A stretch of 64,000 nt of DNA from Xanthomonas vesicatoria ATCC 35937 (GTDB lineage: Bacteria; Pseudomonadota; Gammaproteobacteria; Xanthomonadales; Xanthomonadaceae). Numbering within the stretch: the first letter of the stretch is position 1; each line of letters begins with the position of its first letter. Both the position numbers and the translations under genes were made by a program. Shown piece by piece: positions 1-64,000 of the stretch. Below the pieces are notes generated by a model. The model had not been told where the DNA came from, made no database searches, and worked only from the letters and a program-made list of their open reading frames with translations. The stretch spans positions 1,612,001 to 1,676,000 of the forward strand of contig NZ_CP018725.1 of NCBI RefSeq assembly GCF_001908725.1. The letters run 5' to 3'.

Positions 1-758
1 ACCGCCAGCGGCGTGCGCAGTTCATGACTGACATCGGCATTGAATTCGCGGTCGCGTTGGACGACTTCGGTCAGGCGTGCCGAGTAATCGTCCAGTGCTT
101 CGGCGAGCTGGCCGACTTCATCGTCCGGGAAATGCGCCGCCAGCGGCTTGGGCTCACTGGTGCCGCCACGGTAGGCGCGCAGGCGGGCGGCCAGATCGGA
201 TACCGGGCGCATGACCTTGGATGCCGACCACCAGCCAATCAGCAGCGAAAACCCGCTGAACACCAACACCGACAACATCAAGGTGCGCTTGAGCTGGATC
301 TCGCCCCGCAGCGTCTGCGTCATGTCGTAAGCGAGGAAGAACCACTCGCTGGGCGTCTTGCGCACCGCCAGCTTGTACGAATACGCATTGCCGCTTTCGT
401 CCACGCCTGAAATGGTGTGGATGCCGTCCGGTAATTGGTACCACTCCGGCTGTTCCAGCCGCAGCGCGTCGAACTTGTCGCTCTTGACCACGCGCCCGCG
501 CATCTGCTGCACCGGCAGATCCGGATTACGCAGCGGATCGGAATAGAACCGCTGCGCAAAGGCATCGATGTTGCGATTCATCACGTCTTCGACCAACTGA
601 TTTTCCACGCGCGAACGCGCCCAGTTGGTGGCGAAGGCGAACAGTGTTGTCAGGCAGAAGCCCAACAACACGAACGAAAGGATGATGCGACTGCGCAGGC
701 GCCGCCGGTAGCGGCCACGCCTGCGGGCGGGCCGCGCGCTGCTATTGCTTTCAGGCAT
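1..758 (-). CDS. colS: ColS-type sensor histidine kinase, N-terminal part (cut by window edge)
   Basis: Sensor kinase of a two-component pair, acting in the inner membrane and phosphorylating the adjacent ColR-like regulator. The visible 252 codons start MPESNSSARP. They contain a first membrane segment (about residues 33-55, IILSFVLLGF), a periplasmic sensor loop of roughly 100 residues, a second membrane segment (LMLSVLVFSGFSLLIGWW), a HAMP-like linker (KVMRPVSDLAARL) and then the H box HELRTPLA right at base 1. The dimerisation/ATPase half lies outside the window. The ATG is 3 bases inside the end of colR on the same strand, so the two are translationally coupled. In X. campestris this pair is also known as VgrS/VgrR and is linked to metal sensing and virulence; that role is family knowledge, not visible here. 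Confidence 0.9.
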   Translation of the reverse strand, partial: MPESNSSARPARRRGRYRRRLRSRIILSFVLLGFCLTTLFAFATNWARSRVENQLVEDVMNRNIDAFAQRFYSDPLRNPDLPVQQMRGRVVKSDKFDALRLEQPEWYQLPDGIHTISGVDESGNAYSYKLAVRKTPSEWFFLAYDMTQTLRGEIQLKRTLMLSVLVFSGFSLLIGWWSASKVMRPVSDLAARLRAYRGGTSEPKPLAAHFPDDEVGQLAEALDDYSARLTEVVQRDREFNADVSHELRTPLA

Positions 759-1428
759 CAGGCGAAGCGATGCGATAGCCGATGCCGTGACGGGTCTGGA
801 TCATCGGCACGTCGAACGGCTTGTCGACCACCGCGCGCAGGCCATGAATATGCACGCGCAGCGAATCCGAATCCGGCAGTTCTTCGCCCCAGACGCGGGT
901 TTCCAGCTCCTGCCGCGTTACCACTGCGGGGGAGGCTTCCATCAACGCCTGCAGGATCTTCAGCGCGGTGGGGTTGAGCTGCAGCAGCTTGCCGCGGCGG
1001 CGCACTTCCAGCGTGTCCAGGTTGTATTCCAGATCGCCGGTCTCCAGCACGCGGGTATGCACCCCCTTGCCACGACGCGACAGCGCATTGAGGCGCACTT
1101 CAACTTCCTGTAGCGCAAACGGCTTGATCAGGTAGTCGTCGGCACCGGAGTCGAAACCGGCCAGCTTGTTGTCCAGCGAGTCGCGAGCAGTCAGCATCAG
1201 GACCGGCGTCTGCTTGCGCGCCTCGTTGCGCAGCTTGCGGCACACCTCGATGCCGTCCATGCCGGGCAGATTGAGATCGAGCACGATGGCATCGAACTCG
1301 TGCACCACCGCCAGATGCAGGCCGGTGACGCCATCGGCCGCGAAGTCCACGGTGTGGCCACGGTCTTCAAGATAGTCGCCCAGATTGGCGGCGATATCGC
1401 TGTTGTCTTCAATTACTAGAATTCGCAC
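751..1428 (-). CDS. colR: ColR-type OmpR-family response regulator
   Basis: Transcription regulator of 225 residues. It has an N-terminal receiver domain (acidic pocket IEDN at 6-9, phosphoacceptor Asp51 in VLDLNLPG, Thr80, conserved Lys in LIKPF) and a C-terminal winged-helix DNA-binding domain (RTRHGIGYRI-like end). The length and the LNPTALKILQ and SDSLRVHIHGLR segments follow Pseudomonas ColR closely, which is why this symbol is preferred over a generic OmpR call. It precedes and overlaps the kinase gene by 8 bases, so the pair is one transcript on the minus strand. DNA targets cannot be read from this window. Confidence 0.88.
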   Translation of the reverse strand: MRILVIEDNSDIAANLGDYLEDRGHTVDFAADGVTGLHLAVVHEFDAIVLDLNLPGMDGIEVCRKLRNEARKQTPVLMLTARDSLDNKLAGFDSGADDYLIKPFALQEVEVRLNALSRRGKGVHTRVLETGDLEYNLDTLEVRRRGKLLQLNPTALKILQALMEASPAVVTRQELETRVWGEELPDSDSLRVHIHGLRAVVDKPFDVPMIQTRHGIGYRIASPDA

Positions 1429-1458
1429 TGAAACCTCAATAACTATGGACGGGGCAGA

Positions 1459-1929
1459 CTAGAAGCCTGGTTCGGTGACCTTGTGCCTACGCTGCATGGT
1501 GCTCATATTGCGTTCGCCGCTGTCGCGTGAACGACGGCGCTCGCCGACCGTCTTGCAGTTCGAAACGGTATGGTGCGACCCGGTCGCCTTTTCGCGAGTG
1601 CAGACTACCCGGCTTTCCTCACCCACCTTCGTCAAAATCGTGTTGATTAGTTCTTGGTCGTTATAGACAGCTGCTTTTTGTCCAGCAGGCAGCGCCTGCG
1701 CATCCGTTTGGTCATGCATGGCGCTCTCGATACGGCTGAGCGCGTCAAGTACTTTAACGCGCTCTTCCTGACTGATCTCGGAGTACTTACTGCCGCTGCC
1801 TAGGTCGTTGCGGACCTGTGCAATTTGCTCGGAAGTTGGTTTCTTGAGGTCAATTTGCGGAGGAGCCGCAATTGCGCTGGCAATGACGAAACTCGGCAGT
1901 ACCGCGAGACCGCGTAAAATCCTGAGCAT
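1459..1929 (-). CDS. small secreted protein of unknown function
   Basis: A 156-residue product starting MLRILRGLAVLPSF with a clear signal peptide (cleavage likely after AIAA) and a hydrophilic mature part. The mature part ends in an Arg/Ser-rich tail. An in-frame upstream ATG at 1953 exists, but the internal start places the signal peptide at the N-terminus and is preferred. It lies just upstream of colR on the same strand, so it may share its transcript. Two Cys (VVCT, SNCK) could form a periplasmic disulfide. No family recognised. Confidence 0.65.
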   Translation of the reverse strand: MLRILRGLAVLPSFVIASAIAAPPQIDLKKPTSEQIAQVRNDLGSGSKYSEISQEERVKVLDALSRIESAMHDQTDAQALPAGQKAAVYNDQELINTILTKVGEESRVVCTREKATGSHHTVSNCKTVGERRRSRDSGERNMSTMQRRHKVTEPGF

Positions 1930-2008
1930 GATCGATCCTTGTTTATAGCTCACTTAACATTTGCTGACTTTAGACACGAATCGACTGAAGGATCAATAGT
2001 TGCCGAAC

Positions 2009-2041
2009 AAAAAGGCCCAAGCGCGACACCGCACTTGGGCC
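2009..2041 (-). terminator. rho-independent terminator after rimK
   Basis: On the minus strand GGCCCAAG, a 12-base loop and CTTGGGCC are followed by five T (2013-2009). It lies about 110 bp beyond the rimK stop and upstream of the next minus-strand gene. Confidence 0.75.
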
Positions 2042-2154
2042 AAAAGTTCATCCCGATCACCGTCACTGCCGAGAGCGGAGCTACGGTCGACAGAGGCTAG
2101 CGAGCAAAGGATTAGTTTTTTGTTAATTTTTCGATAAAAACAGTTGCCTACCGA

Positions 2155-3030
2155 TCAACGGGCGGATTGCTCAAGGTATTGGATGATGTTGGCCGCCACA
2201 TCGACCCCGCAAACGCCCTCTACACCTTCCAGGCCAGGTGTCGAATTGACTTCCAGAACCAACGGCCCACGTTTGGAGCGGATGAGGTCGACGCCGGCCA
2301 CCGCCAGGCCCAGCGCGCGCGCCGAGCGCACAGCCACCTGCTGCTCCTGCTCGGTCGCCTCAGCGACCGCGGCGGTACCGCCGAGATGCAGGTTGGACCG
2401 GAAGTCGCCCTCCGCCGCCTGGCGGCGCATCGCCGCGACGACGCGGTCGCCGACCACGAAGCAACGCAAGTCGGCGCCTTCGGCTTCACCGATGAACTCC
2501 TGCACGATGAAATTGGCGTACAGCCCACGCAGCGCTTCGACCACGCCGCGCGAGGCACTGGCCTTCTCGGTCAGGATCACCCCGGCGCCTTGCGCGCCCT
2601 CGTTCAACTTCACCACATGCGGTGGCGGGCCGAGCATGGAGAGCAGGTCCTGGGTGTCGTCCGGGTTGTCGCCGAACACGGTGACCGGCATGTCGATGCC
2701 CTGCGCCGCCAGCAGTTGATGCGCACGTAGCTTGTCGCGCGAACGCAGGATGGCGTCCGAAGGATTGGGGGTGTAAGTGCCCATGAATTCGAGCTGGCGC
2801 AGCACGGCGGTGGCATAGCGGGTCACCGAGGCGCCGATGCGTGGAATCACCGCATCGAAGCCGGTAATCGGTTTGCCTTTGTAGTGCAGGCTGAAGCCAT
2901 CGGCGGCGATGCGCATGTAGCAACGCAGCGGGTCGAGGATACGCACCGTATGACCACGCTTGCGACCGGCCTCGATGAGCCGCCGGGTCGAATACAGTTT
3001 GCTGTTGCGCGAAAGAATGGCGATTTTCAT
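2155..3030 (-). CDS. rimK: RimK-family ATP-grasp L-glutamate ligase
   Basis: A 291-residue ATP-grasp ligase. In E. coli RimK adds glutamates to the C-terminus of ribosomal protein S6. Seen here: N-terminal [18 protein letters not shown], the ATP-grasp segments [15 protein letters not shown] and [10 protein letters not shown], the Mg-binding [15 protein letters not shown] near the C-terminus, and the usual family length. The reading frame stays open 76 codons further upstream, but the start at 3030 matches the RimK family N-terminus. The gene is divergent from glgX. Confidence 0.92.
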
Positions 3031-3542
3031 CGCAGCAGGAACACGGCGCGGCCTGGACATGGTCGGAGTCTGATGACGAAGTGACCCAAGTCCGTACGTC
3101 TGCCGGCTAACCGCGCGTGCGGGCGCGTTGGGCCCTGCTCGCGACGATGGAACTGGTATGCGACGGCCCCGAGGATGGAGAGGCGATGACGCCTCAGCAG
3201 GTGTTGCAACAACGCATGGGGGCGCCGCTCCAACCGGATCGATGCTAGCAGGGCGCACACGCGGCCCTCAAGCCGCGGGCAGACGCTTTGACAGCGCCAA
3301 CGCACAGTATCATGCAGAGACAGCGACATGGCAGACGGCATCGCCGTGCCATCCATCGAGAGGTGCCGCAGCTGAAGCAAGCGAACGCCGCCACTGCGCT
3401 CTGACGCAGCAAGCCGCAGCGCGAAGACTTGGCGATACGCCCCTCACGCCGCACCCGTGTTGCCGTAACGCGTCTTGCACAGCGAAAACCGCAATGCTTG
3501 AGCCCCCTCAATGCCGGCATGCCGGCGCACCCGAGACTCTCA
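3031..3542. other. divergent intergenic region between rimK and glgX
   Basis: About 510 bp with open frames on both strands that are upstream extensions of rimK and glgX. None has a convincing start or a recognisable product. It must hold both promoters. An in-frame ATG for glgX at 3519 lies inside it. Confidence 0.5.
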
Positions 3543-5675
3543 ATGCGACGTCCAGCAAGCGCGGCCTATGCCAACCCCTCCCGCATCCGCCAGGGGCGCC
3601 CGTTTCCCCGCGGCGCCGTCTTCGATGGCAAGGGCACCAATTTCGCGTTGTTTTCTGCGCACGCCACCCGTGTAGAACTGTGCCTGTTCGACGAACAGGG
3701 CAACGAAACACGCGTCGACCTCCCCGAATACACCAATGAGATCTGGCACGGTTACCTACCCGATGCCAAGCCGGGCCAGCGCTATGGCTACCGTGTACAT
3801 GGCCCATATGAGCCGACCGAAGGCCACCGCTTCAATCACAACAAGCTGTTGCTGGACCCGTACGCACGCGAGCTCGAAGGCGATCTGATCTGGGCCGACG
3901 AGCTGTATGGCTACACGGTCGGTCATCCGGACGGCGACCTGAGCTTCGACGAGCGCGACAGTGCGCCGTTCATGCCCAAGTGCGTGGTCGTCGAAGACAC
4001 CTACGATTGGGGCGACGATGCGCGACTGCTCAAGCCGTGGAACGAAACAGTCATCTACGAAACCCACGTCCGCGGCTATACCATGCGTAACCCGCAAGTG
4101 CCCGAGGCCGTGCGCGGCACCTTCGCTGGTCTCGCGCAGCCGCAAGTCTTGCAGTACATCAAGGACCTGGGCATCACCGCCGTCGAACTCTTGCCCGTGC
4201 ATGCGTACCTGGACGATCAGCATCTGCTGGACAAGGGACTGCGCAATTACTGGGGCTACAACACCATCGGCTTTTTCGCGCTGAAGTCGCGTTACCTCTC
4301 CAGCGGCCATCGCGACGAGTTCCGCGACATGGTCAAAGCCATGCACAAGCAGGGCCTGGAAGTGATTCTGGACGTGGTCTACAACCATACCGCCGAAGGC
4401 AGTGAACTGGGGCCGACGCTCTCGTTCAAGGGCATCGACAACGCAAGCTACTATCGCCTTGCCGAAGACAAGCGCTATTACATCAACGACACCGGTACCG
4501 GCAACACGCTCAATCTGAGCAACTCGCGGGTGATCCAGTTCGTCAACGATTCGCTGCGCTATTGGGCAGGCGAGATGCACGTGGACGGCTTCCGCTTCGA
4601 TCTGGCGACGATCCTGGGCCGCGAGCCGAGCGGCTTCGACCAGCGAGGTGGATTCCTGGATGCGTGCAACCAGGATCCGCTGCTGTCGGAGGTCAAGCTC
4701 ATCGCCGAGCCGTGGGACTGTGGGCCGGGCGGCTACCAGGTGGGTCATTTCCCGCCGGGCTGGTCGGAGTGGAACGACAAGTTCCGCGACAACGCGCGCG
4801 AGTTCTGGAAAGGCGAGGACGGCAAGCTGGCAGAGTTCGCAACACGCTTCACCGGCTCGGCCGATCTGTTCGACCGCCGCGGCCGCCGCCCCTGGGCCTC
4901 GGTCAACTTCATCACCGCGCATGACGGCTTCACCCTGCGCGACCTGGTGAGCTACAACGAAAAGCACAACATCGACAACGGCGAAGACAACCGCGACGGC
5001 TCGTCCAACGACGGCTCCTGCAATTACGGCGAAGAAGGCGAGACCGACAACGCCGACATCCTGCAGATTCGCGAGCGGCAAATGAAGAATCTGCTTGCGA
5101 CACTGCTGCTGTCGCAAGGCACGCCGATGATGCTCAGCGGCGACGAACGTGCGCAGTCCCAGGGTGGCAACAACAACACCTATTGTCAGGACAACGAGAT
5201 CACGTGGCTGGATTGGGACAACGACCCAACCGAGGGTCGGCTCACCGACTTCGTCAAGGCATTGACCAAGCTACGCAAGCGCTACCCGATCCTGTCACGT
5301 GGCCGCTTCCTCAATGGGCAATACAACGAAGAGGCTGGCCTGCGCGATCTCACCTGGCTCAATCCCGGTGGCACCGAGATGGAAGACGCACATTGGACAG
5401 ACGCAGGTGCGCGCTCGGTTGGCCTGCTATTGGAAGGCAAGGCGCAGACCTCCGGCGTCAAGGAGCTGGCTAACGACGACACCTTGCTGATCGTCATCAA
5501 CGCCTACCATGAGGGCGTTACCTTCACCCTGCCAGCCACCGACGAACCGGTGCATTGGAAATTGGTACTGTCCACCGATGAAGCACTGGAAGTGGACATG
5601 ATGCCGGCCGGCGCCAGCGAATTCCTGGCACCGCCACGCAGCGTGTCGGTCTTCGAGTGCAAGAACGATCAATAA
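3543..5675 (+). CDS. glgX: glycogen debranching enzyme GlgX
   Basis: GH13 isoamylase-type enzyme of about 710 residues that hydrolyses alpha-1,6 branches of phosphorylase-limit glycogen in the cytoplasm. There is an N-terminal CBM48-like domain (RGAVFDGKGTNFALFSAHA), then the TIM barrel. Conserved regions are DVVYNHT, DGFRFDLA (nucleophile Asp), IAEPWD (acid/base Glu) and NFITAHDGF (transition-state stabiliser). The C-terminal beta domain ends SVSVFECKN. The frame is open from 3429; ATG 3519 and 3543 are the realistic starts, and MRRPASAAYA at 3543 is chosen because the homologous region begins right after it. Other glycogen genes are not in the window. Confidence 0.93.
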   Translation: MRRPASAAYANPSRIRQGRPFPRGAVFDGKGTNFALFSAHATRVELCLFDEQGNETRVDLPEYTNEIWHGYLPDAKPGQRYGYRVHGPYEPTEGHRFNHNKLLLDPYARELEGDLIWADELYGYTVGHPDGDLSFDERDSAPFMPKCVVVEDTYDWGDDARLLKPWNETVIYETHVRGYTMRNPQVPEAVRGTFAGLAQPQVLQYIKDLGITAVELLPVHAYLDDQHLLDKGLRNYWGYNTIGFFALKSRYLSSGHRDEFRDMVKAMHKQGLEVILDVVYNHTAEGSELGPTLSFKGIDNASYYRLAEDKRYYINDTGTGNTLNLSNSRVIQFVNDSLRYWAGEMHVDGFRFDLATILGREPSGFDQRGGFLDACNQDPLLSEVKLIAEPWDCGPGGYQVGHFPPGWSEWNDKFRDNAREFWKGEDGKLAEFATRFTGSADLFDRRGRRPWASVNFITAHDGFTLRDLVSYNEKHNIDNGEDNRDGSSNDGSCNYGEEGETDNADILQIRERQMKNLLATLLLSQGTPMMLSGDERAQSQGGNNNTYCQDNEITWLDWDNDPTEGRLTDFVKALTKLRKRYPILSRGRFLNGQYNEEAGLRDLTWLNPGGTEMEDAHWTDAGARSVGLLLEGKAQTSGVKELANDDTLLIVINAYHEGVTFTLPATDEPVHWKLVLSTDEALEVDMMPAGASEFLAPPRSVSVFECKNDQ

Positions 5676-5698
5676 GGATTGAGCGGCGCTGCAATCAG

Positions 5699-5737
5699 GC
5701 TCGCCGCCCACCGACATGGTGGGCGGCGAGCTTTTTT
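5699..5737 (+). terminator. strong rho-independent terminator after glgX
   Basis: A perfect 14-bp stem (GCTCGCCGCCCACC), a 5-base loop and six T, starting 23 bases after the glgX stop. Confidence 0.92.
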
Positions 5738-6200
5738 AGGTGCGGGGATGCTCGTTGGATGACAACATACAAGACGCTTGGCGTGATGCTGGGTAGCTCC
5801 CGCATCGTACCGGCGGCGTTTATGCAAATGGACCTTCGCGATTCGCATTGGCGATGCACTGACTCGTGGGAGCGTTACATCTTCCTTGCGGCCTGCAAAT
5901 ATCAGGCAACAAAACCGAAGGCAGGCGGCGATACATCGGATCATCAGCGCTTAGGGACTCACCTGGCCTGATGCCCCAACATCGGGCAGCTTGCGCACGG
6001 TTGATTGCATTATCTATCTGGACTCAGCGCAATGCGCATTCCAAGCGCGCAATCAAAACTCAAAGGCCCGCAGCCCTAAAAGGGGCGTCCTACCGGGCGG
6101 TGGCTCCCGACGAAATGCGGCATGCATCAAACAAGCGACTACGCGGCTAACCGATGCGACTCGGATCAACTCCGCCATAAGCAACCCAACACGCAAAAAA
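5738..6200. other. intergenic stretch without a recognisable gene
   Basis: About 460 bp. Only short overlapping frames with no ribosome site and no family resemblance occur. Nothing further is seen. Confidence 0.5.
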
Positions 6201-6593
6201 TCAGCCCGGATAGAGCGGGAAACGCTTGTCCGGATGCTTGGACTTCCATTCCTTGTAGGAGCTGGTGCCTTCCCAGGCCTTGAATGCACGCGGTGTGCGG
6301 CCACGGCCAGACCAGGTCTCGCCGGAATGCGGAAGCCAGTATTTGGCGACCACCTCGCCAGTGGACGACAGCGGGCCCTTGGACTTGCCGGTCATGGCGA
6401 GCGAGGCAATCTGGGATTTCTGCTTCGCATTAAACCGGCTGCCGAACCGGGTGAGCACTTCGACGACCTGGTCGAACGCTTCTAGGGTCTGGGCATACTT
6501 GAGCTGTGCCTCTTCCTGCTCAAGCTTGCGCAACTCTTCCAGCAGCTGGGCCTTGGCGGCGGCAGAGGGTGAAGCGGGCGGAACCTGGCGCAT
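6201..6593 (-). CDS. H-NS-family nucleoid-associated protein
   Basis: A 130-residue DNA-binding protein. The N-terminal half (residues about 10-60: AAAKAQLLEELRKLEQEEAQ) is a charged coiled coil for oligomerisation. The C-terminal half carries the H-NS DNA-binding signature in the form TWSGRGRTPRAFKAWEG. Members of this family silence AT-rich, horizontally acquired DNA; Xanthomonas has several (the Xrv proteins), but which one this is cannot be told. It sits about 2 kb from the border of an island with AT-rich cargo, which may be chance. Confidence 0.88.
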   Translation of the reverse strand: MRQVPPASPSAAAKAQLLEELRKLEQEEAQLKYAQTLEAFDQVVEVLTRFGSRFNAKQKSQIASLAMTGKSKGPLSSTGEVVAKYWLPHSGETWSGRGRTPRAFKAWEGTSSYKEWKSKHPDKRFPLYPG

Positions 6594-6680
6594 TGACGAA
6601 ACTGAGGTTGGTGGGTCAGCGAGTATTGCCCCTGCGCTGCCTAGCGTAAAGCGCCCAGCCCTCGCCGGGTCTACTGGCGC

Positions 6681-7124
6681 TCAGCGATGCCGCAGCAGGG
6701 CATGCTCTCGGGCCATGGTCAGCACCGGCCCAATGCGACCTGCCCGGATCAGCTCGCTGCAGTGTTTGCCGACAAACTCCACCCTGGGCGCGGTGAACCA
6801 CTGCACCACCCGGTCCAGTTGTCCGGCGTTGATCGACCACGCGTGACAAACTGCCTCACCCAATTCCTCTACCCCGATCAAACCAATCTGGCGAATCTGT
6901 TCGGCGTCGAGCTTGAACATCTCCAGCACCTTGCCGGCGTCGTCCGGCGTGCCACACACACCCGCCGGATCCGCCGGCCCGTTGCGATAGGCAATCGACG
7001 CGACGCGCGCAGACTCGGCGCGACGCATGCCTTGATCAGCGCACCAACCAGCTGGGAGTGAGTAGTCGTCATGGTGTCCGCTCGATGATGCAGTCACTAT
7101 GGTCGTCATGCGAGGCATTCTCAA
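6681..7124 (-). CDS. uncharacterised protein, possibly with a frameshifted N-terminus
   Basis: The frame encodes 147 residues without a known domain. The C-terminal two thirds (KVLEMFKLDAEQIRQIGLIG through LLRHR) look protein-like. The N-terminus does not. A better start, ATG at 7072 (MTTTHSQLVGALIKA), lies in another frame and would join near 7030 by a single-base shift. The gene may therefore be a pseudogene or a misread start. Low confidence. Confidence 0.35.
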   Translation of the reverse strand: MRMPRMTTIVTASSSGHHDDYSLPAGWCADQGMRRAESARVASIAYRNGPADPAGVCGTPDDAGKVLEMFKLDAEQIRQIGLIGVEELGEAVCHAWSINAGQLDRVVQWFTAPRVEFVGKHCSELIRAGRIGPVLTMAREHALLRHR

Positions 7125-7504
7125 TCAGGAGGTTCCTGACCCTGCACAAGAAAAAGCCGAAGTTATGGCGCCATTTTTCTAGCGGCAGCGAGCCTGCAAT
7201 CGATGTCATTGGCATCACACATCGCAGCGATAGAGACCAGCTTGGGATCGACCATATTGGTGGCAAGCCTGCGACATTGGGCGGCCTTCCATCGGAGTGC
7301 GCCGTACCGATCGCCAACCATCCTGAAATCAGGCCGGATCCGGATCGTGATGTCAGAGACCTTGCCTGCACATGCAATGCGCCTATCCATCCTCAAATCA
7401 AGCATCGGCCTGATGAAAACCGCAGCACCACCGACCGTCGTCGCACCCAATCACCGCCCCAAGCAACTTCTCAGCAACTCTTCGCTTGCAACGCCGCACG
7501 TTGT
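7125..7504. other. stretch without a convincing gene
   Basis: About 380 bp. A 95-codon minus-strand frame (7163-7450) is present but lacks a ribosome site and any recognisable family. Confidence 0.4.
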
Positions 7505-8050
7505 TCAGACCCTTCCTAGCGACTGCTCGACATCTTTCAACATGCGCCCATAAGACGCCCGCTCCGCCGCACTGAGAAAACCTTGCTCGCGCACAAGCCT
7601 GGGGACATCGACAGCAATCTTCGACAGGTACGCCGTCAGTTTTTTCGCGCGTCCGGGCGTTATCGATTTGCTCTTGCGCGCATCCGCAATCGCGCTGCGC
7701 AAGGTCTCCACCCGCTCGGCAAAGTACAGTTGCTGCGCCTGATTGACGCGCCAATGGTCATCGGCTGGCACTGCTTCCAGGCCGCTGCCGCGCACCGATT
7801 GAACGAACACCTGATCGGTGGTCAAGGATCCGGATAAGGCAACGGCGTGCTTGCCTTGCAGAAGTGTCGGATCTACTTCCACCGCGCATCCGGTGACGTG
7901 GGCCAACTCCTGCAAGCGCTCGTCGAGCCGCTGTGCAGGCAACGAAACAGCAAACGGCCCTGGCTGGCAGGCTGCGAAGACGGGGCCCGCACAGAGGATG
8001 GCACCCAGTGCAACGACGAGCGCAGGCAAACGATTACGAACAACAGACAT
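7505..8050 (-). CDS. secreted STN-domain protein
   Basis: A 181-residue exported protein. MSVVRNRLPA starts a signal peptide (cleavage near VFAA), followed by one STN (secretin/TonB N-terminal) domain: FAVSLPAQRLDERLQELAHV, then LSGSLTTDQVFVQ and AVPADDHWRV. The rest is a helical tail of about 90 residues. STN domains normally sit at the front of secretins or TonB-dependent transducers; here no barrel follows. The 181-residue form is chosen over a start 90 bases upstream because it places the signal peptide first. A small membrane protein gene lies upstream on the same strand. Likely periplasmic; function unknown. Confidence 0.75.
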   Translation of the reverse strand: MSVVRNRLPALVVALGAILCAGPVFAACQPGPFAVSLPAQRLDERLQELAHVTGCAVEVDPTLLQGKHAVALSGSLTTDQVFVQSVRGSGLEAVPADDHWRVNQAQQLYFAERVETLRSAIADARKSKSITPGRAKKLTAYLSKIAVDVPRLVREQGFLSAAERASYGRMLKDVEQSLGRV

Positions 8051-8184
8051 GATCGCATCCGGATTACACGGACATCCGTGCGCTGCGAACGCTAGACCGG
8101 CGATCCCGAACGGCAATGAAACCGGCGCCGTAAGGCACACTCTTCAATGCCTGCGCAGCAGTTCATCGGAGTAACGTCGAACAT

Positions 8185-8535
8185 CTATCTGGCGGTCTCC
8201 ATCAGCACGTACTGAAATGCCACGACGCCATGGGCCAGCGCTGCAGCCCCTAGACCGAGCCATAGGCATCGCCTCGGCCCACGCGTGACGCCGACGGCAA
8301 ACAGGCACAGCGACAAGGCGAGCATCGCCGCGAGCTTCAGAACGTACGCCGAGGATGGCAAGCACACTGCCAGCGGCAGTCCAACGGCCACACTCGCCAT
8401 TGCGCACTGTTTGACGATCATCGATGCCCACCCCGAGGCATGACGAACCAGCGTCAATGCCGCCAGGGCAAACGCGACAAACCAGAAAGCGATTGCAGCT
8501 TGACCCGCTATTGCATCCGATAAAGATGCCAACAT
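8185..8535 (-). CDS. small four-helix membrane protein
   Basis: A 116-residue, strongly hydrophobic protein (MLASLSDAIAGQ) with about four predicted membrane segments (AAIAFWFVAFALAALTLV, ASVAVGLPLAVCL, LKLAAMLALSLCLFAVGV, LGLGAAALAHGVVAFQYVLM). It is upstream of and on the same strand as the STN-domain gene, separated by about 130 bp. Family not recognised. Confidence 0.65.
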   Translation of the reverse strand: MLASLSDAIAGQAAIAFWFVAFALAALTLVRHASGWASMIVKQCAMASVAVGLPLAVCLPSSAYVLKLAAMLALSLCLFAVGVTRGPRRCLWLGLGAAALAHGVVAFQYVLMETAR

Positions 8536-8689
8536 GCCCCGATGTCTCGCTGCGATCAGAATTGAGCAACGTTAGCCCATAGCGCGAGCCAGCACCTGCC
8601 AGTGCCGCGAAAACGATCAGGCTGGCGGAGACAGGATGGTGACGCGGCAGAACGGCCTGACCGTCTCAACGCGCCCAAGCCGTGGGCAT

Positions 8690-8707
8690 TGGAGCGGGCG
8701 ATGGGAA
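8690..8707. repeat. attL: left copy of the 18-bp attachment core
   Basis: Identical to the tRNA-Gly 3' end at 40546-40563. No tRNA body is attached here, so this is the displaced copy left by integration. Confidence 0.9.
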
Positions 8708-8771
8708 CAGAATCCTCCCACGCCAACCAATTGATTTTCCTAGCTTATCCCGGAGTGGGGTGATCCAAAAA

Positions 8772-8802
8772 TGATACCTTTTGTGATACCCCGCGTGATA
8801 CC
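8772..8802 (+). repeat. three TGATACC repeats with 12-bp period (candidate arm-type integrase sites, left)
   Basis: TGATACC begins at 8772, 8784 and 8796, exactly one and a bit helical turns apart and about 65 bp inside the left core. The same heptamer with the same 12-bp period occurs at the right end. The rest of 8708-9119 holds no gene. Confidence 0.7.
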
Positions 8803-9119
8803 CGATCATAGCCAAGCGAGCGGCAGCGCTTCAAGTCTCTGAGCCTGCGAGCCCTGGACTTCTTGGGGACCGGATAGGCCCCGGAGGGAGGGTAGCCGTC
8901 CGGTCTCCTAAGCTTGGTAGGCGCATCTCCTCCAGCAACGCAAAGCCCGCTATTTCCCGGCTGACCAGGAGAGCGATGGGACCCCACCTATCAACATTGG
9001 GCATACCAAAACTGAAATTTTGCCTCGTATTCAAATTTGTGAAGTGGGGCCCGAAGCGAGCTCTTGCTTAGCTGAGAATTGTTGGTTGGATGAGGACTTC
9101 CCCACACGCAGGAGTTTTC

Positions 9120-9461
9120 ATGACCACCAACCCCCAACAACTCGAAATCGCTGGCCAGCTGCTCGCTGGATTGATGAGCCAGACCCTTTCGGACGAGCCT
9201 CTGGTGCGCCAACGCAATGTTTGCAATGCCTGGGCGTCCGCTGGCGAACTGATCGTCTACAGCCAGAAAAAGCCGCAAGGCGGAGGCACTGCCGCCCAAT
9301 CCTTGGAGCATGCTCCTCCCGGTCCCTCCCAACCGGTGCGCACCCGGGAGGCCGTCATCGTTCGGGAGCTCCCATCGATAGACGAATGGCGCGCAGGCCG
9401 GACGCCCAAAGACTCCCAGCTGGATCCCGTGCGCAGCAAGAAGCGCCCAACGCTTCACTGA
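9120..9461 (+). CDS. hypothetical element protein
   Basis: A 113-residue hydrophilic protein starting MTTNPQQLEIAGQ. A good ribosome site (CAGGAG) precedes the ATG at 9120, so this start is preferred over the in-frame ATG at 9090. The C-terminus is basic (SKKRPTLH). It is the first gene inside the left end of the element. No domain recognised. Confidence 0.55.
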   Translation: MTTNPQQLEIAGQLLAGLMSQTLSDEPLVRQRNVCNAWASAGELIVYSQKKPQGGGTAAQSLEHAPPGPSQPVRTREAVIVRELPSIDEWRAGRTPKDSQLDPVRSKKRPTLH

Positions 9462-9484
9462 ACCCTACACGGGGCGTAGGTGAT

Positions 9485-9522
9485 GTAATCTTGACAACAC
9501 CATTGATTGTTGTCAGGATTAC
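9485..9522. promoter_or_regulatory. palindromic operator/promoter of the DUF6516-HTH pair
   Basis: Inverted repeat with 15-base arms (GTAATCTTGACAACA / TGTTGTCAGGATTAC, 14 of 15 matching) and an 8-base spacer. It ends 3 bases before the start codon. It contains a TTGACA -35-like hexamer and the AGGA ribosome site. A protein bound here would block both promoter and translation start. Likely bound by the HTH protein encoded at 9815-10183. Confidence 0.8.
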
Positions 9523-9525
9523 AAC

Positions 9526-9807
9526 ATGAGCAGCAAGAGTCAGGTGCTGACAGATCGCCGCGTCAAGTGGGGTGAAGATGCTTTTGCTGAAATACGTATT
9601 GTGCTTGTGCCCAAGCCCGTGCGCGGTAGTGCCCACAACTACAAATACGGTTTAGCTTACGTGGTCGCTGGGACATGTGTATTGCGTTACGACAATGAAG
9701 CGGGCAAAGGCGACCACAAGCACATAGGTGCGGTGGAAATGCCTTACAACTTCACCACCCTCGATCAATTGACAGATGATTTTTGGGCCGATGTGGCCCT
9801 ACTGTGA
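9526..9807 (+). CDS. DUF6516-like protein, probable toxin of a two-gene module
   Basis: A 93-residue protein (MSSKSQVLTDRRVKW) with the pattern seen in the DUF6516 family: a basic strand-rich start, Y-x-YGLAYV, RYDNEAGKGDHKH in the middle and a C-terminal DQLTDDFWADV segment. Family members occur next to small HTH proteins and are treated as candidate toxins; activity is not established. The gap to the HTH gene is 7 bp and both lie behind a strong palindromic operator. The assignment rests on the sequence pattern plus the pairing. Confidence 0.7.
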   Translation: MSSKSQVLTDRRVKWGEDAFAEIRIVLVPKPVRGSAHNYKYGLAYVVAGTCVLRYDNEAGKGDHKHIGAVEMPYNFTTLDQLTDDFWADVALL

Positions 9808-9814
9808 GGACAAC

Positions 9815-10183
9815 ATGGAAAAGAACATTCTGACCATTGGAGTCGCCACCATAGAGGAAGTGAAAGCGCAGATGAAAGCTGCAGCGCGCGGAAAAGGCGA
9901 CGCCGTGCCGCGCTTCACCTTCACGAGCGGCGAAGATCTTCTGAGAACACTGAATGCCAACCGTTGGAGTCTGCTGGAGGCTCTTGCTGGCACCGGCCCG
10001 CTTGGCGTGAGAGAGCTGGCTCGACGGGTAGACCGTGACGTGAAAGGCGTCCACACTGACGCGACTGCGTTGGTGAACTGCGGCCTGATCAATAAAACCG
10101 AGGCCGGCGCCCTTCACTTACCCTATGACGGCGTGCACGTTGAGTTCGAAATGCGCACGGAAGCTGAAGCTGAGGCAGCCTAG
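9815..10183 (+). CDS. winged-helix DNA-binding protein, probable antitoxin/autorepressor
   Basis: A 122-residue protein. The centre reads NRWSLLEALAGTGPLGVREL then ARRVDRDVKGVHTDATAL, a winged HTH of the HVO_A0114 type (recognition helix around VKGVHTDATALV). The N-terminal 45 residues are an extension possibly contacting the partner. It starts 7 bp after its partner with ribosome site GAGGA. The natural target is the 15+15 palindrome at 9485-9522, giving autoregulation. A bidirectional terminator follows. Confidence 0.78.
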   Translation: MEKNILTIGVATIEEVKAQMKAAARGKGDAVPRFTFTSGEDLLRTLNANRWSLLEALAGTGPLGVRELARRVDRDVKGVHTDATALVNCGLINKTEAGALHLPYDGVHVEFEMRTEAEAEAA

Positions 10184-10221
10184 TTAGGCGGTGCCATCGT
10201 CTGACCATTCAGCGCCATCTC

Positions 10222-10250
10222 AAAAAGAGCCCCGCATTGCGGGGCTTTTT
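10222..10250. terminator. bidirectional terminator between the TA-like pair and the relaxase
   Basis: AGCCCCG, CATTG loop and CGGGGCT, with five A before and five T after. It serves the plus-strand pair ending at 10183 and the minus-strand relaxase ending at 10255, which converge on it. Confidence 0.92.
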
Positions 10251-10254
10251 GGCT

Positions 10255-11851
10255 TCAGTGGAAGCGCGGCGGTTTGGGAACGTAGTCAGGCGCAGGAGGG
10301 ACGGAGATGAGAGGGCTTGGACGGGGCTGATCGGGTTCAATCGCCATGTCGAGTTCCACGGGATAGCGCTGGAGCATGTCTCGGCTCCACACCTCCAGGT
10401 GCGCCGCGCTGGCCGACGCCTCTTTCTCGCAGAGGGCTTGTTCCTCCGGGGTCACCCGGGCCCTTGCATCGGCCAGCTCTGCGGCTCGGGCTTCGAGGGT
10501 GCTCAACCGACGCCCGCGCCGCTGCTTCCAGTCCCCCTGCGTCCATGAGGTCCCCGGCTCGGGATTGTTCGCCAGGAAGTCGTGCCACGCGTTCTCGGCC
10601 ATGTGGTGCAGCTTCTCCGCTCGACGCACCGCCAATAGCCGCCGGGCAAACTTCATGGCCGCTGCCTTGAAGCGCCGCAGTCGACGGAGCAACTCGTTGA
10701 GGTCCGGGCGTAGCCGGGCCTCTTCGGCGAAGGCAGCCACGTGTTCCCTAATCCACTGCAACAGGCGCTGGGTTGCTTGGAGCGTCTGAGCCAAGCGGGG
10801 ATCCGCTTGAACAGCCACTCCCCATTTGTCGCTAGCCTCCTCCGCGAGCTCGGAGACCGAACGTGGCTGGCGCGACGGCTTGGCTTCCTCAGCCTCCATC
10901 AGTCCCAACCCACGTGCAATGGTCGCCATGCTGCGGGACACCTCGATGTGCCCTGCCCCGCGCCCGAGCGACAAGGACAGCCCATCAGAAGGTCGGCGAG
11001 CTTCGCGCTCGGCCTGGGCCTGGCTGTGACCGTCGGGCACCGGCATGGCCCGCCCCTCCTGCTCGAACACGGCGATGAGCTTTTGGAAGGTCTCCTCGTT
11101 GGCCTCTTCGATCCGACGGTTCTCGTCCGAACGCTCCGACGGCTGGCCCCGCCGGGCCAGGGCGGTGCCGTTCTTGCCGACGTGCTTGGTGGGCTCGCGG
11201 GACAGGATGGCAGCCGCGGCCAGGTCGCCACGCGCCAAGGCGTCACTTGCCTGTGCTTCCAAACTGCGGTGGTCCACCCGAATCTCAAGCGCTGCCTTTT
11301 CGAGATGGGCATTGATGGTGGAGGCGATGAGTTCGCGCACCCATTGCACCTCGACACGTGCCGACGGCCGGCCGTCCAGTTCCTTGGTTTTGTCCGTAAG
11401 ACCGTCCGGGCCCCATGCGCCGCGTCGTTGCCAGGACGTGGACGTGCCAGTTCAGGCCGTCCTTGCTGCCTGGGCTGTGGATGCTGGCCTGGGCCGCGAA
11501 CCCGTAGCGCCCGACCAATGCGCGGGTGACTTCCACGGCCAGCTCGGACCGCTGGAGGTCATCGAGTTCGTGCGGCAACGCGAACTCGAACTCCCGGGCA
11601 ACCGTCGAATCTTTGCGACGCTCGGCCGCCTCAGCCGCCGGCCAGAGCTCAGCGGGGACCAGGGCCCAATCGGGCGCGTCCTCGGGGGCGATGCAGCGCG
11701 TTTCGACGACGCCGTCCCGGCGGCGGTAGTCGTGGCGCAGGCCGGTGAGCGCGTCCTCCAACAGCAGACCGGCGCGGTAGGCGGCTGCTGCGATGGACGA
11801 ATGTCCTTTGGCACGGCTGAAGGTTTTGACGTTGGCGTGGTAGATGGCCAT
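10255..11851 (-). pseudogene. mobA: MobA/MobL (MOBQ) relaxase interrupted by a frameshift
   Basis: The relaxase would nick oriT and lead the strand into a recipient. Starting at 11851 (MAIYHANVKTFSRAKGHSS), the N-terminal part has the MobA/MobL hallmarks: SSIAAAAYRAG, then the metal-binding NWHVHVLATTRR about 145 residues in. Just after RRMGP (plus position about 11405-11412, a G/C run) one extra base shifts the frame. The downstream frame (10255 to about 11400) continues with DGLTDKTKELDGRPSARVEV and a long helical C-terminal region of about 360 residues. Either the gene is inactivated or the run is a sequencing error; the HUH part alone would still be made. It is divergent from the accessory gene at 12118, with oriT between. 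Confidence 0.85.
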
Positions 11852-11958
11852 GAGGCGGCGACTCCGAAGCAGTGGGATTGCTTGGTTTATGCCTTGGCTT
11901 TGGATTTTCGCAAGCGCCCTTGGCGCTTGGGGTTCAAGGGGCATCGTCCCTTGCGCAC

Positions 11959-11988
11959 GTGTCACGCAGTGACACCTAGGTGCGCTCT
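11959..11988 (+). other. oriT of the MOBQ/RSF1010 type
   Basis: Perfect inverted repeat GTGTCAC-GCA-GTGACAC (11959-11975), one base, then TAGGTGCGCTCT (11977-11988). RSF1010/R1162-type oriT has the same order: a short inverted repeat followed by TAAGTGCGCCCT, nicked after TGCG. Ten of 12 bases agree. By analogy the nick lies between 11984 and 11985. It sits between the divergent relaxase and accessory genes as in RSF1010. A second small hairpin (CAAGCGCC-CTT-GGCGCTTG, near 11910-11930) lies beside it. Confidence 0.78.
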
Positions 11989-12117
11989 TGCTTCTTTCTT
12001 CTAAGCCTTGTTTTTCAGCCTTTTCGATTCTCGGGGCGGACGAAATTCGAGACTAGCCCAACGCTTGACGCAAGCCGTTTTCCTGGTTGACTCATTTCCA
12101 CAAGGCAGGAGAAACGC

Positions 12118-12444
12118 ATGACCGCAACGAATCACTACCGGGACCAAATCCAACGCGCCACGGAACGCTTAGCTCAGCATCAAGCGCGCGAGCTTTTAGC
12201 GCAACAGCGCCAAGCGGTGAAGGCCAAGGAGATGCAACGCCGCGAAGAAGCCAAGCGACGCACACGGGTAGCAGAGCTCGTGTTCCTTGCAGGAGCAGAA
12301 TCGCTGGAGGATGCCGAGTTGGTGGGTGCGCTTTTGGCTCACGTAGGAAATCGGAGCGACGCGGCAATCCGTAACCAAGCGCGCTCCCTCGGCGCGTTGC
12401 GAATGGAAATCTCGAACGCTGAAGAAAGTCACACCACGCGTTGA
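12118..12444 (+). CDS. MobC/TraD-like mobilization accessory protein
   Basis: A 108-residue, charged helical protein (MTATNHYRDQIQRA; QHQARELLAQQRQAVKAKEMQRR), then an AELVFLAGAESLEDAELVGAL core and a basic tail. The size, the coiled N-terminus and the divergence from a MobA/MobL relaxase across oriT fit the small TraD/MobC family that helps the relaxosome assemble. The ribosome site AGGAG precedes the ATG. Family call is moderate; the position supports it. Confidence 0.65.
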   Translation: MTATNHYRDQIQRATERLAQHQARELLAQQRQAVKAKEMQRREEAKRRTRVAELVFLAGAESLEDAELVGALLAHVGNRSDAAIRNQARSLGALRMEISNAEESHTTR

Positions 12445-12625
12445 GCCTGCTCGCCCGCCCTGCCATCGCGCGCCGAACAGTTGCAGCCGCACCGATGGTC
12501 GGTTACAACGTGTCTGCCAGTGGGGGCATCCCCCCGGTGTTGTGCCCGCATAGCCGCTAGGCTCCGGGTGCCCGAGGTTCTCCACTAGGAGGCACGGGAA
12601 TCTTCTTTTGATTCCGGAGCCTACT

Positions 12626-12976
12626 ATGAGCAACAAGCGCCTCAAATCTCTTCGCATCCGTGCCTTTCACGCCCAGTCGGGTTGCTGTTTCTACTGCGGC
12701 CTCCCGATGTGGCTCGCCTTGCCTAACGAACTGGGCTTAAGCCCCCGCTCGGCCCGTCCTTACCAATGCACGGCCGAACACCTGATTGCTCAACAAGACG
12801 GCGGCTTGGATATGCCCGAGAACGTGGTGGCCGCGCACGCCCGCTGCAACCAAGGACGCCACAAGCGGCAAGGGCCTGCTCCATCTCCTGACGTGTTCAA
12901 GCAGCTGGTTCGAAAGAGACTTGCAATGGGAAGATGGTGGCCCACGCCTCCAACTGGAACTCACATCGGATGTTGA
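12626..12976 (+). CDS. small HNH endonuclease-like protein
   Basis: A 116-residue zinc-binding HNH protein (MSNKRLKSLRIRAF). The first zinc knuckle is CFYCGLPM, the catalytic HNH segment is CTAEHLIAQQDGGLDMPENV, and the second half is HARCNQGRH. It is close in size to stand-alone phage and element HNH proteins. The start at 12626 is used because it gives the typical basic N-terminus; an in-frame ATG occurs at 12608. Its end overlaps the next gene by 7 bp. DNA cleavage is inferred from the intact motif; its target is unknown. Confidence 0.82.
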   Translation: MSNKRLKSLRIRAFHAQSGCCFYCGLPMWLALPNELGLSPRSARPYQCTAEHLIAQQDGGLDMPENVVAAHARCNQGRHKRQGPAPSPDVFKQLVRKRLAMGRWWPTPPTGTHIGC

Positions 12977-13530
12977 TCCGTCGCCTACTCCCCAGTGCCG
13001 TATTCCTGCTGACTGCCTGCTCCCAATCCTCTCCGCCGCCGGCCGAGCCATCGCCGCCCCCGGAAAGCCCAACGCAGCAGCCGGCCGATCGTGCAGTGGT
13101 CACGCCCTTCCAGAAAGAGGTCGAGCGCAGCAAGGCAGTGCTTTCATGCAAGTCAACCAAGATCACGCCAGGGAGCTCAGGCTGGGGGGCCCTGTTTGGC
13201 TGTATCGGCGGCGAGGCCGAGACAGTCAAGTTCTTTATCAACGAAGAGCCGGAAACCGGCAGGGTGTCCACCACGAAATTCCTATGGAACGATTGGTTCA
13301 AGGATCGCGGCTATGGGCTCCACGCAGACGCCAAAGACGCAGACAAGATGATCCACGACCTCGTCAAGCTGTATCCAAGCGACCACGATAAAGCCTTGCT
13401 TAAAGCGTTCAAGGGCAAGAAGAACTTTACCGTGGAGGGCAACGGCTACCGCTTCGAATACACGTTCGACCGAGGGCCAGCCATTGACGAACGCATGATT
13501 GTAGTCACCCCGCTTGGCTCGACCCCATAA
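12970..13530 (+). CDS. predicted lipoprotein
   Basis: A 186-residue protein starting MLIRRLLPSAVFLLTACSQS. The signal peptide ends in a lipobox (LLTAC), so the mature protein is lipid-anchored. A Pro/Ser-rich linker (SSPPPAEPSPPPESP) follows, then a globular part with a Cys pair (SCKS, FGCIGG). The gene overlaps the HNH gene by 7 bp and precedes a larger HNH protein. No family recognised. Confidence 0.72.
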   Translation: MLIRRLLPSAVFLLTACSQSSPPPAEPSPPPESPTQQPADRAVVTPFQKEVERSKAVLSCKSTKITPGSSGWGALFGCIGGEAETVKFFINEEPETGRVSTTKFLWNDWFKDRGYGLHADAKDADKMIHDLVKLYPSDHDKALLKAFKGKKNFTVEGNGYRFEYTFDRGPAIDERMIVVTPLGSTP

Positions 13531-13571
13531 CGCCACGCCTGAGCACCCATTGCCGAGGACACTGACACCCT

Positions 13572-14813
13572 ATGCGAATGAGCGATGCCTTTCGCCGATA
13601 TGGCGTTGAGATCAAGGACCCGCAGTTCAACTCGTCCGCCATGTCTGAGAATCCGCGCCAAGTCATTTTGAGCCTGTGGTCGCACAACTTTTCTCCCGAC
13701 ATGTCCCGCTATGCGATGGAGACCGCTCATTGGCAGGGCAGTGGCAAGCACACTTTCCGTGCTCATCTCGAGCAGGCCCTCGCGGAACGCTTGCCAATCC
13801 GAGTCGTGGTGGCTACCTCTGACAATCCGACGGAAGTCATGGCCGGCAATGCCGCCCGCGCCTCCAAGGACTTCGAGCCGGACTTCAGCCTGGTCGGCCA
13901 TGTGGTATCGCTTGAGGCCAATTCTTTTGAACTTGCGTTTGAGCGCGATGGCGAGCTCCCTGAAACAGAGGTGATCCTGCGCGACCGAGCTACCGTGAAA
14001 TACTGGCACGTGGCTGAGGCCGTGGGAGCGCTGGCCAAGCCTTCCTCCACCTCAGAAATTCGGGAGTGGCTTGGTGCGCACTATCCAGGCGAGGATCACT
14101 CCGACCTGGGAGCGAACTTGTCTTTCCTGACCGTCAACGACACGAATCGTCGGCATTACGACAAGACGCGGAAGGATTGGCGCTCGAACTTCAATCATCC
14201 TCGTGATCTCCTTTTCAGACGAGGCAAATCCCGAGGCGTGACGTATGAGCCCTTTCGAGCAAGCATCCATGGCCACTGGACTTTGCAGCCGAACGACGGC
14301 GGCGTTTGGGAGGCTGTGCAGTTGGCCGCCACCGCACAATCGACAGCCGAGGCAGAAGGGCAAGACGCGGCATTTTCGCATCTGCCTCCATTGGATTCAG
14401 ACCATGACGCACGTGTCTGGGCCATGCGTGCAGTAGCCCAGCGCCGTGGTCAATCTTTTTTCCGGAACCAGTTGCTGGACGCGTATGGCGGCCGTTGTGC
14501 CATCACTGGCTGTTCGGCGAAGGAGGTCTTGGAGGCGGCGCATATATTGCCTTACCGAGGAGACCACACCGACCGGGTGGACAACGGCTTGTTGCTCCGC
14601 GCCGACCTCCACACCCTTTTCGACTGCCTGCTGCTCTGGGTCACCCCAGAGAACAAGGTCGCGTTGGCTCCATCGTTGCTTACCACTGACTACCTTGCTC
14701 TCAGAGGCCAGACTGTGCGTCAGCCGGAGTCAAAGACGAACCGCCCCAATCCCGACCATCTGAGCGAACACGCCCGGCGTTGTCAGGAGCTCGACGGCGC
14801 ATCAGGCCCATAG
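13572..14813 (+). CDS. HNH_2-type endonuclease with an unknown N-terminal domain, candidate restriction protein
   Basis: A 413-residue protein. The C-terminal third holds an HNH_2-type nuclease: SFFRNQLLDAYGGRCAITG, then EAAHILPYRGD, NGLLLRADLHTLFD (His and Asn of the beta-beta-alpha metal fold conserved). The N-terminal about 280 residues are unlike any domain I can name (start MRMSDAFRRYGVEIKD; SDNPTEVMAGNAARASKDF). Proteins of this build are often modification-dependent or stand-alone restriction enzymes, so the N-terminal part may recognise DNA. The gene follows the lipoprotein and converges on the toxin cluster. Confidence 0.72.
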   Translation: MRMSDAFRRYGVEIKDPQFNSSAMSENPRQVILSLWSHNFSPDMSRYAMETAHWQGSGKHTFRAHLEQALAERLPIRVVVATSDNPTEVMAGNAARASKDFEPDFSLVGHVVSLEANSFELAFERDGELPETEVILRDRATVKYWHVAEAVGALAKPSSTSEIREWLGAHYPGEDHSDLGANLSFLTVNDTNRRHYDKTRKDWRSNFNHPRDLLFRRGKSRGVTYEPFRASIHGHWTLQPNDGGVWEAVQLAATAQSTAEAEGQDAAFSHLPPLDSDHDARVWAMRAVAQRRGQSFFRNQLLDAYGGRCAITGCSAKEVLEAAHILPYRGDHTDRVDNGLLLRADLHTLFDCLLLWVTPENKVALAPSLLTTDYLALRGQTVRQPESKTNRPNPDHLSEHARRCQELDGASGP

Positions 14814-14823
14814 TCGACGAGCA

Positions 14824-15474
14824 TCAGCGCGCGTCTGAGGCGCTGCGCAGGCTAACGGCACGGTATTGCTTCTGACTGCCGAAACGTGGGCCGTTCTTTT
14901 CGAGCGTGGCGCAGATCCTCCCCTCGCCACAAGGTGCTAGGTCAGCGCGCGCCACCCGCTCCCAATAGTCGATTGAGGTGCGGAGCTGCACCAGCTCGCT
15001 GCGCTTCTCGTTGATGATGCCCACCGAGTAAGCCACTGCACCCAGCCCCAGCACGCCCGCCACGAGCATCGTGGCGGATGCAATGCCCATGCGTCGAGTA
15101 ATCTTTGTTTCCAACGACTGCTGGGCCTGCGCGTAACGCCGAGTGGCTTGCTGCAGTGTCTCATCCGCAGTGGCCATTTCTTTGTTGAATCGCTTGGCGG
15201 CCGGTTCCAGCGTCTGCGTCAACGCCTGATTGGTCAGCTGCGTCAGCCTCGGCAGTGCGTTGTCCAATACCCGAGTGACCTTGGCATCGGCGCTGCTGGC
15301 CGTGTGCTGGAGCACCTGGAGTTGTTCGGCGATCACCTCGCGCAACCGTTGTTCGCGCTGCTGCATGGATGCCACCAACGTCGTCAGCACTTTGACCGTC
15401 TCTTGCAACGAGGTGTTCGATGCATTCAGCGTGGCCATCATTTCCGCCATTGCGGCGGCGTCTTGCCTGTCCAT
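14824..15474 (-). CDS. coiled-coil protein with one membrane segment, encoded behind the AHH toxin
   Basis: A 216-residue protein. Residues about 1-130 are helical and Gln/Thr-rich (MDRQDAAAMAEMMATLNA; VLTTLVASMQQREQRLREV), predicted coiled coil. One membrane helix follows (ASATMLVAGVLGLGAVAYSV), then a short C-terminal domain with two Cys (LAPCGEGRICATLE). The start at 15474 is used; the frame extends upstream only into the poly-Gly coding end of the toxin gene. It lies 40 bp behind the 1335-residue toxin on the same strand, so the two probably work together, for example in delivery or localisation. Function not known. Confidence 0.65.
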   Translation of the reverse strand: MDRQDAAAMAEMMATLNASNTSLQETVKVLTTLVASMQQREQRLREVIAEQLQVLQHTASSADAKVTRVLDNALPRLTQLTNQALTQTLEPAAKRFNKEMATADETLQQATRRYAQAQQSLETKITRRMGIASATMLVAGVLGLGAVAYSVGIINEKRSELVQLRTSIDYWERVARADLAPCGEGRICATLEKNGPRFGSQKQYRAVSLRSASDAR

Positions 15475-15514
15475 GAGGTTTCCTGAGCTCGGCTGGTCAC
15501 GGAAGCGATTTTGA

Positions 15515-18500
15515 CTAACCGCCGCCCCCTCCACCACCACCACCGCCTCCTCCCCCGCCGCCACCGCCGTCTCCACCCCCGCCGCCGTCCCCTTGGGGAC
15601 CGCTCTGCATCGGTCCCTTGGCAAACTCCGGCAGCGTCATCACCATGACCGGCCCGCGGCTGGTGTTGATTTCCGCTGAGACATCCATCCCCAGCGCTTG
15701 GCGTGTGGCGGCGAGCTCCTGGGCCTCCTGCTGGGCCTGCGCCTCCAGGAACTCGTTGCCCTTCTTCAACAAAGCCTGCGTCGCGGCACTATTGGCCACC
15801 CGATCTAGCGCTTGCTCGATCGCCAGCTCATTTTTGCTGTCAAGCGCGTAGAGCACCTCGTCCACGTCCGGGTCGCCGGTGATGGATTTTCGCTGAGTCT
15901 GCGACGAATCGTTTGGCGCATCCCCTGCCCCTGGACCGGCGAAGCGCTGAGCTAGGGGTGGAAAGGCATCGGTTTGCTCAGCGGCTTCACTGGGCGAGCG
16001 GCCATTTGGTTGGTGCGCGCTGAATGCATCGATGCTGCCACCCTCCTGGTCTAGCGCCCTCTTTTGAGCGAAGGGATAAGGTTCTCCACGATCGCGATAC
16101 GCCTTCCATTCCTGGTGGAAGCGTTCGTCTTCCCGATCAGCCTGCTCAATCTCCTGTTGCAGCTGGCGCAGCGAGCGCATGGTCTCTTCCAGGAATAGAG
16201 CACCGCCCGGGTCCGCGGCGCTGCGGTCCTGCGCTGGGGTCGATTGAGTGCGTTGGTTTTCTGCGTCTGCTGCCCCGACGGAGGAGCGACTCACGGCACT
16301 GGCTTCTGGGGACTGCTCGTGTGCTTGCGCGAGGTGTTGAGGTGGCAGCAACGGCGCACCATGAGCAGCGATCAAGGTGTCTGAAGGACGGGGCTGCTCT
16401 GCCTTGGTCTCTTGCTCAGGAGTTGAAAGCGCCCTGGCCTGTGGTGCCATCCATGGGTCTGCTGTCGCAGGCGTTGTTGGGGCCATGACGCGAACCGGCT
16501 CTGTCTCTTGCTCACGTGCCGCGTCTTGCTGGCGGATCGGCGCTTGCTCCATCTCCGCCTGCTGCGTTTGCACCTGGTGATACAGCGCCGGGGTCACCGC
16601 ATCGGCCTGCGCGCTTTGCAAAGGTGCGTTGCCCGATTCCCGGTCCTCGGAGGGAGGCACCTGAATGCGCGCGGTGTCGCGGCTTTGCAACGATTGCGGT
16701 TCGAACGCGCGCTCCGCTTCTTGTGCTTGACGCAGCTGCGCATCACCTAGACCAGGGGTTTGCTTCAGTGGGCCAGGTGGGTTGTGAGCCAGCTGTTCGC
16801 CTGTCTGTTGGTTCTGGACTTCAAACTGCTGACGCGCGTCTTCCTGCGGCAACTCGGGCAGTGGCGTTTGTTGAGCCAGCGCCGCATTCGGAGCGTGCGG
16901 CTGAGGGTCGGCTTGCTGTGAGGCGTGCTGGCTGGGGGCTTGCTGCTGTGCTTGCTGAGCCTGGCGTTCCTGGACCTCAGTTCGCGTTGCTTCTTGAGCC
17001 TGGCGGTCTTGTTGCTCCCGCTGTTGGTTGTCGGCCTGGCGCTCTTGCGCCTGACGTTGCTCGACATCCCTCTCCTCACGCTCCTGCAGTTCGCGCTGCT
17101 GGCTGGCCTGTGATTGCCGCTCCTGTTGCTCGCGTTCTTTCTGTTCGCGTTGCTGCGCTGCTTGGCGTTGCCCTTCCAACACCGCCTGCGCCTGGACTGC
17201 TTGTTCGCTTTGTGACCTGTCTTCGTGCTCAGGCTGTGCCTGCTGGAGGTGCTCGCGCACTTGCGCGACGTGCTGCTCGTGCGCAACACGATCTTGCTGT
17301 TCGCGTTCTTGTCGCGCCTGCGCCGCCACAGAGGCTTGCATGCGCGCCTGGATATCCAGCACTTGCTGCGGATTGGACGACTCAGAGGTCGAGGTGTCGC
17401 CATCTCCCGTCGCTTCGGACACCCGAGCAACGGTTGCCGATTCCTGTCGGTGGTCCCGCTCCTCACTCAACGCCTGCCAGATGTCTTCGCTGCTAGTGAC
17501 GGCTACCACGCGAGTGATCCCATCGCTGCCGCGCTGGAGGTGCGCGATGGGGCTGTCATACCCATATTGCCCCGACTCATTGCGCTGCAACTGCTGCATG
17601 GTCGGCCCGGTGATGCCGTTGGCGTCTATGGTCCGCTGCGAGGCCAGCTCCACGGCCTGCTGGGTCTGCGGGTTGACGTTCAAATCAACGCCTGCCGCCC
17701 GGTAACGATGCAGCAGTTCGTTGTGCTCCATCTGCGCAGCGGTCGGCGCGGGAAGTGCCTGGATCGCCGCCAAGGTTTCCTGGGAGCGCTCGATTGAGGG
17801 CTGCCGCAGTCGGTCGGTCAGTTCCAGCTCCATTGCCAGGTTGCCACTGGCGACGCCATCCTTGCCGGCCCACTGCCCAGACTCGTTCCGCTGGTAGACC
17901 TGGCCGTCGTGTCCCTGCACGTGACCTTGCTTGGCGAGGACGCTTTCCACTGCCGCAGGCACTTCGACACCGTAAGCCTGGGCTCGCTGCGCGGCATGGT
18001 TTTCCAAATAGGCGGCGGCGATGGCTTCGCGCCCAGTGGCGATGTTGCTTTCGATGCGGCCCAGGGCTTCTTGGTTGAGCTGTCGCGCGCGTTCAGGGGA
18101 AGCGGTTTGGTGTTCGTAGCTGCCCCGGTCGTTGGCACCGAACACGGCGGTTTTGACCTGGCGCTCCCATGCCTGGCTCTCGGGATTGCGATGCCAGTTC
18201 TGGTTGTCCAGTCCCACTTGGTCGCTGGCTCTTGCAGGGAGGTTGAAAGGGTCCTGTGGTGGTGGAGCCTTGCACAACGCCAACTCCACGGCCTTGGCGT
18301 TGGCCAGCGCACCCAGCTCCTGGGATTTTTCGTAGCTGGCGACCACGGGTTGCTCACCGCTCGTGCGCCGGCCATCCTGGACGAGGTCGATGGCCGCGTC
18401 GCGCTGCCAGTTGCGACCATTGAACTGCCACTCCACGCCAGCCTTGTCCGTTTGGTGGTAGATGGCGCGGTTGTCCAGCAAATCGGCGCCTTTGTCGAAG

Positions 18501-19522
18501 GCCTTGCTCATCAACAGCGCATCGCCCACCACTAGGGCAGCAGGCACGAAGCCGCTGCCACCAATCGCGGCTGCGGTGGACGCGCCACCGGCCCAGCCGC
18601 CGACATTGCGCGCCAAAGCATGGGTGACCTCGGACTGCGCGGCGGTGGCATTGCCTTGTTCCAGCAATTCGGCCGAGCGGCGGGCGGTCAGCACTGCGTC
18701 TGCGCCGGTCGCCAACAAGCCGCCCGATCGCACCAACGTGCGGGCCGATGCTTCGCCCAACAGTAGCTCCATGGATACGCCACCGAGCTGGCCTCGGGGG
18801 ACGCGTAGGTTCTGTGCGGCCTCCTCGCCCAGGGTCTGCTCGACCAAGGTCACGCCACTGGGTGACATGGTGAGTCGGCCGCCGTGGTAGGCATTTGAAA
18901 TGGCCTGGGACAGGCCATGCCGCTGAAGTTCAACCGCACCACCACGGGTCAAAGGGTTGGGGACGCTCTGGATATGCTGGAGCGTGCTCGCCACACGGGC
19001 TTCTGTATGCGTCACCGCCGCCCAGCCGTTATCCACCGCCGCATAGCCCTTCAGACTATGAAGTTGCACGGCGTGGGCTTTCCCATAAGCGACTTCGTTG
19101 CGAAAGAAGTTCTGGACGCCTGGACGGATGTCGTCAGGCTTCAACCCCAATGGAGCGTTGGTGTGCAGGTCGCCTCGAATGAGGCCCACACGGACGGTAT
19201 CGCGCAGCGTTTCTACACGCCCGGCGATGCGCTCCAGGGCATCCGCATCGCCCGCTAGCGCTCCCACTCCGTCTGGGGTCTGCTCCAAGCGCCATAACCT
19301 CTGCCGTAGCCCGACTTGGTAGTCAGCGATAGGCCCCCCGCTATGCGGGGTGATGCCCAGGGTCTGCGCAAACGCGGGGTTCGATGGCAGGAACAGTCGG
19401 TTCTCCGGCGCGTGAATATCGAAATGCCCCGCGTTCGACAACGCTTTGAGCAAGGGGCTTCGATCCAGCGTCTGTTGCTCGATGGCGTGGTGGTCTTGGA
19501 AAACAGGCCTGCTGCGAGGCAT
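15515..19522 (-). CDS. giant AHH-nuclease toxin-like protein with Q/E-rich middle and poly-Gly tail
   Basis: A 1335-residue protein. Residues about 8-80 match the AHH nuclease pattern (HNH/ENDO VII superfamily): DHHAIEQQT with His11-His12, HAPENRLFLPS with Asn41, ITPHSGGPIADYQVGLRQRL with His60. Residues about 300-340 are small and hydrophobic (AGGASTAAAIGGSGF). The middle carries repeated NESGQW/NESGQYGY modules. About 690-900 is a Gln/Glu/Arg-rich helical region, followed by a Pro/Gln-rich part. The C-terminus ends in an uninterrupted run of about 18 Gly. The gene directly follows an Imm11-type immunity gene on the same strand. No signal peptide is visible, so export by a type IV or VI system would be needed. 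Toxin domains are usually C-terminal; here it is N-terminal. Confidence 0.72.
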   Translation of the reverse strand: MPRSRPVFQDHHAIEQQTLDRSPLLKALSNAGHFDIHAPENRLFLPSNPAFAQTLGITPHSGGPIADYQVGLRQRLWRLEQTPDGVGALAGDADALERIAGRVETLRDTVRVGLIRGDLHTNAPLGLKPDDIRPGVQNFFRNEVAYGKAHAVQLHSLKGYAAVDNGWAAVTHTEARVASTLQHIQSVPNPLTRGGAVELQRHGLSQAISNAYHGGRLTMSPSGVTLVEQTLGEEAAQNLRVPRGQLGGVSMELLLGEASARTLVRSGGLLATGADAVLTARRSAELLEQGNATAAQSEVTHALARNVGGWAGGASTAAAIGGSGFVPAALVVGDALLMSKAFDKGADLLDNRAIYHQTDKAGVEWQFNGRNWQRDAAIDLVQDGRRTSGEQPVVASYEKSQELGALANAKAVELALCKAPPPQDPFNLPARASDQVGLDNQNWHRNPESQAWERQVKTAVFGANDRGSYEHQTASPERARQLNQEALGRIESNIATGREAIAAAYLENHAAQRAQAYGVEVPAAVESVLAKQGHVQGHDGQVYQRNESGQWAGKDGVASGNLAMELELTDRLRQPSIERSQETLAAIQALPAPTAAQMEHNELLHRYRAAGVDLNVNPQTQQAVELASQRTIDANGITGPTMQQLQRNESGQYGYDSPIAHLQRGSDGITRVVAVTSSEDIWQALSEERDHRQESATVARVSEATGDGDTSTSESSNPQQVLDIQARMQASVAAQARQEREQQDRVAHEQHVAQVREHLQQAQPEHEDRSQSEQAVQAQAVLEGQRQAAQQREQKEREQQERQSQASQQRELQEREERDVEQRQAQERQADNQQREQQDRQAQEATRTEVQERQAQQAQQQAPSQHASQQADPQPHAPNAALAQQTPLPELPQEDARQQFEVQNQQTGEQLAHNPPGPLKQTPGLGDAQLRQAQEAERAFEPQSLQSRDTARIQVPPSEDRESGNAPLQSAQADAVTPALYHQVQTQQAEMEQAPIRQQDAAREQETEPVRVMAPTTPATADPWMAPQARALSTPEQETKAEQPRPSDTLIAAHGAPLLPPQHLAQAHEQSPEASAVSRSSVGAADAENQRTQSTPAQDRSAADPGGALFLEETMRSLRQLQQEIEQADREDERFHQEWKAYRDRGEPYPFAQKRALDQEGGSIDAFSAHQPNGRSPSEAAEQTDAFPPLAQRFAGPGAGDAPNDSSQTQRKSITGDPDVDEVLYALDSKNELAIEQALDRVANSAATQALLKKGNEFLEAQAQQEAQELAATRQALGMDVSAEINTSRGPVMVMTLPEFAKGPMQSGPQGDGGGGGDGGGGGGGGGGGGGGGGG

Positions 19523-19559
19523 GGGTCGGGTTCCTTCCTAAACCGTCGGGCTTGCGCGA

Positions 19560-20198
19560 CTAGATATCCGAAGCGTCGATCAGCCAAAGGCCGTCGGCGT
19601 CAGTATCGGTCGCCATTCCGGCCGCCGTCACGGCGTCCTTGAACACCCGATCGCAAAAGACTGCACCGGTGTAAGGGGTCTTGAACACGTGAGCGTCGCC
19701 CAAACGCTGGCGGTCAAAGGTAACGCTGGCCCCGCCCGTCAGATCGTAGAACTTGCCGTTAACGAACGGCTCTGTGGTGTCAACAAAGAGTTGTGAGGCC
19801 ACTTCATCCAACGCGTCGATTTGTTGGACCACGTCACAAAGGAAATGTCGCGGACCAGCACTACCGTCGGCAAGGCGGTAGTCCACTTCTGCGAACGCAA
19901 ACGCGTGGGGATCGACCGTTGCCATGACTTGCTGGAGCCGCTCAGACACCAGCCAGTAGCCGCTGAACCCAGGTTCTAGGTCCAAAGGTGGCGGGCCTTT
20001 GCTGGGGTTGTAGACCAAGCGCGGGGTCTCGCGAAGTGGTGGGAAGCCGCCGCCTTCGGGGAGCAGAATCAACCGCGGTGGCGAAAGCAGCCGGTCTAAA
20101 TTTTCGAAGACCACGCCGTTGGTCGGCCCGTTTATCTTGCCCGCCTCAAGGATGAAAAACTCGCCGGACTTTGGACGACCGGAGGTTGTCGATTCCAT
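19560..20198 (-). CDS. Imm11 (DUF1629)-type immunity protein
   Basis: A 212-residue protein (MESTTSGRPKSGEFFIL; an alternative ATG lies 9 bases upstream). The pattern fits the Imm11/DUF1629 family: an N-terminal YNPSKGPPPLDLEPGFSGYWLVSERL, then PHAFAFAEVDYRLADG, and a C-terminal FDRQRLGDAHVFKTPYTGAVFCDRVFKDAV. In other bacteria this family sits next to AHH-type nuclease toxins and neutralises them. Here it is the first gene of a minus-strand group, 37 bp before the toxin gene, which would keep the host protected. Confidence 0.75.
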   Translation of the reverse strand: MESTTSGRPKSGEFFILEAGKINGPTNGVVFENLDRLLSPPRLILLPEGGGFPPLRETPRLVYNPSKGPPPLDLEPGFSGYWLVSERLQQVMATVDPHAFAFAEVDYRLADGSAGPRHFLCDVVQQIDALDEVASQLFVDTTEPFVNGKFYDLTGGASVTFDRQRLGDAHVFKTPYTGAVFCDRVFKDAVTAAGMATDTDADGLWLIDASDI

Positions 20199-20330
20199 AT
20201 GCAACATTCCACTACCTCTCAGCTGACCAAGAATCTTACCGCCACGTCTTCATTACGCCAATACGCCTGCTGAAAAGAGCACCTCGCTAGAGAAGCCACG
20301 TAGAATTTTTCTACCAACCATTAAACGCGA

Positions 20331-21695
20331 TTATTTCAATCCAGCTCGAACCATCAGATCCAAAACCTTTCCTCCAGGGGATAGGCTAATCGAGGCGTGA
20401 CGATGCGCTAGTGCAACGGGAACGATTGCACTTTCATACAAATCCATCTCGAAATGCCTAATGAGGTCACAGGCCTGCTGGATCAAGGTCCCATAACGAA
20501 CCGCCTCGACTTTAGCCTTGGAAAACCCCGATCCGCCCTTGGCACAGGTCTTGTCTTGAAACGGATAAGGTATTGCAAAGTTGAAAATCCGCCCACTTTC
20601 AGTTCGAAATAGAAAGTCTTGACCGTAATAAGTCTCATTGCCGAAGTTATCAGACGGCGACTCAGCACCAGTGATGTATTGATTTCGATACTCATCGTCA
20701 ACCACCCGCAACGATCCAGGTCTAATATGCGCTTCAATCAACTTTGCGTGATCCATCAAACCCCCAGTCTTCTGAAGACCCAAGACAAGCATGGGCCGAA
20801 GATTCCGACACGCAAGCTCTTCGTTGACTTGGTATATCAAACGTTGAAGGCGCTGGGAAAGTTTTGCGGGCTCACCGAATATTGCTAGAGGCCCATCCAC
20901 CACAAAAGAAAGATCAGAAAGACGAGAAACGTCTTCTATCTGGACTTGCTTGACGAAAGAAGCAAGCATCAGATGCTCCACTGCATTCATCATGCGGGTC
21001 ATCGCTGAACTATTGTCGCCAAAATCACTGATCCCTTCGTGTAGGCGGAGGGAATCACTAATATAGATCGGAGCCGCGCAGAGCGGACAGGCAAACTCGT
21101 TGGCAGCACCGTCAAACACTAAAGAAATTCCTTCCTGGCAACTTGGACACTTGGATAAAATAATGTGACCTACTTCTAGGTCACGCAAGGTTTTCAGCAG
21201 TGTCTGACCACGGTGACTTTCACTCCCCACTCTCTGCAGGTGATCGAAAAGTGCATGCCGGAAGCCGTCTTTAACACCCTTGCTTCCCTTATAACGAACA
21301 TTGCTTCCTGGCATTGTAAAAGTAACTGGGTGCGCCTCCCTGTGGATCTCAGCAGCACGAAAAGGGTCAACGAAGCGGCCTCCGGCAGGGACCAGACCAG
21401 CATACTTCTCCATATTCACAAGAACGTGGCTAACCTTTAAAAATCCGATCTGCGTGCTGGGCAGCCGCTCACTTATCGGCGTGTCACTTTTACTGGCATC
21501 TGAGGCGATGACCATGCGTGGTAGCAACGGCTCCGGGCTACTGGGGGCCGTAGTAAATAAAGCCCCAATTTTTGCGGCTTCCTGTTCGGAAGGTTGTCGA
21601 AGGTAAGCACAGCTTTTCAAAAATGTGGTCACATCGGGGTTGCGAACAAAGTCCGCATGCCCGCCTTTACCTGCCGGTTCACCTGGGTAGGGCAT
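20331..21695 (-). CDS. NurA-like nuclease with a zinc-ribbon insertion
   Basis: A 454-residue protein paired with a HerA-like ATPase. NurA-type features are VIASDASKS near residues 63-70 (metal-binding Asp66), SFVVDGPLAIFG near 263-274 (Asp267) and PMLVLGLQKTGG near 301-312. A late segment, RIFNFAIPYP, follows. Between the first two motifs lies a zinc ribbon, CPSC (183-186) and CPLC (203-206), not part of minimal archaeal NurA. ATG 21695 is 2 bases after the ATPase stop; a TTG codon at 21701 is the only alternative. NurA nucleases are fed DNA through the HerA hexamer. The GC content is visibly lower than the backbone. Family call from motifs plus pairing. Confidence 0.72.
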   Translation of the reverse strand: MPYPGEPAGKGGHADFVRNPDVTTFLKSCAYLRQPSEQEAAKIGALFTTAPSSPEPLLPRMVIASDASKSDTPISERLPSTQIGFLKVSHVLVNMEKYAGLVPAGGRFVDPFRAAEIHREAHPVTFTMPGSNVRYKGSKGVKDGFRHALFDHLQRVGSESHRGQTLLKTLRDLEVGHIILSKCPSCQEGISLVFDGAANEFACPLCAAPIYISDSLRLHEGISDFGDNSSAMTRMMNAVEHLMLASFVKQVQIEDVSRLSDLSFVVDGPLAIFGEPAKLSQRLQRLIYQVNEELACRNLRPMLVLGLQKTGGLMDHAKLIEAHIRPGSLRVVDDEYRNQYITGAESPSDNFGNETYYGQDFLFRTESGRIFNFAIPYPFQDKTCAKGGSGFSKAKVEAVRYGTLIQQACDLIRHFEMDLYESAIVPVALAHRHASISLSPGGKVLDLMVRAGLK

Positions 21696-21697
21696 CG

Positions 21698-23788
21698 TCA
21701 AACAACTCCAAGTCCAAGCTGACCAGCATCCACACCGAGCTGCTGCATTTCTTCGCGAACCTGCTCAGGCGTAAAGCGATTGATCTGCGTAGGAATCACA
21801 AAGGGCGCTGAGAGGGTTTTAATCCGGGCAAAGCCTACATCTTGAGCAGACTTCAACGACGGCAGAAAATCACCGAAGTCGTAAAATTTCCCGAGCGTCC
21901 GCAGCTCGTCATCGTTATTTAGGTGCGTAACGAACCAGTTCTCTGTATTTGCCAGAATGTTCGGATGGACAGAGGATGGTTCTTGAGTTGCATAGACAAA
22001 TGCGATCTTTGCTTTCGCACCCTCCTTGGCAATGCGCGGCCAAGTGGCAGTGAGTTCGGATTTCTTGCCAATCAAGTTGTGAGCTTCTTCAACATAAAGC
22101 ACAACATTTTGTGGAACTTTCCCTTGATTGAGTTCGCTCATCTGACGCTCGAAGAGCTGACGCGCAATGCGCTCAGACAAAACTTCGCGAATTTCAACCG
22201 GCCCGACGGACAAATCAAGTATAACAATCTTACCCTTTGATAGATGGGCAATGATTTCAACAGTTACATCGGCGCTACGGCGTTCAGAGTGGTATGGGGT
22301 ATACGCTTGAACAGCCCTGTAGCCTCCGAATGGTTGGCCGCGCGTGTTCTCACGCGCAAGCATGTTTAAAAGAGCCTCAAGCGTGGGATCTACCCAAGAC
22401 TTTCCTTTGGTCGAGGACTCCAAACCAATCGTGGGTTTACTTTCTTCCTTTTGCCGTTCTTTCAGGGTTCGATTAGCCAAACGTATGGCCTCAAACCAGA
22501 CGCAAGCATCTTCAAGAGAAGATTTCTCGGAAGACGGGGCATGAACTCCATCGATTGTGTCAGTTACCTGCTTGACCAAGGCCTTGCTAAGCGGGACTTT
22601 GACGACGAAGTTTGATGGCGCGCGATAACCTGCCTTTGAGAGAATGCATTGAAAGACCGCGACGTGCCTCTCCCACCGCACGTGATCTCCTTTGTCCTGT
22701 GCGCTCGGCTCTTCCAAAGATGTGCCCATAAAGGCTTCCAGATCTTGGCCAGAGTAGGACGAGGGAGTCGCTCGAAAGAGCGATTGAATCAAACCAATTG
22801 CCTGCGCGGGCTCCTGATAGAAGTTGGTCCGGAGATCCTCGAAGCCCTGGGTGGTCATGGCTCGGTAACGCACCACGCGCTCCTGGCCAAAAACCGCTGC
22901 GATAGAGCTCCCATCGTCCTGATGATTAGCGTTTGCGTATTCACCATTGACATCGAAGATCAACTGTCCCACATGAATATTCGATTTTAAAGCGGCCAAT
23001 GCGACGGCAGAAACACTCGTTTTTACCGTATTGGACTTACCGGTTCGGGTCATTCCCAATACTGCTGTTCGCCGCGCCAAGAAGTCTGCGGGCTGGATAC
23101 GCACTGGGACACGCACCTCGTCTTTGCCTCTATGCAACCGATCGGTTGAGGTGTAACGAACTTGACCAATGTCAATCGGTCGGGGCGCTTCTTCAAATCC
23201 TGATTTCTTAGCCTCTTCTTGTGCCTTGGCTTTGACTTCCGGATTCATGTGATTGACGATCATCTCCAAGGCTTCGGCGCGCGGCTTGTAAGCGCGCATC
23301 CTTGACAAGCTCATGAAGTTTTCCAGATCACTCCCCAGCCGTAGTTGTCCGTCAGGACCGGTATAGAAGGTTCCGAGCACTCGACAGCGCATGCCACCCC
23401 ATTGCAACTCGTTGGCTGTCATGGGGTCAAGACCATCATTTTTATCGCCAGGGTAACGCTCATTTTCCAAACGTCGCTGGTGATGCTCGATGCGTGTTCG
23501 AACCATATCTCCGTCCTGAGGTAACGGCGATGGGCCGAGCACACGCAACAACACCACCTCCCGGTCAACCTCAAAAGACTCGGAAAATTTTTCTGGGTCG
23601 AACCCAGCGGCAACAAGAAATGAATTGTGAGGCAAGCCGTTGACTTCATGCTTGAACTTGTCGTTTGTCTGAATCAAACACTCGTCGTAAGACATACGAT
23701 AGACGTAGCCAACGAAAGATTGGCTAGGCTTTCCGATCAGCCGTGACAGCGGAGTATTCGACAAAACTTGAGTAAGAAGTCCGTTCAT
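21698..23788 (-). CDS. HerA-like hexameric DNA-translocating ATPase
   Basis: A 696-residue ATPase of the FtsK-HerA family. The N-terminal region (IGKPSQSFVGYVYRMSYDEC) is the beta-barrel-like HAS domain. Walker A is GMTRTGKSNT (Lys251), Walker B is VVLYVEEAHN (Glu567-Glu568), and a sensor-like region lies at NILANTENWFVTHLNNDDEL. ATG 23788 has an AAGGA ribosome site 8 bases upstream and is preferred over a GTG nine codons earlier. The gene is 13 bp behind the methylase and 2 bp before the NurA-like gene. A HerA ring with NurA forms a DNA-degrading motor; placed beside a methylase, it suggests self/non-self discrimination by methylation. Confidence 0.88.
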   Translation of the reverse strand: MNGLLTQVLSNTPLSRLIGKPSQSFVGYVYRMSYDECLIQTNDKFKHEVNGLPHNSFLVAAGFDPEKFSESFEVDREVVLLRVLGPSPLPQDGDMVRTRIEHHQRRLENERYPGDKNDGLDPMTANELQWGGMRCRVLGTFYTGPDGQLRLGSDLENFMSLSRMRAYKPRAEALEMIVNHMNPEVKAKAQEEAKKSGFEEAPRPIDIGQVRYTSTDRLHRGKDEVRVPVRIQPADFLARRTAVLGMTRTGKSNTVKTSVSAVALAALKSNIHVGQLIFDVNGEYANANHQDDGSSIAAVFGQERVVRYRAMTTQGFEDLRTNFYQEPAQAIGLIQSLFRATPSSYSGQDLEAFMGTSLEEPSAQDKGDHVRWERHVAVFQCILSKAGYRAPSNFVVKVPLSKALVKQVTDTIDGVHAPSSEKSSLEDACVWFEAIRLANRTLKERQKEESKPTIGLESSTKGKSWVDPTLEALLNMLARENTRGQPFGGYRAVQAYTPYHSERRSADVTVEIIAHLSKGKIVILDLSVGPVEIREVLSERIARQLFERQMSELNQGKVPQNVVLYVEEAHNLIGKKSELTATWPRIAKEGAKAKIAFVYATQEPSSVHPNILANTENWFVTHLNNDDELRTLGKFYDFGDFLPSLKSAQDVGFARIKTLSAPFVIPTQINRFTPEQVREEMQQLGVDAGQLGLGVV

Positions 23789-23801
23789 GCCTATTTCCTT
23801 C

Positions 23802-24692
23802 TTAAGCGCATTCACTCAGGGCCATGCGACGCGTAAGCGTAGGGGGCATTGGAAGAGTGAGATTGTTGTAGAAAAGCACCTCGCTCGCCAATGGGCGGGC
23901 CAGATGCGTTGAGTAGGTAAGCGAGAAAAGCGTCGACTTCATCCCCTTGTAAATCTTACGGATCTCAGAAGTGTCGTCGTAGGTGATCACAAGAGGCTGC
24001 TCCAGCCGCTTGGCTGCCTGGGCAACCAAAGCATGGTCATCATGCCCATAGCAATTTCGGTAAAGCTGAGACCCTTTAACGTAATAAGGTGGATCCATGT
24101 AAATCAGCGTTTTCTTGGGAAGCTTGCTTCTTATTTTTGAGAATAGCTTTAGCGCATCAAGGCCATGCACTTGGATGCGGTCCGAATAAGCCGCAACCGC
24201 TTCAATGCGCGCGACCAATCTCTGACGGTTATAGCGCGCGTCCAACTTGTAAGGGCCGGCTTGCTCTTTCCCCCCAATAACGCCCCCATTTAGAATTCCC
24301 GACCGACTGGTTCGATTCAAGAAGAAAGCGGCGAAACCGACCTCAGCAGTTGTGTGGTTCGCTAAATCCCGCAGCACCTGCTGGGACCAGCGCCGGGTTT
24401 CCATCGTGGGAGCATGCGCCCAAATGAGGCGTATCAATTCGTCAGGGCGATCAACTAAAGTCTCCCAGAAAGCGTGAATAGCTGGGTCTGCGTCATTGAT
24501 CACAATTCGCTTAGCATGCCCTCGCAGAAGCAAATAAAGTGCAGCCCCAGCCCCACCCGCGTAAGGCTCGACATAGCATCCTCCTTCCAAGCCATTTTCA
24601 CGCATCAGCCTTGCGAGCCAAGGCCCCATTCTGCCTTTGCCACCTGGGTAACGCAGAGGGCTATAAAAGTTTCCGTCCTTACCCTCGCTCAT
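23802..24692 (-). CDS. Dam-type (D12 class) adenine-N6 DNA methyltransferase
   Basis: A 296-residue methyltransferase. The SAM-binding motif reads LRYPGGKGRMGPWLARL near the N-terminus, AGGAGAALYLLL follows, and the catalytic motif is DPPYY near residue 199. A target-recognition region of about 100 residues (FFLNRTSRSGILNGG) lies between, as in the D12/Dam class. The Dam class often methylates GATC, but the site cannot be read here. It is the first gene of a tight three-gene operon with the HerA-like ATPase and NurA-like nuclease, with no ordinary restriction endonuclease nearby. The natural reading is that it protects host DNA from that nuclease pair. Confidence 0.88.
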   Translation of the reverse strand: MSEGKDGNFYSPLRYPGGKGRMGPWLARLMRENGLEGGCYVEPYAGGAGAALYLLLRGHAKRIVINDADPAIHAFWETLVDRPDELIRLIWAHAPTMETRRWSQQVLRDLANHTTAEVGFAAFFLNRTSRSGILNGGVIGGKEQAGPYKLDARYNRQRLVARIEAVAAYSDRIQVHGLDALKLFSKIRSKLPKKTLIYMDPPYYVKGSQLYRNCYGHDDHALVAQAAKRLEQPLVITYDDTSEIRKIYKGMKSTLFSLTYSTHLARPLASEVLFYNNLTLPMPPTLTRRMALSECA

Positions 24693-24909
24693 GTCACAAT
24701 TTCGCTCTTTTCCAGTAAGGCAATCCTAAAGACGGGTGCTGATTTGTCAATCGTGGAGGCCTTTTTGCAAACCAGATTTGGAGCAGGAGATCAAAGTTCC
24801 GCAGCTCCACCCGAGCCTCGCAGGCGAAGAGAAGCAGCTTGTATGGTCCTCGGGTCCAAGTAGTTCCATTAGCCTAACAAGCAGGATGGCTCGCATCTCT
24901 AGATCCGAA

Positions 24910-25101
24910 TTAAGCGCTTGGCCCGCGACCGCTACTGGATCTGCCCACGACAGTAAAGTCACTCACCAACCATCCGTAAGCATCGCTAAGCGCATCGGCG
25001 ATTTCTTCTTCGCTCGCGCATTCGACCGTGGCTTCAGCGGGCAATACAGGATGCTTGCCATCGGTCTCCCACACGATCCCGCGCACGTGAAACGCCTTCA
25101 T
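24910..25101 (-). CDS. small acidic protein coupled to radC
   Basis: A 63-residue protein (MKAFHVRGIVWETDG; EEIADALSDAYGWLVSDF). The start at 25101 has GGAGCAGG before it and overlaps the last codon of the radC frame as ATGA, so the two were translated together. Similar short proteins sit beside radC on other elements. No function known. The 217 bp between this gene and the methylase holds nothing I recognise. Confidence 0.55.
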   Translation of the reverse strand: MKAFHVRGIVWETDGKHPVLPAEATVECASEEEIADALSDAYGWLVSDFTVVGRSSSGRGPSA

Positions 25102-25649
25102 TCCTGCTCCATGGATGTGGATCTGCCTTCGCAGTCTAGCGTTGGCTGACTGCATAGGTGAAGGGGCGGGCTATGCCCCCCCCTGGCTGCCAAGCTGGTG
25201 TGCTGCCGGCCACCGATGATCAGGTGGTCAATGATCCGAATGTCCAGGAGGCCCAGCGCTTGCTGCAGGCGTTCGGTGACCTTGCGGTCCGCTTCGCTCG
25301 GCTCCGGATTGCCACTCGGGTGGTTGTGGAAGAGGATGACAGCGACCGCGTTGAGCTCCAGGGCACGCTTGGCGACGACCCGGCTATGGACTTAGCAGCC
25401 GTCGACAGTGCCGGTGAACAAGTGCTCGGTAGAAATGATGTGGTGCTGGTTGTCCAGGAAGACGACCCCGAAGACTTCGTGCGGCAGGTGAGCACAGCGG
25501 GCAACCAGGTAGCTGCCGGCTTGGTCGGGGCTATGGATCCGGCCTTGGCGTTGAAGGCGCTGTTCCAAGATGGTCGCGGCGGCGAGCAGGATGCCCTCCT
25601 CGTCTAGCTTGGTTTGGTATTGGACCACTCGGTCTTGGGTGCGCTTCAT
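25098..25649 (-). pseudogene. radC: RadC-family (JAB1/MPN-like) protein with an in-frame stop
   Basis: Reading from MKRTQDRVVQYQ at 25649, the frame gives a RadC protein: HEVFGVVFLDNQHHIIS, then TGTVDGC followed by a TAA stop (25394-25392). It resumes in the same frame with VHSRVVAKRALEL, the metal-binding FHNHPSGNPEPSEAD and IIDHLIIGG. A single C-to-A change in a Ser codon would explain the stop. The truncated 85-residue product lacks the HxH..SxxD centre. The C-terminal end runs through a run of eight G and ends in TGA overlapping the next start codon. RadC-like genes are common on mobile elements; their role is unsettled. Confidence 0.82.
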
Positions 25650-26046
25650 CGGTTCTTCTCCACCAGCGCGTTGTGCGCCTCGTGGGAACCGACAGGCGAA
25701 GCGTCCGGCCCGACCGCACCCGGGAGTGAGCAGCCTTAGGCGCGCAGCGGAGGGCCGCAACAGAGCGTCAGCGTCGAGAAGGAGGCTCGCCCTTGCGGTC
25801 GGGACAGCGAAGCTAAGGTCCCTTTCAGAGGCCCAGCGCTGGTGGAGATAGCACCATGCATGCCCTACAAGACCTGCGGGCTAAACGGTATTCGGATGGA
25901 CGGGGTCGATTGATGTCAGCAGGCAATGGCTGGGCTTTGCAGCCAGTGATCGAACTACTGCTAACCTGTGCATGCTTGTCCCACGCAGCATCGCTGCGCA
26001 GGAGAAGCACGCAGGCATCGGGATGGGCTGGTCGGCACCAATGGAC
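25650..26046. other. stretch without a recognisable gene
   Basis: About 400 bp inside the island with only short unsupported frames on both strands. Promoters for the radC group may lie here. Nothing else seen. Confidence 0.45.
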
Positions 26047-26271
26047 TCAGACGTGATCGTCCATGTTTTCGAGCCCATGCCAGGACACGATTTCCTCGGC
26101 CCGACGGCCGACGAACTGCACGTCCTCGCTCGTCGCTGCCTTGCTCTTGATGGCGGCGGTCATGCTCGCAAAGGCTTGCCAGAAGTGGCGGCGATCAGGA
26201 CTTGAGGCCCGCAGGGCGGGCACCGCAGTATCCAGACGCTCAAGGTGACGGCGAAGCTCAGCTCTGTTCAT
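26047..26271 (-). CDS. small hypothetical protein
   Basis: A 74-residue helical protein (MNRAELRRHLERLDTAV; FWQAFASMTAAIKSKAA) with balanced charge and a short acidic end. It fits the local minus-strand gene order, but there is no clear ribosome site and no family I recognise. Confidence 0.45.
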   Translation of the reverse strand: MNRAELRRHLERLDTAVPALRASSPDRRHFWQAFASMTAAIKSKAATSEDVQFVGRRAEEIVSWHGLENMDDHV

Positions 26272-26505
26272 GGGCTTGAGTATCAGCGGTCTTGTCGCAC
26301 TGCGTGAGACGCATCGCCGCCAATGCAGCGTGGAATCAATTTTCGGGTGCCACCGCGGCGCTGCTCAAGCATTCCATTGAGGAACTTCTCAAAGTCTGGT
26401 AACGCCCACAGAGCCCTAACGTGTAGGCCAACGAAACGCTTTCAGCCTCGCCAGCGCCACCTGGCTCCCCTCACCCTTTGAAGAACGAGAATCTCCTGGT
26501 GACAA

Positions 26506-26537
26506 AGAAAAACGCCCCAGCTTTGAACTGGGGCGTT
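26506..26537 (-). terminator. rho-independent terminator of the 26.5-27.9 kb genes
   Basis: On the minus strand a 10-bp perfect stem AACGCCCCAG with a 7-base loop is followed by TTTTTCTTT. It lies about 25 bp after the stop at 26560. Confidence 0.88.
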
Positions 26538-26559
26538 CTTAGAAAAGCTCGACCTGATC

Positions 26560-27051
26560 TCAACTCGGCAGGGTTTCGATGGGACCCACGTCACCGGTCG
26601 GAATTCTGCCGCCGCAAGAGCCGTAGCAACCGCCGCCAATCAGCAGTCCACCACCACCACCACCACCGGTTCCAGCGGAGCCGCTGCCACCACCGCCGCC
26701 GCTCGAAGTCTGCTGAGCAATCTTCTCGGCCATTTCCTTTGCCTTCTTTCCGCAAGGCTTCTCAATGTAGACCATGCCACGGCCAGTATAGTTGAGAATC
26801 TTTACGGTGTAGGAAACATACCCCTTGTAGGAGTTTGTGACCCAATTTCCCTCACCCAGCAGCTTGGATGCTGCCGAATCAAGCCTATCCATAAAAAGGG
26901 CATTGGCAGGATTCTTGCTGTCGCTAAACTTCGGCAACTGCGTCAAGGGCACCTGAATTGGCACCAGTGGCGGCATCGGGAGTTCCGAGCACGCGAATGC
27001 AACACCAATAAGTCCCGTCAACGACATCGCTGTGATGCCGACCTTCTTCAT
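26560..27051 (-). CDS. exported Gly-rich protein
   Basis: A 163-residue protein beginning MKKVGITAMSLTGLIGVAFACS, a signal peptide with a Cys at the likely cleavage point. The site (AFAC) is a poor lipobox, so lipidation is uncertain. The mature part has a Pro-rich start, a globular middle (NSYKGYVSYTVKILNYTG) and a C-terminal Gly/Ser repeat (GGGGGSGSAGTGGGGGGG) followed by GGCYGSCGG. It lies 50 bp behind another exported protein gene and before a strong terminator, so the two form one transcript. Confidence 0.65.
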   Translation of the reverse strand: MKKVGITAMSLTGLIGVAFACSELPMPPLVPIQVPLTQLPKFSDSKNPANALFMDRLDSAASKLLGEGNWVTNSYKGYVSYTVKILNYTGRGMVYIEKPCGKKAKEMAEKIAQQTSSGGGGGSGSAGTGGGGGGGLLIGGGCYGSCGGRIPTGDVGPIETLPS

Positions 27052-27100
27052 AATCCCCATTTACGCCCCACTCCTTTTAAAAACAATTGACCAACAAAAC

Positions 27101-27856
27101 TTACTGACCGATTGGACGTTTATCCACTACCGGTGCCCTGCCATACTTCGAAGTGTAGATCCGGTCTATTTCGGCGTTGAGTCGCAAGGCTTCAGATTCC
27201 CCGAGCATTCTTTGCGCTGTTGAAAGTGACTTAGACATCATCACTTCCCGAGTAACAGACGCACGGGTATCTCCACGCATTTCCGCCACACGCGACACGG
27301 CATACGCCGCAACAGGGTCCCCGCTTGCGCTGCCGCCTTGGAAGGACGCCAGCATGTTTAAAGCAAAGAGGTTTCCTTCCGCTCCGGCGTCTACCAGACG
27401 TTGTTGCGCCATAGGATCAGAAGCGAGTAATCGCGCGTCTAAGATCGTCTGTGCGACTTTATCCCCTGCCTCTGAGGCCTGCTTCAGCAGCGCCTCTGGC
27501 GCGCCCATGTAGGCGTCGAGCTGTTTTTCATTGGGAAAGCCATGACGATCTAGCCACTTCTGCTCGGCCTTGCTTTCGGCATAGCCCGGGTCGTTATCAA
27601 AGCTCATCCCATCTCGGGTTCGTGGAACCTCTGGAAACGGATGCCTGACACGAGAGCCCGTCGCCAGATGAGAGCCCCTGTCAACGGATTGGGACACGAC
27701 CTGATCTTTGACTGATTCGTTTGACGCCTTGGGGGTCTCATGCTGAGAGATGCCCTGTGCTGGGACCTCGACCTTACGCGCCTCATGTGTCCAGACGATG
27801 CCAGCGACTACCACGGCCAGTGCTGCTGCACTTAGCGCTACTGCTTTGTTGCCCAT
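27101..27856 (-). CDS. membrane-anchored protein of unknown function
   Basis: A 251-residue protein (MGNKAVALSAAALAVVVAGI) with one N-terminal membrane anchor, a hydrophilic linker, and a helical C-terminal part (QASEAGDKVAQTILDARLLA; DAGAEGNLFALNMLASFQGG). The helical part resembles short TPR/Sel1-type helices. An alternative start lies 7 codons upstream. First gene of a two-gene minus-strand unit. No family recognised. Confidence 0.62.
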   Translation of the reverse strand: MGNKAVALSAAALAVVVAGIVWTHEARKVEVPAQGISQHETPKASNESVKDQVVSQSVDRGSHLATGSRVRHPFPEVPRTRDGMSFDNDPGYAESKAEQKWLDRHGFPNEKQLDAYMGAPEALLKQASEAGDKVAQTILDARLLASDPMAQQRLVDAGAEGNLFALNMLASFQGGSASGDPVAAYAVSRVAEMRGDTRASVTREVMMSKSLSTAQRMLGESEALRLNAEIDRIYTSKYGRAPVVDKRPIGQ

Positions 27857-28555
27857 CTCACCTTCTCGTAAATCCATTACAGCTGCTAATAAGCAGTCCT
27901 ATGAAGCAAATTTTTGCAGATCAGCTCGCCTTCTGCAAGCTCGTTGTTGTGGCGGCACAGGGCTACTCACGGTGTCGAGGCATCGAAGACGAGGCGATCT
28001 CGCATCCAAGGCCTCAGTATAGGCGGTGCCGTCGCATAGACTGAGACAAACTGGCATGAGCAGCGGGGCGCATGCCGTTCAAGTGATTCGATCCGACGCC
28101 ACTCAATCTTCTTGCGAGTTATGCACCTTCTCCCCGTCACGGGTAGCGATCGGAGACAGTAACCAGGACCGGTTTCTGATGACGTCTTCACGCAATGATG
28201 AGCCAGTAGCGTTTTAATTCGCTTTATATCCGCCCCAATATTCAAATAATACTAACAATAATAAGCTAACATTTAACTTAAATTCATTTTTAGAACCGAC
28301 CATCAAAGCTCATTTAGTTAGCTTATTTACTGCAAACAGTACGCAATTGACTGCGATAAATCGACACAAATTCCCTTGGAATCCTTGGTTTACAAGGCTT
28401 CTCGCCGGATAACGAATTGGCGGACCCGGGAAGCACTCCATTGGGAATATCCCAACACCTAAGGACTGCGCCGCCGCCGCAAATTTTTGTATCGCCCCCG
28501 TTGACGAATATCGGTGGTGTCATATCCCTACTTCCATCTCCGATGGAAGTGACCC
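27857..28555. other. 700-bp intergenic region upstream of the second integrase
   Basis: Divergent region between 27856 (minus) and the recombinase at 28556 (plus). About 28205-28340 is markedly AT-rich for this genome. I find no gene, tRNA fragment or copy of the 18-bp core here. It is the most likely place for the attachment site or junction of a second element. Confidence 0.45.
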
Positions 28556-29956
28556 ATGACCGCTCTACCCTCCGCAGCACTCAACGATTACATCGCTTCG
28601 CCCTTTGGCCTCCTGCATCTGGAAGGCATCCACATCGGACGGTTCCGCATCGACCGCGCCATCATCCGCGGCCGGGAAGCGGCCATCAATCTCCAAGAAT
28701 GCATCCTCGCCGCGCTCGACGAAACCGGACGAAAGAGCGGCCTTAAGAGCAACACACGCTATCCCGCCCAGCTCCCTATGGGCACGCCGTCGCGTCCCTT
28801 GGCCAAGGAAATCGAGGACCACCTGGAAGACATGCGCCGCCGGCAGCTTGACCCGAAGACCGTCTTGGCCACCGAGCGCACCTTGAAGCTGCTCCTTTTG
28901 ACCTGCGGCAACATCTCCGCGGCTCGAGTGGACTATCACCACATCCAAGCGCTCTGGACGCTGCTGCGTTGGGCTCCGAGGAACCTGGTGTCGGATCCGC
29001 TGCTCAAGGACCTCACCTTTGACGAAGCCATCGCCATGGGGAAAGCGCAGGACGTGCCACCGCTGGCGCCTGCCACTGAGGAGCGTCATCGCCGGTTCCT
29101 CGTCGCTTTCTTCAACCATCTGGTCAACGGACAGGCCATCGTGTCTTCGCCCATGAAAGCCTTCCGGAAGATCAAGAAGGACGACACCATTGATCCAGAC
29201 AAGGCGATCCGCCTGTTCGAGGACGCAGACCTGCAAGCCATTTTTGACCCCGCGACATTCATTCCCTGGGCCAAAAAACCGCAGTATTGGTGGGCACCGA
29301 TGATCGGCCTATACACCGGAGCCAGGGTCAACGAAGTCTGCCAACTGAAGTTGACTGACATCATCGAGGAACGTGGCATCTGGTGCATTGCCTTCCAGAA
29401 AACGGTGGACAAGGATCTGGATGCGGACCCGAAGAAAAGGCGCCGCAGCCGACAAAGCATGAAAGGCAGTGGGTGCATGCGCATCATACCCATCGCGAAG
29501 TCGCTGTTGGAGGCAGGATTTCTGGAGTTCGTGGAAGACATGAAAGCGATCGGCCACCCTCGCCTGTTCCCGCTGCTCTCTGCTGGGGTGAACCGCACCA
29601 CCGGGGAAACAAACGCACGTTACAGCCAGCAGTTCGTCGTGGACTTCGGGCGCTACCTGAAGAGCCTGGGCTTTCCGAAGGGCATCGGGTTTCACGCCTT
29701 CCGCCATACGCTGGCAACCGAGCTCGACGTCAACGACGTGCCGGAGAAGGAGATTGCCCTGGTCACGGGCCACAGCACCGATCCCCGCGACCGGGTCCAG
29801 GTCTTGCGCCAGCACTACCTCCACAAGAAACCGCAGGTGACGCGAAGCAAGCAAATCAGCGCCTTGGAGCTCTATCAGCCCAACGTGGAACTGCCTCGCT
29901 ATGAGCGGGGGCAGTTTGCCCAGTGCTTGGCTGATCCGAGCAGGTTCTATCCTTAG
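28556..29956 (+). CDS. tyrosine recombinase (internal, second integrase)
   Basis: A 466-residue site-specific recombinase. Catalytic residues visible: Arg in LYTGARVNEVCQL, His380 and Arg383 in HAFRHTLATEL, and the nucleophile Tyr421 in LRQHYLHKKP. The N-terminal region (about 1-80) is longer than in a minimal integrase, followed by a SAM-like core-binding domain. A GGAAG ribosome site precedes ATG 28556. It shares the general plan of the border integrase but lies mid-island and points the opposite way. It probably belonged to a separate element, or acts on a site not seen here. Confidence 0.85.
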   Translation: MTALPSAALNDYIASPFGLLHLEGIHIGRFRIDRAIIRGREAAINLQECILAALDETGRKSGLKSNTRYPAQLPMGTPSRPLAKEIEDHLEDMRRRQLDPKTVLATERTLKLLLLTCGNISAARVDYHHIQALWTLLRWAPRNLVSDPLLKDLTFDEAIAMGKAQDVPPLAPATEERHRRFLVAFFNHLVNGQAIVSSPMKAFRKIKKDDTIDPDKAIRLFEDADLQAIFDPATFIPWAKKPQYWWAPMIGLYTGARVNEVCQLKLTDIIEERGIWCIAFQKTVDKDLDADPKKRRRSRQSMKGSGCMRIIPIAKSLLEAGFLEFVEDMKAIGHPRLFPLLSAGVNRTTGETNARYSQQFVVDFGRYLKSLGFPKGIGFHAFRHTLATELDVNDVPEKEIALVTGHSTDPRDRVQVLRQHYLHKKPQVTRSKQISALELYQPNVELPRYERGQFAQCLADPSRFYP

Positions 29957-30111
29957 GGCCTCGGGCACATCCAGACTAGCTGAACCCGATCGTCTGACGG
30001 CGGTAGACCCCTTCAGAAGTAGCGAGTCGCCCCAGGTGACCGACCTCAACCAATTGCGGGCTCCACGACTTGAGATACGCACCGCACTTGGGAACTGCTA
30101 GCCTTGGGCCT

Positions 30112-30138
30112 ATGCTCGAAGAACTGAAGGAACAGTAA
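30112..30138 (+). other. 8-codon leader frame abutting the kinase start
   Basis: ATG at 30112 encodes MLEELKEQ and stops with TAA at 30136-30138, immediately followed by the GTG start of the kinase. The kinase ribosome site AAGGA lies inside this mini-frame. It may couple or meter translation of a toxic operon; it may also be chance. Confidence 0.35.
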
Positions 30139-31575
30139 GTGCCGGACTTGCCTACCGAGGTGTGCCAAGACATCCAAGAACGACTGAGTCGATATATCGC
30201 CTCAAGAGATGGCTATGACTCTATTACTTATATCGCAGCAGGGGGGTCAGCAGCGACATACTCTGTGATGACGCCTCACGGGAAGCGTGCCATTAAGGGT
30301 TATGACCCCAAATTCCTATCGGGCGACATTGCCGACTCAACGAGAAGACGCCTCGACCTCCAGCGCAGCCTAATCGGCCACTCATGCGAACAGTTAGTCA
30401 TAGTCTATTCTGTAGACGAAAGTGAAGGAACAGCCTTTGTGGAGATGGAGTTTGTGGAATGGCCCAGACTTAAAGATGTGACTTCCGCTGTCCCGGATAG
30501 CGCTGTATCCACATTAATACAACAACTTGTATCGGCAGTAACCTATCTCGAGAAACTAGAAATTGTGCACAGAGACATAAAGCCGGAAAAAATCCATGTC
30601 TCACCTGATTTTTCCAAGCTGTCGCTTTTAGATCTAGGCGTAGCAAGAAAAATTGGAAATGATGAGGATGATTCTGGACAAGGCACCGACCACGGAGAAA
30701 CACGCCCTTTTATATCTACCGCACAATACAGCTCCCCAGAGTATCTATTCAGGCTGGATGAAGCATCTCCAACCCTATGGAAAGCACTCAACATTTATCA
30801 AGTCGGCGCGGTGTTGCACGACCTGATAAACAAGCGACCACTTTTTCAAGAAGAAGTAGACAAAGGCAATCGCTGGCTACTCGCTCGAGCGGTCTTGGAG
30901 AAAACCCCATCGTTTCCAGATGCGGACCCCGCCAGGCTAGCTCGTCAGAAAGCGCTCGCGGCAAGATGCCTCGCGAAGGACGGCAATGTCCGGCTTCAAA
31001 TAGCAAGCTGGAGTGATTTTGATATCGATGCACCAGCCGACGGAGTATCAGCGCTCCACGCACGTCTTAGCAAAATACAGAGCTCCGCAGGCGCGATGTC
31101 TTTGACTGCTTCGGAGAGAAGGATCGAATTCGAACGCACAACATTTATGAAACGCCTGTGTGACTCCGCTAAAATAGAACTTATCTCAAGCGGCAACAGC
31201 CGGATTCGTATAAAAATGCATCCACTTGAGGAAACGTCTTCAGCCATATATGTATACGAGGTAGCCTGCGCTTCGGGACCCAGCATTGTGTGCAATGTTT
31301 CATTCGATTGGGGCTCGGAAATCAACACTACACGTGCGGCCGTAATGCTCCAAGCAGCGCTATGTTCAATTGAAAATCTTCCAGAGGATTTAACAAGAAT
31401 ACCCATAACCGAAGCGACGATCGGTGCCTCAGAAGAAATTTCTGCAAACATTCTAGCAAACAAGATAGCAGATATAACGATAGCCGCCATCGACGTCTGG
31501 GAAGCCAACCAGGGCCGCGATGAAATTCATGAAATGGATCTGCTGTCGGCAGGCCCAAAAGGAGAGGAATTATGA
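30139..31575 (+). CDS. eukaryote-like Ser/Thr protein kinase with unknown C-terminal domain, gene 1 of a three-gene operon
   Basis: A 478-residue protein with GTG start and AAGGA ribosome site. Residues about 25-290 are a protein kinase: Gly-rich loop AAGGSAATYSV, Lys53 in RAIKGYD, catalytic loop VHRDIKPEKI with Asp146, DLG (Asp165) in place of DFG, and a PEYLF-type segment in the activation region. Residues about 300-478 form a domain I cannot name (FMKRLCDSAKIELISSGNSR). No membrane helix. The end overlaps the helicase gene by 4 bp (ATGA), and the third gene follows without a gap. Kinases fused to or co-encoded with nucleic acid enzymes occur in phage defence. GC content is low and rare codons are frequent, a sign of import. 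Confidence 0.85.
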   Translation: MPDLPTEVCQDIQERLSRYIASRDGYDSITYIAAGGSAATYSVMTPHGKRAIKGYDPKFLSGDIADSTRRRLDLQRSLIGHSCEQLVIVYSVDESEGTAFVEMEFVEWPRLKDVTSAVPDSAVSTLIQQLVSAVTYLEKLEIVHRDIKPEKIHVSPDFSKLSLLDLGVARKIGNDEDDSGQGTDHGETRPFISTAQYSSPEYLFRLDEASPTLWKALNIYQVGAVLHDLINKRPLFQEEVDKGNRWLLARAVLEKTPSFPDADPARLARQKALAARCLAKDGNVRLQIASWSDFDIDAPADGVSALHARLSKIQSSAGAMSLTASERRIEFERTTFMKRLCDSAKIELISSGNSRIRIKMHPLEETSSAIYVYEVACASGPSIVCNVSFDWGSEINTTRAAVMLQAALCSIENLPEDLTRIPITEATIGASEEISANILANKIADITIAAIDVWEANQGRDEIHEMDLLSAGPKGEEL

Positions 31576-32725
31576 TCACGAGCTGGTGGAAATCAAAGGA
31601 TGATCTAGACCCAACCCAGTTAGAGTTCATCAATCTTCCCGCTAAAGGACGATACCAGCTTGAAGGGCCGGCTGGCTCTGGAAAAACCAATCTCCTTCTT
31701 CTCCGCGCCCAGTTTGTCGCGGGTCAAGGAGACAAAAATGTGTTAGTGGTGACTTATACGAAATCCCTGAGTCGCTTCTTGCGAAGCGGCTTAGTAGCCA
31801 CAGGATTTATTGAAGATGACCAGGTTCGCACGTTCCACTCATGGGCCCGTAAACATGTAAAACTCTACCTAAACAAAGACATCGTTGACGGGGGAGATTT
31901 TGATGAAGCCACTCGAAAGGCCACTGTAGAACTCTTACGGGAAGCGAATAAGAAGATTCCGACGAAAAAATTGATTAGCTCTGTCTTTATAGACGAGGCG
32001 CAAGACTTGACGACTGAGGAAATCGAATGCCTTGCGGAAATTTCAGATAACATATGCGTTTGCGGCGACATAAAGCAAAGCATTTATCATCAGACTGGCC
32101 TAAATGGAGCGGAGACACTAGGCCTCACAAAATACACACTCTCTAATCATTACAGAATTGGCCATCGAATTGCGCGCGTTGCCGATCGAATCATCGCCCC
32201 CTCATCAGCTGCTGAATCTCTTGAAGCCACTTCGAACTACAATGAGAAGAAACTAGGAAAGTCAACTGCGGAACTTCATAGATTGCCTGATAGAGACGCA
32301 CAGTTCGAGAAGATGCTGGAGATATTGAACGTCCAGGTATCGGCTTATGCAGGTGACCGAATTGGGGTCCTATGCGGCAAGCGAAGCACTGCAGAGGAAG
32401 TCTTTGGGCGATTGTTGGCCTCTGACTTGGGCACAACCTCCTGTAGCCACCTTATAGAGGGAACCGACTTCTCCAACGATGCTCAGATACACGTAATGAC
32501 CATGCACTCATCCAAGGGAGTGAATTCAGGGCAGTTCACATGTTCGGAATTGAAGAATTAAAGCACGGACATATGAACAACCCAACGCTTTCCTACACTG
32601 CGGTCACCCGAGCAAAGACCGCCTTGAATGCTTACACCTCAGGGAAAACCAATCCTGAGCTGGAACAGGCTTTTTCGGAAAATAAGCCTTTTGATATTGA
32701 CTCATTATTCCCAGGCGCTCACTGA
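31572..32725 (+). pseudogene. UvrD/Rep-like superfamily 1 helicase with a -1 frameshift, gene 2 of the kinase operon
   Basis: Compact SF1 helicase of about 384 residues if read across the shift. Walker A is GPAGSGKTNLL (Lys38), then VVTYTKSLSRFL, Walker B FIDEAQDLT (Asp141-Glu142), CGDIKQSIY, and motif V start MTMHSSKGV. At 32520-32523 one base appears missing (GTGAATTC where GTGGAATTC would continue VEFRAVHMFGIEE). The first frame ends at 32561. The second frame carries motif VI, LSYTAVTRAKTAL, and ends at 32725. As read, the helicase lacks motif VI and should not work, unless the shift is a sequencing error or is bypassed. The stop abuts the ATG of gene 3. Confidence 0.82.
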
Positions 32726-34129
32726 ATGAATACCCCAAAATTTGCATGGTATCAATTGAGCCGAGATGAAATTCCAGACTCCACTAATGGGCCCAGCTTA
32801 TATCGCGGAAAGAATCAAGATAACGCACCTTTGCTGATTCCAAATTCCGGCAAGGTTTTAAGCGCGGGATTTTCCTGGGAGGCGCTGGACGAGATAGAGA
32901 ATCAAGCCCCTACAGCATTCGTGCTCGAAACACAAAGTGCTGCCGAGACTCTCTCTTGGCTTCGTGTTTACGCCACCGAAGCATTTCCCTTGAGCCAATT
33001 TGGCCGAGTGCTTTCTTTTGACGACTGGGAGATGATCTCAAATCAGGACAGTCCAAGCTATTCATTCCGCGACGACCGGTGGGCCAGCGTTGTTCTCGGA
33101 GAGCTTCTTGCGCAGAGCGAACAAGACATTAGCCTTGATAAAATTTCCCTTTCGAGAGTGCAAGCTTGCTTCTCTATAGCGATTGCGCGAGCTCATAAGT
33201 TTTATGACTCACATAAGGTAACACGCGCATCAACAGAGAGATTAAGAGCAATTGAGTCTGACCCCAGATTCCTAAGACGCAGCGTTAATGTCGATGCTCT
33301 GGTGCCGATTTGGTCGCTAGCATCCACAAACATCGGGCCTGTGTCCGATGTTTGGGAATTAGCGGAATTCATTGCGTCAGCTGCAAGTGCTTACCATGAC
33401 AAAAAAGAACACACTCCAGTATCATTAGAGGCCCTTCCCCAGGGCCTTCGCAGCGAATCAATCGAGGAACGCGTGATTGCGTTTCAGCATTTAGTCTCAC
33501 TCATTTTAAAGACCAGCCAGACTTCGCCCAACCATGCTTCACAACACGCAGCCATTATTGCAGCCGCTGCCTTTCTCGTTGGACCAGGAACTAGCCATGC
33601 TTTTCTTATCAAGAAGTCCGACAAACTAGCCCCTCTGGCCCAAGTGTGGTTCGGCCTAATTGCCGGGCTGGCCGGCCGAAAATATTGGGACGCCGCCTGG
33701 ACTAAGGCCCTGAAAGGAGTTGAGAAGCACGTAAAAGCATCTTTCTCATGGTCTGACCCTCCGATCTCCGACATTTCTTGGATTGAACACAACTGGATCA
33801 CCAATGCCATTCGAGGACCTAAGGCATTTCAAGGAATCTCGCGACAAGTGCAAACCTCACTTTCGATCGAAATATTCCCCGGAGTGTCGTGCCAGATGCG
33901 ATTACACACGGACGACAATCGCAAGCAGCCCAATACGCCCCCGCCCGTCTCGCCTCCACCCATGGAGACAGGGATCTCTCCAGAGCTTGTAGCAGTGATT
34001 GAGCAGCTACACAGATACGCAGAGAAAGCTAAAAGCATTGTGCGCATGCAGCGCCCCTCAACTGAGGATATGTTTGGTGAGTCAGGCACAACCAAGGGAA
34101 GGAGAAGCAACAAGAGAACGAAGAGTTAA
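32726..34129 (+). CDS. unknown protein, gene 3 of the kinase-helicase operon
   Basis: A 467-residue soluble protein starting MNTPKFAWYQLSRDEIPD, directly after the helicase stop with no spacer. The N-terminal about 110 residues look strand-rich (AFVLETQSAAETLSWLRVY). Residues 120-390 are mainly helical (HAAIIAAAAFLVGPGTSHA). A Pro-rich linker (NTPPPVSPPPM) leads to a C-terminal helix and a very basic tail (KGRRSNKRTKS) that could touch nucleic acid. No domain recognised. As the obligate third partner it may be the effector, or the kinase substrate. Confidence 0.72.
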   Translation: MNTPKFAWYQLSRDEIPDSTNGPSLYRGKNQDNAPLLIPNSGKVLSAGFSWEALDEIENQAPTAFVLETQSAAETLSWLRVYATEAFPLSQFGRVLSFDDWEMISNQDSPSYSFRDDRWASVVLGELLAQSEQDISLDKISLSRVQACFSIAIARAHKFYDSHKVTRASTERLRAIESDPRFLRRSVNVDALVPIWSLASTNIGPVSDVWELAEFIASAASAYHDKKEHTPVSLEALPQGLRSESIEERVIAFQHLVSLILKTSQTSPNHASQHAAIIAAAAFLVGPGTSHAFLIKKSDKLAPLAQVWFGLIAGLAGRKYWDAAWTKALKGVEKHVKASFSWSDPPISDISWIEHNWITNAIRGPKAFQGISRQVQTSLSIEIFPGVSCQMRLHTDDNRKQPNTPPPVSPPPMETGISPELVAVIEQLHRYAEKAKSIVRMQRPSTEDMFGESGTTKGRRSNKRTKS

Positions 34130-34154
34130 TTTCAATTCTTCCAACACATAACTC

Positions 34155-34174
34155 GGGGGAGAATTAGCTCCCCC
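34155..34174 (+). terminator. inverted repeat after the kinase operon
   Basis: GGGGGAG, 6-base loop, CTCCCCC, 25 bp after the stop at 34129. There is no T run, so termination is uncertain. The next 150 bp up to the convergent gene at 34326 holds nothing else. Confidence 0.45.
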
Positions 34175-34325
34175 AGTCATTCAACAGCCCTGATACCAAG
34201 AGAGCCGACTCCCCCAGACAAGCCCCCCCTTTACATCGAACGGCTGGTATCACAAGCAATAATCATTCTCTGGGCACTCTTGAACCAGGACTTTCGGAAT
34301 AGCGGCCTATTTGATCCAACGGATG

Positions 34326-34895
34326 CTATTTGAAGTGATGGAGACGACGAGCCACAATCTCAATGTGCATGATTAAACGACCGAGCTCCAAGTAGTGAGC
34401 GTCTCCGTTCGAGATTCGCTTTTTGTCAAGAAGCTTGACTAGCTTCCGCGCATCTGTTGCTACGTCCGTTCCAGCCCCTTCCAATATTAACTGCCGTGCA
34501 GTCCGCACATCAGGACCTTGCGCTCGGAACTCCTCTATCAATGCGAGGATTCGCTCCCCCTTAGTTTGGGGCGGGTCGGCGCATCCAAGTGCCAAATTTT
34601 CTTGCTGAGAATGCACTACATCCAAACCAGCATTCAACTCGCTTCGAACCCGCGCCCAAATGGCATCACGACGGTCTTGGGTGGTCCCCCAGTGAGTCCC
34701 GTGGGTATAGCAACTGGAAAGGCGAATAACTTTTTTATAAGTCTCAGGGAGCAATTCGTAGGACTCGATGACTGCGACAACGAGGTCGTCAAGCAACTGC
34801 TCTTCCATGGGGTAGTCTTGACGCGACAAATGGTCCAAGCGTTCCAAGTTGTGCTCAACAGCCCTATCTCCTACTGAAAACGTTCGATGTGCCAC
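34326..34895 (-). CDS. hypothetical protein downstream of an XRE regulator
   Basis: A 189-residue, mostly helical soluble protein (MAHRTFSVGDRAVEHN; QQENLALGCADPP; LELGRLIMHIEIVARRLHHF). No domain recognised. It starts 10 bp after the XRE regulator gene on the same strand, so they are co-transcribed, a common layout for regulator/effector pairs on elements. Possible HEPN-like helical toxin, but the RxxxxH motif is not clear. Confidence 0.6.
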   Translation of the reverse strand: MAHRTFSVGDRAVEHNLERLDHLSRQDYPMEEQLLDDLVVAVIESYELLPETYKKVIRLSSCYTHGTHWGTTQDRRDAIWARVRSELNAGLDVVHSQQENLALGCADPPQTKGERILALIEEFRAQGPDVRTARQLILEGAGTDVATDARKLVKLLDKKRISNGDAHYLELGRLIMHIEIVARRLHHFK

Positions 34896-34905
34896 GCTTC
34901 CTCCG

Positions 34906-35244
34906 TCACTCTTTTCCTGATGCGACCCACTCGCGAAGTTTAGATAAAACTTCCTGTTGCTTATCTACAGGTAAGCCCGCAATCAAGAGGATCGCATCAG
35001 CAATGACATCGGAGGTGGCATGAAAATACGCCACCGGTAGATCAAGCGCCTTCGCCAGCGATTCCATAGTCTTTTCATCCGGCATCCGATCCCCGCGCTC
35101 ATATCGCGATATCCGCGGCGCTGCCGAGTTCTCGTCCTCCAGGCCAAGCACCGCTCCCAACTCAGCTTGAGTCATCCCCCTGGCCTGACGTGCCTCACGC
35201 AGGCGACGTCCCAATGTTCGGGCAGGAGGAATAGGAGCGGGCAC
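34906..35244 (-). CDS. XRE-family (Cro/C1) transcription regulator
   Basis: A 112-residue repressor. The HTH spans LGRRLREARQARGMTQAELG to RISRYERGDRMPD. The C-terminal helices (AIADAILLIAGLPVDKQQ) may dimerise. The frame is open further upstream, but the region there overlaps the divergent gene's promoter. GTG 35244 (VPAPIPPARTLG) is therefore taken as start, with no strong ribosome site. Two adjacent palindromes at 35309-35343 lie between it and the divergent gene at 35360 and are its probable operators. Confidence 0.8.
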   Translation of the reverse strand: MPAPIPPARTLGRRLREARQARGMTQAELGAVLGLEDENSAAPRISRYERGDRMPDEKTMESLAKALDLPVAYFHATSDVIADAILLIAGLPVDKQQEVLSKLREWVASGKE

Positions 35245-35308
35245 TGTGGCAAAGATCGAACGATTGCTGACTGAGCCCGCAGTCTGACTGTTCCAAGTTT
35301 GCGTTGCA

Positions 35309-35343
35309 TTTGCCAATATGGCAAACGTCGCCAGTGTGGCGAC
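35309..35343. promoter_or_regulatory. tandem 17-bp operators between the XRE gene and a divergent secreted-protein gene
   Basis: TTTGCCA-ATA-TGGCAAA (35309-35325) and GTCGCCA-GTG-TGGCGAC (35327-35343) are perfect palindromes with shared core GCCARTRTGGC. They are 18 bp centre to centre. They lie 16-50 bp before the ATG at 35360 and 65 bp before the XRE start, so one dimer pair could control both directions. Confidence 0.82.
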
Positions 35344-35359
35344 CTTACCGGGGCTCCTC

Positions 35360-36121
35360 ATGAAGCACACAGGACAAGGAGCGTTCGCTGCGCCCTTGGC
35401 GTTGGCGCTTGCCGCGCCGCTTACCACCTACGCCCAGGACACCCAGCCCCCGAAGTCTGGCTTCTTCCGCCAGCTCGGAAAGAGCTTGGCCAACTCGGGG
35501 AAGCAGATGGTTGGCATCCAGCCGAGCTCCGGCACGAAGGCTGGGAGCCAGGGAACGGGCTCGATCTATACGCCCATCAATGGCGCCGGGAAGCTGCCGA
35601 ACCTCTTCAAGGGCGACATCCACCAAGCGGCGCAGGGCGGAAAGCTGGAATGGCCCCGGGTGGCGCTTACGTTCCAGGAATGGGGCGTCTCTCTGCCCTG
35701 CTGGACTGTAGAAGCCCGCATCTGGACCAGCCCCACGGCTTCGACCACGGAGACCTTCCGCACGTGCTTCGATGCCGCCGTGACGGAGACCGATGACTTG
35801 GGCGACACGGCCGAGCTCAACACCTCCGCTCTGTGGAAAGGCAGGGATACCCTCAACGGCATCCGCGTGCCTCCCAGCAAGCCCAACACGGGCGCACAGC
35901 GCTCCACCGGTCCCAATCCTCCGGCGCGACCGTTCGTCGTCAACGTCAGCCGGCCAGGGGTTGCTGACCGCGCCGTGGACGTGTCGCTGCGCGTGGCTTG
36001 GGTCTCTGGGTTCATTCAGACCGCGGATCTGCATCCCGATGCCTCGGGAATGCTGACCCCTTTCAAAGATTCCAGGCTTTGGATCGCTGGCTTCAAGCCC
36101 GACGGGAACCGCGACAAGTAG
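35360..36121 (+). CDS. secreted protein, first gene of an XRE-controlled operon
   Basis: A 253-residue exported protein: MKHTGQGAFAAPLALALAAP with cleavage near TYAQ. The mature part is rich in Gly/Pro/Thr and beta-like (VALTFQEWGVSLPCWTVEARI; WVSGFIQTADLHPDASG). An in-frame ATG at 35318 falls inside the operator region and is rejected. A lipoprotein and a membrane protein gene follow on the same strand. The set looks like an envelope module. No family recognised. Confidence 0.65.
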   Translation: MKHTGQGAFAAPLALALAAPLTTYAQDTQPPKSGFFRQLGKSLANSGKQMVGIQPSSGTKAGSQGTGSIYTPINGAGKLPNLFKGDIHQAAQGGKLEWPRVALTFQEWGVSLPCWTVEARIWTSPTASTTETFRTCFDAAVTETDDLGDTAELNTSALWKGRDTLNGIRVPPSKPNTGAQRSTGPNPPARPFVVNVSRPGVADRAVDVSLRVAWVSGFIQTADLHPDASGMLTPFKDSRLWIAGFKPDGNRDK

Positions 36122-36177
36122 CAGGTCCCGGCTTGGCCCGGCTTCCCCATCACTATTCCCCAGCAAAAAGGAACGAC

Positions 36178-36492
36178 ATGAAAAACGCATGGATTGGCTT
36201 GGCCGCATTGACCATGGCCCTGGGCCTGACCGCCTGCGGCGGCAAGCCCTCATCTGCCAACGCCAAGGAGGCCTTCGTGCGGCTGCTGAAGGACAGCGGC
36301 GCCGGCCAAGTCACCGACGTTCAGAACTTCGAGCTTTCCGCCTGCGTGGAAGCGGAGGACGCCGAGGGCTACCGGTGCGACACCCGTGGCCAAGCCTTGC
36401 TCAACATTGAGGGCCGGCAGGTGCCGATCCCCGTCAGCAAGAACCTGAGGTATGCCAAGGAATCCGGAACCTGGAGGGCTTACGCCAAATGA
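36178..36492 (+). CDS. small lipoprotein
   Basis: A 104-residue protein, MKNAWIGLAALTMALGLTACGG, with a textbook lipobox (LTAC). The mature domain of about 85 residues has two further Cys (SACVEAE, YRCDTRG) that could form a disulfide. AAAAGGAA ribosome site before the ATG. Overlaps the next gene by 4 bp (ATGA). Confidence 0.75.
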   Translation: MKNAWIGLAALTMALGLTACGGKPSSANAKEAFVRLLKDSGAGQVTDVQNFELSACVEAEDAEGYRCDTRGQALLNIEGRQVPIPVSKNLRYAKESGTWRAYAK

Positions 36493-36866
36493 GCATGAAG
36501 ACCGATTCGATGGCAGGAACGTCCGTCGACGCCTTGGCGGCTGGCGGGGACGCCGCGCTGCGCGCTGTTCCCAGGAACGTCATGACTCCGCACAACCGCT
36601 TTTTCTGGTGGTTCTCGCTGAGCCTGCTCTTGCTGGGCCCCTTCGGCTTCATCGTTGGGCCGCTGATGGCTCGACGAGGTTTGCGAAAAGCAGAGCGCCT
36701 CCACGCTTTCGAGGCTCACATGGCTCGCCAGCGCGATCGTGGCTTCAGCTGGTGGCAGTGGTGGGTCATGACGCCGCTGACTGTCATGGGGGCTTTCTGG
36801 GTAAGCTCGATGCTCAGCGGACTCCCTATGGTGCTGGTCGTGCTTTGGGTGCAGCTGACCCGGTGA
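36489..36866 (+). CDS. small two-helix membrane protein
   Basis: A 125-residue protein with two membrane segments (FFWWFSLSLLLLGPFGFIVG and TPLTVMGAFWVSSMLSGLPM) joined by a basic loop (RRGLRKAERLHAF). Translationally coupled to the lipoprotein gene. A decayed second copy follows immediately. Function unknown. Confidence 0.68.
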   Translation: MSMKTDSMAGTSVDALAAGGDAALRAVPRNVMTPHNRFFWWFSLSLLLLGPFGFIVGPLMARRGLRKAERLHAFEAHMARQRDRGFSWWQWWVMTPLTVMGAFWVSSMLSGLPMVLVVLWVQLTR

Positions 36867-37124
36867 GTTTTACAAGCATCCTGCTCTCCCCGGGCCGTTA
36901 GGCTTCATCGTCGGGCCGCTGATGGCCCTGCGGGAAACACGGAAGGTGGAACGCCTTTACCCAGCCGATAATCTTGTCGCCCAGGCTCAGGACACACGGG
37001 GGTTCGCCTGATGACAGTGTGGGTCATGACGCTGCTGACTCTGATGGGCGCTTTCTGGGTGTTTGGCCTGCTGAGCGGGCTGCCGATGTTCTTGCTTGTG
37101 ATCTACGCTCAACTGACCCACTGA
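36867..37124 (+). pseudogene. decayed tandem duplicate of the preceding membrane-protein gene
   Basis: Translation in shifting frames gives GFIVGPLMALRETRKVERLY and then MTLLTLMGAFWVFGLLSGLP, clearly matching the gene at 36489-36866. Stops (TGATGA near 37011) and a one-base loss near 37020 break the frame. The duplicate ends with LTH and TGA at 37122-37124. Confidence 0.8.
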
Positions 37125-37148
37125 AGCACAGTAAGCCGCTACTGAAGA

Positions 37149-37177
37149 GGCCGCCATATGGCGGCCCTTTTCTTTTT
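37149..37177 (+). terminator. rho-independent terminator
   Basis: GGCCGCC-ATAT-GGCGGCC followed by CTTTTCTTTTT, closing the 35.4-37.1 kb operon. Confidence 0.9.
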
Positions 37178-37243
37178 CATGACCCGCTCCCTCTTGACTA
37201 AGTCAGCCGCCGATATAAGTTCGGTAAACATCAGGGGCGGAAC

Positions 37244-37777
37244 ATGACAAAAATCGAGCTAACGCAGTTCCTTAAAAAGATTGGAGTAGCAATCAACAAG
37301 GAGCAGCAGAATGACTATCGCTGGGCTTCACGGCCAATCGGCGAGTCAAAGCCAACACTACGGTTCCGGACATTGAAGGATGCCGAGAAGTTATGGACGG
37401 CACATAGCCTTTACATCCTATATCATGTCCGCCGAATTGAAGAATCCATAAAAGCAGCGGCGGAGGCAAATCCAGAGATTGTTGGCGCGATAGCGCGTTG
37501 GCTGGATCCTTCGACTCGCGCGCCATATCCGACCCAGCTTAGGGAAGCGACGGCCAGCCTACCCGAATACACTCATCCACGCCATTGGAAGACAGAAATC
37601 ATCAAACAAGCACGCGAACTCGGGCCTGTGCATGACGAGTGGACACTTAGAAGAGCCTGCTATTACCGCACTCTGGCCAAATATAGATACCATGGCAGCC
37701 CGACTGGAAAATGCGAGCCGAGTGGTGACGAACCTAAGTATTCGCGACTGGATTCTTCAAGAACTAGCAGTCTTTGA
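37244..37777 (+). CDS. unknown protein paired with a PD-(D/E)XK nuclease
   Basis: A 177-residue protein (MTKIELTQFLKKIGV; LWTAHSLYILYHVRRIEESI; EWTLRRACYYRTLAKYRY), largely helical and basic. GGGGCGG precedes the start. It overlaps the next gene by 86 bp, which is long. The last about 25 residues (GKCEPSGDEPKYSRLDSS) look non-native, so the two frames could be one gene split by a frameshift near 37690. No domain recognised. Confidence 0.6.
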   Translation: MTKIELTQFLKKIGVAINKEQQNDYRWASRPIGESKPTLRFRTLKDAEKLWTAHSLYILYHVRRIEESIKAAAEANPEIVGAIARWLDPSTRAPYPTQLREATASLPEYTHPRHWKTEIIKQARELGPVHDEWTLRRACYYRTLAKYRYHGSPTGKCEPSGDEPKYSRLDSSRTSSL

Positions 37778-38804
37778 TCGCGAGCCGCCGCAGAACTACC
37801 TCAGCGGAGCACTTCAGCTCGCCGTATTACATCTTCTTCAGTCCGGTGTGTCGAACGGTGTTGATGAAGAGAGCTTTACCGGAGCCCTACTTGGATCATT
37901 CTGCCAAAGCTGCCGAGTATGCGCTGCCGGAATGCCCCCCATGAACAAGTCTACGCTCACATGGCGAAGACACAATAAGAATAGCGGCAACAACATCGGC
38001 GAATCCGCAACTGGCGCAGATTTTGCCCTCATCATTCGCCATAAAGAAGATTTCGCCAGGGCAGCAATATTTCAAGCAAAAAATGGTCAGTCGAAGAAGG
38101 GAAGCTTTAAAGCAGGCCACATCTCTCCGGAGGTGCTAGAACTCCCTGAAGAACCCCAGTATGTCAGACTGAAAAGGCACTGCTTTAGCATCCTGTCCGC
38201 GTCCCAAATGCCGGACGCCGCAGCGCTTGAAGCCACCAAACTTTACTGGGCGCACTACCTTATCTATGAACCGTTCGCCGCCTACTGCTCTCCAGTGAGC
38301 TCTCTAACTGTTATTGAAGAGAGACTAGAGGCAGGCGATAGCCCTGGAACAATAAGTTATAAAGACTACCCTTACCTGAACTTTGTTGATGTCCTCAGAG
38401 ACGGGTGCAACCAAACGCAAGAAAAGGAACCTGGCTGGTTGAATCTTAGCTCGGCTGGCGCAATCGCCGCCTTCGTAAAATCAGCCGAGGATTTATATGA
38501 CCTCTACGAAGCACACGTCAATCCAGACATGAAGTGGGCACCCTTAATCGGGTGGACTGAAGGGCTGTCCGAGCAATACAAGACTCTAAAAATTAAGGAT
38601 GGCCTTCTTCTCCCAACGAAATCTTGTCCAACTCCAAAACCTGTGCCAGAACCTGCTCAGGAGCCCTCCACAACAGAGGCATTACTGTCTAGCACTTTCA
38701 AAATGTCCGTGAACGAATGGCAAGAAGGGAGGAGCAAGCCTCCGGGGCCGACCAAACATGAGGATAAGCCTGGAACCAGCACCTCCAAGTTTACGAAGAA
38801 GTAG
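37692..38804 (+). CDS. predicted PD-(D/E)XK nuclease, candidate restriction/defence protein
   Basis: A 370-residue protein from ATG 37692 (MAARLENASR; another ATG at 37632). A PD-(D/E)XK-like core is visible: helix Glu60 in VDEESFTGALLGSF, Asp110 in TGADFALII and Gln128-Ala-Lys130 in AIFQAKNG. The middle is unlike known enzymes. The C-terminal about 70 residues are Pro/Lys-rich and probably flexible (PKPVPEPAQEPSTTEA). The gene lies between a strong terminator and the border integrase with low local GC, a usual place for defence cargo. Nuclease call from the motif only. Confidence 0.65.
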   Translation: MAARLENASRVVTNLSIRDWILQELAVFDREPPQNYLSGALQLAVLHLLQSGVSNGVDEESFTGALLGSFCQSCRVCAAGMPPMNKSTLTWRRHNKNSGNNIGESATGADFALIIRHKEDFARAAIFQAKNGQSKKGSFKAGHISPEVLELPEEPQYVRLKRHCFSILSASQMPDAAALEATKLYWAHYLIYEPFAAYCSPVSSLTVIEERLEAGDSPGTISYKDYPYLNFVDVLRDGCNQTQEKEPGWLNLSSAGAIAAFVKSAEDLYDLYEAHVNPDMKWAPLIGWTEGLSEQYKTLKIKDGLLLPTKSCPTPKPVPEPAQEPSTTEALLSSTFKMSVNEWQEGRSKPPGPTKHEDKPGTSTSKFTKK

Positions 38805-38909
38805 ATGTAAAATAGTGGGCCACAACACAGGACACATGTCCGGTTTGCGATCTGCTACAGGGTCAAGAGGTTAGGTTGGAGTCGATCCGATCCGATCTCC
38901 CTCTTTCCG

Positions 38910-40478
38910 CTAGTTCGTCTGCTTGAGATTTCTTTCAAACTTCCCGGGCTCATAGACGGGCAGTTCGGCAAGCCCACGTAGTTTTGCGAGTGTCGCCACT
39001 CGGTCAGGCAAGCTCCGCCGGTCAATGTAGAACTTCTCTAGGACCGTCTGCCCGGTCCCGTGCCCAGTGAGCGCTCCAATCGCCGAAGCCGAAACCCCGG
39101 CCTCGTCCAGCTTCGAAGCAATGGTGTGGCGGAACCCGTGGAAGCCTTGCCCTTTCTCCGCCACTCCCTGCCGCTTGATGTAGACGGAAAACTGCCGGCT
39201 CAACTGCCGCCCATAGCCCAGCCCTGTCGAGTTGGGCAGGTCTGGGAACAACCGCTCGACCCCAGCCTGCCGCGCCTCTTCCACATAGGTCAGGAAGCCG
39301 CAATCGATCACCGGCTGAGCCAGCGGGATGAACCGCCGGCTATGCTTGTTCTTGATGCTCTGCTTCTTCCCGATCTTGCGGACGAAGAACCCCGGCACCC
39401 CGTCGATGGTATCGATGTCCTCCAGCCGTAGCTGCGCGATCTCGTTGACCCGAGCCCCTGAGTAAAGCCCGAGGATCGGGCCAAACCAGCGATGCGGATA
39501 CTTCGACGCCCACTTCGGGAACTCTACCGGGTCAAAGATGGCCTTCAACTCGGCGTCCGTGAAAGGCGAGCCCGTGTCTTCCGAGTCAGGCGTGGAAATC
39601 GCCCGGATGCCTGCCAGCGGGTTTAACGCCAGATGCTTGCCCTCGACCAGCGACACCAGGAACACGCTCAACCGTTGCCGGTGCTTCGCCATGGTCCACG
39701 CCGCCGGCTCTGGCTCCTGGTTCTTCTTCGCCAGCTTGATGACCTCGGGCACCGGCAGGTCGCGGTAAGCCGGCCGCTTGGTCGCATTAGACGGCCAATA
39801 GCGCACGCCCTCGAAGAAGGCCCGCACGTGATCCTGGGTCAGCGAGGCCACGGGCACGTCCTTGCCGATAATCCCGGCAAACAGGCGCAGCGTGTGGCGG
39901 CTTTCGAGCACGGTCTTTTGATGCAGACGTGCCCCGGCCAGGTCCCTCAAATGATCGGCCATCGCCTTGGACAGCATGAGCGCCATGGGTGCATCGCCGC
40001 CGCCGGATATGCGCTGACTGCCCTCGCGCAACTGTTGCCGACGCTTGGCCACCCTCGCCGCCATGACCTCAGTGGGCTCCGTCTGGCGCGCCCGCACCAT
40101 GAGATCTCCGAAGATCCCGGCATCGGCGGGGTTGTCCAGCTGCGCCTGCGCGATGCGCGTGCCGTCCGGCAGCGTCACATCTTTCAGGGTCAACTCTTTG
40201 ATGTCCCCATTGCGAACCTTTTCCAGCAGTTCTTCCAGATCCACGGTCATCCCTTTCCGCATGGCATCGAATGCCATCGATAGTGCCATTCCCATCGTGG
40301 CCGCCGCCAGCCTGGCGTGGTCCCCACGACGGTTTCCCAGCGATCGGACAAGGTAACGCGAGCCAATCAAGGCCCGAAGATCGGTAGGAACAAAGAAGCG
40401 CGCATACAGGCCAGCCGAGCGCGACATCATCAGAGGCTTGGGCAAGATTGATACCTCGATTGATACCTCAAGGGGCAT
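38910..40478 (-). CDS. tyrosine recombinase integrase of the tRNA-Gly element
   Basis: A 522-residue integrase. Residues about 15-60 (SRSAGLYARFFVPTDLRALI) match the N-terminal arm-binding type (DUF6538-like). A core-binding domain follows, then the catalytic domain: Arg343 in LYSGARVNEIAQL, His447 and Arg450 in HGFRHTIAS, nucleophile Tyr484 in KFYIDRR. It is transcribed away from the tRNA, whose 3' end lies about 70 bp from the start codon. Two TGATACC repeats fall in the first codons and encode EVSIEVSI. A start at MMSRSAG (40430) would leave them non-coding; which is used is open. Confidence 0.92.
   Translation of the reverse strand: MPLEVSIEVSILPKPLMMSRSAGLYARFFVPTDLRALIGSRYLVRSLGNRRGDHARLAAATMGMALSMAFDAMRKGMTVDLEELLEKVRNGDIKELTLKDVTLPDGTRIAQAQLDNPADAGIFGDLMVRARQTEPTEVMAARVAKRRQQLREGSQRISGGGDAPMALMLSKAMADHLRDLAGARLHQKTVLESRHTLRLFAGIIGKDVPVASLTQDHVRAFFEGVRYWPSNATKRPAYRDLPVPEVIKLAKKNQEPEPAAWTMAKHRQRLSVFLVSLVEGKHLALNPLAGIRAISTPDSEDTGSPFTDAELKAIFDPVEFPKWASKYPHRWFGPILGLYSGARVNEIAQLRLEDIDTIDGVPGFFVRKIGKKQSIKNKHSRRFIPLAQPVIDCGFLTYVEEARQAGVERLFPDLPNSTGLGYGRQLSRQFSVYIKRQGVAEKGQGFHGFRHTIASKLDEAGVSASAIGALTGHGTGQTVLEKFYIDRRSLPDRVATLAKLRGLAELPVYEPGKFERNLKQTN
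40449..40467 (+). repeat. two TGATACC repeats with 12-bp period (candidate arm-type integrase sites, right)
   Basis: TGATACC at 40449 and 40461, same heptamer, orientation and 12-bp period as at 8772-8802. They end about 80 bp inside the right core. Confidence 0.7.
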
Positions 40479-40545
40479 CGCTCGGAATCATCAATCGGCC
40501 AAAATATCCAGCCAAGTCAGGCACTTAGAGACTTGATGGAAGCTC

Positions 40546-40563
40546 TGGAGCGGGCGATGGGAA
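40546..40563. repeat. attR: right copy of the 18-bp attachment core
   Basis: Covers the CCA end, discriminator, 3' acceptor strand and part of the T stem of tRNA-Gly. Identical to 8690-8707. Confidence 0.9.
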
Positions 40564-40619
40564 TCGAACCCACGTCAGTAGCTTGGGAAGCTACAGCTCT
40601 ACCATTGAGCTACGCCCGC
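40546..40619 (-). tRNA. tRNA-Gly, anticodon CCC
   Basis: 74 nt including encoded CCA. Acceptor stem GCGGGCG/CGCCCGC, D arm GCTC..GAGC, anticodon arm GTAGC-TTCCCAA-GCTAC with anticodon CCC at positions 34-36, T arm TGGG-TTCGATT-CCCA. Complete and functional-looking; it serves as the integration target. Confidence 0.96.
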
Positions 40620-40675
40620 GTGGCGTGGGAGAGAGTTTAGGCGGGTGCGGGTGTTGGGCGCAATGCGCAGACGTG

Positions 40676-40701
40676 ACGAGGGCCGGTTGCCCGGCCCTCG
40701 T
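40676..40701 (-). terminator. stem-loop after estA
   Basis: A perfect 11-bp stem ACGAGGGCCGG with a 4-base loop, 36 bp beyond the estA stop. It lacks a T run, so it may end or protect the transcript. Confidence 0.6.
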
Positions 40702-40736
40702 GCCTTACCCAAGTCCTAGCAAACCAGTCGGCGTGG

Positions 40737-42554
40737 TCAGAAATTGCCGCTGAAATTTACGAACAAGGTGGCGTCGCGGGCACTGCGCTGAGCGGTGGTG
40801 GTGCTCAGGCCCACGTTGCTCTGCAGGCCCCACAGGCCGGTACGCGCACCCAGCACCACCGTGGCGTAGTTGCGGTCGAAGTTCTGGCCCGGGACGGTGT
40901 ACATGCCCACTTCCGGCATCGACTGCAGCCAGGCGCTGGCTTCGCCGCCGTCCTTGAACTCGTGGTCGTAGGTCGCCTGTACGTACGGCTTGACGGCTGC
41001 GCCGTCCAGACGCACCTGGAAGCCGATGCGACCGACCAGCGAGTCGATGTCCTGGTCGGCATACCCGAGCGCGGTGGCGCTCTCGTTGCTTTCGGTGTAG
41101 CCGTCGAGCTTGAGCTTCTGCCAAGTCAGGCCGACCACGGGGCCGTACTTGACGTTGCCCTCGCCCAGCGAATAGCCGGCGTTGACTGCGGCGGTGAGGT
41201 TGCTGCCGTCCGGCGAGCCGCTATGGACCCGCGTGGCTGGCCCAAGCTGCACTTCGCGGTCGACGTCGTAGCTCAGCCAGCTGTAGCTGACTTGGGCATT
41301 GACCCATACCGGGCCGGTGTACCAGCCGAAGAAACCGCCCAGGGTCGTGTCGTCCTGCTTGAAGCTGCCGTTGCGGTTGCCGAAGTCCGCATCCATGCGG
41401 CCAAAGCCGGCAAAGCCGCCGAACACCAGGTCGCCGGCACTCCAATCCACGCCGAACAGGCCAGCTGGCGCCATGCCGTCGTACAGGTCTGCGTGGTCGT
41501 AGCGTTGCATATCGCCACGCACGCTGCCCCACCAGCGCAGACCATCGGCGTCCGGCTTGCCGTCCAGGTGCCAGGCCACCTGGTCGGCGCGTGCGCGGCC
41601 GCCGGCCTGCGCCGAATGGGTCAGCACCTGCTGCAGACGCGGCGCTTCGAGCAGCGAGATCGCGTACTGGCCAAGGATCTGATGGACCGCGGTGGTCGGG
41701 TGGATGCCGTCGGCAAACACATAGGTGTTCTGCGCATTGGCGGCGACCAGGCTGGTCGGGTTGCATGCCGGCAGCGGCACGGCCGGGTTGCACGCGGTGT
41801 TGGTGACGTTGCTGAAGCCGAATGTGCCTGGTGCGGCGACGATTTCCTGCAGCATGTGGAAGGTGTCGACCGGGATCACCCGCAGGCCGGCCGCCTGCAG
41901 GCCGTTGAACAACGCGGTGTTGTACGCGGTTGCGGCACCAGTCCCCTGGGCCATGGCGGCGGCGCCGCCAGCGCGGAAGCGCGGGGTGATGCCGATGTCC
42001 GGAATGGTCGGCACCATGACGTAACGCGCGCCGGCATTTTGCAAGGTCGCCACGGCGCCGACCTGAGCGGTCACCGCGCTGCCGATGATGGCCTGCGCCT
42101 GGGCCGGCGCGGTGGCCGCCGCGAGCAGGTCGTTGGCGCCGCCCCAAACGGTATAGAGCGCGTTGGGGTTGGCGCGGCCGCCGTTGGCGGTGAGGTAGGT
42201 GTTGATCTGGCTGGTCACCGACGGTGCGGCGCCCAGCGCGCTGACCGAACTGGCCTGGATGCGCGCGCCGCCGGCAGCGTAGTTGTCGCCGGTCTGGCCG
42301 TTGCCATTGGGCGCCGCGTTGGTGCCGAAGTGGTCGCCGACATATTCGGCCCACACCCAACCCGGGTTGGTGGTGAACTTGCCGGTGACTGCGCGCGAGG
42401 CGGCCGGGAGCAACGGGTTGTAGTAGCCGCTGTCGGTGAGACTGTCACCGAAGAAGACGGTCTGGTCGAAGGCCGACTCGGCCATGGCCGGGGTGGCCGC
42501 GATAGCGATGGCAACCGCCATCAGGGAGCGGATCGGGCGAAGTGTTGAAGCCAT
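40737..42554 (-). CDS. estA: GDSL autotransporter esterase EstA
   Basis: Outer-membrane type Va autotransporter of about 605 residues. MASTLRPIRSLMAVAIAIAA is the signal peptide (cleavage at AMA). The passenger is a GDSL lipase: nucleophile Ser in FFGDSLTDSG, VWGGANDL with the block III Asn, and DGIHPTT with catalytic Asp and His. The last about 280 residues form the beta-barrel, ending in Phe (NFSGNF). The start at 42554 is used; upstream codons lack a signal peptide. Xanthomonas and Pseudomonas homologues display lipase on the surface. The gene adjoins the tRNA-Gly on the backbone side. Confidence 0.92.
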   Translation of the reverse strand: MASTLRPIRSLMAVAIAIAATPAMAESAFDQTVFFGDSLTDSGYYNPLLPAASRAVTGKFTTNPGWVWAEYVGDHFGTNAAPNGNGQTGDNYAAGGARIQASSVSALGAAPSVTSQINTYLTANGGRANPNALYTVWGGANDLLAAATAPAQAQAIIGSAVTAQVGAVATLQNAGARYVMVPTIPDIGITPRFRAGGAAAMAQGTGAATAYNTALFNGLQAAGLRVIPVDTFHMLQEIVAAPGTFGFSNVTNTACNPAVPLPACNPTSLVAANAQNTYVFADGIHPTTAVHQILGQYAISLLEAPRLQQVLTHSAQAGGRARADQVAWHLDGKPDADGLRWWGSVRGDMQRYDHADLYDGMAPAGLFGVDWSAGDLVFGGFAGFGRMDADFGNRNGSFKQDDTTLGGFFGWYTGPVWVNAQVSYSWLSYDVDREVQLGPATRVHSGSPDGSNLTAAVNAGYSLGEGNVKYGPVVGLTWQKLKLDGYTESNESATALGYADQDIDSLVGRIGFQVRLDGAAVKPYVQATYDHEFKDGGEASAWLQSMPEVGMYTVPGQNFDRNYATVVLGARTGLWGLQSNVGLSTTTAQRSARDATLFVNFSGNF

Positions 42555-42709
42555 GGGAGTGCCTGCTTGAAAGTGGATGGGACCGGACCGGGCTGCATAC
42601 GTACGCCGGCGAATGGCAATGGTTTCACCCTCGCCGCCCGCGCTCACGCTGCATCGCCGCATAACGCAAAAACGCGCGTCCTAACGGCGCGCGATGCGAC
42701 AATGATGAC

Positions 42710-42910
42710 ATGAACATTCAACTCAACGGCACCCCGCGTACGCTTCCCGACCACCTGCCATTGGCAGCCCTGCTCGAGCAGGAAGGGCTGGCACAGCGGC
42801 GTGTGGCAGTGGAGGTCAATGGCGAAATCGTGTCGCGCGGGCGGCATGCCGAGCACACACTGCACGAGGGCGATGTGGTGGAGATCGTGCATGCACTGGG
42901 CGGCGGTTGA
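42710..42910 (+). CDS. thiS: sulfur carrier protein ThiS
   Basis: A 66-residue ubiquitin-fold protein (MNIQLNGTPRTLPDHL) ending in the Gly-Gly needed for thiocarboxylate formation (HALGGG). It delivers sulfur to ThiG for the thiazole ring of thiamine. It lies 48 bp before thiG on the same strand. Confidence 0.93.
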   Translation: MNIQLNGTPRTLPDHLPLAALLEQEGLAQRRVAVEVNGEIVSRGRHAEHTLHEGDVVEIVHALGGG

Positions 42911-42958
42911 TGCCCTGCCCGGCCGGCGCATCCGCGCCCGATCGGTGATAATTGCCGA

Positions 42959-43753
42959 ATGACGAATTCCGCCCCCTCTGATGCGCTGGTCATCGCCGGC
43001 AAACGCTACCGTTCGCGCCTGTTGACCGGCACCGGCAAGTTCAAGGATCTGGACGAAACCCGCCTGGCCACCGAGGCCGCCGCGGCCGAAATCGTGACCG
43101 TCGCCATTCGCCGCGTGAACATCGGCCAGGATCCCAACGCGCCCAGCCTGCTCGATGTGTTGCCACCGGATCGCTACACGTTGCTGCCCAACACCGCCGG
43201 CTGTTACACCGCCGAAGACGCAGTGCGCACCTGCCGGCTGGCCCGCGAGCTGCTCGACGGCCACAACCTCACCAAGTTGGAAGTGCTGGGTGACGAGCGC
43301 ACGCTGTACCCGGACGTGGTGCAGACGCTCAAGGCCGCCGAGCAACTGGTGGCCGATGGCTTCGAGGTGATGGTCTATACCTCCGACGACCCGATCCTGG
43401 CCAAGCGCCTGGAAGAGATCGGTTGCGTGGCGGTGATGCCGCTCGCCGCGCCGATCGGCTCGGGCCTGGGTATCCAGAACAAATACAACCTGCTGGAAAT
43501 CATCGAAAACGCCAAGGTACCGATCATTGTCGATGCCGGCGTGGGCACGGCATCGGACGCGGCGATTGCGATGGAGTTGGGATGCGACGGCGTGTTGATG
43601 AATACCGCCATTGCCGGCGCGCGCGATCCGATCCTGATGGCCAGCGCGATGCGCAAGGCGATCGAAGCCGGGCGCGAGGCGTTTCTGGCCGGGCGCATTC
43701 CACGCAAGCGCTATGCCTCTGCATCGAGCCCGGTCGATGGTGTGATTGGATGA
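42959..43753 (+). CDS. thiG: thiazole synthase ThiG
   Basis: A 264-residue TIM-barrel enzyme that condenses DXP, dehydroglycine and ThiS-thiocarboxylate into the thiamine thiazole. Seen: [12 protein letters not shown] at the N-terminus, [17 protein letters not shown], the [13 protein letters not shown] segment, [11 protein letters not shown] and [18 protein letters not shown]. Typical length. It forms an operon with thiS. No TPP riboswitch is seen directly upstream. Confidence 0.95.
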
Positions 43754-43865
43754 GTGGGCGGTCTGCTGACGCATTGCGTTCGACCGTCTGCATTGCGCAA
43801 CCGCCAGACGGCGGCCGCCCGACGATGGGCGTGATCGTAGCCGGCACCGCTTCGCCCGTCCCCGC

Positions 43866-43897
43866 CCCCTCTCCCGTTGGAGAGGGGCTTTGTCTTT
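43866..43897 (+). terminator. terminator between thiG and trmB
   Basis: CCCCTCTCC-CGTT-GGAGAGGGG followed by CTTTGTCTTTT. It ends about 20 bp before trmB. Confidence 0.8.
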
Positions 43898-43915
43898 TGA
43901 TGTGACTGACCTTTC

Positions 43916-44701
43916 ATGACCGACCCGTTTACCAGCGACGGCGCGAAGATGCCGCCCAAGCCCTTCACCATCGAAGAGGGGCGCCGTCAGGTGCGCAGCT
44001 TCGTGCTGCGCCAGGGCCGCTTTACGCCCGCGCAACAACGCGCCTTCGATGAGCTGTGGCCGCGCTTCGGGCTGGATTACACCGGTGCGCCGCGCGACCT
44101 GGATGCCGCGTTCGGCCGTCCTGCTCCCAAAGTGCTGGAAATCGGCTTCGGCAATGGCGCCGCGTTGCGCTTTGCTGCGCAACACGACCCCAGTCGCGAC
44201 TACATCGGTGTCGAAGTGCACGCACCCGGCGTCGGCCGGTTGCTCAACGCACTGGACGATGACGGCAGCACGCATGTGCGTCTGTATCACCACGATGCGG
44301 TGGAAGTGCTCGAACACGAGATCGCCGATGGCGCGCTGGACGAAGTGCGTATCTACTTCCCCGACCCGTGGCGCAAAAAGCGCCATAACAAGCGTCGCCT
44401 GATCCAGCCGGCGTTTGCGCAGTTGCTGGTGCGCAAACTACGCGATGGCGGCCGCCTGCACGCCGCCACCGACTGGGCCGACTACGCCGAACAGATGTGG
44501 GACGTGCTCGACGCCACACCAGGGCTGATCAACCGCGCAGGACCGCGCGGTCACGTCGAACGCCCCGCCTGGCGCCCGCAGACCCACTTTGAAACCCGCG
44601 GCCAGAAGCTTGGGCACGGCGTGTGGGATCTGCTCTACGACCGGGAATCGGGAATCGGGAATCGGGAATCGCAAGGGCAACTGCCCGCGTCGCCCGGATA
44701 A
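43916..44701 (+). CDS. trmB: tRNA (guanine-N7)-methyltransferase TrmB, with repeat-derived tail
   Basis: A 261-residue enzyme making m7G46 in tRNA. SAM site [32 protein letters not shown] holds the PDPW/K-H-K signature; [12 protein letters not shown] follows. The family normally ends near [10 protein letters not shown]. Here the last about 20 residues ([11 protein letters not shown]..) are encoded by tandem GGGAATC repeats, so the natural stop was displaced by repeat insertion. Function is probably unaffected. Confidence 0.93.
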
Positions 44702-44760
44702 CCAAAAGCGTCAGCAATTTTCGCTCTGCCAATTCCCCATTCCCGATTCCCCATTCCCGG
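44641..44760. repeat. inverted clusters of GGGAATC heptamers
   Basis: Four perfect GGGAATC copies at 44643-44670 and four reverse-oriented near-copies at 44731-44760 (ATTCCC with alternating C/G). About 60 bp separates them. Together they can form a large hairpin between trmB and the transporter gene. Such heptamer arrays are scattered in Xanthomonas genomes. Confidence 0.85.
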
Positions 44761-44766
44761 CCCCCA

Positions 44767-46629
44767 ATGGATACCGCGCTGACGCTGACCAACGATATGA
44801 AGCTCGTCCTCGGGCTGGTCGGCTTCACGATGGCGATGTTTTTGTTCGAGCGCATCCGCGCCGATGTGGTGGCCTTGATCGTGCTGGTGGTATTGGGCGT
44901 CACCGGGCTGGTGGCGCCGGAAGAACTATTCGGCGGTTTTTCCGGTAATGCGGTGATGAGCATCATCGCCACCACCATTCTTGGTGCAGGGCTGGAGCGC
45001 ACCGGCGCGTTGAACCGGTTGGCCACCTGGCTGCTGCGGCGTTCGCACGGCAGCGAGCAACGCCTGATGATGATGACGCTGGCCATCTCCGGCTTGAACT
45101 CATCGTTCATGCAGAACCCATCGGTGATGGCCCTGTACCTGCCGGTAGCTTCACGGTTGGCCGCGCGCACCGGACTCACCCTGCAACGCATGTTGCTCCC
45201 CATCGCCGCGGCCATCGTGATGGGCGGCGCGCTCACCATGGTGGGCAATTCGCCACTGATCCTGCTCAACGACCTGCTGGTGTCGGCCAACAACAACCTG
45301 CCCTCGGGCATGGCCAGCATCGAGCCGTTGACGATGTTCGCGCCATTGCCGATCGGCGTGGCCTTGCTGATTGCCGCACTGCTGTACTTCCGCTTCTACG
45401 GCGATCGCAAGCTGATCGAAGAGGAAAGCCTGATCAACGAAGGCGTCACGCCGTCGCGTACCGAAAGTTATTTCGCCAAGACCTACGGCATCGATGGCGA
45501 TGTGTTCGAGCTCAGCGTGACCGCCGAGAGCCCGCTGGTCGGCATGACCCTGGGCGAAGCCGAAGCCATTCACGACGCGCCGCTGTTGTTGGCCCTGAAG
45601 ACCGGCAACGACACCCGCCTTGCCCCGCCAGCGGACATGCGCATCTGGGTCGGCAGCGTGCTCGGTGCGATGGGCAAGCGCCAGGACGTGACAGACTTTG
45701 CGCAGAACCACTTCCTGCGCATGTCCTCGCGGTTGCGCAATCTGGGCGACCTGTTCAACCCCAGCCTTGCGGGTATTTCCGAAGCGGTGATTCCGCCCAA
45801 CTCACGGTTGATCGGCAAGAGCGCCGGCGAATTACGCTTGCGCAAGCAGAGTGGCATCAGCCTGCTGGCGATCAACCGCGACAAGCAGGTGATCCGCGAG
45901 GACGTGCGCAACGTGCCGTTGCGGGCAGGCGACATGCTGGTGTTCCACAGCATCTGGCAGGACCTGGCGCAGGCGGCGGAAACCCGTGACTTCGTGCCGG
46001 TTACCGACTTCCCCAAAGGCGAGCAACGCCCGCACAAGTTCAAGATCGCGATGGCGATCTTCGCCTTCACTATCCTGATCGCGTTGACCTCGCGCCTGCC
46101 GGTGGCGCTGACGCTGATGACCGGCGTGGCCTGCATGCTGGTCAGCGGCGTGCTGCGCATGGACGAGGCCTACGCCTCGATCAACTGGAAGACCATCTTC
46201 ATGATGGCCGGGCTGATTCCGCTGGGCTGGGCGATGGACAGCAGCGGCACCGCGGCCTGGGTGGCCGGCCACACCATCGACCGCCTGCCCGAAGGCGTCC
46301 CGGTGTGGGCGCTGGAAATCAGCCTGGCGTTGTTGACCACGGCATTCTCGCTGGTGATCAGCCATGTCGGCGCGACCATCGTGATGGTGCCGATCGCGGT
46401 CAACCTGGCGCTGGCGGCCAACGGCAATCCCACTGCATTTGCGCTGATCGTGGCGTTGTCGGCGTCCAACAACCTGATGACCGCCTCCAACCCGGTGATC
46501 TCGATGGTGGCCGGCCCGGCCAACTATCAGCCGCGCGAGCTATGGCGCGTGGGCGCACCGCTATCGCTGATCTATATCGTGGTGATGGTGTCGATGATCA
46601 ATCTGATGTTCTGGTGGGCTGCGCGCTGA
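44767..46629 (+). CDS. SLC13/DASS-type transporter with TrkA-C domains
   Basis: A 620-residue inner-membrane protein (MDTALTLTNDMKLVLG). There are hydrophobic helices in two halves and between them two cytoplasmic TrkA-C-like domains (ESPLVGMTLGEAEAIHD; SRLIGKSAGELRLRKQSGI). Signature-like segments are FMQNPSVMALYLPVA and SASNNLMTASNPVISMVAGP. Family members carry sulfate, dicarboxylates or other anions; the substrate is not predictable here. The start at 44767 is chosen because the upstream codons are repeat DNA. Confidence 0.85.
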   Translation: MDTALTLTNDMKLVLGLVGFTMAMFLFERIRADVVALIVLVVLGVTGLVAPEELFGGFSGNAVMSIIATTILGAGLERTGALNRLATWLLRRSHGSEQRLMMMTLAISGLNSSFMQNPSVMALYLPVASRLAARTGLTLQRMLLPIAAAIVMGGALTMVGNSPLILLNDLLVSANNNLPSGMASIEPLTMFAPLPIGVALLIAALLYFRFYGDRKLIEEESLINEGVTPSRTESYFAKTYGIDGDVFELSVTAESPLVGMTLGEAEAIHDAPLLLALKTGNDTRLAPPADMRIWVGSVLGAMGKRQDVTDFAQNHFLRMSSRLRNLGDLFNPSLAGISEAVIPPNSRLIGKSAGELRLRKQSGISLLAINRDKQVIREDVRNVPLRAGDMLVFHSIWQDLAQAAETRDFVPVTDFPKGEQRPHKFKIAMAIFAFTILIALTSRLPVALTLMTGVACMLVSGVLRMDEAYASINWKTIFMMAGLIPLGWAMDSSGTAAWVAGHTIDRLPEGVPVWALEISLALLTTAFSLVISHVGATIVMVPIAVNLALAANGNPTAFALIVALSASNNLMTASNPVISMVAGPANYQPRELWRVGAPLSLIYIVVMVSMINLMFWWAAR

Positions 46630-46788
46630 GGGTTGGCGTGTTGCGGGTTCGCAAGTTATCGGCGCGTGCTGATGCCGCATAACCTCACGCCTACTGACCG
46701 ATCTACCTGCGGCTCTGCATCCTCGATCTGGCAGCAAGCGCTGCGGCGCACCCGCCATCGGGTTGCAGCGCGACGGCATTGTCGGGCC

Positions 46789-47130
46789 TTATCCGAGCAG
46801 CACGTGCTCGCCATCGACGCGTATCGGCACGGCAACAAGCGATTGACCGCGACACGGGCCGCTGATGCATTCGCCCGCAATGAGCTCGAATGCAGCGCCG
46901 TGCGCAGCGCAGACCAGGTGGCCGTCCTTGGTCTTGAGGAACTGCCCCGGCGCCCAGTCCAGCCGGCGTCCGGCGTGCGGGCAGACGTTCAACCACGCCC
47001 TGACCTGCGCACCTTCGCGATACAGCACCAGCGACTCTGCGCCATCGTCCCGGATGGCTTCCACTTCAAGAAATCCGGCATCGGGAATCTGCGCCAAGGT
47101 GGCCAGCGTGGTCGGCAAGGACGATGACAT
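46789..47130 (-). CDS. small Rieske [2Fe-2S] protein
   Basis: A 113-residue ferredoxin-like Rieske protein. Cluster ligands Cys50/His52 (NVCPHAG) and Cys74/His77 (VCAAHGA) have normal spacing. No export signal when started at 47130 (MSSSLPTTLA), so probably a cytoplasmic electron carrier or the small subunit of an oxygenase whose partner is elsewhere. About 160 bp before it (46630-46788) holds nothing notable. Confidence 0.85.
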   Translation of the reverse strand: MSSSLPTTLATLAQIPDAGFLEVEAIRDDGAESLVLYREGAQVRAWLNVCPHAGRRLDWAPGQFLKTKDGHLVCAAHGAAFELIAGECISGPCRGQSLVAVPIRVDGEHVLLG

Positions 47131-47391
47131 GAGCAACGAGTGCGAAGAACGGTCGCCGATTGTGGCATGTGCGAGCACCCTCACCGTACGCAGTGAAACG
47201 CCATGTCGATGCAACACCACGCGTGACGTGGTTTGGGAACAGCCGCGCATCAGCCCGTATGGCTGCCCTTGGTTAGCACGCGCAGCGTGATGCATTTAAC
47301 AAAACAGCACTCGAATTAACGAACTTTTCACTCAATGACATGAAACGGCAACGATACTGCGCGCTTGTTTCCTGCCCGGCAGCCCACCGCC

Positions 47392-47667
47392 ATGCCTGCA
47401 CGCATCTTCCAATTCGGCAACCTCCACCACCTGTTTGCGCCACGCAAGCCGCGCCACCCGTTGGTGCGCGTTGCAGCCGGTCTCGCTGGCTTGGCCATTC
47501 TTGCGGTGTTGATTTTCTTCAGTGTGTTCGTTGGCGCGGCAATGATTCTGGGCGGCGTCGCCTGGAAATTGCTGAGCAAGTCCAACCGCCGCACGCCGCA
47601 GCAAACGCGCGTGGTCGAAGCCGAATACCGCGTAGTGCGCAAGCCCGCGCTGCCAATGTCGCACTGA
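47392..47667 (+). CDS. small single-span membrane protein
   Basis: A 91-residue protein (MPARIFQFGNLHHLFAPRK) with one long hydrophobic stretch (AAGLAGLAILAVLIFFSVFV) and a basic C-terminal tail. Start at 47392 preferred over the frame's first ATG. Family unknown. Confidence 0.6.
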   Translation: MPARIFQFGNLHHLFAPRKPRHPLVRVAAGLAGLAILAVLIFFSVFVGAAMILGGVAWKLLSKSNRRTPQQTRVVEAEYRVVRKPALPMSH

Positions 47668-47728
47668 GCGCATCGCGCCCGCTGCACACCAGCGCGTCTC
47701 GCTACAGGTTCAAATCGTCGACACATTG

Positions 47729-47762
47729 AATCGGCATGCCCGCAGGCATGCCGATTCGCGTT
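47729..47762 (+). terminator. terminator-like hairpin
   Basis: Perfect 12-bp stem AATCGGCATGCC, 4-base loop, then CGCGTTTT, 60 bp after the small membrane protein gene. Confidence 0.6.
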
Positions 47763-47887
47763 TTGGTCGCTGACCGGTTGACTGGCTGTCGGGCAAGCCA
47801 ATGTGCTGGTACGCACTTCACTAGCGACGGTTCCGTCCTACACGGCCAAGCGGCTAGACTCACGCGTCCCGTTCCGAGGATGCGTGC

Positions 47888-48601
47888 ATGACCCACGATG
47901 TGATTCCCGCTGCCGATATTCCGCGCATTCCGGTGGTGGGTGGCGGCAGCTTTCCGGTGCACCGCATCTATTGCGTGGGCCGCAACTTTGCCGATCACGC
48001 GCGCGAGATGGGCGCGACCGCACCGGCCTCCAAGGCCGAGCGCGGCCAGCCGACCTTTTTCATGAAGCCTGCCGATGCCATCGTGGTCGGCCACGGCGAC
48101 CAGATCCCCTACCCGCCCGGCACCAACGAGCTGCATCACGAAGTAGAGCTGGTGGTGGCGTTGGGCAGCGATGCACCAAAAGGTGAGTTGCCGGTGGAGC
48201 AAGCCGAACGGCTGATCTACGGCTACGGCGTGGGCCTGGACCTGACCCGTCGCGATCTGCAGGCCGCGGCCAAGGCGAAGGGCCTACCGTGGGACATCGC
48301 CAAGGGGTTCGATCATTCCGCACCGATCAGCGAGCTGGTGCATGCCGGCGAAGTGGGCGCGCTGGAGGCCTTGAACCTGTCGCTGGAGGTCAACGGACAG
48401 GTACGCCAGCAATCGCTGCTGGATCAGATGATCTGGAACGTGCCGGAGATTTTGCATGAACTCTCCAAACTCTACGCATTGCGCGCGGGCGATCTGATCT
48501 TCATGGGCACGCCGGCAGGTGTCGGCCCGTTGCTGCCGGGCGACCAGTTCAGTGCGCGGCTGGAGAACGTGGCCGAACGCCACGGCATCATCGCGGGCTG
48601 A
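47888..48601 (+). CDS. fumarylacetoacetate hydrolase-family protein
   Basis: A 237-residue cytoplasmic enzyme of the FAH family. [14 protein letters not shown], the metal-binding [12 protein letters not shown] (Glu-x-Glu), [28 protein letters not shown] and [13 protein letters not shown] are all typical. Members hydrolyse acylpyruvates or decarboxylate oxaloacetate; the exact substrate cannot be given. Confidence 0.9.
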
Positions 48602-48662
48602 CATCGGCCGGGCTAGGATCGGCGCAGCGGCAGTCGGTCCGCGTCCGCCTCTGGAGTGCACT

Positions 48663-49094
48663 ATGGGAATGGTCAGCGAATTCAAGCAATTCGCGATGCG
48701 TGGCAACGTCGTCGATCTTGCGGTCGGTGTGGTCATCGGCGCGGCGTTCGGCAAGATCGTCACCGCGCTGGTGGAAAAGATCATCATGCCGCCGATCGGC
48801 TGGGCCATCGGCAATGTGGACTTCTCGCGGTTGGCGTGGGTGCTCAAGCCAGCGGGCGTCGATGCCACCGGCAAGGAAATTCCGGCCGTAGCCATTGGCT
48901 ATGGCGATTTCATCAACACCGTTGTCCAGTTCGTGATCATCGCCTTTGCGATCTTCCTGGTGGTGAAGCTGATCAACCGCCTCACTCATCGCAAGCCGGA
49001 CGCCCCCAAAGGCCCGAGCGAAGAAGTGCTGTTGCTGCGCGAGATTCGCGACTCGCTGAAGAACGACACGCTCAAGCCGCCGAACACGCTGTAA
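48663..49094 (+). CDS. mscL: large-conductance mechanosensitive channel MscL
   Basis: A 143-residue pentameric channel that opens on hypo-osmotic shock. [20 protein letters not shown] is the standard N-terminal helix, followed by TM1 ([16 protein letters not shown]), a periplasmic loop, TM2 ([16 protein letters not shown]) and a C-terminal helix ([10 protein letters not shown]). Complete. Confidence 0.96.
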
Positions 49095-49245
49095 GCGGAC
49101 ACATCCACCAGGCGCATCGCGCATGGGGATTACGTTTCGCACCCGTCCACCGCGATCTTCGCGCACAGGGATGACTTTTCGCACGCCGACGGGGGACCTC
49201 GCGCTGATAAGCTCGGGGTCCCCCTTGTCGTTGGAGCCGCCCTGC

Positions 49246-50664
49246 ATGCGTCGCCTCGCTGTTGCCATCTCTGCCCTGCTTGCCTGTTCCTCCGCGCTTG
49301 CGGCACAGACCACCATTGCCGACAGCGCGCTGCGTACCGCTGCGCAATTGCGCGAGCAGGCCCTGGCCGACAACACCGGCTTTGCAGTGGTGGAATCGCT
49401 CACCACCGAAGTGGGCCCGCGTATTGCCGGTGGCGACGCCGATCCGCGCGCGGTGGCCTGGGCCAAAGCCAAATTCCAGTCGTTGGGCTTCGACAAGGTG
49501 TGGACCGAGCCGGTGACCCTCCCCAAGTGGGAACGCCGTAGCGAACACGCCGCAGTCGTCGGCGCGCACGCGCAACCGTTGACCGTCACCGCCCTGGGCG
49601 GCAGCCCGGGCGGTAGCGTCGAAGGTGAGGTGGTGCGCTTCGAGAACCTGGCCGCACTGCAGGCCGCGCCTGCGGGGTCGCTGACCGGCAAGATCGCGTT
49701 TGTCGATTACCAGATGGTCAAGGCGCGCGACGGCAAGGACTACGGCAACGGCGGCGCGGTGCGCAGCAAGGCCCCATCGGAGGCGATTCGCAAGGGCGCG
49801 ATCGGCTTTGTGATGCGCTCGGCAGGCACCGATTCGCATCGCGTGCCGCATACCGGCATCACCCGGTTCGACGAAGGCCTGACGCCGGTACCCGCCGCCG
49901 CCTTGTCGGTACCCGATGCCAATCAGCTGGCACGTCTGGCCGCGTTGGGCACCACGCGTATCCGGCTGGCGCTGGATTGCGGATGGGATGGCACCGCGAC
50001 CTCGTACAACGTGATCGGCGAGATCACCGGGCGCAGCAAGCCCAAGGAAATGGTGGTGATCGGCGGACATCTGGATTCGTGGGATCTGGGCACCGGTGCA
50101 ATCGACGATGGCGCTGGCGTGGCCATCACCATGGCCGCCGGGCATCTGATCGGCCAGCTCAAGCAGGCGCCCAAGCGCACCATCCGCGTCATTGCGTTCG
50201 CCAACGAAGAACAAGGGCTCTACGGCGGCAAGGCCTATGCCGCCGCGCACGGCAAGGATGCCAAGGACATGGCGCTGCATCAGATCGGCGCCGAGAGCGA
50301 CTTTGGTGCGGGCCGTATCTACGCGTTCAACACCGGCTCTGCAGCGCCGGATGCCTCGCGCGCGGCGACCAAGCAGATTGCCGGCGTGCTGGCACCGCTG
50401 GGCATCGAGTATGCGCCGAGTAAGGGCGGCCCCGGCCCGGACGTGGGCCCGATCTCGGCCAAGGGTGGTGCGTGGGCGTGGCTGGCGCAAGACGGCACCG
50501 ACTACTTCGACCTGCACCACACCGCCGACGACACGCTGGACAAGATCGACCCGAAGGCGCTCGCGCAGAACGTTGCCGCCTACACCGTGTTTGCGTATCT
50601 GGCAGCCGAAGCCGATGGCGATTTCGGCAGCCGTGCCAAGTCCGTGCAACCGCCGAACGAGTAA
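49246..50664 (+). CDS. secreted M28-family zinc peptidase
   Basis: A 472-residue exported aminopeptidase-like enzyme. Signal peptide MRRLAVAISALLACSSALAA. Zinc ligands and catalytic residues: GGHLDSWDLG near residue 273, IDDGAGVA (bridging Asp), NEEQGLYGG near 319 (catalytic Glu) and a later ESDFG. A PA-domain-like insertion (GKIAFVDYQM) precedes them. The frame opens at 49123, but only the start at 49246 gives a signal peptide. Probably periplasmic or secreted, releasing N-terminal amino acids or dipeptides. Confidence 0.88.
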   Translation: MRRLAVAISALLACSSALAAQTTIADSALRTAAQLREQALADNTGFAVVESLTTEVGPRIAGGDADPRAVAWAKAKFQSLGFDKVWTEPVTLPKWERRSEHAAVVGAHAQPLTVTALGGSPGGSVEGEVVRFENLAALQAAPAGSLTGKIAFVDYQMVKARDGKDYGNGGAVRSKAPSEAIRKGAIGFVMRSAGTDSHRVPHTGITRFDEGLTPVPAAALSVPDANQLARLAALGTTRIRLALDCGWDGTATSYNVIGEITGRSKPKEMVVIGGHLDSWDLGTGAIDDGAGVAITMAAGHLIGQLKQAPKRTIRVIAFANEEQGLYGGKAYAAAHGKDAKDMALHQIGAESDFGAGRIYAFNTGSAAPDASRAATKQIAGVLAPLGIEYAPSKGGPGPDVGPISAKGGAWAWLAQDGTDYFDLHHTADDTLDKIDPKALAQNVAAYTVFAYLAAEADGDFGSRAKSVQPPNE

Positions 50665-50716
50665 TCTGGCAACGCAGCGCTGCGAATGCGTTTTTACTCC
50701 AGGACGAGCACACACG

Positions 50717-51769
50717 ATGGCGGTCAAGCGGCAACGTAGTGCGAATACCGCGGCCACGTTGCTGGACGTCGCCAAACATGCGGGCGTCTCGCCGATGACC
50801 GCCTCGCGCGTGATCAACCGGCACCCGCATGTCGGCCAGGACATGCGGGTGCGCGTGGAAGCCTCGGTGCAGGCCTTGGGTTACCGGCCCAATCTTGCCG
50901 GCCGCTCGCTGCGCACCAGCGGCCTGTTGCGCATCGGCGTGTTGTACAGCAACCCCAGCGCCGCTTACCTCAATCAATTCATGCTCGGGCTGCTCGAACA
51001 GAGCAGCCTCAACGGCAGCCAGGTGCTGGTGGAAAAGTGCGGCGCCATCCGCAGCCAGCGCGCCGCGACGGAGCGCTTGCTGGCCGCCGGCGTGGATGGG
51101 GTGATCCTGCCACCGCCGTTGTGCGATTCGCGCCAGACCATCAGCGAACTGGATGCGCGCGGCATCCCGGTGGTGGCGGTGGCCAGCGGCGCACCGATGG
51201 CGCAAATCAGCTCGGTCCGCATTGATGACTACCAGGCCGCGCGCGCCATCGTCGCGCATCTGATCGAACTTGGGCACCGCCGCATCGCGCTGATCAAGGG
51301 CGACCCCAAACACACACCGAGTGCGCTGCGCGCCAACGGCTATCTCGACAGCCTGCAGGCTGCAGGATTGGCGATTGCAGAGAACCTGATCGCCGAGGGA
51401 CTGTTTACGTATCACTCCGGGCTACTCGCTGCGCGCAGCCTGCTGGCCCAACCTACGCCACCGACCGCCATTTTCTGCAGCAACGACGACATGGCGGCCG
51501 CCGCAGTTGCGGTTGCGCACGGACTGGGCCTGCGCGTGCCCGAGGATGTCTCAGTGGCCGGCTTCGACGACACGCCGGTGGCCACCACCATCTGGCCCGA
51601 ACTTACCACCGTGCATCAACCGGTCGCCGCGATGGGACGCGCGGCAGTGTCGTTGCTGGCAGATGCGATTCGCCAGCGCCGCAAGGGCGATGCCGCACAG
51701 GGCGTGCATCAGGTGATGAAGTACACCGTGGTCAAGCGCGGCTCGACGGCAGCGCCGCCCAAGGAGTGA
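50717..51769 (+). CDS. LacI/GalR-family transcription regulator
   Basis: A 350-residue repressor. The N-terminal HTH and hinge read ATLLDVAKHAGVSPMTASRV and LGYRPNLAGRSLRT; the sugar-binding domain carries TAIFCSNDDMAAAAVAVAHG and VAGFDDTPVATTIWP. It follows the peptidase gene by about 50 bp and converges on the P450 gene. A LacI-type palindrome lies 11 kb away at 62595; whether it is the target is unknown. Confidence 0.92.
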   Translation: MAVKRQRSANTAATLLDVAKHAGVSPMTASRVINRHPHVGQDMRVRVEASVQALGYRPNLAGRSLRTSGLLRIGVLYSNPSAAYLNQFMLGLLEQSSLNGSQVLVEKCGAIRSQRAATERLLAAGVDGVILPPPLCDSRQTISELDARGIPVVAVASGAPMAQISSVRIDDYQAARAIVAHLIELGHRRIALIKGDPKHTPSALRANGYLDSLQAAGLAIAENLIAEGLFTYHSGLLAARSLLAQPTPPTAIFCSNDDMAAAAVAVAHGLGLRVPEDVSVAGFDDTPVATTIWPELTTVHQPVAAMGRAAVSLLADAIRQRRKGDAAQGVHQVMKYTVVKRGSTAAPPKE

Positions 51770-51921
51770 TGCGTTGACGCACCAGCGTGCAGCGAATTGG
51801 TTGAGCCTGGATGCCGTGGAAGTGTGCGCCTGCGATGGGCGACACGGTCATTCGCACTGTCTACCGACGCCGATGCAGCCCACTCGCCGCCGCATGCACG
51901 CAGGTCAGCAAGCTGCATCCA

Positions 51922-52962
51922 CTAACCACGCACGACATCGACCTGAGAGACCCCGAGCAATCCAGCCAACGGTACCTGTGCCTGGCGCTGCCGCGGGCTG
52001 ACGGTCGCTCCCTGATTGCGCAGGATATCCAGCAACTGTTCCGCCAGGGGCATCACCATGTGCCGGCCCCAACAGCGCTCCGACACGTGACCGAACGGGA
52101 AATACCCAGACTGATGATCCGGATCCAGCTGATTCCAGCGCTGTGGGCGAAATTCATCCGGTGCGTCCCACAGCGCAGGGTCGCGATGGCTCAGCAGCGG
52201 CAGCACCAATACATCGTCTTGCGCGCCGATACGGGTATCGAGTAGCGGATACTCCGGCGATGCGTTGCGCAGGATATTCCAGGATGGCGGCAGCAGACGC
52301 AGCGACTCGTAGACGATCGTGCGGCTGGAAATGTCCGGATCGAACGGTGCTCCAAGCCACAGTGCGTTGGCGACCAAGGTGGAAATCGTGAAGCACACCG
52401 GCGCGGCGGTTCTTCGATACAACCCCATGGCGAAGCGACGTGCATCGTAGCCGTCTGCTGCGGCAGTCACTGCCGCAAGTGCCGACGCGTTGGGTTGCAG
52501 CGCAAGCGGTCTCACTGCACCGGCCGCGATGAGTGCCCAGGTCAGCTTGGGCGTCAGCTCCAGGATGCGGTCCATCAACATGCGCAACCGCAGCGGGTCG
52601 CCACCCAGCAGCAGATCGCGCAAATAGGCGTGCCCCACATGCGGCCACGAGCCGGTCAGATCCACGTCTACCGGGATGGGACGCTTCAATGCCTCGCGCA
52701 CATCGCGCCCGATTGCCTGCATCAGCTTGGACGCGTGCGTGCGAGCAATCGATCGCCCCTGCAGCGGCTTGAAGGTCGGCCGCTCGGCTTCGGTCGCAGG
52801 ACGCGCAGCGAGCAAACGATGCGTCATTAGAGGGCCGGCAACACCGACGGTATCTCCATCCAGTCGAAAGACGTCCTTGCCTCTATGCTCGCGCAGCAGC
52901 GCCAGCAAACGCGGCGCGAAAACAGTCGCCCGGCCCAAGTCAGCGCTAGTGGATAGAGACAT
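51922..52962 (-). CDS. short cytochrome P450, proposed peptide-crosslinking enzyme
   Basis: A 346-residue P450, shorter than the usual about 400. The heme loop is FGHVSERCWG with ligand Cys297, the K-helix ExxR is ESLR (219-222) followed by LLPPSW, and the PERF-like element is EFRPQRW. In the I-helix the usual (A/G)Gx(D/E)T is replaced by AAPVC (about 186-190), so the acid-alcohol pair for O2 activation is absent. No membrane anchor. The gene begins 116 bp downstream of a tiny gene whose product ends SYSWYIWY, same strand. P450s of atropopeptide and biarylitide pathways crosslink aromatic residues in such cores. Function inferred from context; no redox partner is encoded nearby. Confidence 0.85.
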   Translation of the reverse strand: MSLSTSADLGRATVFAPRLLALLREHRGKDVFRLDGDTVGVAGPLMTHRLLAARPATEAERPTFKPLQGRSIARTHASKLMQAIGRDVREALKRPIPVDVDLTGSWPHVGHAYLRDLLLGGDPLRLRMLMDRILELTPKLTWALIAAGAVRPLALQPNASALAAVTAAADGYDARRFAMGLYRRTAAPVCFTISTLVANALWLGAPFDPDISSRTIVYESLRLLPPSWNILRNASPEYPLLDTRIGAQDDVLVLPLLSHRDPALWDAPDEFRPQRWNQLDPDHQSGYFPFGHVSERCWGRHMVMPLAEQLLDILRNQGATVSPRQRQAQVPLAGLLGVSQVDVVRG

Positions 52963-53078
52963 CAGGATCGCTCTGCGCTCGTGACGCCCGCGTCCGGCAA
53001 AATGCTTGCCTCGCGCGGGCGGGCATGACCAATATCACACGACACACAAGGCGGTTTCGGCCGCGCTTGCCGGCGTGC

Positions 53079-53159
53079 TCAGTACCAGATGTACCAGGAG
53101 TAGGACTTCAGACTTTTCTTGGAAGCCAACAGATTCTTCAGCGAGAACAGCATCTTCAT
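53079..53159 (-). CDS. 26-residue RiPP precursor candidate with WYIWY core
   Basis: The frame read from 53159 gives MKMLFSLKNLLASKK.. and ends SYSWYIWY then TGA. ATG 53159 has AGGA eight bases upstream; ATG 53168 would add MSL but has no spacing from that site. The first about 18 residues are Lys/Leu-rich like a leader. The end is aromatic and hydrophobic with no follower. The last five residues equal those of tryptorubin A (AWYIWY), a P450-made atropopeptide. The gene lies directly upstream of a P450 on the same strand. A peptide this short would be missed by most gene callers. Confidence 0.8.
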   Translation of the reverse strand: MKMLFSLKNLLASKKSLKSYSWYIWY

Positions 53160-53168
53160 GAGCGACAT

Positions 53169-53508
53169 CCTGTTTGGGGAGTGGTTTGGTGCGCCCTGAT
53201 GGGCATTCGCACAATCGGTGACGCGTGACGCGAGCGGCCATGGTCGCGCTCGCCAAACCAAGCTACGCCTAGCGATCAGCCAGGAACCTTGCGAGCGCGC
53301 ACAGATTCGTCACCCTGCAGCAACCGCATTGCCGCAATACGCGCTTTCACGTACATGACTTCGCACTCAGTACAAACGACCATGGCGGCCAGATTGCCGC
53401 CATGGGTTCAACGCGCCATCGGGTCATCACAACGATGGGTGTCGTCGCCGCCACCTGTGCCGTCCGCGACGGATGGACACCGGCCTCGCCGGTATCCATC
53501 CGGCCGCA
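53169..53508. other. gap upstream of the peptide gene, with a hairpin behind cbsA
   Basis: No gene. It must hold the minus-strand promoter of the peptide/P450 pair. At 53470-53502, just after the cbsA stop, CGGATGGACACCGGC, CTC loop and GCCGGTATCCATCCG form a 15-bp stem with one mismatch. A second imperfect stem (CCATGGCGGC, one bulge) lies at 53379-53406. Either could end the cbsA message before the peptide gene. Confidence 0.6.
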
Positions 53509-55200
53509 TCACTCGACCGGCTTGGCACGCACGACAGCCGATGGCGTACTGCTCCCGGCCATGCTGTTCACTGTCACCACGTAGTCGTAGTCCGCGCCAT
53601 TGGTGACGGACCGATCGACATACGATGCGGCAACGCTTGAACCAACTGGCGTAAATGCACCCGTGACACCTGCGCGACGCTGCACCGTGTAGCTGATTGC
53701 CCCCGGCACCGGCGACCAGCTCAGCTTGACTTGGCTATTGCCAACAGTGGCAGTGAGGCCGCGCGTCGCGCTCGGCACCGCGGCCGGTGCACGCAGTGCG
53801 GCCGTGGCCACTGCAGTGCCTGCGGTTGCGATCACCGGGTACGCGTTGTTCACCAGCTCGACAAACTGATTGTGGAACCAGGCACCGGAGATTGGCGCGC
53901 CGGCCAGCGCGCCGGTCAACACGCCATCGGCCGTAGTGTAGGTCGGGTCGCACATCCGGTCGAAGCCTTTACCCTCGTTGTTGGAAATGAGGGTGCTGGA
54001 GCCATCGGATTCGCCCGGCGGCTTGACCCACGCATACGCATGAAGATGCGGTCCCGGCGCTGCGGTGGGGAGCGCACCAATCCCTGCCCCGCTCTGATTG
54101 CACCAGTTGCCACGATGCAGGCGACGATCAATGCGGCCGGTATTGACGTAGGTATTGATGTCGCTCCCGGACGCGCCGGCCGGACGATTCGGTCCGCCCC
54201 ACCCGTTACGACCAGTATCGATGATGAAACCGATCGTGCTGGGCCAGCCCGCGCCGACAAACCCGTTGTACAAGGCTTGGGTAAAATCGGTCTCGTCGAA
54301 ATACGGGTTCCATTCGTAGTATTTCGACGATTTGATCGGCTGCCCGTTCACGCTCAACTCGGGGTTGGGCAAATTGGGCTCGTTCAAGGGCGTGGTATTG
54401 GCGGTATTGGTCACAAAGCCATCCACGCTTGCCAGCCCCGCGCTTGTTCCCTGTACCACGCGGGTATACAGCGAAATCGACGGGCCGCGGTTGCTATCCC
54501 AGCCCAACCAGCCAGAATGACCGATATCCAGGTAGTTGTAGGTGTTTGGAACAGCATGCAGTTTATTCAGCGCGTACTTGATGCCTTCCTCGTAAATGCC
54601 CGTGGAGTTGGCCAGCGCGCAACGCATGTCATTCAAATTGGTGACCAGGTTCGGCAGGCTATCGGGCTCAATCACATTGACGATGCGGATATCCTTGTAC
54701 TTGGGATCCGCAAAAATCGCCGCAATGACGTCGATATATTCTTTCTTGTAGCGCTCCAGCGCCGCCGGGGTCAGCGGCAATTCGCCATTGGATGCCAACG
54801 CGTGACAATCGCGGCCCGGTAGATCGTAGATGACGAAGCTGGCGGTGATCGGCGTATTGGCTTTTTTCTGTGCCAATGCGGCATCCAGATGGCCTCTCAG
54901 ACCGAGCCGCCCGGCATTTTGCGACCCTCCGGAAATCGCGGCAATGCGATCCAGCCAGACCGCGGTGGGAAAGGTCTTCACCACGCCCATCTTGGCCTTC
55001 AACGGCACACCTTTCACCTTTGCAATCGATGCGTCGACTTTCTTGGCGTAATCGGGATTGATATACCCACTTGCGCCGACAAAAGGATTATCGACGTGAA
55101 CCTGCGCACAGACGCTCGCGACGACTAACGGATTTACAGCCAGCAGCGATAACGCCACCTTGCGCGTGAGGGTGCAACGGATGCCCTTACTGGATTTCAT
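53509..55200 (-). CDS. cbsA: secreted GH6 cellobiohydrolase CbsA with fibronectin type III domain
   Basis: A 563-residue exported enzyme. MKSSKGIRCTLTRKVALSLL starts a signal peptide cleaved near VCA. The GH6 domain covers about 35-450: TASFVIYDLPGRDCHALASN, IVNVIEPDSLPNL, YLDIGHSGWLGWD, GFIIDTGRNGWGG and WVKPPGESDG. The C-terminal about 90 residues are a fibronectin type III module (VKLSWSPVPGAISYTVQRR). GH6 enzymes release cellobiose from chain ends. The GH6 plus FnIII build is that of Xanthomonas CbsA, a type II secreted virulence factor of vascular strains. The ATG at 55200 is used; the longer frame has no signal peptide. Confidence 0.9.
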   Translation of the reverse strand: MKSSKGIRCTLTRKVALSLLAVNPLVVASVCAQVHVDNPFVGASGYINPDYAKKVDASIAKVKGVPLKAKMGVVKTFPTAVWLDRIAAISGGSQNAGRLGLRGHLDAALAQKKANTPITASFVIYDLPGRDCHALASNGELPLTPAALERYKKEYIDVIAAIFADPKYKDIRIVNVIEPDSLPNLVTNLNDMRCALANSTGIYEEGIKYALNKLHAVPNTYNYLDIGHSGWLGWDSNRGPSISLYTRVVQGTSAGLASVDGFVTNTANTTPLNEPNLPNPELSVNGQPIKSSKYYEWNPYFDETDFTQALYNGFVGAGWPSTIGFIIDTGRNGWGGPNRPAGASGSDINTYVNTGRIDRRLHRGNWCNQSGAGIGALPTAAPGPHLHAYAWVKPPGESDGSSTLISNNEGKGFDRMCDPTYTTADGVLTGALAGAPISGAWFHNQFVELVNNAYPVIATAGTAVATAALRAPAAVPSATRGLTATVGNSQVKLSWSPVPGAISYTVQRRAGVTGAFTPVGSSVAASYVDRSVTNGADYDYVVTVNSMAGSSTPSAVVRAKPVE

Positions 55201-55699
55201 GAGATTCACCTTGGTTGATCGAAGGGTGGTTATGCGGAAATCGATGAAGCGCTGCCTCTTTGGCCTGCTTTCTTCCTCTTCAGGGCACCCGATAGAGATG
55301 TCTTGAGCCACCCAAACACGCCCCGTCGGCGTCCCGCCGAAGAGCATTTGCATGGCATAACGTCGGCAATATCTGCACAGACACGCAAGCCAATGGCCTG
55401 TGTGTGTCCCGAGACATGACCTAAGAACCAAGATTCATTGAAGGCCAATGCGGCCGCATCGACGTTATCGTCGCAACGGTTGCCTTCGTGAGATGCGGAG
55501 TATCTCCAGGGAGCGATTGAGCGATCAGCGTGGATGCTGTGCCTGCGAACGGAGGTGGTGAGTTCGCCCTGCGGAAACTACGCCGCATAACTGGCATAAG
55601 CAATCGTCAAACATTGCGGTTGGGCACAGATCCAGCTAATGCCCGCAACGGCATTTCAGCAGCAGGCATTACTGCACAAATGTATGTGGCATCACGCAC
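55201..55699. other. upstream region of cbsA
   Basis: About 500 bp without a gene. It contains the perfect palindrome ATGCGGCCGCAT at 55448-55459. I see no convincing Clp (CRP-type) site or PIP box. Confidence 0.45.
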
Positions 55700-55736
55700 A
55701 AAAAAACGGCCGCATCGCTTCCCGACGATGCAGCCG
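55700..55736 (-). terminator. rho-independent terminator after the TonB-dependent receptor
   Basis: On the minus strand CGGCTGCATCG, 8-base loop, CGATGCGGCCG (one G-U pair) and seven T, about 170 bp beyond the receptor stop. Confidence 0.85.
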
Positions 55737-55902
55737 AATGGGAGGGTGCCCGACGTTGCGGTCGGGCGTCGTGCAGCACCGGCACGCCGGTGACGGGAAG
55801 AAAGCGAAATGACCGCTTGGAGAGGGACAACAGAAGATCATGCGCGACACGACGCGGGGGTGCGCCGTGTCGCACATCGGTACATCACATCAGCCCATGA
55901 CA

Positions 55903-58839
55903 TCAAAAGCGCAGACGCAGACCGGCGTAGTAACGACGCTCGAAGATGTTTTGATCGTAGTAGTGGTTGGTCCACTGCGCGTAGCGCCGCTCGCTTTCAC
56001 CGGTGAGGTTGGTGGCCTGGGCGTAGAGCGTCAGATGATCGTTGACGTCGTAGCTGAAGGAGGCATCCAGATAGCCGACGTCGTCGTTCCAGATGGCCAG
56101 CTCATCGCCCCACGCACCGCTATTGACCTGACTGAAGCGCTTGCTGCGCCAGTTGTAGGCCACACGCGCCTGCAACTTGTCCTTTTGATACCACAGCACC
56201 GCATTGGCCTGGTGCTTGGAGTTGTCGCCGATTGGAAGCGTGTTGCCTTCGATATCGGTGTTGTCGGTATCGGCATCGGAGAAGGTGTAATTGATGTTGG
56301 TACCAAACCCGCTCAGCCAACCGGGCAGGAAATCGAAGGCTTGCTGATAGCCGATTTCGAAGCCCTTGATCTTGCCGCCACCGCCATTGACGATGCGCTC
56401 CACCGGGCCGCCAAGTCGCACCACGCCATCGGCATCGGGCTGCGGCTCGATGTTGGTCACTGTGGTGGGGAACGACTTCACGTCGATCAGGAACGCGCCT
56501 ACGCTGACCAACGACGCATCGGAGAAATACCATTCCCACGACGCGTTATAGTTTGTGGCGCGATACGGATCCAGATCCGGGTTACCAGAGCGGCCATTGA
56601 GGAACAGCACCGCATCGGAGGGCAGCGCGGGGTTACGCGGTGGTGTGCCATTGACCGCGTAGAAGCTCACCAGACCGCGACCGAGATCAGGCAGGTCCTG
56701 ACGCGCCACCGCCTTGTTGTAGGCAAAGCGCAGTTTCTGCGCATCGGTGATATCCAGCGACAGGTTGGCGGTAGGCAACACGTCGGTGTATTGGCGATTC
56801 AGACGGTTGGTGCCAATCGCCGGGCTGACGCCGTTCCATTCAACATTGCCGATAAACACATTGCCGCTGCTCAGGTATTGATCGATCGCCAGCTTGGTCT
56901 GCACGATGCGTGCGCCGATATTGGCCGTCCACGGCACCGCACTACCGGTACCGCCTTCAAGATTTGCCAGGAAATAGGCTGCGGTGCTTTTTTCGGTGAC
57001 CTTGTACGAATCGGCAGCTTGCTGGTAAGCCACGTTGCCCGGATACAGACTGTTGAGATACGCCACCGGGTCTTTCATGACCTGCGGGTTGATTGCCGGC
57101 AGCCCCTGGCTACCCAGGCCGGTGACCTTGAGCGGATCGAAGTCGTTGAAGTACGCCCAGTAACCGGGAATGGAATTGAACGGCAGCAGGCGCGCTTCGG
57201 ACACGCCGCTGCAGGTGTCGGAAATCAGCGGGTCCTTGAAGTAATACAGCGAGCGGTTGGGGTCTGCGCAGGTAGTCGACACCGGCGACAGATAGCGATA
57301 GGTATCCAGCTTGACCTCGCGCTCGCCATAGCGGATACCGAACTGGAAGCCGCGCACCACGCCTTCGTCAAACTCGAAGGTGCCATCGGCGCGGAACGCA
57401 TCCATCGTCGCTTCGATCTTGTTGCCCTGCGCCCAGGTGGACATCAGCTGCCAGTTGTCCGGGTTAGAGACATCGGTGCCCAGGTTGACCGCGGGGTAGG
57501 TGCCGCGGAAATCCACCGAAGCGTCCACCGTGGGCAGGCCATTGGCGTTTGCCCATTGGGTGACGCCGCCGGCCCGCGTGATCTGATCGCCACGTGTCAC
57601 CACCGCATCCGCGCGCGCTTCGTCATAGGTGCGCTGCGCATCGCCATGCACCCAGCGGAACGACGCACGGAACGGGCCGCCGTCATCGAAACGCAACTCC
57701 AAGTTGGTGTTGAGCGAATCCGAATCGGCCACGCCGGCCATCGAGTGCGCCTGGAAGCGGTTATAGCGAAACTGGCCGTAGTCGAGCACGCCGTTGGAAT
57801 CGACCACCGAGCCCGGCTGCAACTGATTGGTGGCCCAACCGGTATGCAGCTGCGCGGCCACCGAGGTGTCCTGGTCTTCAAGCTTGGTGTAGGCCGCATC
57901 GGCCAGCACCGTCCAGGAGTCGTTGATGTTGAACTGGAACGAGCCGTTGACGCCGGTGCGCTGGCGGTCGGTGCTGCGGTTATCCAGTTCGGTGGCGACC
58001 CAGTTGTAGAAATAGTCGCGCGGCAGGTTGCTCGGGTCGGTATTGCTGCCGATGCGGCCATCGCCATTGAAGTCGAAGCCGACGTTCTGTTCGGTCGATT
58101 TCTGCGCGCCGTTGGAATACACGCTGGGGTGCTTGTTTTCCAGCGTGGCGTCCGAGTACGACACCGCCAGCGAGGCGCCCCAGCGCTCGGTGCGGAAGCT
58201 GGCCAGCCCCGAATACAGCTCGTTGAGTTCCTGCACGCGGTCGCCGTAGGAACCCTCGGCCTGGCCACTGAAGGTCCAGCCTTCAGGCAGATCGAATGGG
58301 CGGCGTGTCTTGAGCGACACCGTGCCGCTGATGCCGCCATCCAGGTCGGCGGCGGTGGGCGACTTGATCACGTCCACACCGCTGAACAGCGTCGGCGGGA
58401 TGTCGACAAAATCCGGTTGCGCGCGGCCGATGTTCGGTTGGCCGAACTGGTCGCCGCCACCGGCGCTCAGATACAACTCGCCGTTCATCGTGGTCTGCAC
58501 CTGCGGCATGCCGCGGATGTTGAGCTGCGAACCCTCGCCGGCCGAGCGCCGGATCTGCACGCCAGGCACGCGCTGCAGCGAATCGGTGATGGTGACGTCG
58601 GGCAGCTTGCCGATGTCTTCGGCGGAAATCGAGTCGATGATCTGCGCGGCGGTGCGCTTGTTTTCGATGGCCTCGGCCTGCGCGCCGCGCACGCCCTTGA
58701 CCATGACCTTGTCCAACTCGGTGACGCCGGCGGTGTTGCCGGCTTCCTGCGCTGCGGCAGTTGCCGCGACCAGTGTGAGTGCAGCCGCCAGCGCGGCGGC
58801 CAGCGGGGTGTGACGCGTACTGCGATGCAGCTTGTTCAT
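55903..58839 (-). CDS. TonB-dependent outer-membrane receptor
   Basis: A 978-residue receptor. MNKLHRSTRHTPLAAALAAA is a signal peptide. A TonB-box-like segment (ELDKVMVKG) is followed by the plug (IIDSISAEDIGKLPDVTITD; LQRVPGVQIRRSAGEGSQLN; IRGMPQVQTTMNG). The rest is the 22-strand barrel ending in Phe (GLRLRF). The type with long plug and SISAEDIGKLPD is the one that in Xanthomonas often imports plant-derived carbohydrates beside glycoside hydrolases. Here GH2 and GH97 genes are upstream and a GH6 gene downstream, which fits sugar uptake. The start at 58839 is chosen for the signal peptide. Confidence 0.92.
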   Translation of the reverse strand: MNKLHRSTRHTPLAAALAAALTLVAATAAAQEAGNTAGVTELDKVMVKGVRGAQAEAIENKRTAAQIIDSISAEDIGKLPDVTITDSLQRVPGVQIRRSAGEGSQLNIRGMPQVQTTMNGELYLSAGGGDQFGQPNIGRAQPDFVDIPPTLFSGVDVIKSPTAADLDGGISGTVSLKTRRPFDLPEGWTFSGQAEGSYGDRVQELNELYSGLASFRTERWGASLAVSYSDATLENKHPSVYSNGAQKSTEQNVGFDFNGDGRIGSNTDPSNLPRDYFYNWVATELDNRSTDRQRTGVNGSFQFNINDSWTVLADAAYTKLEDQDTSVAAQLHTGWATNQLQPGSVVDSNGVLDYGQFRYNRFQAHSMAGVADSDSLNTNLELRFDDGGPFRASFRWVHGDAQRTYDEARADAVVTRGDQITRAGGVTQWANANGLPTVDASVDFRGTYPAVNLGTDVSNPDNWQLMSTWAQGNKIEATMDAFRADGTFEFDEGVVRGFQFGIRYGEREVKLDTYRYLSPVSTTCADPNRSLYYFKDPLISDTCSGVSEARLLPFNSIPGYWAYFNDFDPLKVTGLGSQGLPAINPQVMKDPVAYLNSLYPGNVAYQQAADSYKVTEKSTAAYFLANLEGGTGSAVPWTANIGARIVQTKLAIDQYLSSGNVFIGNVEWNGVSPAIGTNRLNRQYTDVLPTANLSLDITDAQKLRFAYNKAVARQDLPDLGRGLVSFYAVNGTPPRNPALPSDAVLFLNGRSGNPDLDPYRATNYNASWEWYFSDASLVSVGAFLIDVKSFPTTVTNIEPQPDADGVVRLGGPVERIVNGGGGKIKGFEIGYQQAFDFLPGWLSGFGTNINYTFSDADTDNTDIEGNTLPIGDNSKHQANAVLWYQKDKLQARVAYNWRSKRFSQVNSGAWGDELAIWNDDVGYLDASFSYDVNDHLTLYAQATNLTGESERRYAQWTNHYYDQNIFERRYYAGLRLRF

Positions 58840-58940
58840 GGTCCCCTCCCAGGGATGACGACAATCCACGACCGTTTCGAATGGCAATGCCGGGGGGCAA
58901 TGCAGGAATGGCTGACGCGCCGATCGGTGCGTCAGTGCAG

Positions 58941-58962
58941 ACGCCGTGCACGTGCACGGCGT
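58941..58962. repeat. perfect 22-bp palindrome between GH2 and receptor genes
   Basis: ACGCCGTGCAC joined directly to its reverse complement, 18 bp after the GH2 stop and about 100 bp before the receptor start. It may fold in the message as a transcript-protecting or terminating hairpin, or bind a dimeric regulator. Confidence 0.75.
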
Positions 58963-58980
58963 GGCAACTTGCTGGTGTCG

Positions 58981-61900
58981 CTATGGAAGCCCGTTGGCAG
59001 CGCCGGTTGATGGTTCGACATTCCAGCCACGTACTTGCAACGTGGCGTTGCGCAGGGTGTCCGCAGACGGTCCACGGATGTCCACCTCGCGCTGCTCGCC
59101 TGGCACCAGGCTCAGATAGTTGTCGCTGTAGTACGCCGGCAGGATGCGTTGGCCTTGCGCATCCACCAGGGTCAACTTGGTATTGAGTGCCATCTGTTGC
59201 GATGCATTGCGCACGCTGACGCGCAACACTGGCTCGGCAGCGTCCTGTACTTGCGTGGTGAGTTGCACCGGTACCTTGGCCAACGCATCCAGCCCGCGCA
59301 TGGCGGCGGCGTCGCGTGCCACCCAATAGAAGTTGCGCGAGCGCACCACCGCGTCGCGGTCGAGCAATTGCAGGCGCACAAAGCCCAGGCCATTGGTGTC
59401 CTTGAGCAAGGGTGCCAACCGCAGCACCGGCGCAGAGACCGCAACGGCGGCCGCATCCAGCGCCTGTTCGCGCTGCTGCAGCAACGTGCCGTCGCTGCCG
59501 TAGACCTCGGCACGCACGCGCAAGCCGCGTACCGGCCGGGCTGCGTTATTGACCACCACCACCTCGTGACCCGGCAGATTCATCTGCACATGCAAGGTCT
59601 CCGCCGCATTGCGCACGCCGTAGTAAGCGGCGTGGGTGTCGTAATCGTGGCTGTAGATCTGCCACATGTTGCTGGGCCACGCCGGGTGGCTCATCCACAA
59701 CAAACGCCCGCTATTCTTGGTCCACAACTGCGCATTGAAGCCTTCGAAAATTGCGCGGTGGGTGTCGTAGTTGAGCAACTGCGCCTTGCGTTCGAAATCA
59801 GCCAGGCTGGCCGGTGCGCCCAGCTTGTCGGTGAGCGAACGCATGAAGCTGGCGGTGTCGCCATTACCGGACTGATGCCAGTCGTGGTACGCCCAGGCAT
59901 CGCTGATCGGCCACTGGTCGCCGGCGGCCGGCACCGATGCCTTGAATGACTCCAGCGTGGAGAACGACGGCGTGCCCACTTCCACCGAAAAGCCCTGCGC
60001 CAACGCATTGAAATAGGCCACCGGCTCGCGGTAGTTGTACGGCCCGCTGCCCTGCAGATTGACCTCGTTGGAACTGCCGGTATACCAGCGCGTGCCATCG
60101 AGCTCGGCGATGAGTCTGTCCAGCCCTTCGTTGAGGATGGGAGCAGGTACGCCTTCGTTACGCCCGAACCACAACACGATGGACGGATGATTGCGGAAGC
60201 GCTTGATCACCTCGGCCGCGTTGTCCAAAAATAAGGCTGCATCGGCCGGCTCCATGTTGTAGTTCTGGGTGGACTGCCAGAAGTCGTTGAGCACCAACAT
60301 GCCGTATTCGTCGGCAAGATCGAAGAAGCTGGCTTCGGTGTTCTGCCCCACCCAGTTGCGCACCACGTTGAAATGCGCGTCCCGTTGCAAGCGGAAGTAC
60401 GGCTCCAGTCGTTCGCGCGATACGCGCTTGCGCCAGTCGTCCATGCCCCAGTTGCCGCCCTTGACTGCAATGCGCACGCCATTGATGCGCAGCACCAGAT
60501 GCGGCGCCAAAGCGGTGTCTTGCAGTTGCTGCACCGCCGGCGAGGCCAATGCGCCCGGATACAACGATTGCGCCTTACCGCCTGGTACCGCACGGATCGC
60601 CTCATGCCGTACATCGACGATGCGCTCGCCACGTTGCCGCGCCTGGTTGAGATCGACCAGCACCCGGCGCAGCGCGCCATCATCGTCGAACAGGGACAAC
60701 TCGTAGGTCACCTCGCGAATGCCGAAGCGCAGCTGCTGCGCATCCGATCGCGTGCCGGCCACATCGACGCCAACCTGCAGCGCATACAGCGCCGGCTCGC
60801 CATAGCCGTTGGGCCACCACAAACGCGGATTGGCGATGACCAGCTGCGGCGTGTCGGCCGCGGTGAGCTTGAGCGTGCTGCCGCCAGCAGGCACGTTGAC
60901 CTGGCGCTGGATACGCACCTCGCCGATGGCCAGTTGCACCGTTCCCTGCACGGCAGCGCCGCTAGCGTTGTGCAACGGCACGGTGACTTCGAGTTCGGCA
61001 CGGCGGTGGTCCGGCGCCAGGCGCGCAGTCACCACCTGGGTATCGCCGATCGTTACCGGGCCGGTGGCGTGCAGCTGCACGTCCTGCCACAGACCGGCAT
61101 TGCGATCGCGTACTGCCGGGATCCAGTCCCAGCCTTCGCTGGCGATAAACGCCGGCCCGTCCAGTGCTTGCATACCGCCGTTTTCGCCGACGCCCGCCGT
61201 CATCGATTGCTCATGCGCAGTGCCCGGATGCGGCGGCGGCGACACGCGCACCGCAACGACATTGCGGCCGGCTCTCAGTTGCTTGCTGACATCGAAGCGG
61301 CCACGTGCGAATGCACCGCGGGTCTGTCCGACCTGGGTACCGTTGACCCAGATTTCGCCGGCATAGTTGATGCCGTTGAACAGCAACTCCAGCCGCTTGC
61401 CTTGCGCAGCGGCAGGTAGGTCGAAACTGCTGCGGTACCACCAGTCGTGCCGGCTCAGCGATTCGGGAATGGCCATGTTATTGAGGCCGATATCCGGGTC
61501 CGGATACACGCCGCGATCGACCAGCGTGGTGAGCACCGTGCCCGGCACCGTCGCCACACGCCAGGCCGCACTCCCGGCGGTCGCATCGCCGCGCGACAGC
61601 GTCGCTCCCGTGGCTTGCCCAAGTTCCGGCGCGGCGGCCAACTGCCACGCACCGACGCGCCATGCTGCATCGTCCAAGGGCTGCAATGCAGGCGCGGCCT
61701 GCACCGGCTTGGCAACCGGTGCGGAGAATGCGGCGGCGCTGCGCGGCAAGCTGGCTGCGGCCTGCGGCGCCAACTGGCCCGCCATCTGCTTCACCTGCAC
61801 CGGCCAGGCCGGCGATGCGTCTTCAAAACGTTGTAGCGATGAATCCGGCGCCCGCGTTGCGAGCTGCGCAATGGCCGCTGTCTCCAACGCGCCGGATCGC

Positions 61901-62451
61901 GCGACGAAGTCGGCAATCTCGCCACCGAAGTGCTGCGTGTACGCCGCAGGTTGCTCGCGCGGACCGAACATCAGCACCGGCGTCGTCACCACTTGACGCA
62001 CTGCACCACTGGCGACCTGGCGCCCATTGGCATACAGCGTCAAACGGCCACCTTGTGCCACCGCAGCCATGTGCGTCCACGTGCCGGGTGGCAGCGGCTG
62101 CTTGCTGCGCAACACGGTGTCGGCGCCCTGCACAAAGCCAAGCTTGCCGTTATCGATCGCAAAGTAGCGGCCAGCATCGTGCGGAGCGCCGATGCCGGCA
62201 ATCAACGCTGCACCGGTCGTTGCACGCGATGGACGCACCCAGCCCGACACGCTCCAGTCTGCGTTGGCGGCGAGCAACGGCGTATCGGCGGCGAACTTCT
62301 TGGCCAATCCCATCCCGCCCGCAAGCACGCGGACATCGTAAGGGCCTGGCGGGGCCATCTCGGCAGGCGCAGCCTCCACTGCGGTCCAACCGAGGCAACC
62401 ACACAACAACCACAGCGCTCCACGGCGGAACGCCTTGCGAACCATCAGCAT
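58981..62451 (-). CDS. GH2-family exo-glycosidase (mannosidase/glucosaminidase type) with LamG-like front domain
   Basis: An exported enzyme of 1156 residues. MLMVRKAFRRGALWLLCGCL is the signal peptide (cleavage near VEA). Residues about 35-200 form a LamG/concanavalin-like domain (ADWSVSGWVRPSRATTG; TWTHMAAVAQGGRLTLYANG). Then come the GH2 sugar-binding domain (YAGEIWVNGTQVGQTRGAF), the Ig-like domain and the TIM barrel. The acid/base is Glu766 in WFGRNEGVP and the likely nucleophile is Glu824 in FSVEVGTPS. The GRNE form suggests the exo-mannosidase/exo-glucosaminidase branch, not beta-galactosidase. ATG 62451 follows GGGAGAGG. Divergent from GH97; probably acts in the periplasm on imported oligosaccharides. 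Confidence 0.85.
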   Translation of the reverse strand: MLMVRKAFRRGALWLLCGCLGWTAVEAAPAEMAPPGPYDVRVLAGGMGLAKKFAADTPLLAANADWSVSGWVRPSRATTGAALIAGIGAPHDAGRYFAIDNGKLGFVQGADTVLRSKQPLPPGTWTHMAAVAQGGRLTLYANGRQVASGAVRQVVTTPVLMFGPREQPAAYTQHFGGEIADFVARSGALETAAIAQLATRAPDSSLQRFEDASPAWPVQVKQMAGQLAPQAAASLPRSAAAFSAPVAKPVQAAPALQPLDDAAWRVGAWQLAAAPELGQATGATLSRGDATAGSAAWRVATVPGTVLTTLVDRGVYPDPDIGLNNMAIPESLSRHDWWYRSSFDLPAAAQGKRLELLFNGINYAGEIWVNGTQVGQTRGAFARGRFDVSKQLRAGRNVVAVRVSPPPHPGTAHEQSMTAGVGENGGMQALDGPAFIASEGWDWIPAVRDRNAGLWQDVQLHATGPVTIGDTQVVTARLAPDHRRAELEVTVPLHNASGAAVQGTVQLAIGEVRIQRQVNVPAGGSTLKLTAADTPQLVIANPRLWWPNGYGEPALYALQVGVDVAGTRSDAQQLRFGIREVTYELSLFDDDGALRRVLVDLNQARQRGERIVDVRHEAIRAVPGGKAQSLYPGALASPAVQQLQDTALAPHLVLRINGVRIAVKGGNWGMDDWRKRVSRERLEPYFRLQRDAHFNVVRNWVGQNTEASFFDLADEYGMLVLNDFWQSTQNYNMEPADAALFLDNAAEVIKRFRNHPSIVLWFGRNEGVPAPILNEGLDRLIAELDGTRWYTGSSNEVNLQGSGPYNYREPVAYFNALAQGFSVEVGTPSFSTLESFKASVPAAGDQWPISDAWAYHDWHQSGNGDTASFMRSLTDKLGAPASLADFERKAQLLNYDTHRAIFEGFNAQLWTKNSGRLLWMSHPAWPSNMWQIYSHDYDTHAAYYGVRNAAETLHVQMNLPGHEVVVVNNAARPVRGLRVRAEVYGSDGTLLQQREQALDAAAVAVSAPVLRLAPLLKDTNGLGFVRLQLLDRDAVVRSRNFYWVARDAAAMRGLDALAKVPVQLTTQVQDAAEPVLRVSVRNASQQMALNTKLTLVDAQGQRILPAYYSDNYLSLVPGEQREVDIRGPSADTLRNATLQVRGWNVEPSTGAANGLP

Positions 62452-62594
62452 TAGAGGCCTCTCCCAAGCTCTACTGCCACACAACGGTGCACACCACATC
62501 GACGCAAGCGGCGTCATATCCAGCGGACATGACGCAGTCGTATTCAGTGATGCCGCCCGTGGCTGCCGCCCCTGTTTCAGCGGCCATGGTGCGA

Positions 62595-62606
62595 GGTAAC
62601 GTTACC
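62595..62606. promoter_or_regulatory. LacI-type palindrome GGTAACGTTACC in the GH2/GH97 divergent promoter
   Basis: Perfect 12-bp palindrome with the central CG typical of LacI-family operators, 64 bp before the GH97 ATG and about 145 bp from the GH2 ATG. A LacI-family gene lies at 50717. Confidence 0.65.
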
Positions 62607-62669
62607 CCAAGGCGATATCGACGACAACACTTTCTGCGTTAGGGTTGGTGCTCCCAGGAGGAGGGACTC

Positions 62670-64000
62670 ATGCGAAACCTGATCCAGTCCGCACTACCGG
62701 CGGCATACGTATTGCTGTGTGTGATCGCAGCGCCTGCAGCCGCGCAGCGCCTGCGCGTGCAATCGCCCGATGCACGTACCGAAGTGGAATTCACCCTGCG
62801 CGACGGCGGCGTCCCCAGCTATCGCGTGCTGTACCGCAACACGTTGGTGCTCGACGATGCACCGCTCGGGCTGGATCTTGGCAAGGCCGGCAAACTTGGC
62901 CGCGGCATGACCGTGCAGGACAGCAGCACCGACACGCACGACAGCACGTTCACGTTACCGGTTGGCAAGACCCAGCAGGCGCGCGATCACTATCGTCAGT
63001 TGCGCGTGCAGCTAGCCGATCAACAAGAGCGCAGGCTCACGGTGGAATTGCGCGCCTACGACGATGGCGTCGCGTTGCGCTACGTACTGCCCGATGCCGG
63101 GGAGGTCCGCATCCGCGACGAACTCACCGGCTTTGCGTTTCCGCGCGACTACCCCTGCTGGACCTTGAACCTGGGCCGGTTCGGAACCAGCCACGAGGGC
63201 GAGTACGACGCGATTGCCGCGTCCAAACTGCGCCCGCACAATCTGCTGGAGTTACCACTGGTGTGCCAGACCGATGCACGCGGCACCACGCTGGCGATCG
63301 GCGAGGCGAATCTGCGCGACTACGCAGGCCTGTATCTGACCGGCCGTGCCGATGGTGGATTGGGCGTGTCGGCGAAGTTATCGCCACGTCTGGACGACCC
63401 CAAGCTGGCGGTCAGTCTCGATGCGAAAGGACGCGATTTCGCAACGCCGTGGCGGGTGATCATGCTCGGCGACAGCCCGGTGAGCCTGATCGAATCCAAC
63501 CTGATTTCCGCGCTCAATCCACCGCCGGCGTTCGATGCGGGCTGGGTGCGTGCGGGCAAATCGGCGTGGGACTGGTGGTCGGGCAACCTTGCTAGCGGGG
63601 TGGAACAGCCCGGCATGAACACCGCCACGATCCAGCGTTACATCGATCATGCGCAGCAGTTGAAGCTGCAATACATGCTGATCGACGACGGTTGGTATTA
63701 CGGCAGCACCGGTGACGGGCAATACAACAGCGATGCCGATATTCGCCGCCCGGTAGAGCAGCTCGACCTGCAAGGCCTGGTGGCCTACGCACGCAAGCGC
63801 GACGTGGGATTGTGGCTATGGGCGCACTGGCGCGCACTCGATGCGCACATGGACGAGGCGCTGGCGTGGTATCAAGAAATCGGCATCAAGGGCATCAAGG
63901 TCGACTTCATGGACCGCGATGACCAGCAGATGGTGGACTTCTACCACCGTCTGCTAAGCAAGGCGGCCGAACACAAGCTGCTCGTCGACTTGCACGGTGC
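62670..64000 (+). CDS. GH97-family alpha-glycosidase, N-terminal part (cut by window edge)
   Basis: The visible 443 codons start MRNLIQSALPAAYVLLCVIA with a signal peptide cleaved after AAAQ; strong ribosome site GGAGGAGGG. The N-terminal beta-sandwich carries RVQSPDARTEVEFTLRDGGV and ELRAYDDGVALRYVLP. The TIM barrel begins with GKSAWDWWSGNL, LQYMLIDDGWYYGS, LWLWAHWRALDAHMDEAL and GIKGIKVDFMDRDDQQMV, the GH97 signature; the Asp in KVDFM is in the position of the nucleophile of retaining members. GH97 includes alpha-glucosidases and alpha-galactosidases; the subgroup is not decided by the visible part. Confidence 0.9.
   Translation, partial: MRNLIQSALPAAYVLLCVIAAPAAAQRLRVQSPDARTEVEFTLRDGGVPSYRVLYRNTLVLDDAPLGLDLGKAGKLGRGMTVQDSSTDTHDSTFTLPVGKTQQARDHYRQLRVQLADQQERRLTVELRAYDDGVALRYVLPDAGEVRIRDELTGFAFPRDYPCWTLNLGRFGTSHEGEYDAIAASKLRPHNLLELPLVCQTDARGTTLAIGEANLRDYAGLYLTGRADGGLGVSAKLSPRLDDPKLAVSLDAKGRDFATPWRVIMLGDSPVSLIESNLISALNPPPAFDAGWVRAGKSAWDWWSGNLASGVEQPGMNTATIQRYIDHAQQLKLQYMLIDDGWYYGSTGDGQYNSDADIRRPVEQLDLQGLVAYARKRDVGLWLWAHWRALDAHMDEALAWYQEIGIKGIKVDFMDRDDQQMVDFYHRLLSKAAEHKLLVDLHG

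Follow-up and report, generated by a model that had tools for sequence, protein, structure and literature searches.

An atropopeptide-like precursor-P450 gene pair in a Xanthomonas

Introduction

Atropopeptides are the closest described relatives of the locus considered here. The main text of the 2024 redefinition characterizes them by the kind of cytochrome P450, by a KSLK motif (at residues 17-20 of the survey precursors) and by a Trp at core position 2 (PMC11450843). In the accompanying AtropoFinder survey Streptomyces, Xanthomonas and related genera are the main holders, and signs of atropopeptide transfer between the two phyla were noted (PMC11450843). A first-pass annotation of the DNA studied here held that such clusters had been described mainly in actinobacteria, which overstates the case, as the main text of the survey counts Xanthomonas among the main genera and antiSMASH 8.0, according to its description, includes an atropopeptide rule. 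A 2025 study reports in its main text that five of seven Pseudomonadota precursors were modified by ScaB, and that no Pseudomonadota atropopeptide has been reported so far (PMC12352619). The X-names of the published precursors are here read as Xanthomonas, where the text of that source says Pseudomonadota (PMC12352619).

The locus lies in a 64,000-nucleotide stretch of a Xanthomonas genome, G000:C1:1612001-1676000, referred to below as the window. The sequence evidence supports its reading as an atropopeptide-like two-gene locus, since family model, motifs, P450 kinship and conservation agree, and the first-pass interpretation is to that extent borne out. The locus is at most one further member of a family that is already in print, Xanthomonas included, and it is perhaps in the survey's own list.

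Table 1. Features of the locus and its surroundings (window positions)
Feature	Position	Strand	Basis
M28 peptidase, conserved neighbour with or without P450	49123..50664	+	PF04389 E 1.2e-26
LacI-type regulator, conserved neighbour, outside the pair	50738..51769	+	orthologue loci, domains
Block absent in congeneric genome G014	~51816..53272		alignment (L137); ends approximate
Cytochrome P450, atropopeptide kind, 346 aa	51922..52962	-	PF00067 E 1.6e-13, relatives, tree
Gap hairpin, 8-bp lower stem CGCCCGCG/CGCGGGCG, 5-bp upper stem	52984..53022	-	folding, covariation
Atropopeptide (tryptorubin-family) precursor gene	53079..53159	-	frame call, NF038372 match, conservation, selection
GH6 glycosidase, neighbour, outside the pair	53509..55431	-	domains, regions compared

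The precursor gene and its P450

The precursor frame encodes a 26-aa product, MKMLFSLKNLLASKKSLKSYSWYIWY, made up of a leader (residues 1-14), the KSLK motif (15-18), the residues SY and the core SWYIWY (21-26), which carries Trp at core position 2. There is no follower; SYSWYIWY-stop is the C-terminal end. The ATG is preceded by AGGA with an 8-nt spacer. An upstream ATG gives a longer alternative frame (MSLMKM...), but this codon is absent in L007, L008 and L010, and the 26-aa start is therefore the better choice. The NCBIfam model of the tryptorubin family, NF038372, matches the precursor over its whole length with 47.3 bits (cut-off 33, E 1.8e-12); the score in the genome search was 44.6 bits. 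The P450 gene begins after a 116-bp gap, and the pair holds neither a redox partner nor an exporter. Frame reading thus recovered the tiny frame, its ribosome site and the spacing to the P450 as they had first been annotated.

In the P450, E219-x-x-R222 and Cys297 are conserved without exception across all 81 aligned proteins; we take them to be the ExxR motif and the haem ligand, which together with the predicted fold agree with membership of the P450 superfamily. The Pfam model PF00067 covers only residues 216-304, and among solved structures the closest match by sequence search has E 2.7e-10. A first structure model, built on 11 sequences, reached pLDDT 51.3 and was set aside. The best NCBIfam match is that of the aminopyruvatide P450 ApyO (NF050147), with 71.8 bits over residues 214-317, far below that model's cut-off of 525 bits.

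The named relatives at 88-92% identity are Xanthomonas. Streptomyces sp. MMG1121, a strain of the survey (PMC11450843, main text), is also among the relatives with a precursor alongside. In a tree of 81 P450 proteins, a quick tree without outgroup on a set smaller than the survey's, the enzymes of the window and of MMG1121 fall into one starred 68-row group, and the 16 Pseudomonadota rows form one side of a branch with SH-aLRT 94, a pattern that is compatible with transfer between the phyla but no evidence for it. Assignment to the class-defining P450 kind goes by such kinship instead of the survey's own classifier, with relatives 53-92% identical that adjoin precursors.

Conservation and selection

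A scan of GTDB genome contigs for P450 relatives gave 79 loci, taken from the best 80 of 85 relatives. Upstream of the P450, 75 of the 79 have a precursor of the KSLK type whose tail contains Trp; no such frame was found in L104, L119, L123 and L129, the last of which has lost its 5' part. The last six residues of the 75 precursors from these best relatives are AWYIWY (21), AWYLWY (20), AWYFWY (13), SWYIWY (5), AWYHWY (5), AWYGWI (5) and others (6), with the Trp of core position 2 present in 74. The aromatic tail is thus kept at the amino acid level across two phyla, and the P450 tree unites the five AWYGWI loci as a starred group of their own. Cores of the WxxY type occur in two congeneric precursors (SWGLYM, L009; AWSNYM, L012), a type already noted for Xanthomonas in the main text of the survey (PMC11450843). 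Xanthomonas sp. GPE 39 (L134) has two precursor frames before one P450, upstream of 5971, with the cores SWPHWY and AWEGYISY.

Twelve of 35 genomes of the genus carry the P450 at >=74% identity and 11 the precursor (E <=0.001), ten of them above the NF038372 cut-off. The precursor occurs in these 35 genomes only together with the P450, and the same search gave no precursor match in any of 14 control genomes. Wider samples gave 16 positives among 398 genomes from the order and one among 398 from the phylum, namely the window's own. By its own terms the first-pass annotation would have been refuted by loss of the small frame where the P450 is kept. The outcome favours it: the precursor is present in 11 of the 12 congeneric P450 genomes, and the twelfth, G026, has lost both the precursor and the 5' part of its P450.

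A test for purifying selection had also been proposed. The pooled dN/dS of the precursor is 0.116 in ten Xanthomonas copies, two of which (L006, L008) adjoin a broken P450; the set left out L004 as a near copy, L009 and L012 for their different cores, L134 for its length, L095 as belonging to another genus, and also L071 and L074. By this measure the precursor is under purifying selection. The family match at E 1.8e-12, the empty control genomes, the 75 precursors in 79 loci of the best 80 of 85 relatives and a dN/dS of about 0.12 confirm that the small frame is real and more than chance, as first judged.

Neighbours and history of the locus

In all 12 congeneric carriers, of which the window is one, the LacI gene flanks the pair on one side and a GH6 or TonB-receptor gene on the other. 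In the deeper Xanthomonas loci L062 and L065 the LacI and M28 genes also adjoin the pair, and in L134 the LacI gene does. Congeneric genome G014 lacks the P450, the gap and the precursor with its 5' region as one block, and G026 is without a counterpart of ~52519-53261, so that about half of its P450 remains. The P450 is interrupted in three of the 12 carriers, by a TAG in L006 and by frame breaks in L008 and L012. We infer that the pair represents one old insertion followed by many losses; it may alternatively have been gained later in some lineages. Since the P450 is interrupted or partial in several congeneric carriers, the pathway is often dispensable.

The precursor frame is intact beside the interrupted P450 in L006/L059, L008/L131 and L012. 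Genome G008, which stands outside the 12 carriers with 38 P450 residues only, keeps a C-terminal remnant of that length (L154, 3123-3584), which abuts part of the TonB-receptor gene with a small overlap. In G029 (L151, 3046-10072) the LacI/GH6 gap holds about 7 kb with an integrase-type frame (HTH_38; rve below cut-off), presumably IS30-like, a YadA-stalk adhesin piece, an EAL-domain frame and a duplicate of the 3' end of LacI.

According to the main text of the survey, the atropopeptide P450s of Xanthomonas are often accompanied by proteases, which might have a part in maturation (PMC11450843). The M28 peptidase, whose N-terminus resembles a signal peptide by eye, was considered as a cluster member and rejected at this locus. 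Its gene adjoins LacI at all 30 LacI orthologue loci, of which 13 have a P450 piece and 17 have none, and likewise in all 29 of the wider regions; in the genus set, five of 35 genomes (G002, G007, G011, G022, G032) yielded no LacI orthologue. The peptidase thus looks like a resident bystander, and because it is a neighbour regardless of the P450, the protease association gives no support for a maturation role here. This verdict applies to the present locus, and the survey, in its main text, may mean other proteases (PMC11450843). A protease gene adjoining a Xanthomonas atropopeptide P450 may accordingly be unrelated to maturation. The conserved neighbourhood at 49123-62517 comprises M28 peptidase, LacI, GH6 glycosidase, TonB-dependent receptor and GH2 enzyme, and may reflect plant-polysaccharide use.

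A hairpin in the precursor-P450 gap

The 75 precursor-P450 gaps measure 49-227 nt (median 110). Sixty of them, each set against 100 dinucleotide shuffles of itself, fold at least as strongly as the best 5% of these (median z of the gaps -3.10), compared with 22 of 118 gaps between codirectional ORFs of the same loci (60 shuffles each; median z -0.28); the Mann-Whitney p of 8e-19 is uncorrected for relatedness and the ORFs are crudely called. Of 75 equal-length stretches taken just upstream of the precursor 13 fold strongly, and of 75 taken where the P450 gene begins, five do. Folding is weak in L075 (z -0.7) and in L062 and L065 (z -0.9), and the hairpin is absent from the gaps of L114 (z 1.2) and L118 (z 0.4).

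Covariation was scored on 18 chosen sequences, namely eight Xanthomonas (window included), eight Streptomyces, a Luteibacter and a Burkholderia, the same sequences from which the structure was derived. Of 195 cells, 94.4% pair; double changes occur in five of 11 pairs, a number equalled by 11 of 500 shuffles, and the covariation score of 0.323 was reached by none of 500 shuffles, with slid versions at 0.009-0.178. In this set the strand that is kept appears to be that of the operon RNA, since G-U cells outnumber A-C cells (17 vs 4) and the covariance model R1 favours the operon sense on the window, one of its training sequences (50.4 bits, 22.6 on the other strand).

R1 generalises weakly. It was applied to 61 of the 64 loci unused in building it (L067, L129 and L131 being left out) and gave 34 rows at E <=5 (best 0.0015), of which 20, in 13 loci, are in place between precursor and P450 (L104, where no precursor was found, included) and 14, in 11 loci, lie elsewhere. 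The operon strand is not the reading everywhere, because the opposite strand scores higher in five of the 13 unused loci (L113, L096, L108, L076, L124). At E 0.001, with 150 candidates scored per genome, seven of the 35 genus genomes have an R1 match, as against 11 that have a precursor.

Ordinary identities were rejected. A U-tract terminator does not fit, as none of the 75 gaps has a T-run after its last predicted stem (18 contain at least five T within some 8-nt window) and a pattern scan found no terminator-like site in the window's gap. The 116-bp gap matches itself alone in G000, contrary to a genomic repeat, and the Rfam search gave one chance CRISPR-repeat match below its gathering score. 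The words hairpin, stem-loop, terminator and intergenic are absent from the main texts of the two main atropopeptide papers, and no description of a gap structure was found in the literature searched, mostly without subscription papers.

As a tentative proposal, which we would sooner doubt than defend, the hairpin may be old and operon-linked, with compensatory changes from Xanthomonas to Streptomyces, and may hold the P450 well below the precursor as a conserved dosage control not described in the literature searched. The means could be attenuation, weak translation of the P450 or protection of the precursor mRNA at its 3' end. Low native P450 translation would fit the 100-fold gain in yield that, in the main text of the survey, followed the addition of a ribosome site before one Streptomyces P450 (PMC11450843). 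The hairpin, if functional, would help heterologous production.

Proposed pathway and alternatives

The locus is very probably a minimal atropopeptide gene pair that would act by docking, P450 crosslinking of SWYIWY and protease release. The ribosome would make the 26-aa precursor. By analogy with Actinomycetota members, its Lys/Leu-rich leader with the KSLK motif would dock on the P450 and would thread the C-terminal core into the active site, where the enzyme, again by that analogy, would crosslink aromatic side chains (Trp-Trp, Trp-Tyr, perhaps also Trp to a backbone N). The leader, and perhaps Ser1, would then, by the same analogy, be cut off by a general cellular protease, which would leave a crosslinked peptide of six or five residues resembling tryptorubin A/B. 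The hairpin, in our own proposal, would keep the P450 scarcer than the precursor. The locus may thus make a crosslinked WYIWY peptide. Several points tell against this reading: by 2025 no Pseudomonadota atropopeptide had been described (PMC12352619), the P450 is broken or partial in several congeneric carriers, its Pfam match is short and its nearest solved structure by sequence distant, and the pair includes neither redox partner nor exporter.

The number of crosslinks is where this reading is most open to challenge. A single bridge, as in the scabrirubin-like WxxW monocycle, in place of the tryptorubin bicycle is unlikely, yet a serious contender: ScaB forms only one bridge on WYIWY (PMC12352619, main text), and one P450 acting on the same core gave varsorubins with three modifications and with one (PMC11450843, main text). 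Against it, LauA with LauB1 yields tryptorubin B, and the window P450 groups with that of MMG1121, a strain with a lau-like cluster (PMC11450843, main text); core letters and kinship are, however, no discriminator.

It is decidedly unlikely that the locus is a silent or decaying relic with intact genes and lost use. The P450 is absent in 23 of 35 genus genomes (that of the 38-residue remnant among them) and broken or partial in four of 12 carriers, and a scan that covers sigma-70-like promoters only found none in 51700-53600; both frames are nevertheless intact in the window, and purifying selection is strong in the ten-copy comparison, two copies of which (L006, L008) adjoin a broken P450. 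An ORF arising by chance, or a leader peptide that controls from upstream a P450 with another substrate, would suit a small frame directly upstream of the P450 with an attenuator-like hairpin between, but is highly improbable given the aromatic tail kept in two phyla, core types that track P450 groups at least once (AWYGWI) and isolated products from similar frames in Streptomyces and Embleya (PMC11450843, main text).

Relation to known systems

Biarylitides and other cyptides, as these have been described, likewise depend on a P450 to crosslink aromatic residues in a small ribosomal peptide, the role predicted for the enzyme of the atropopeptide-like pair. The biarylitide precursor is five residues long, in contrast to the 26 aa found here, and the KSLK motif sets atropopeptides apart from biarylitides and other cyptides (PMC11450843, main text).

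With the atropopeptides (tryptorubin A/B, amyxirubin, varsorubin, laurentirubin, scabrirubin) the locus has in common the two-gene layout, the short precursor, KSLK, W2 and a related P450. Pseudomonadota members have been predicted in numbers, with none reported by 2025 (PMC12352619, main text), which makes a Xanthomonas pair bearing the tryptorubin letters well suited to a comparison of how P450s from the two phyla treat one core. The host is a pseudomonadote, unlike those of the studied Actinomycetota atropopeptides, and the window locus is known from its genes alone. Like the Xanthomonas loci of the survey it consists of precursor and P450, whereas several of those have xWxxYx cores and the window has xWxxWx (PMC11450843, main text). 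Core residue 1 is Ser in the window and Ala in tryptorubin A, with its N-terminal alanine (PMC11450843, main text); the WYIWY that follows has the letters of LauA and tryptorubin B.
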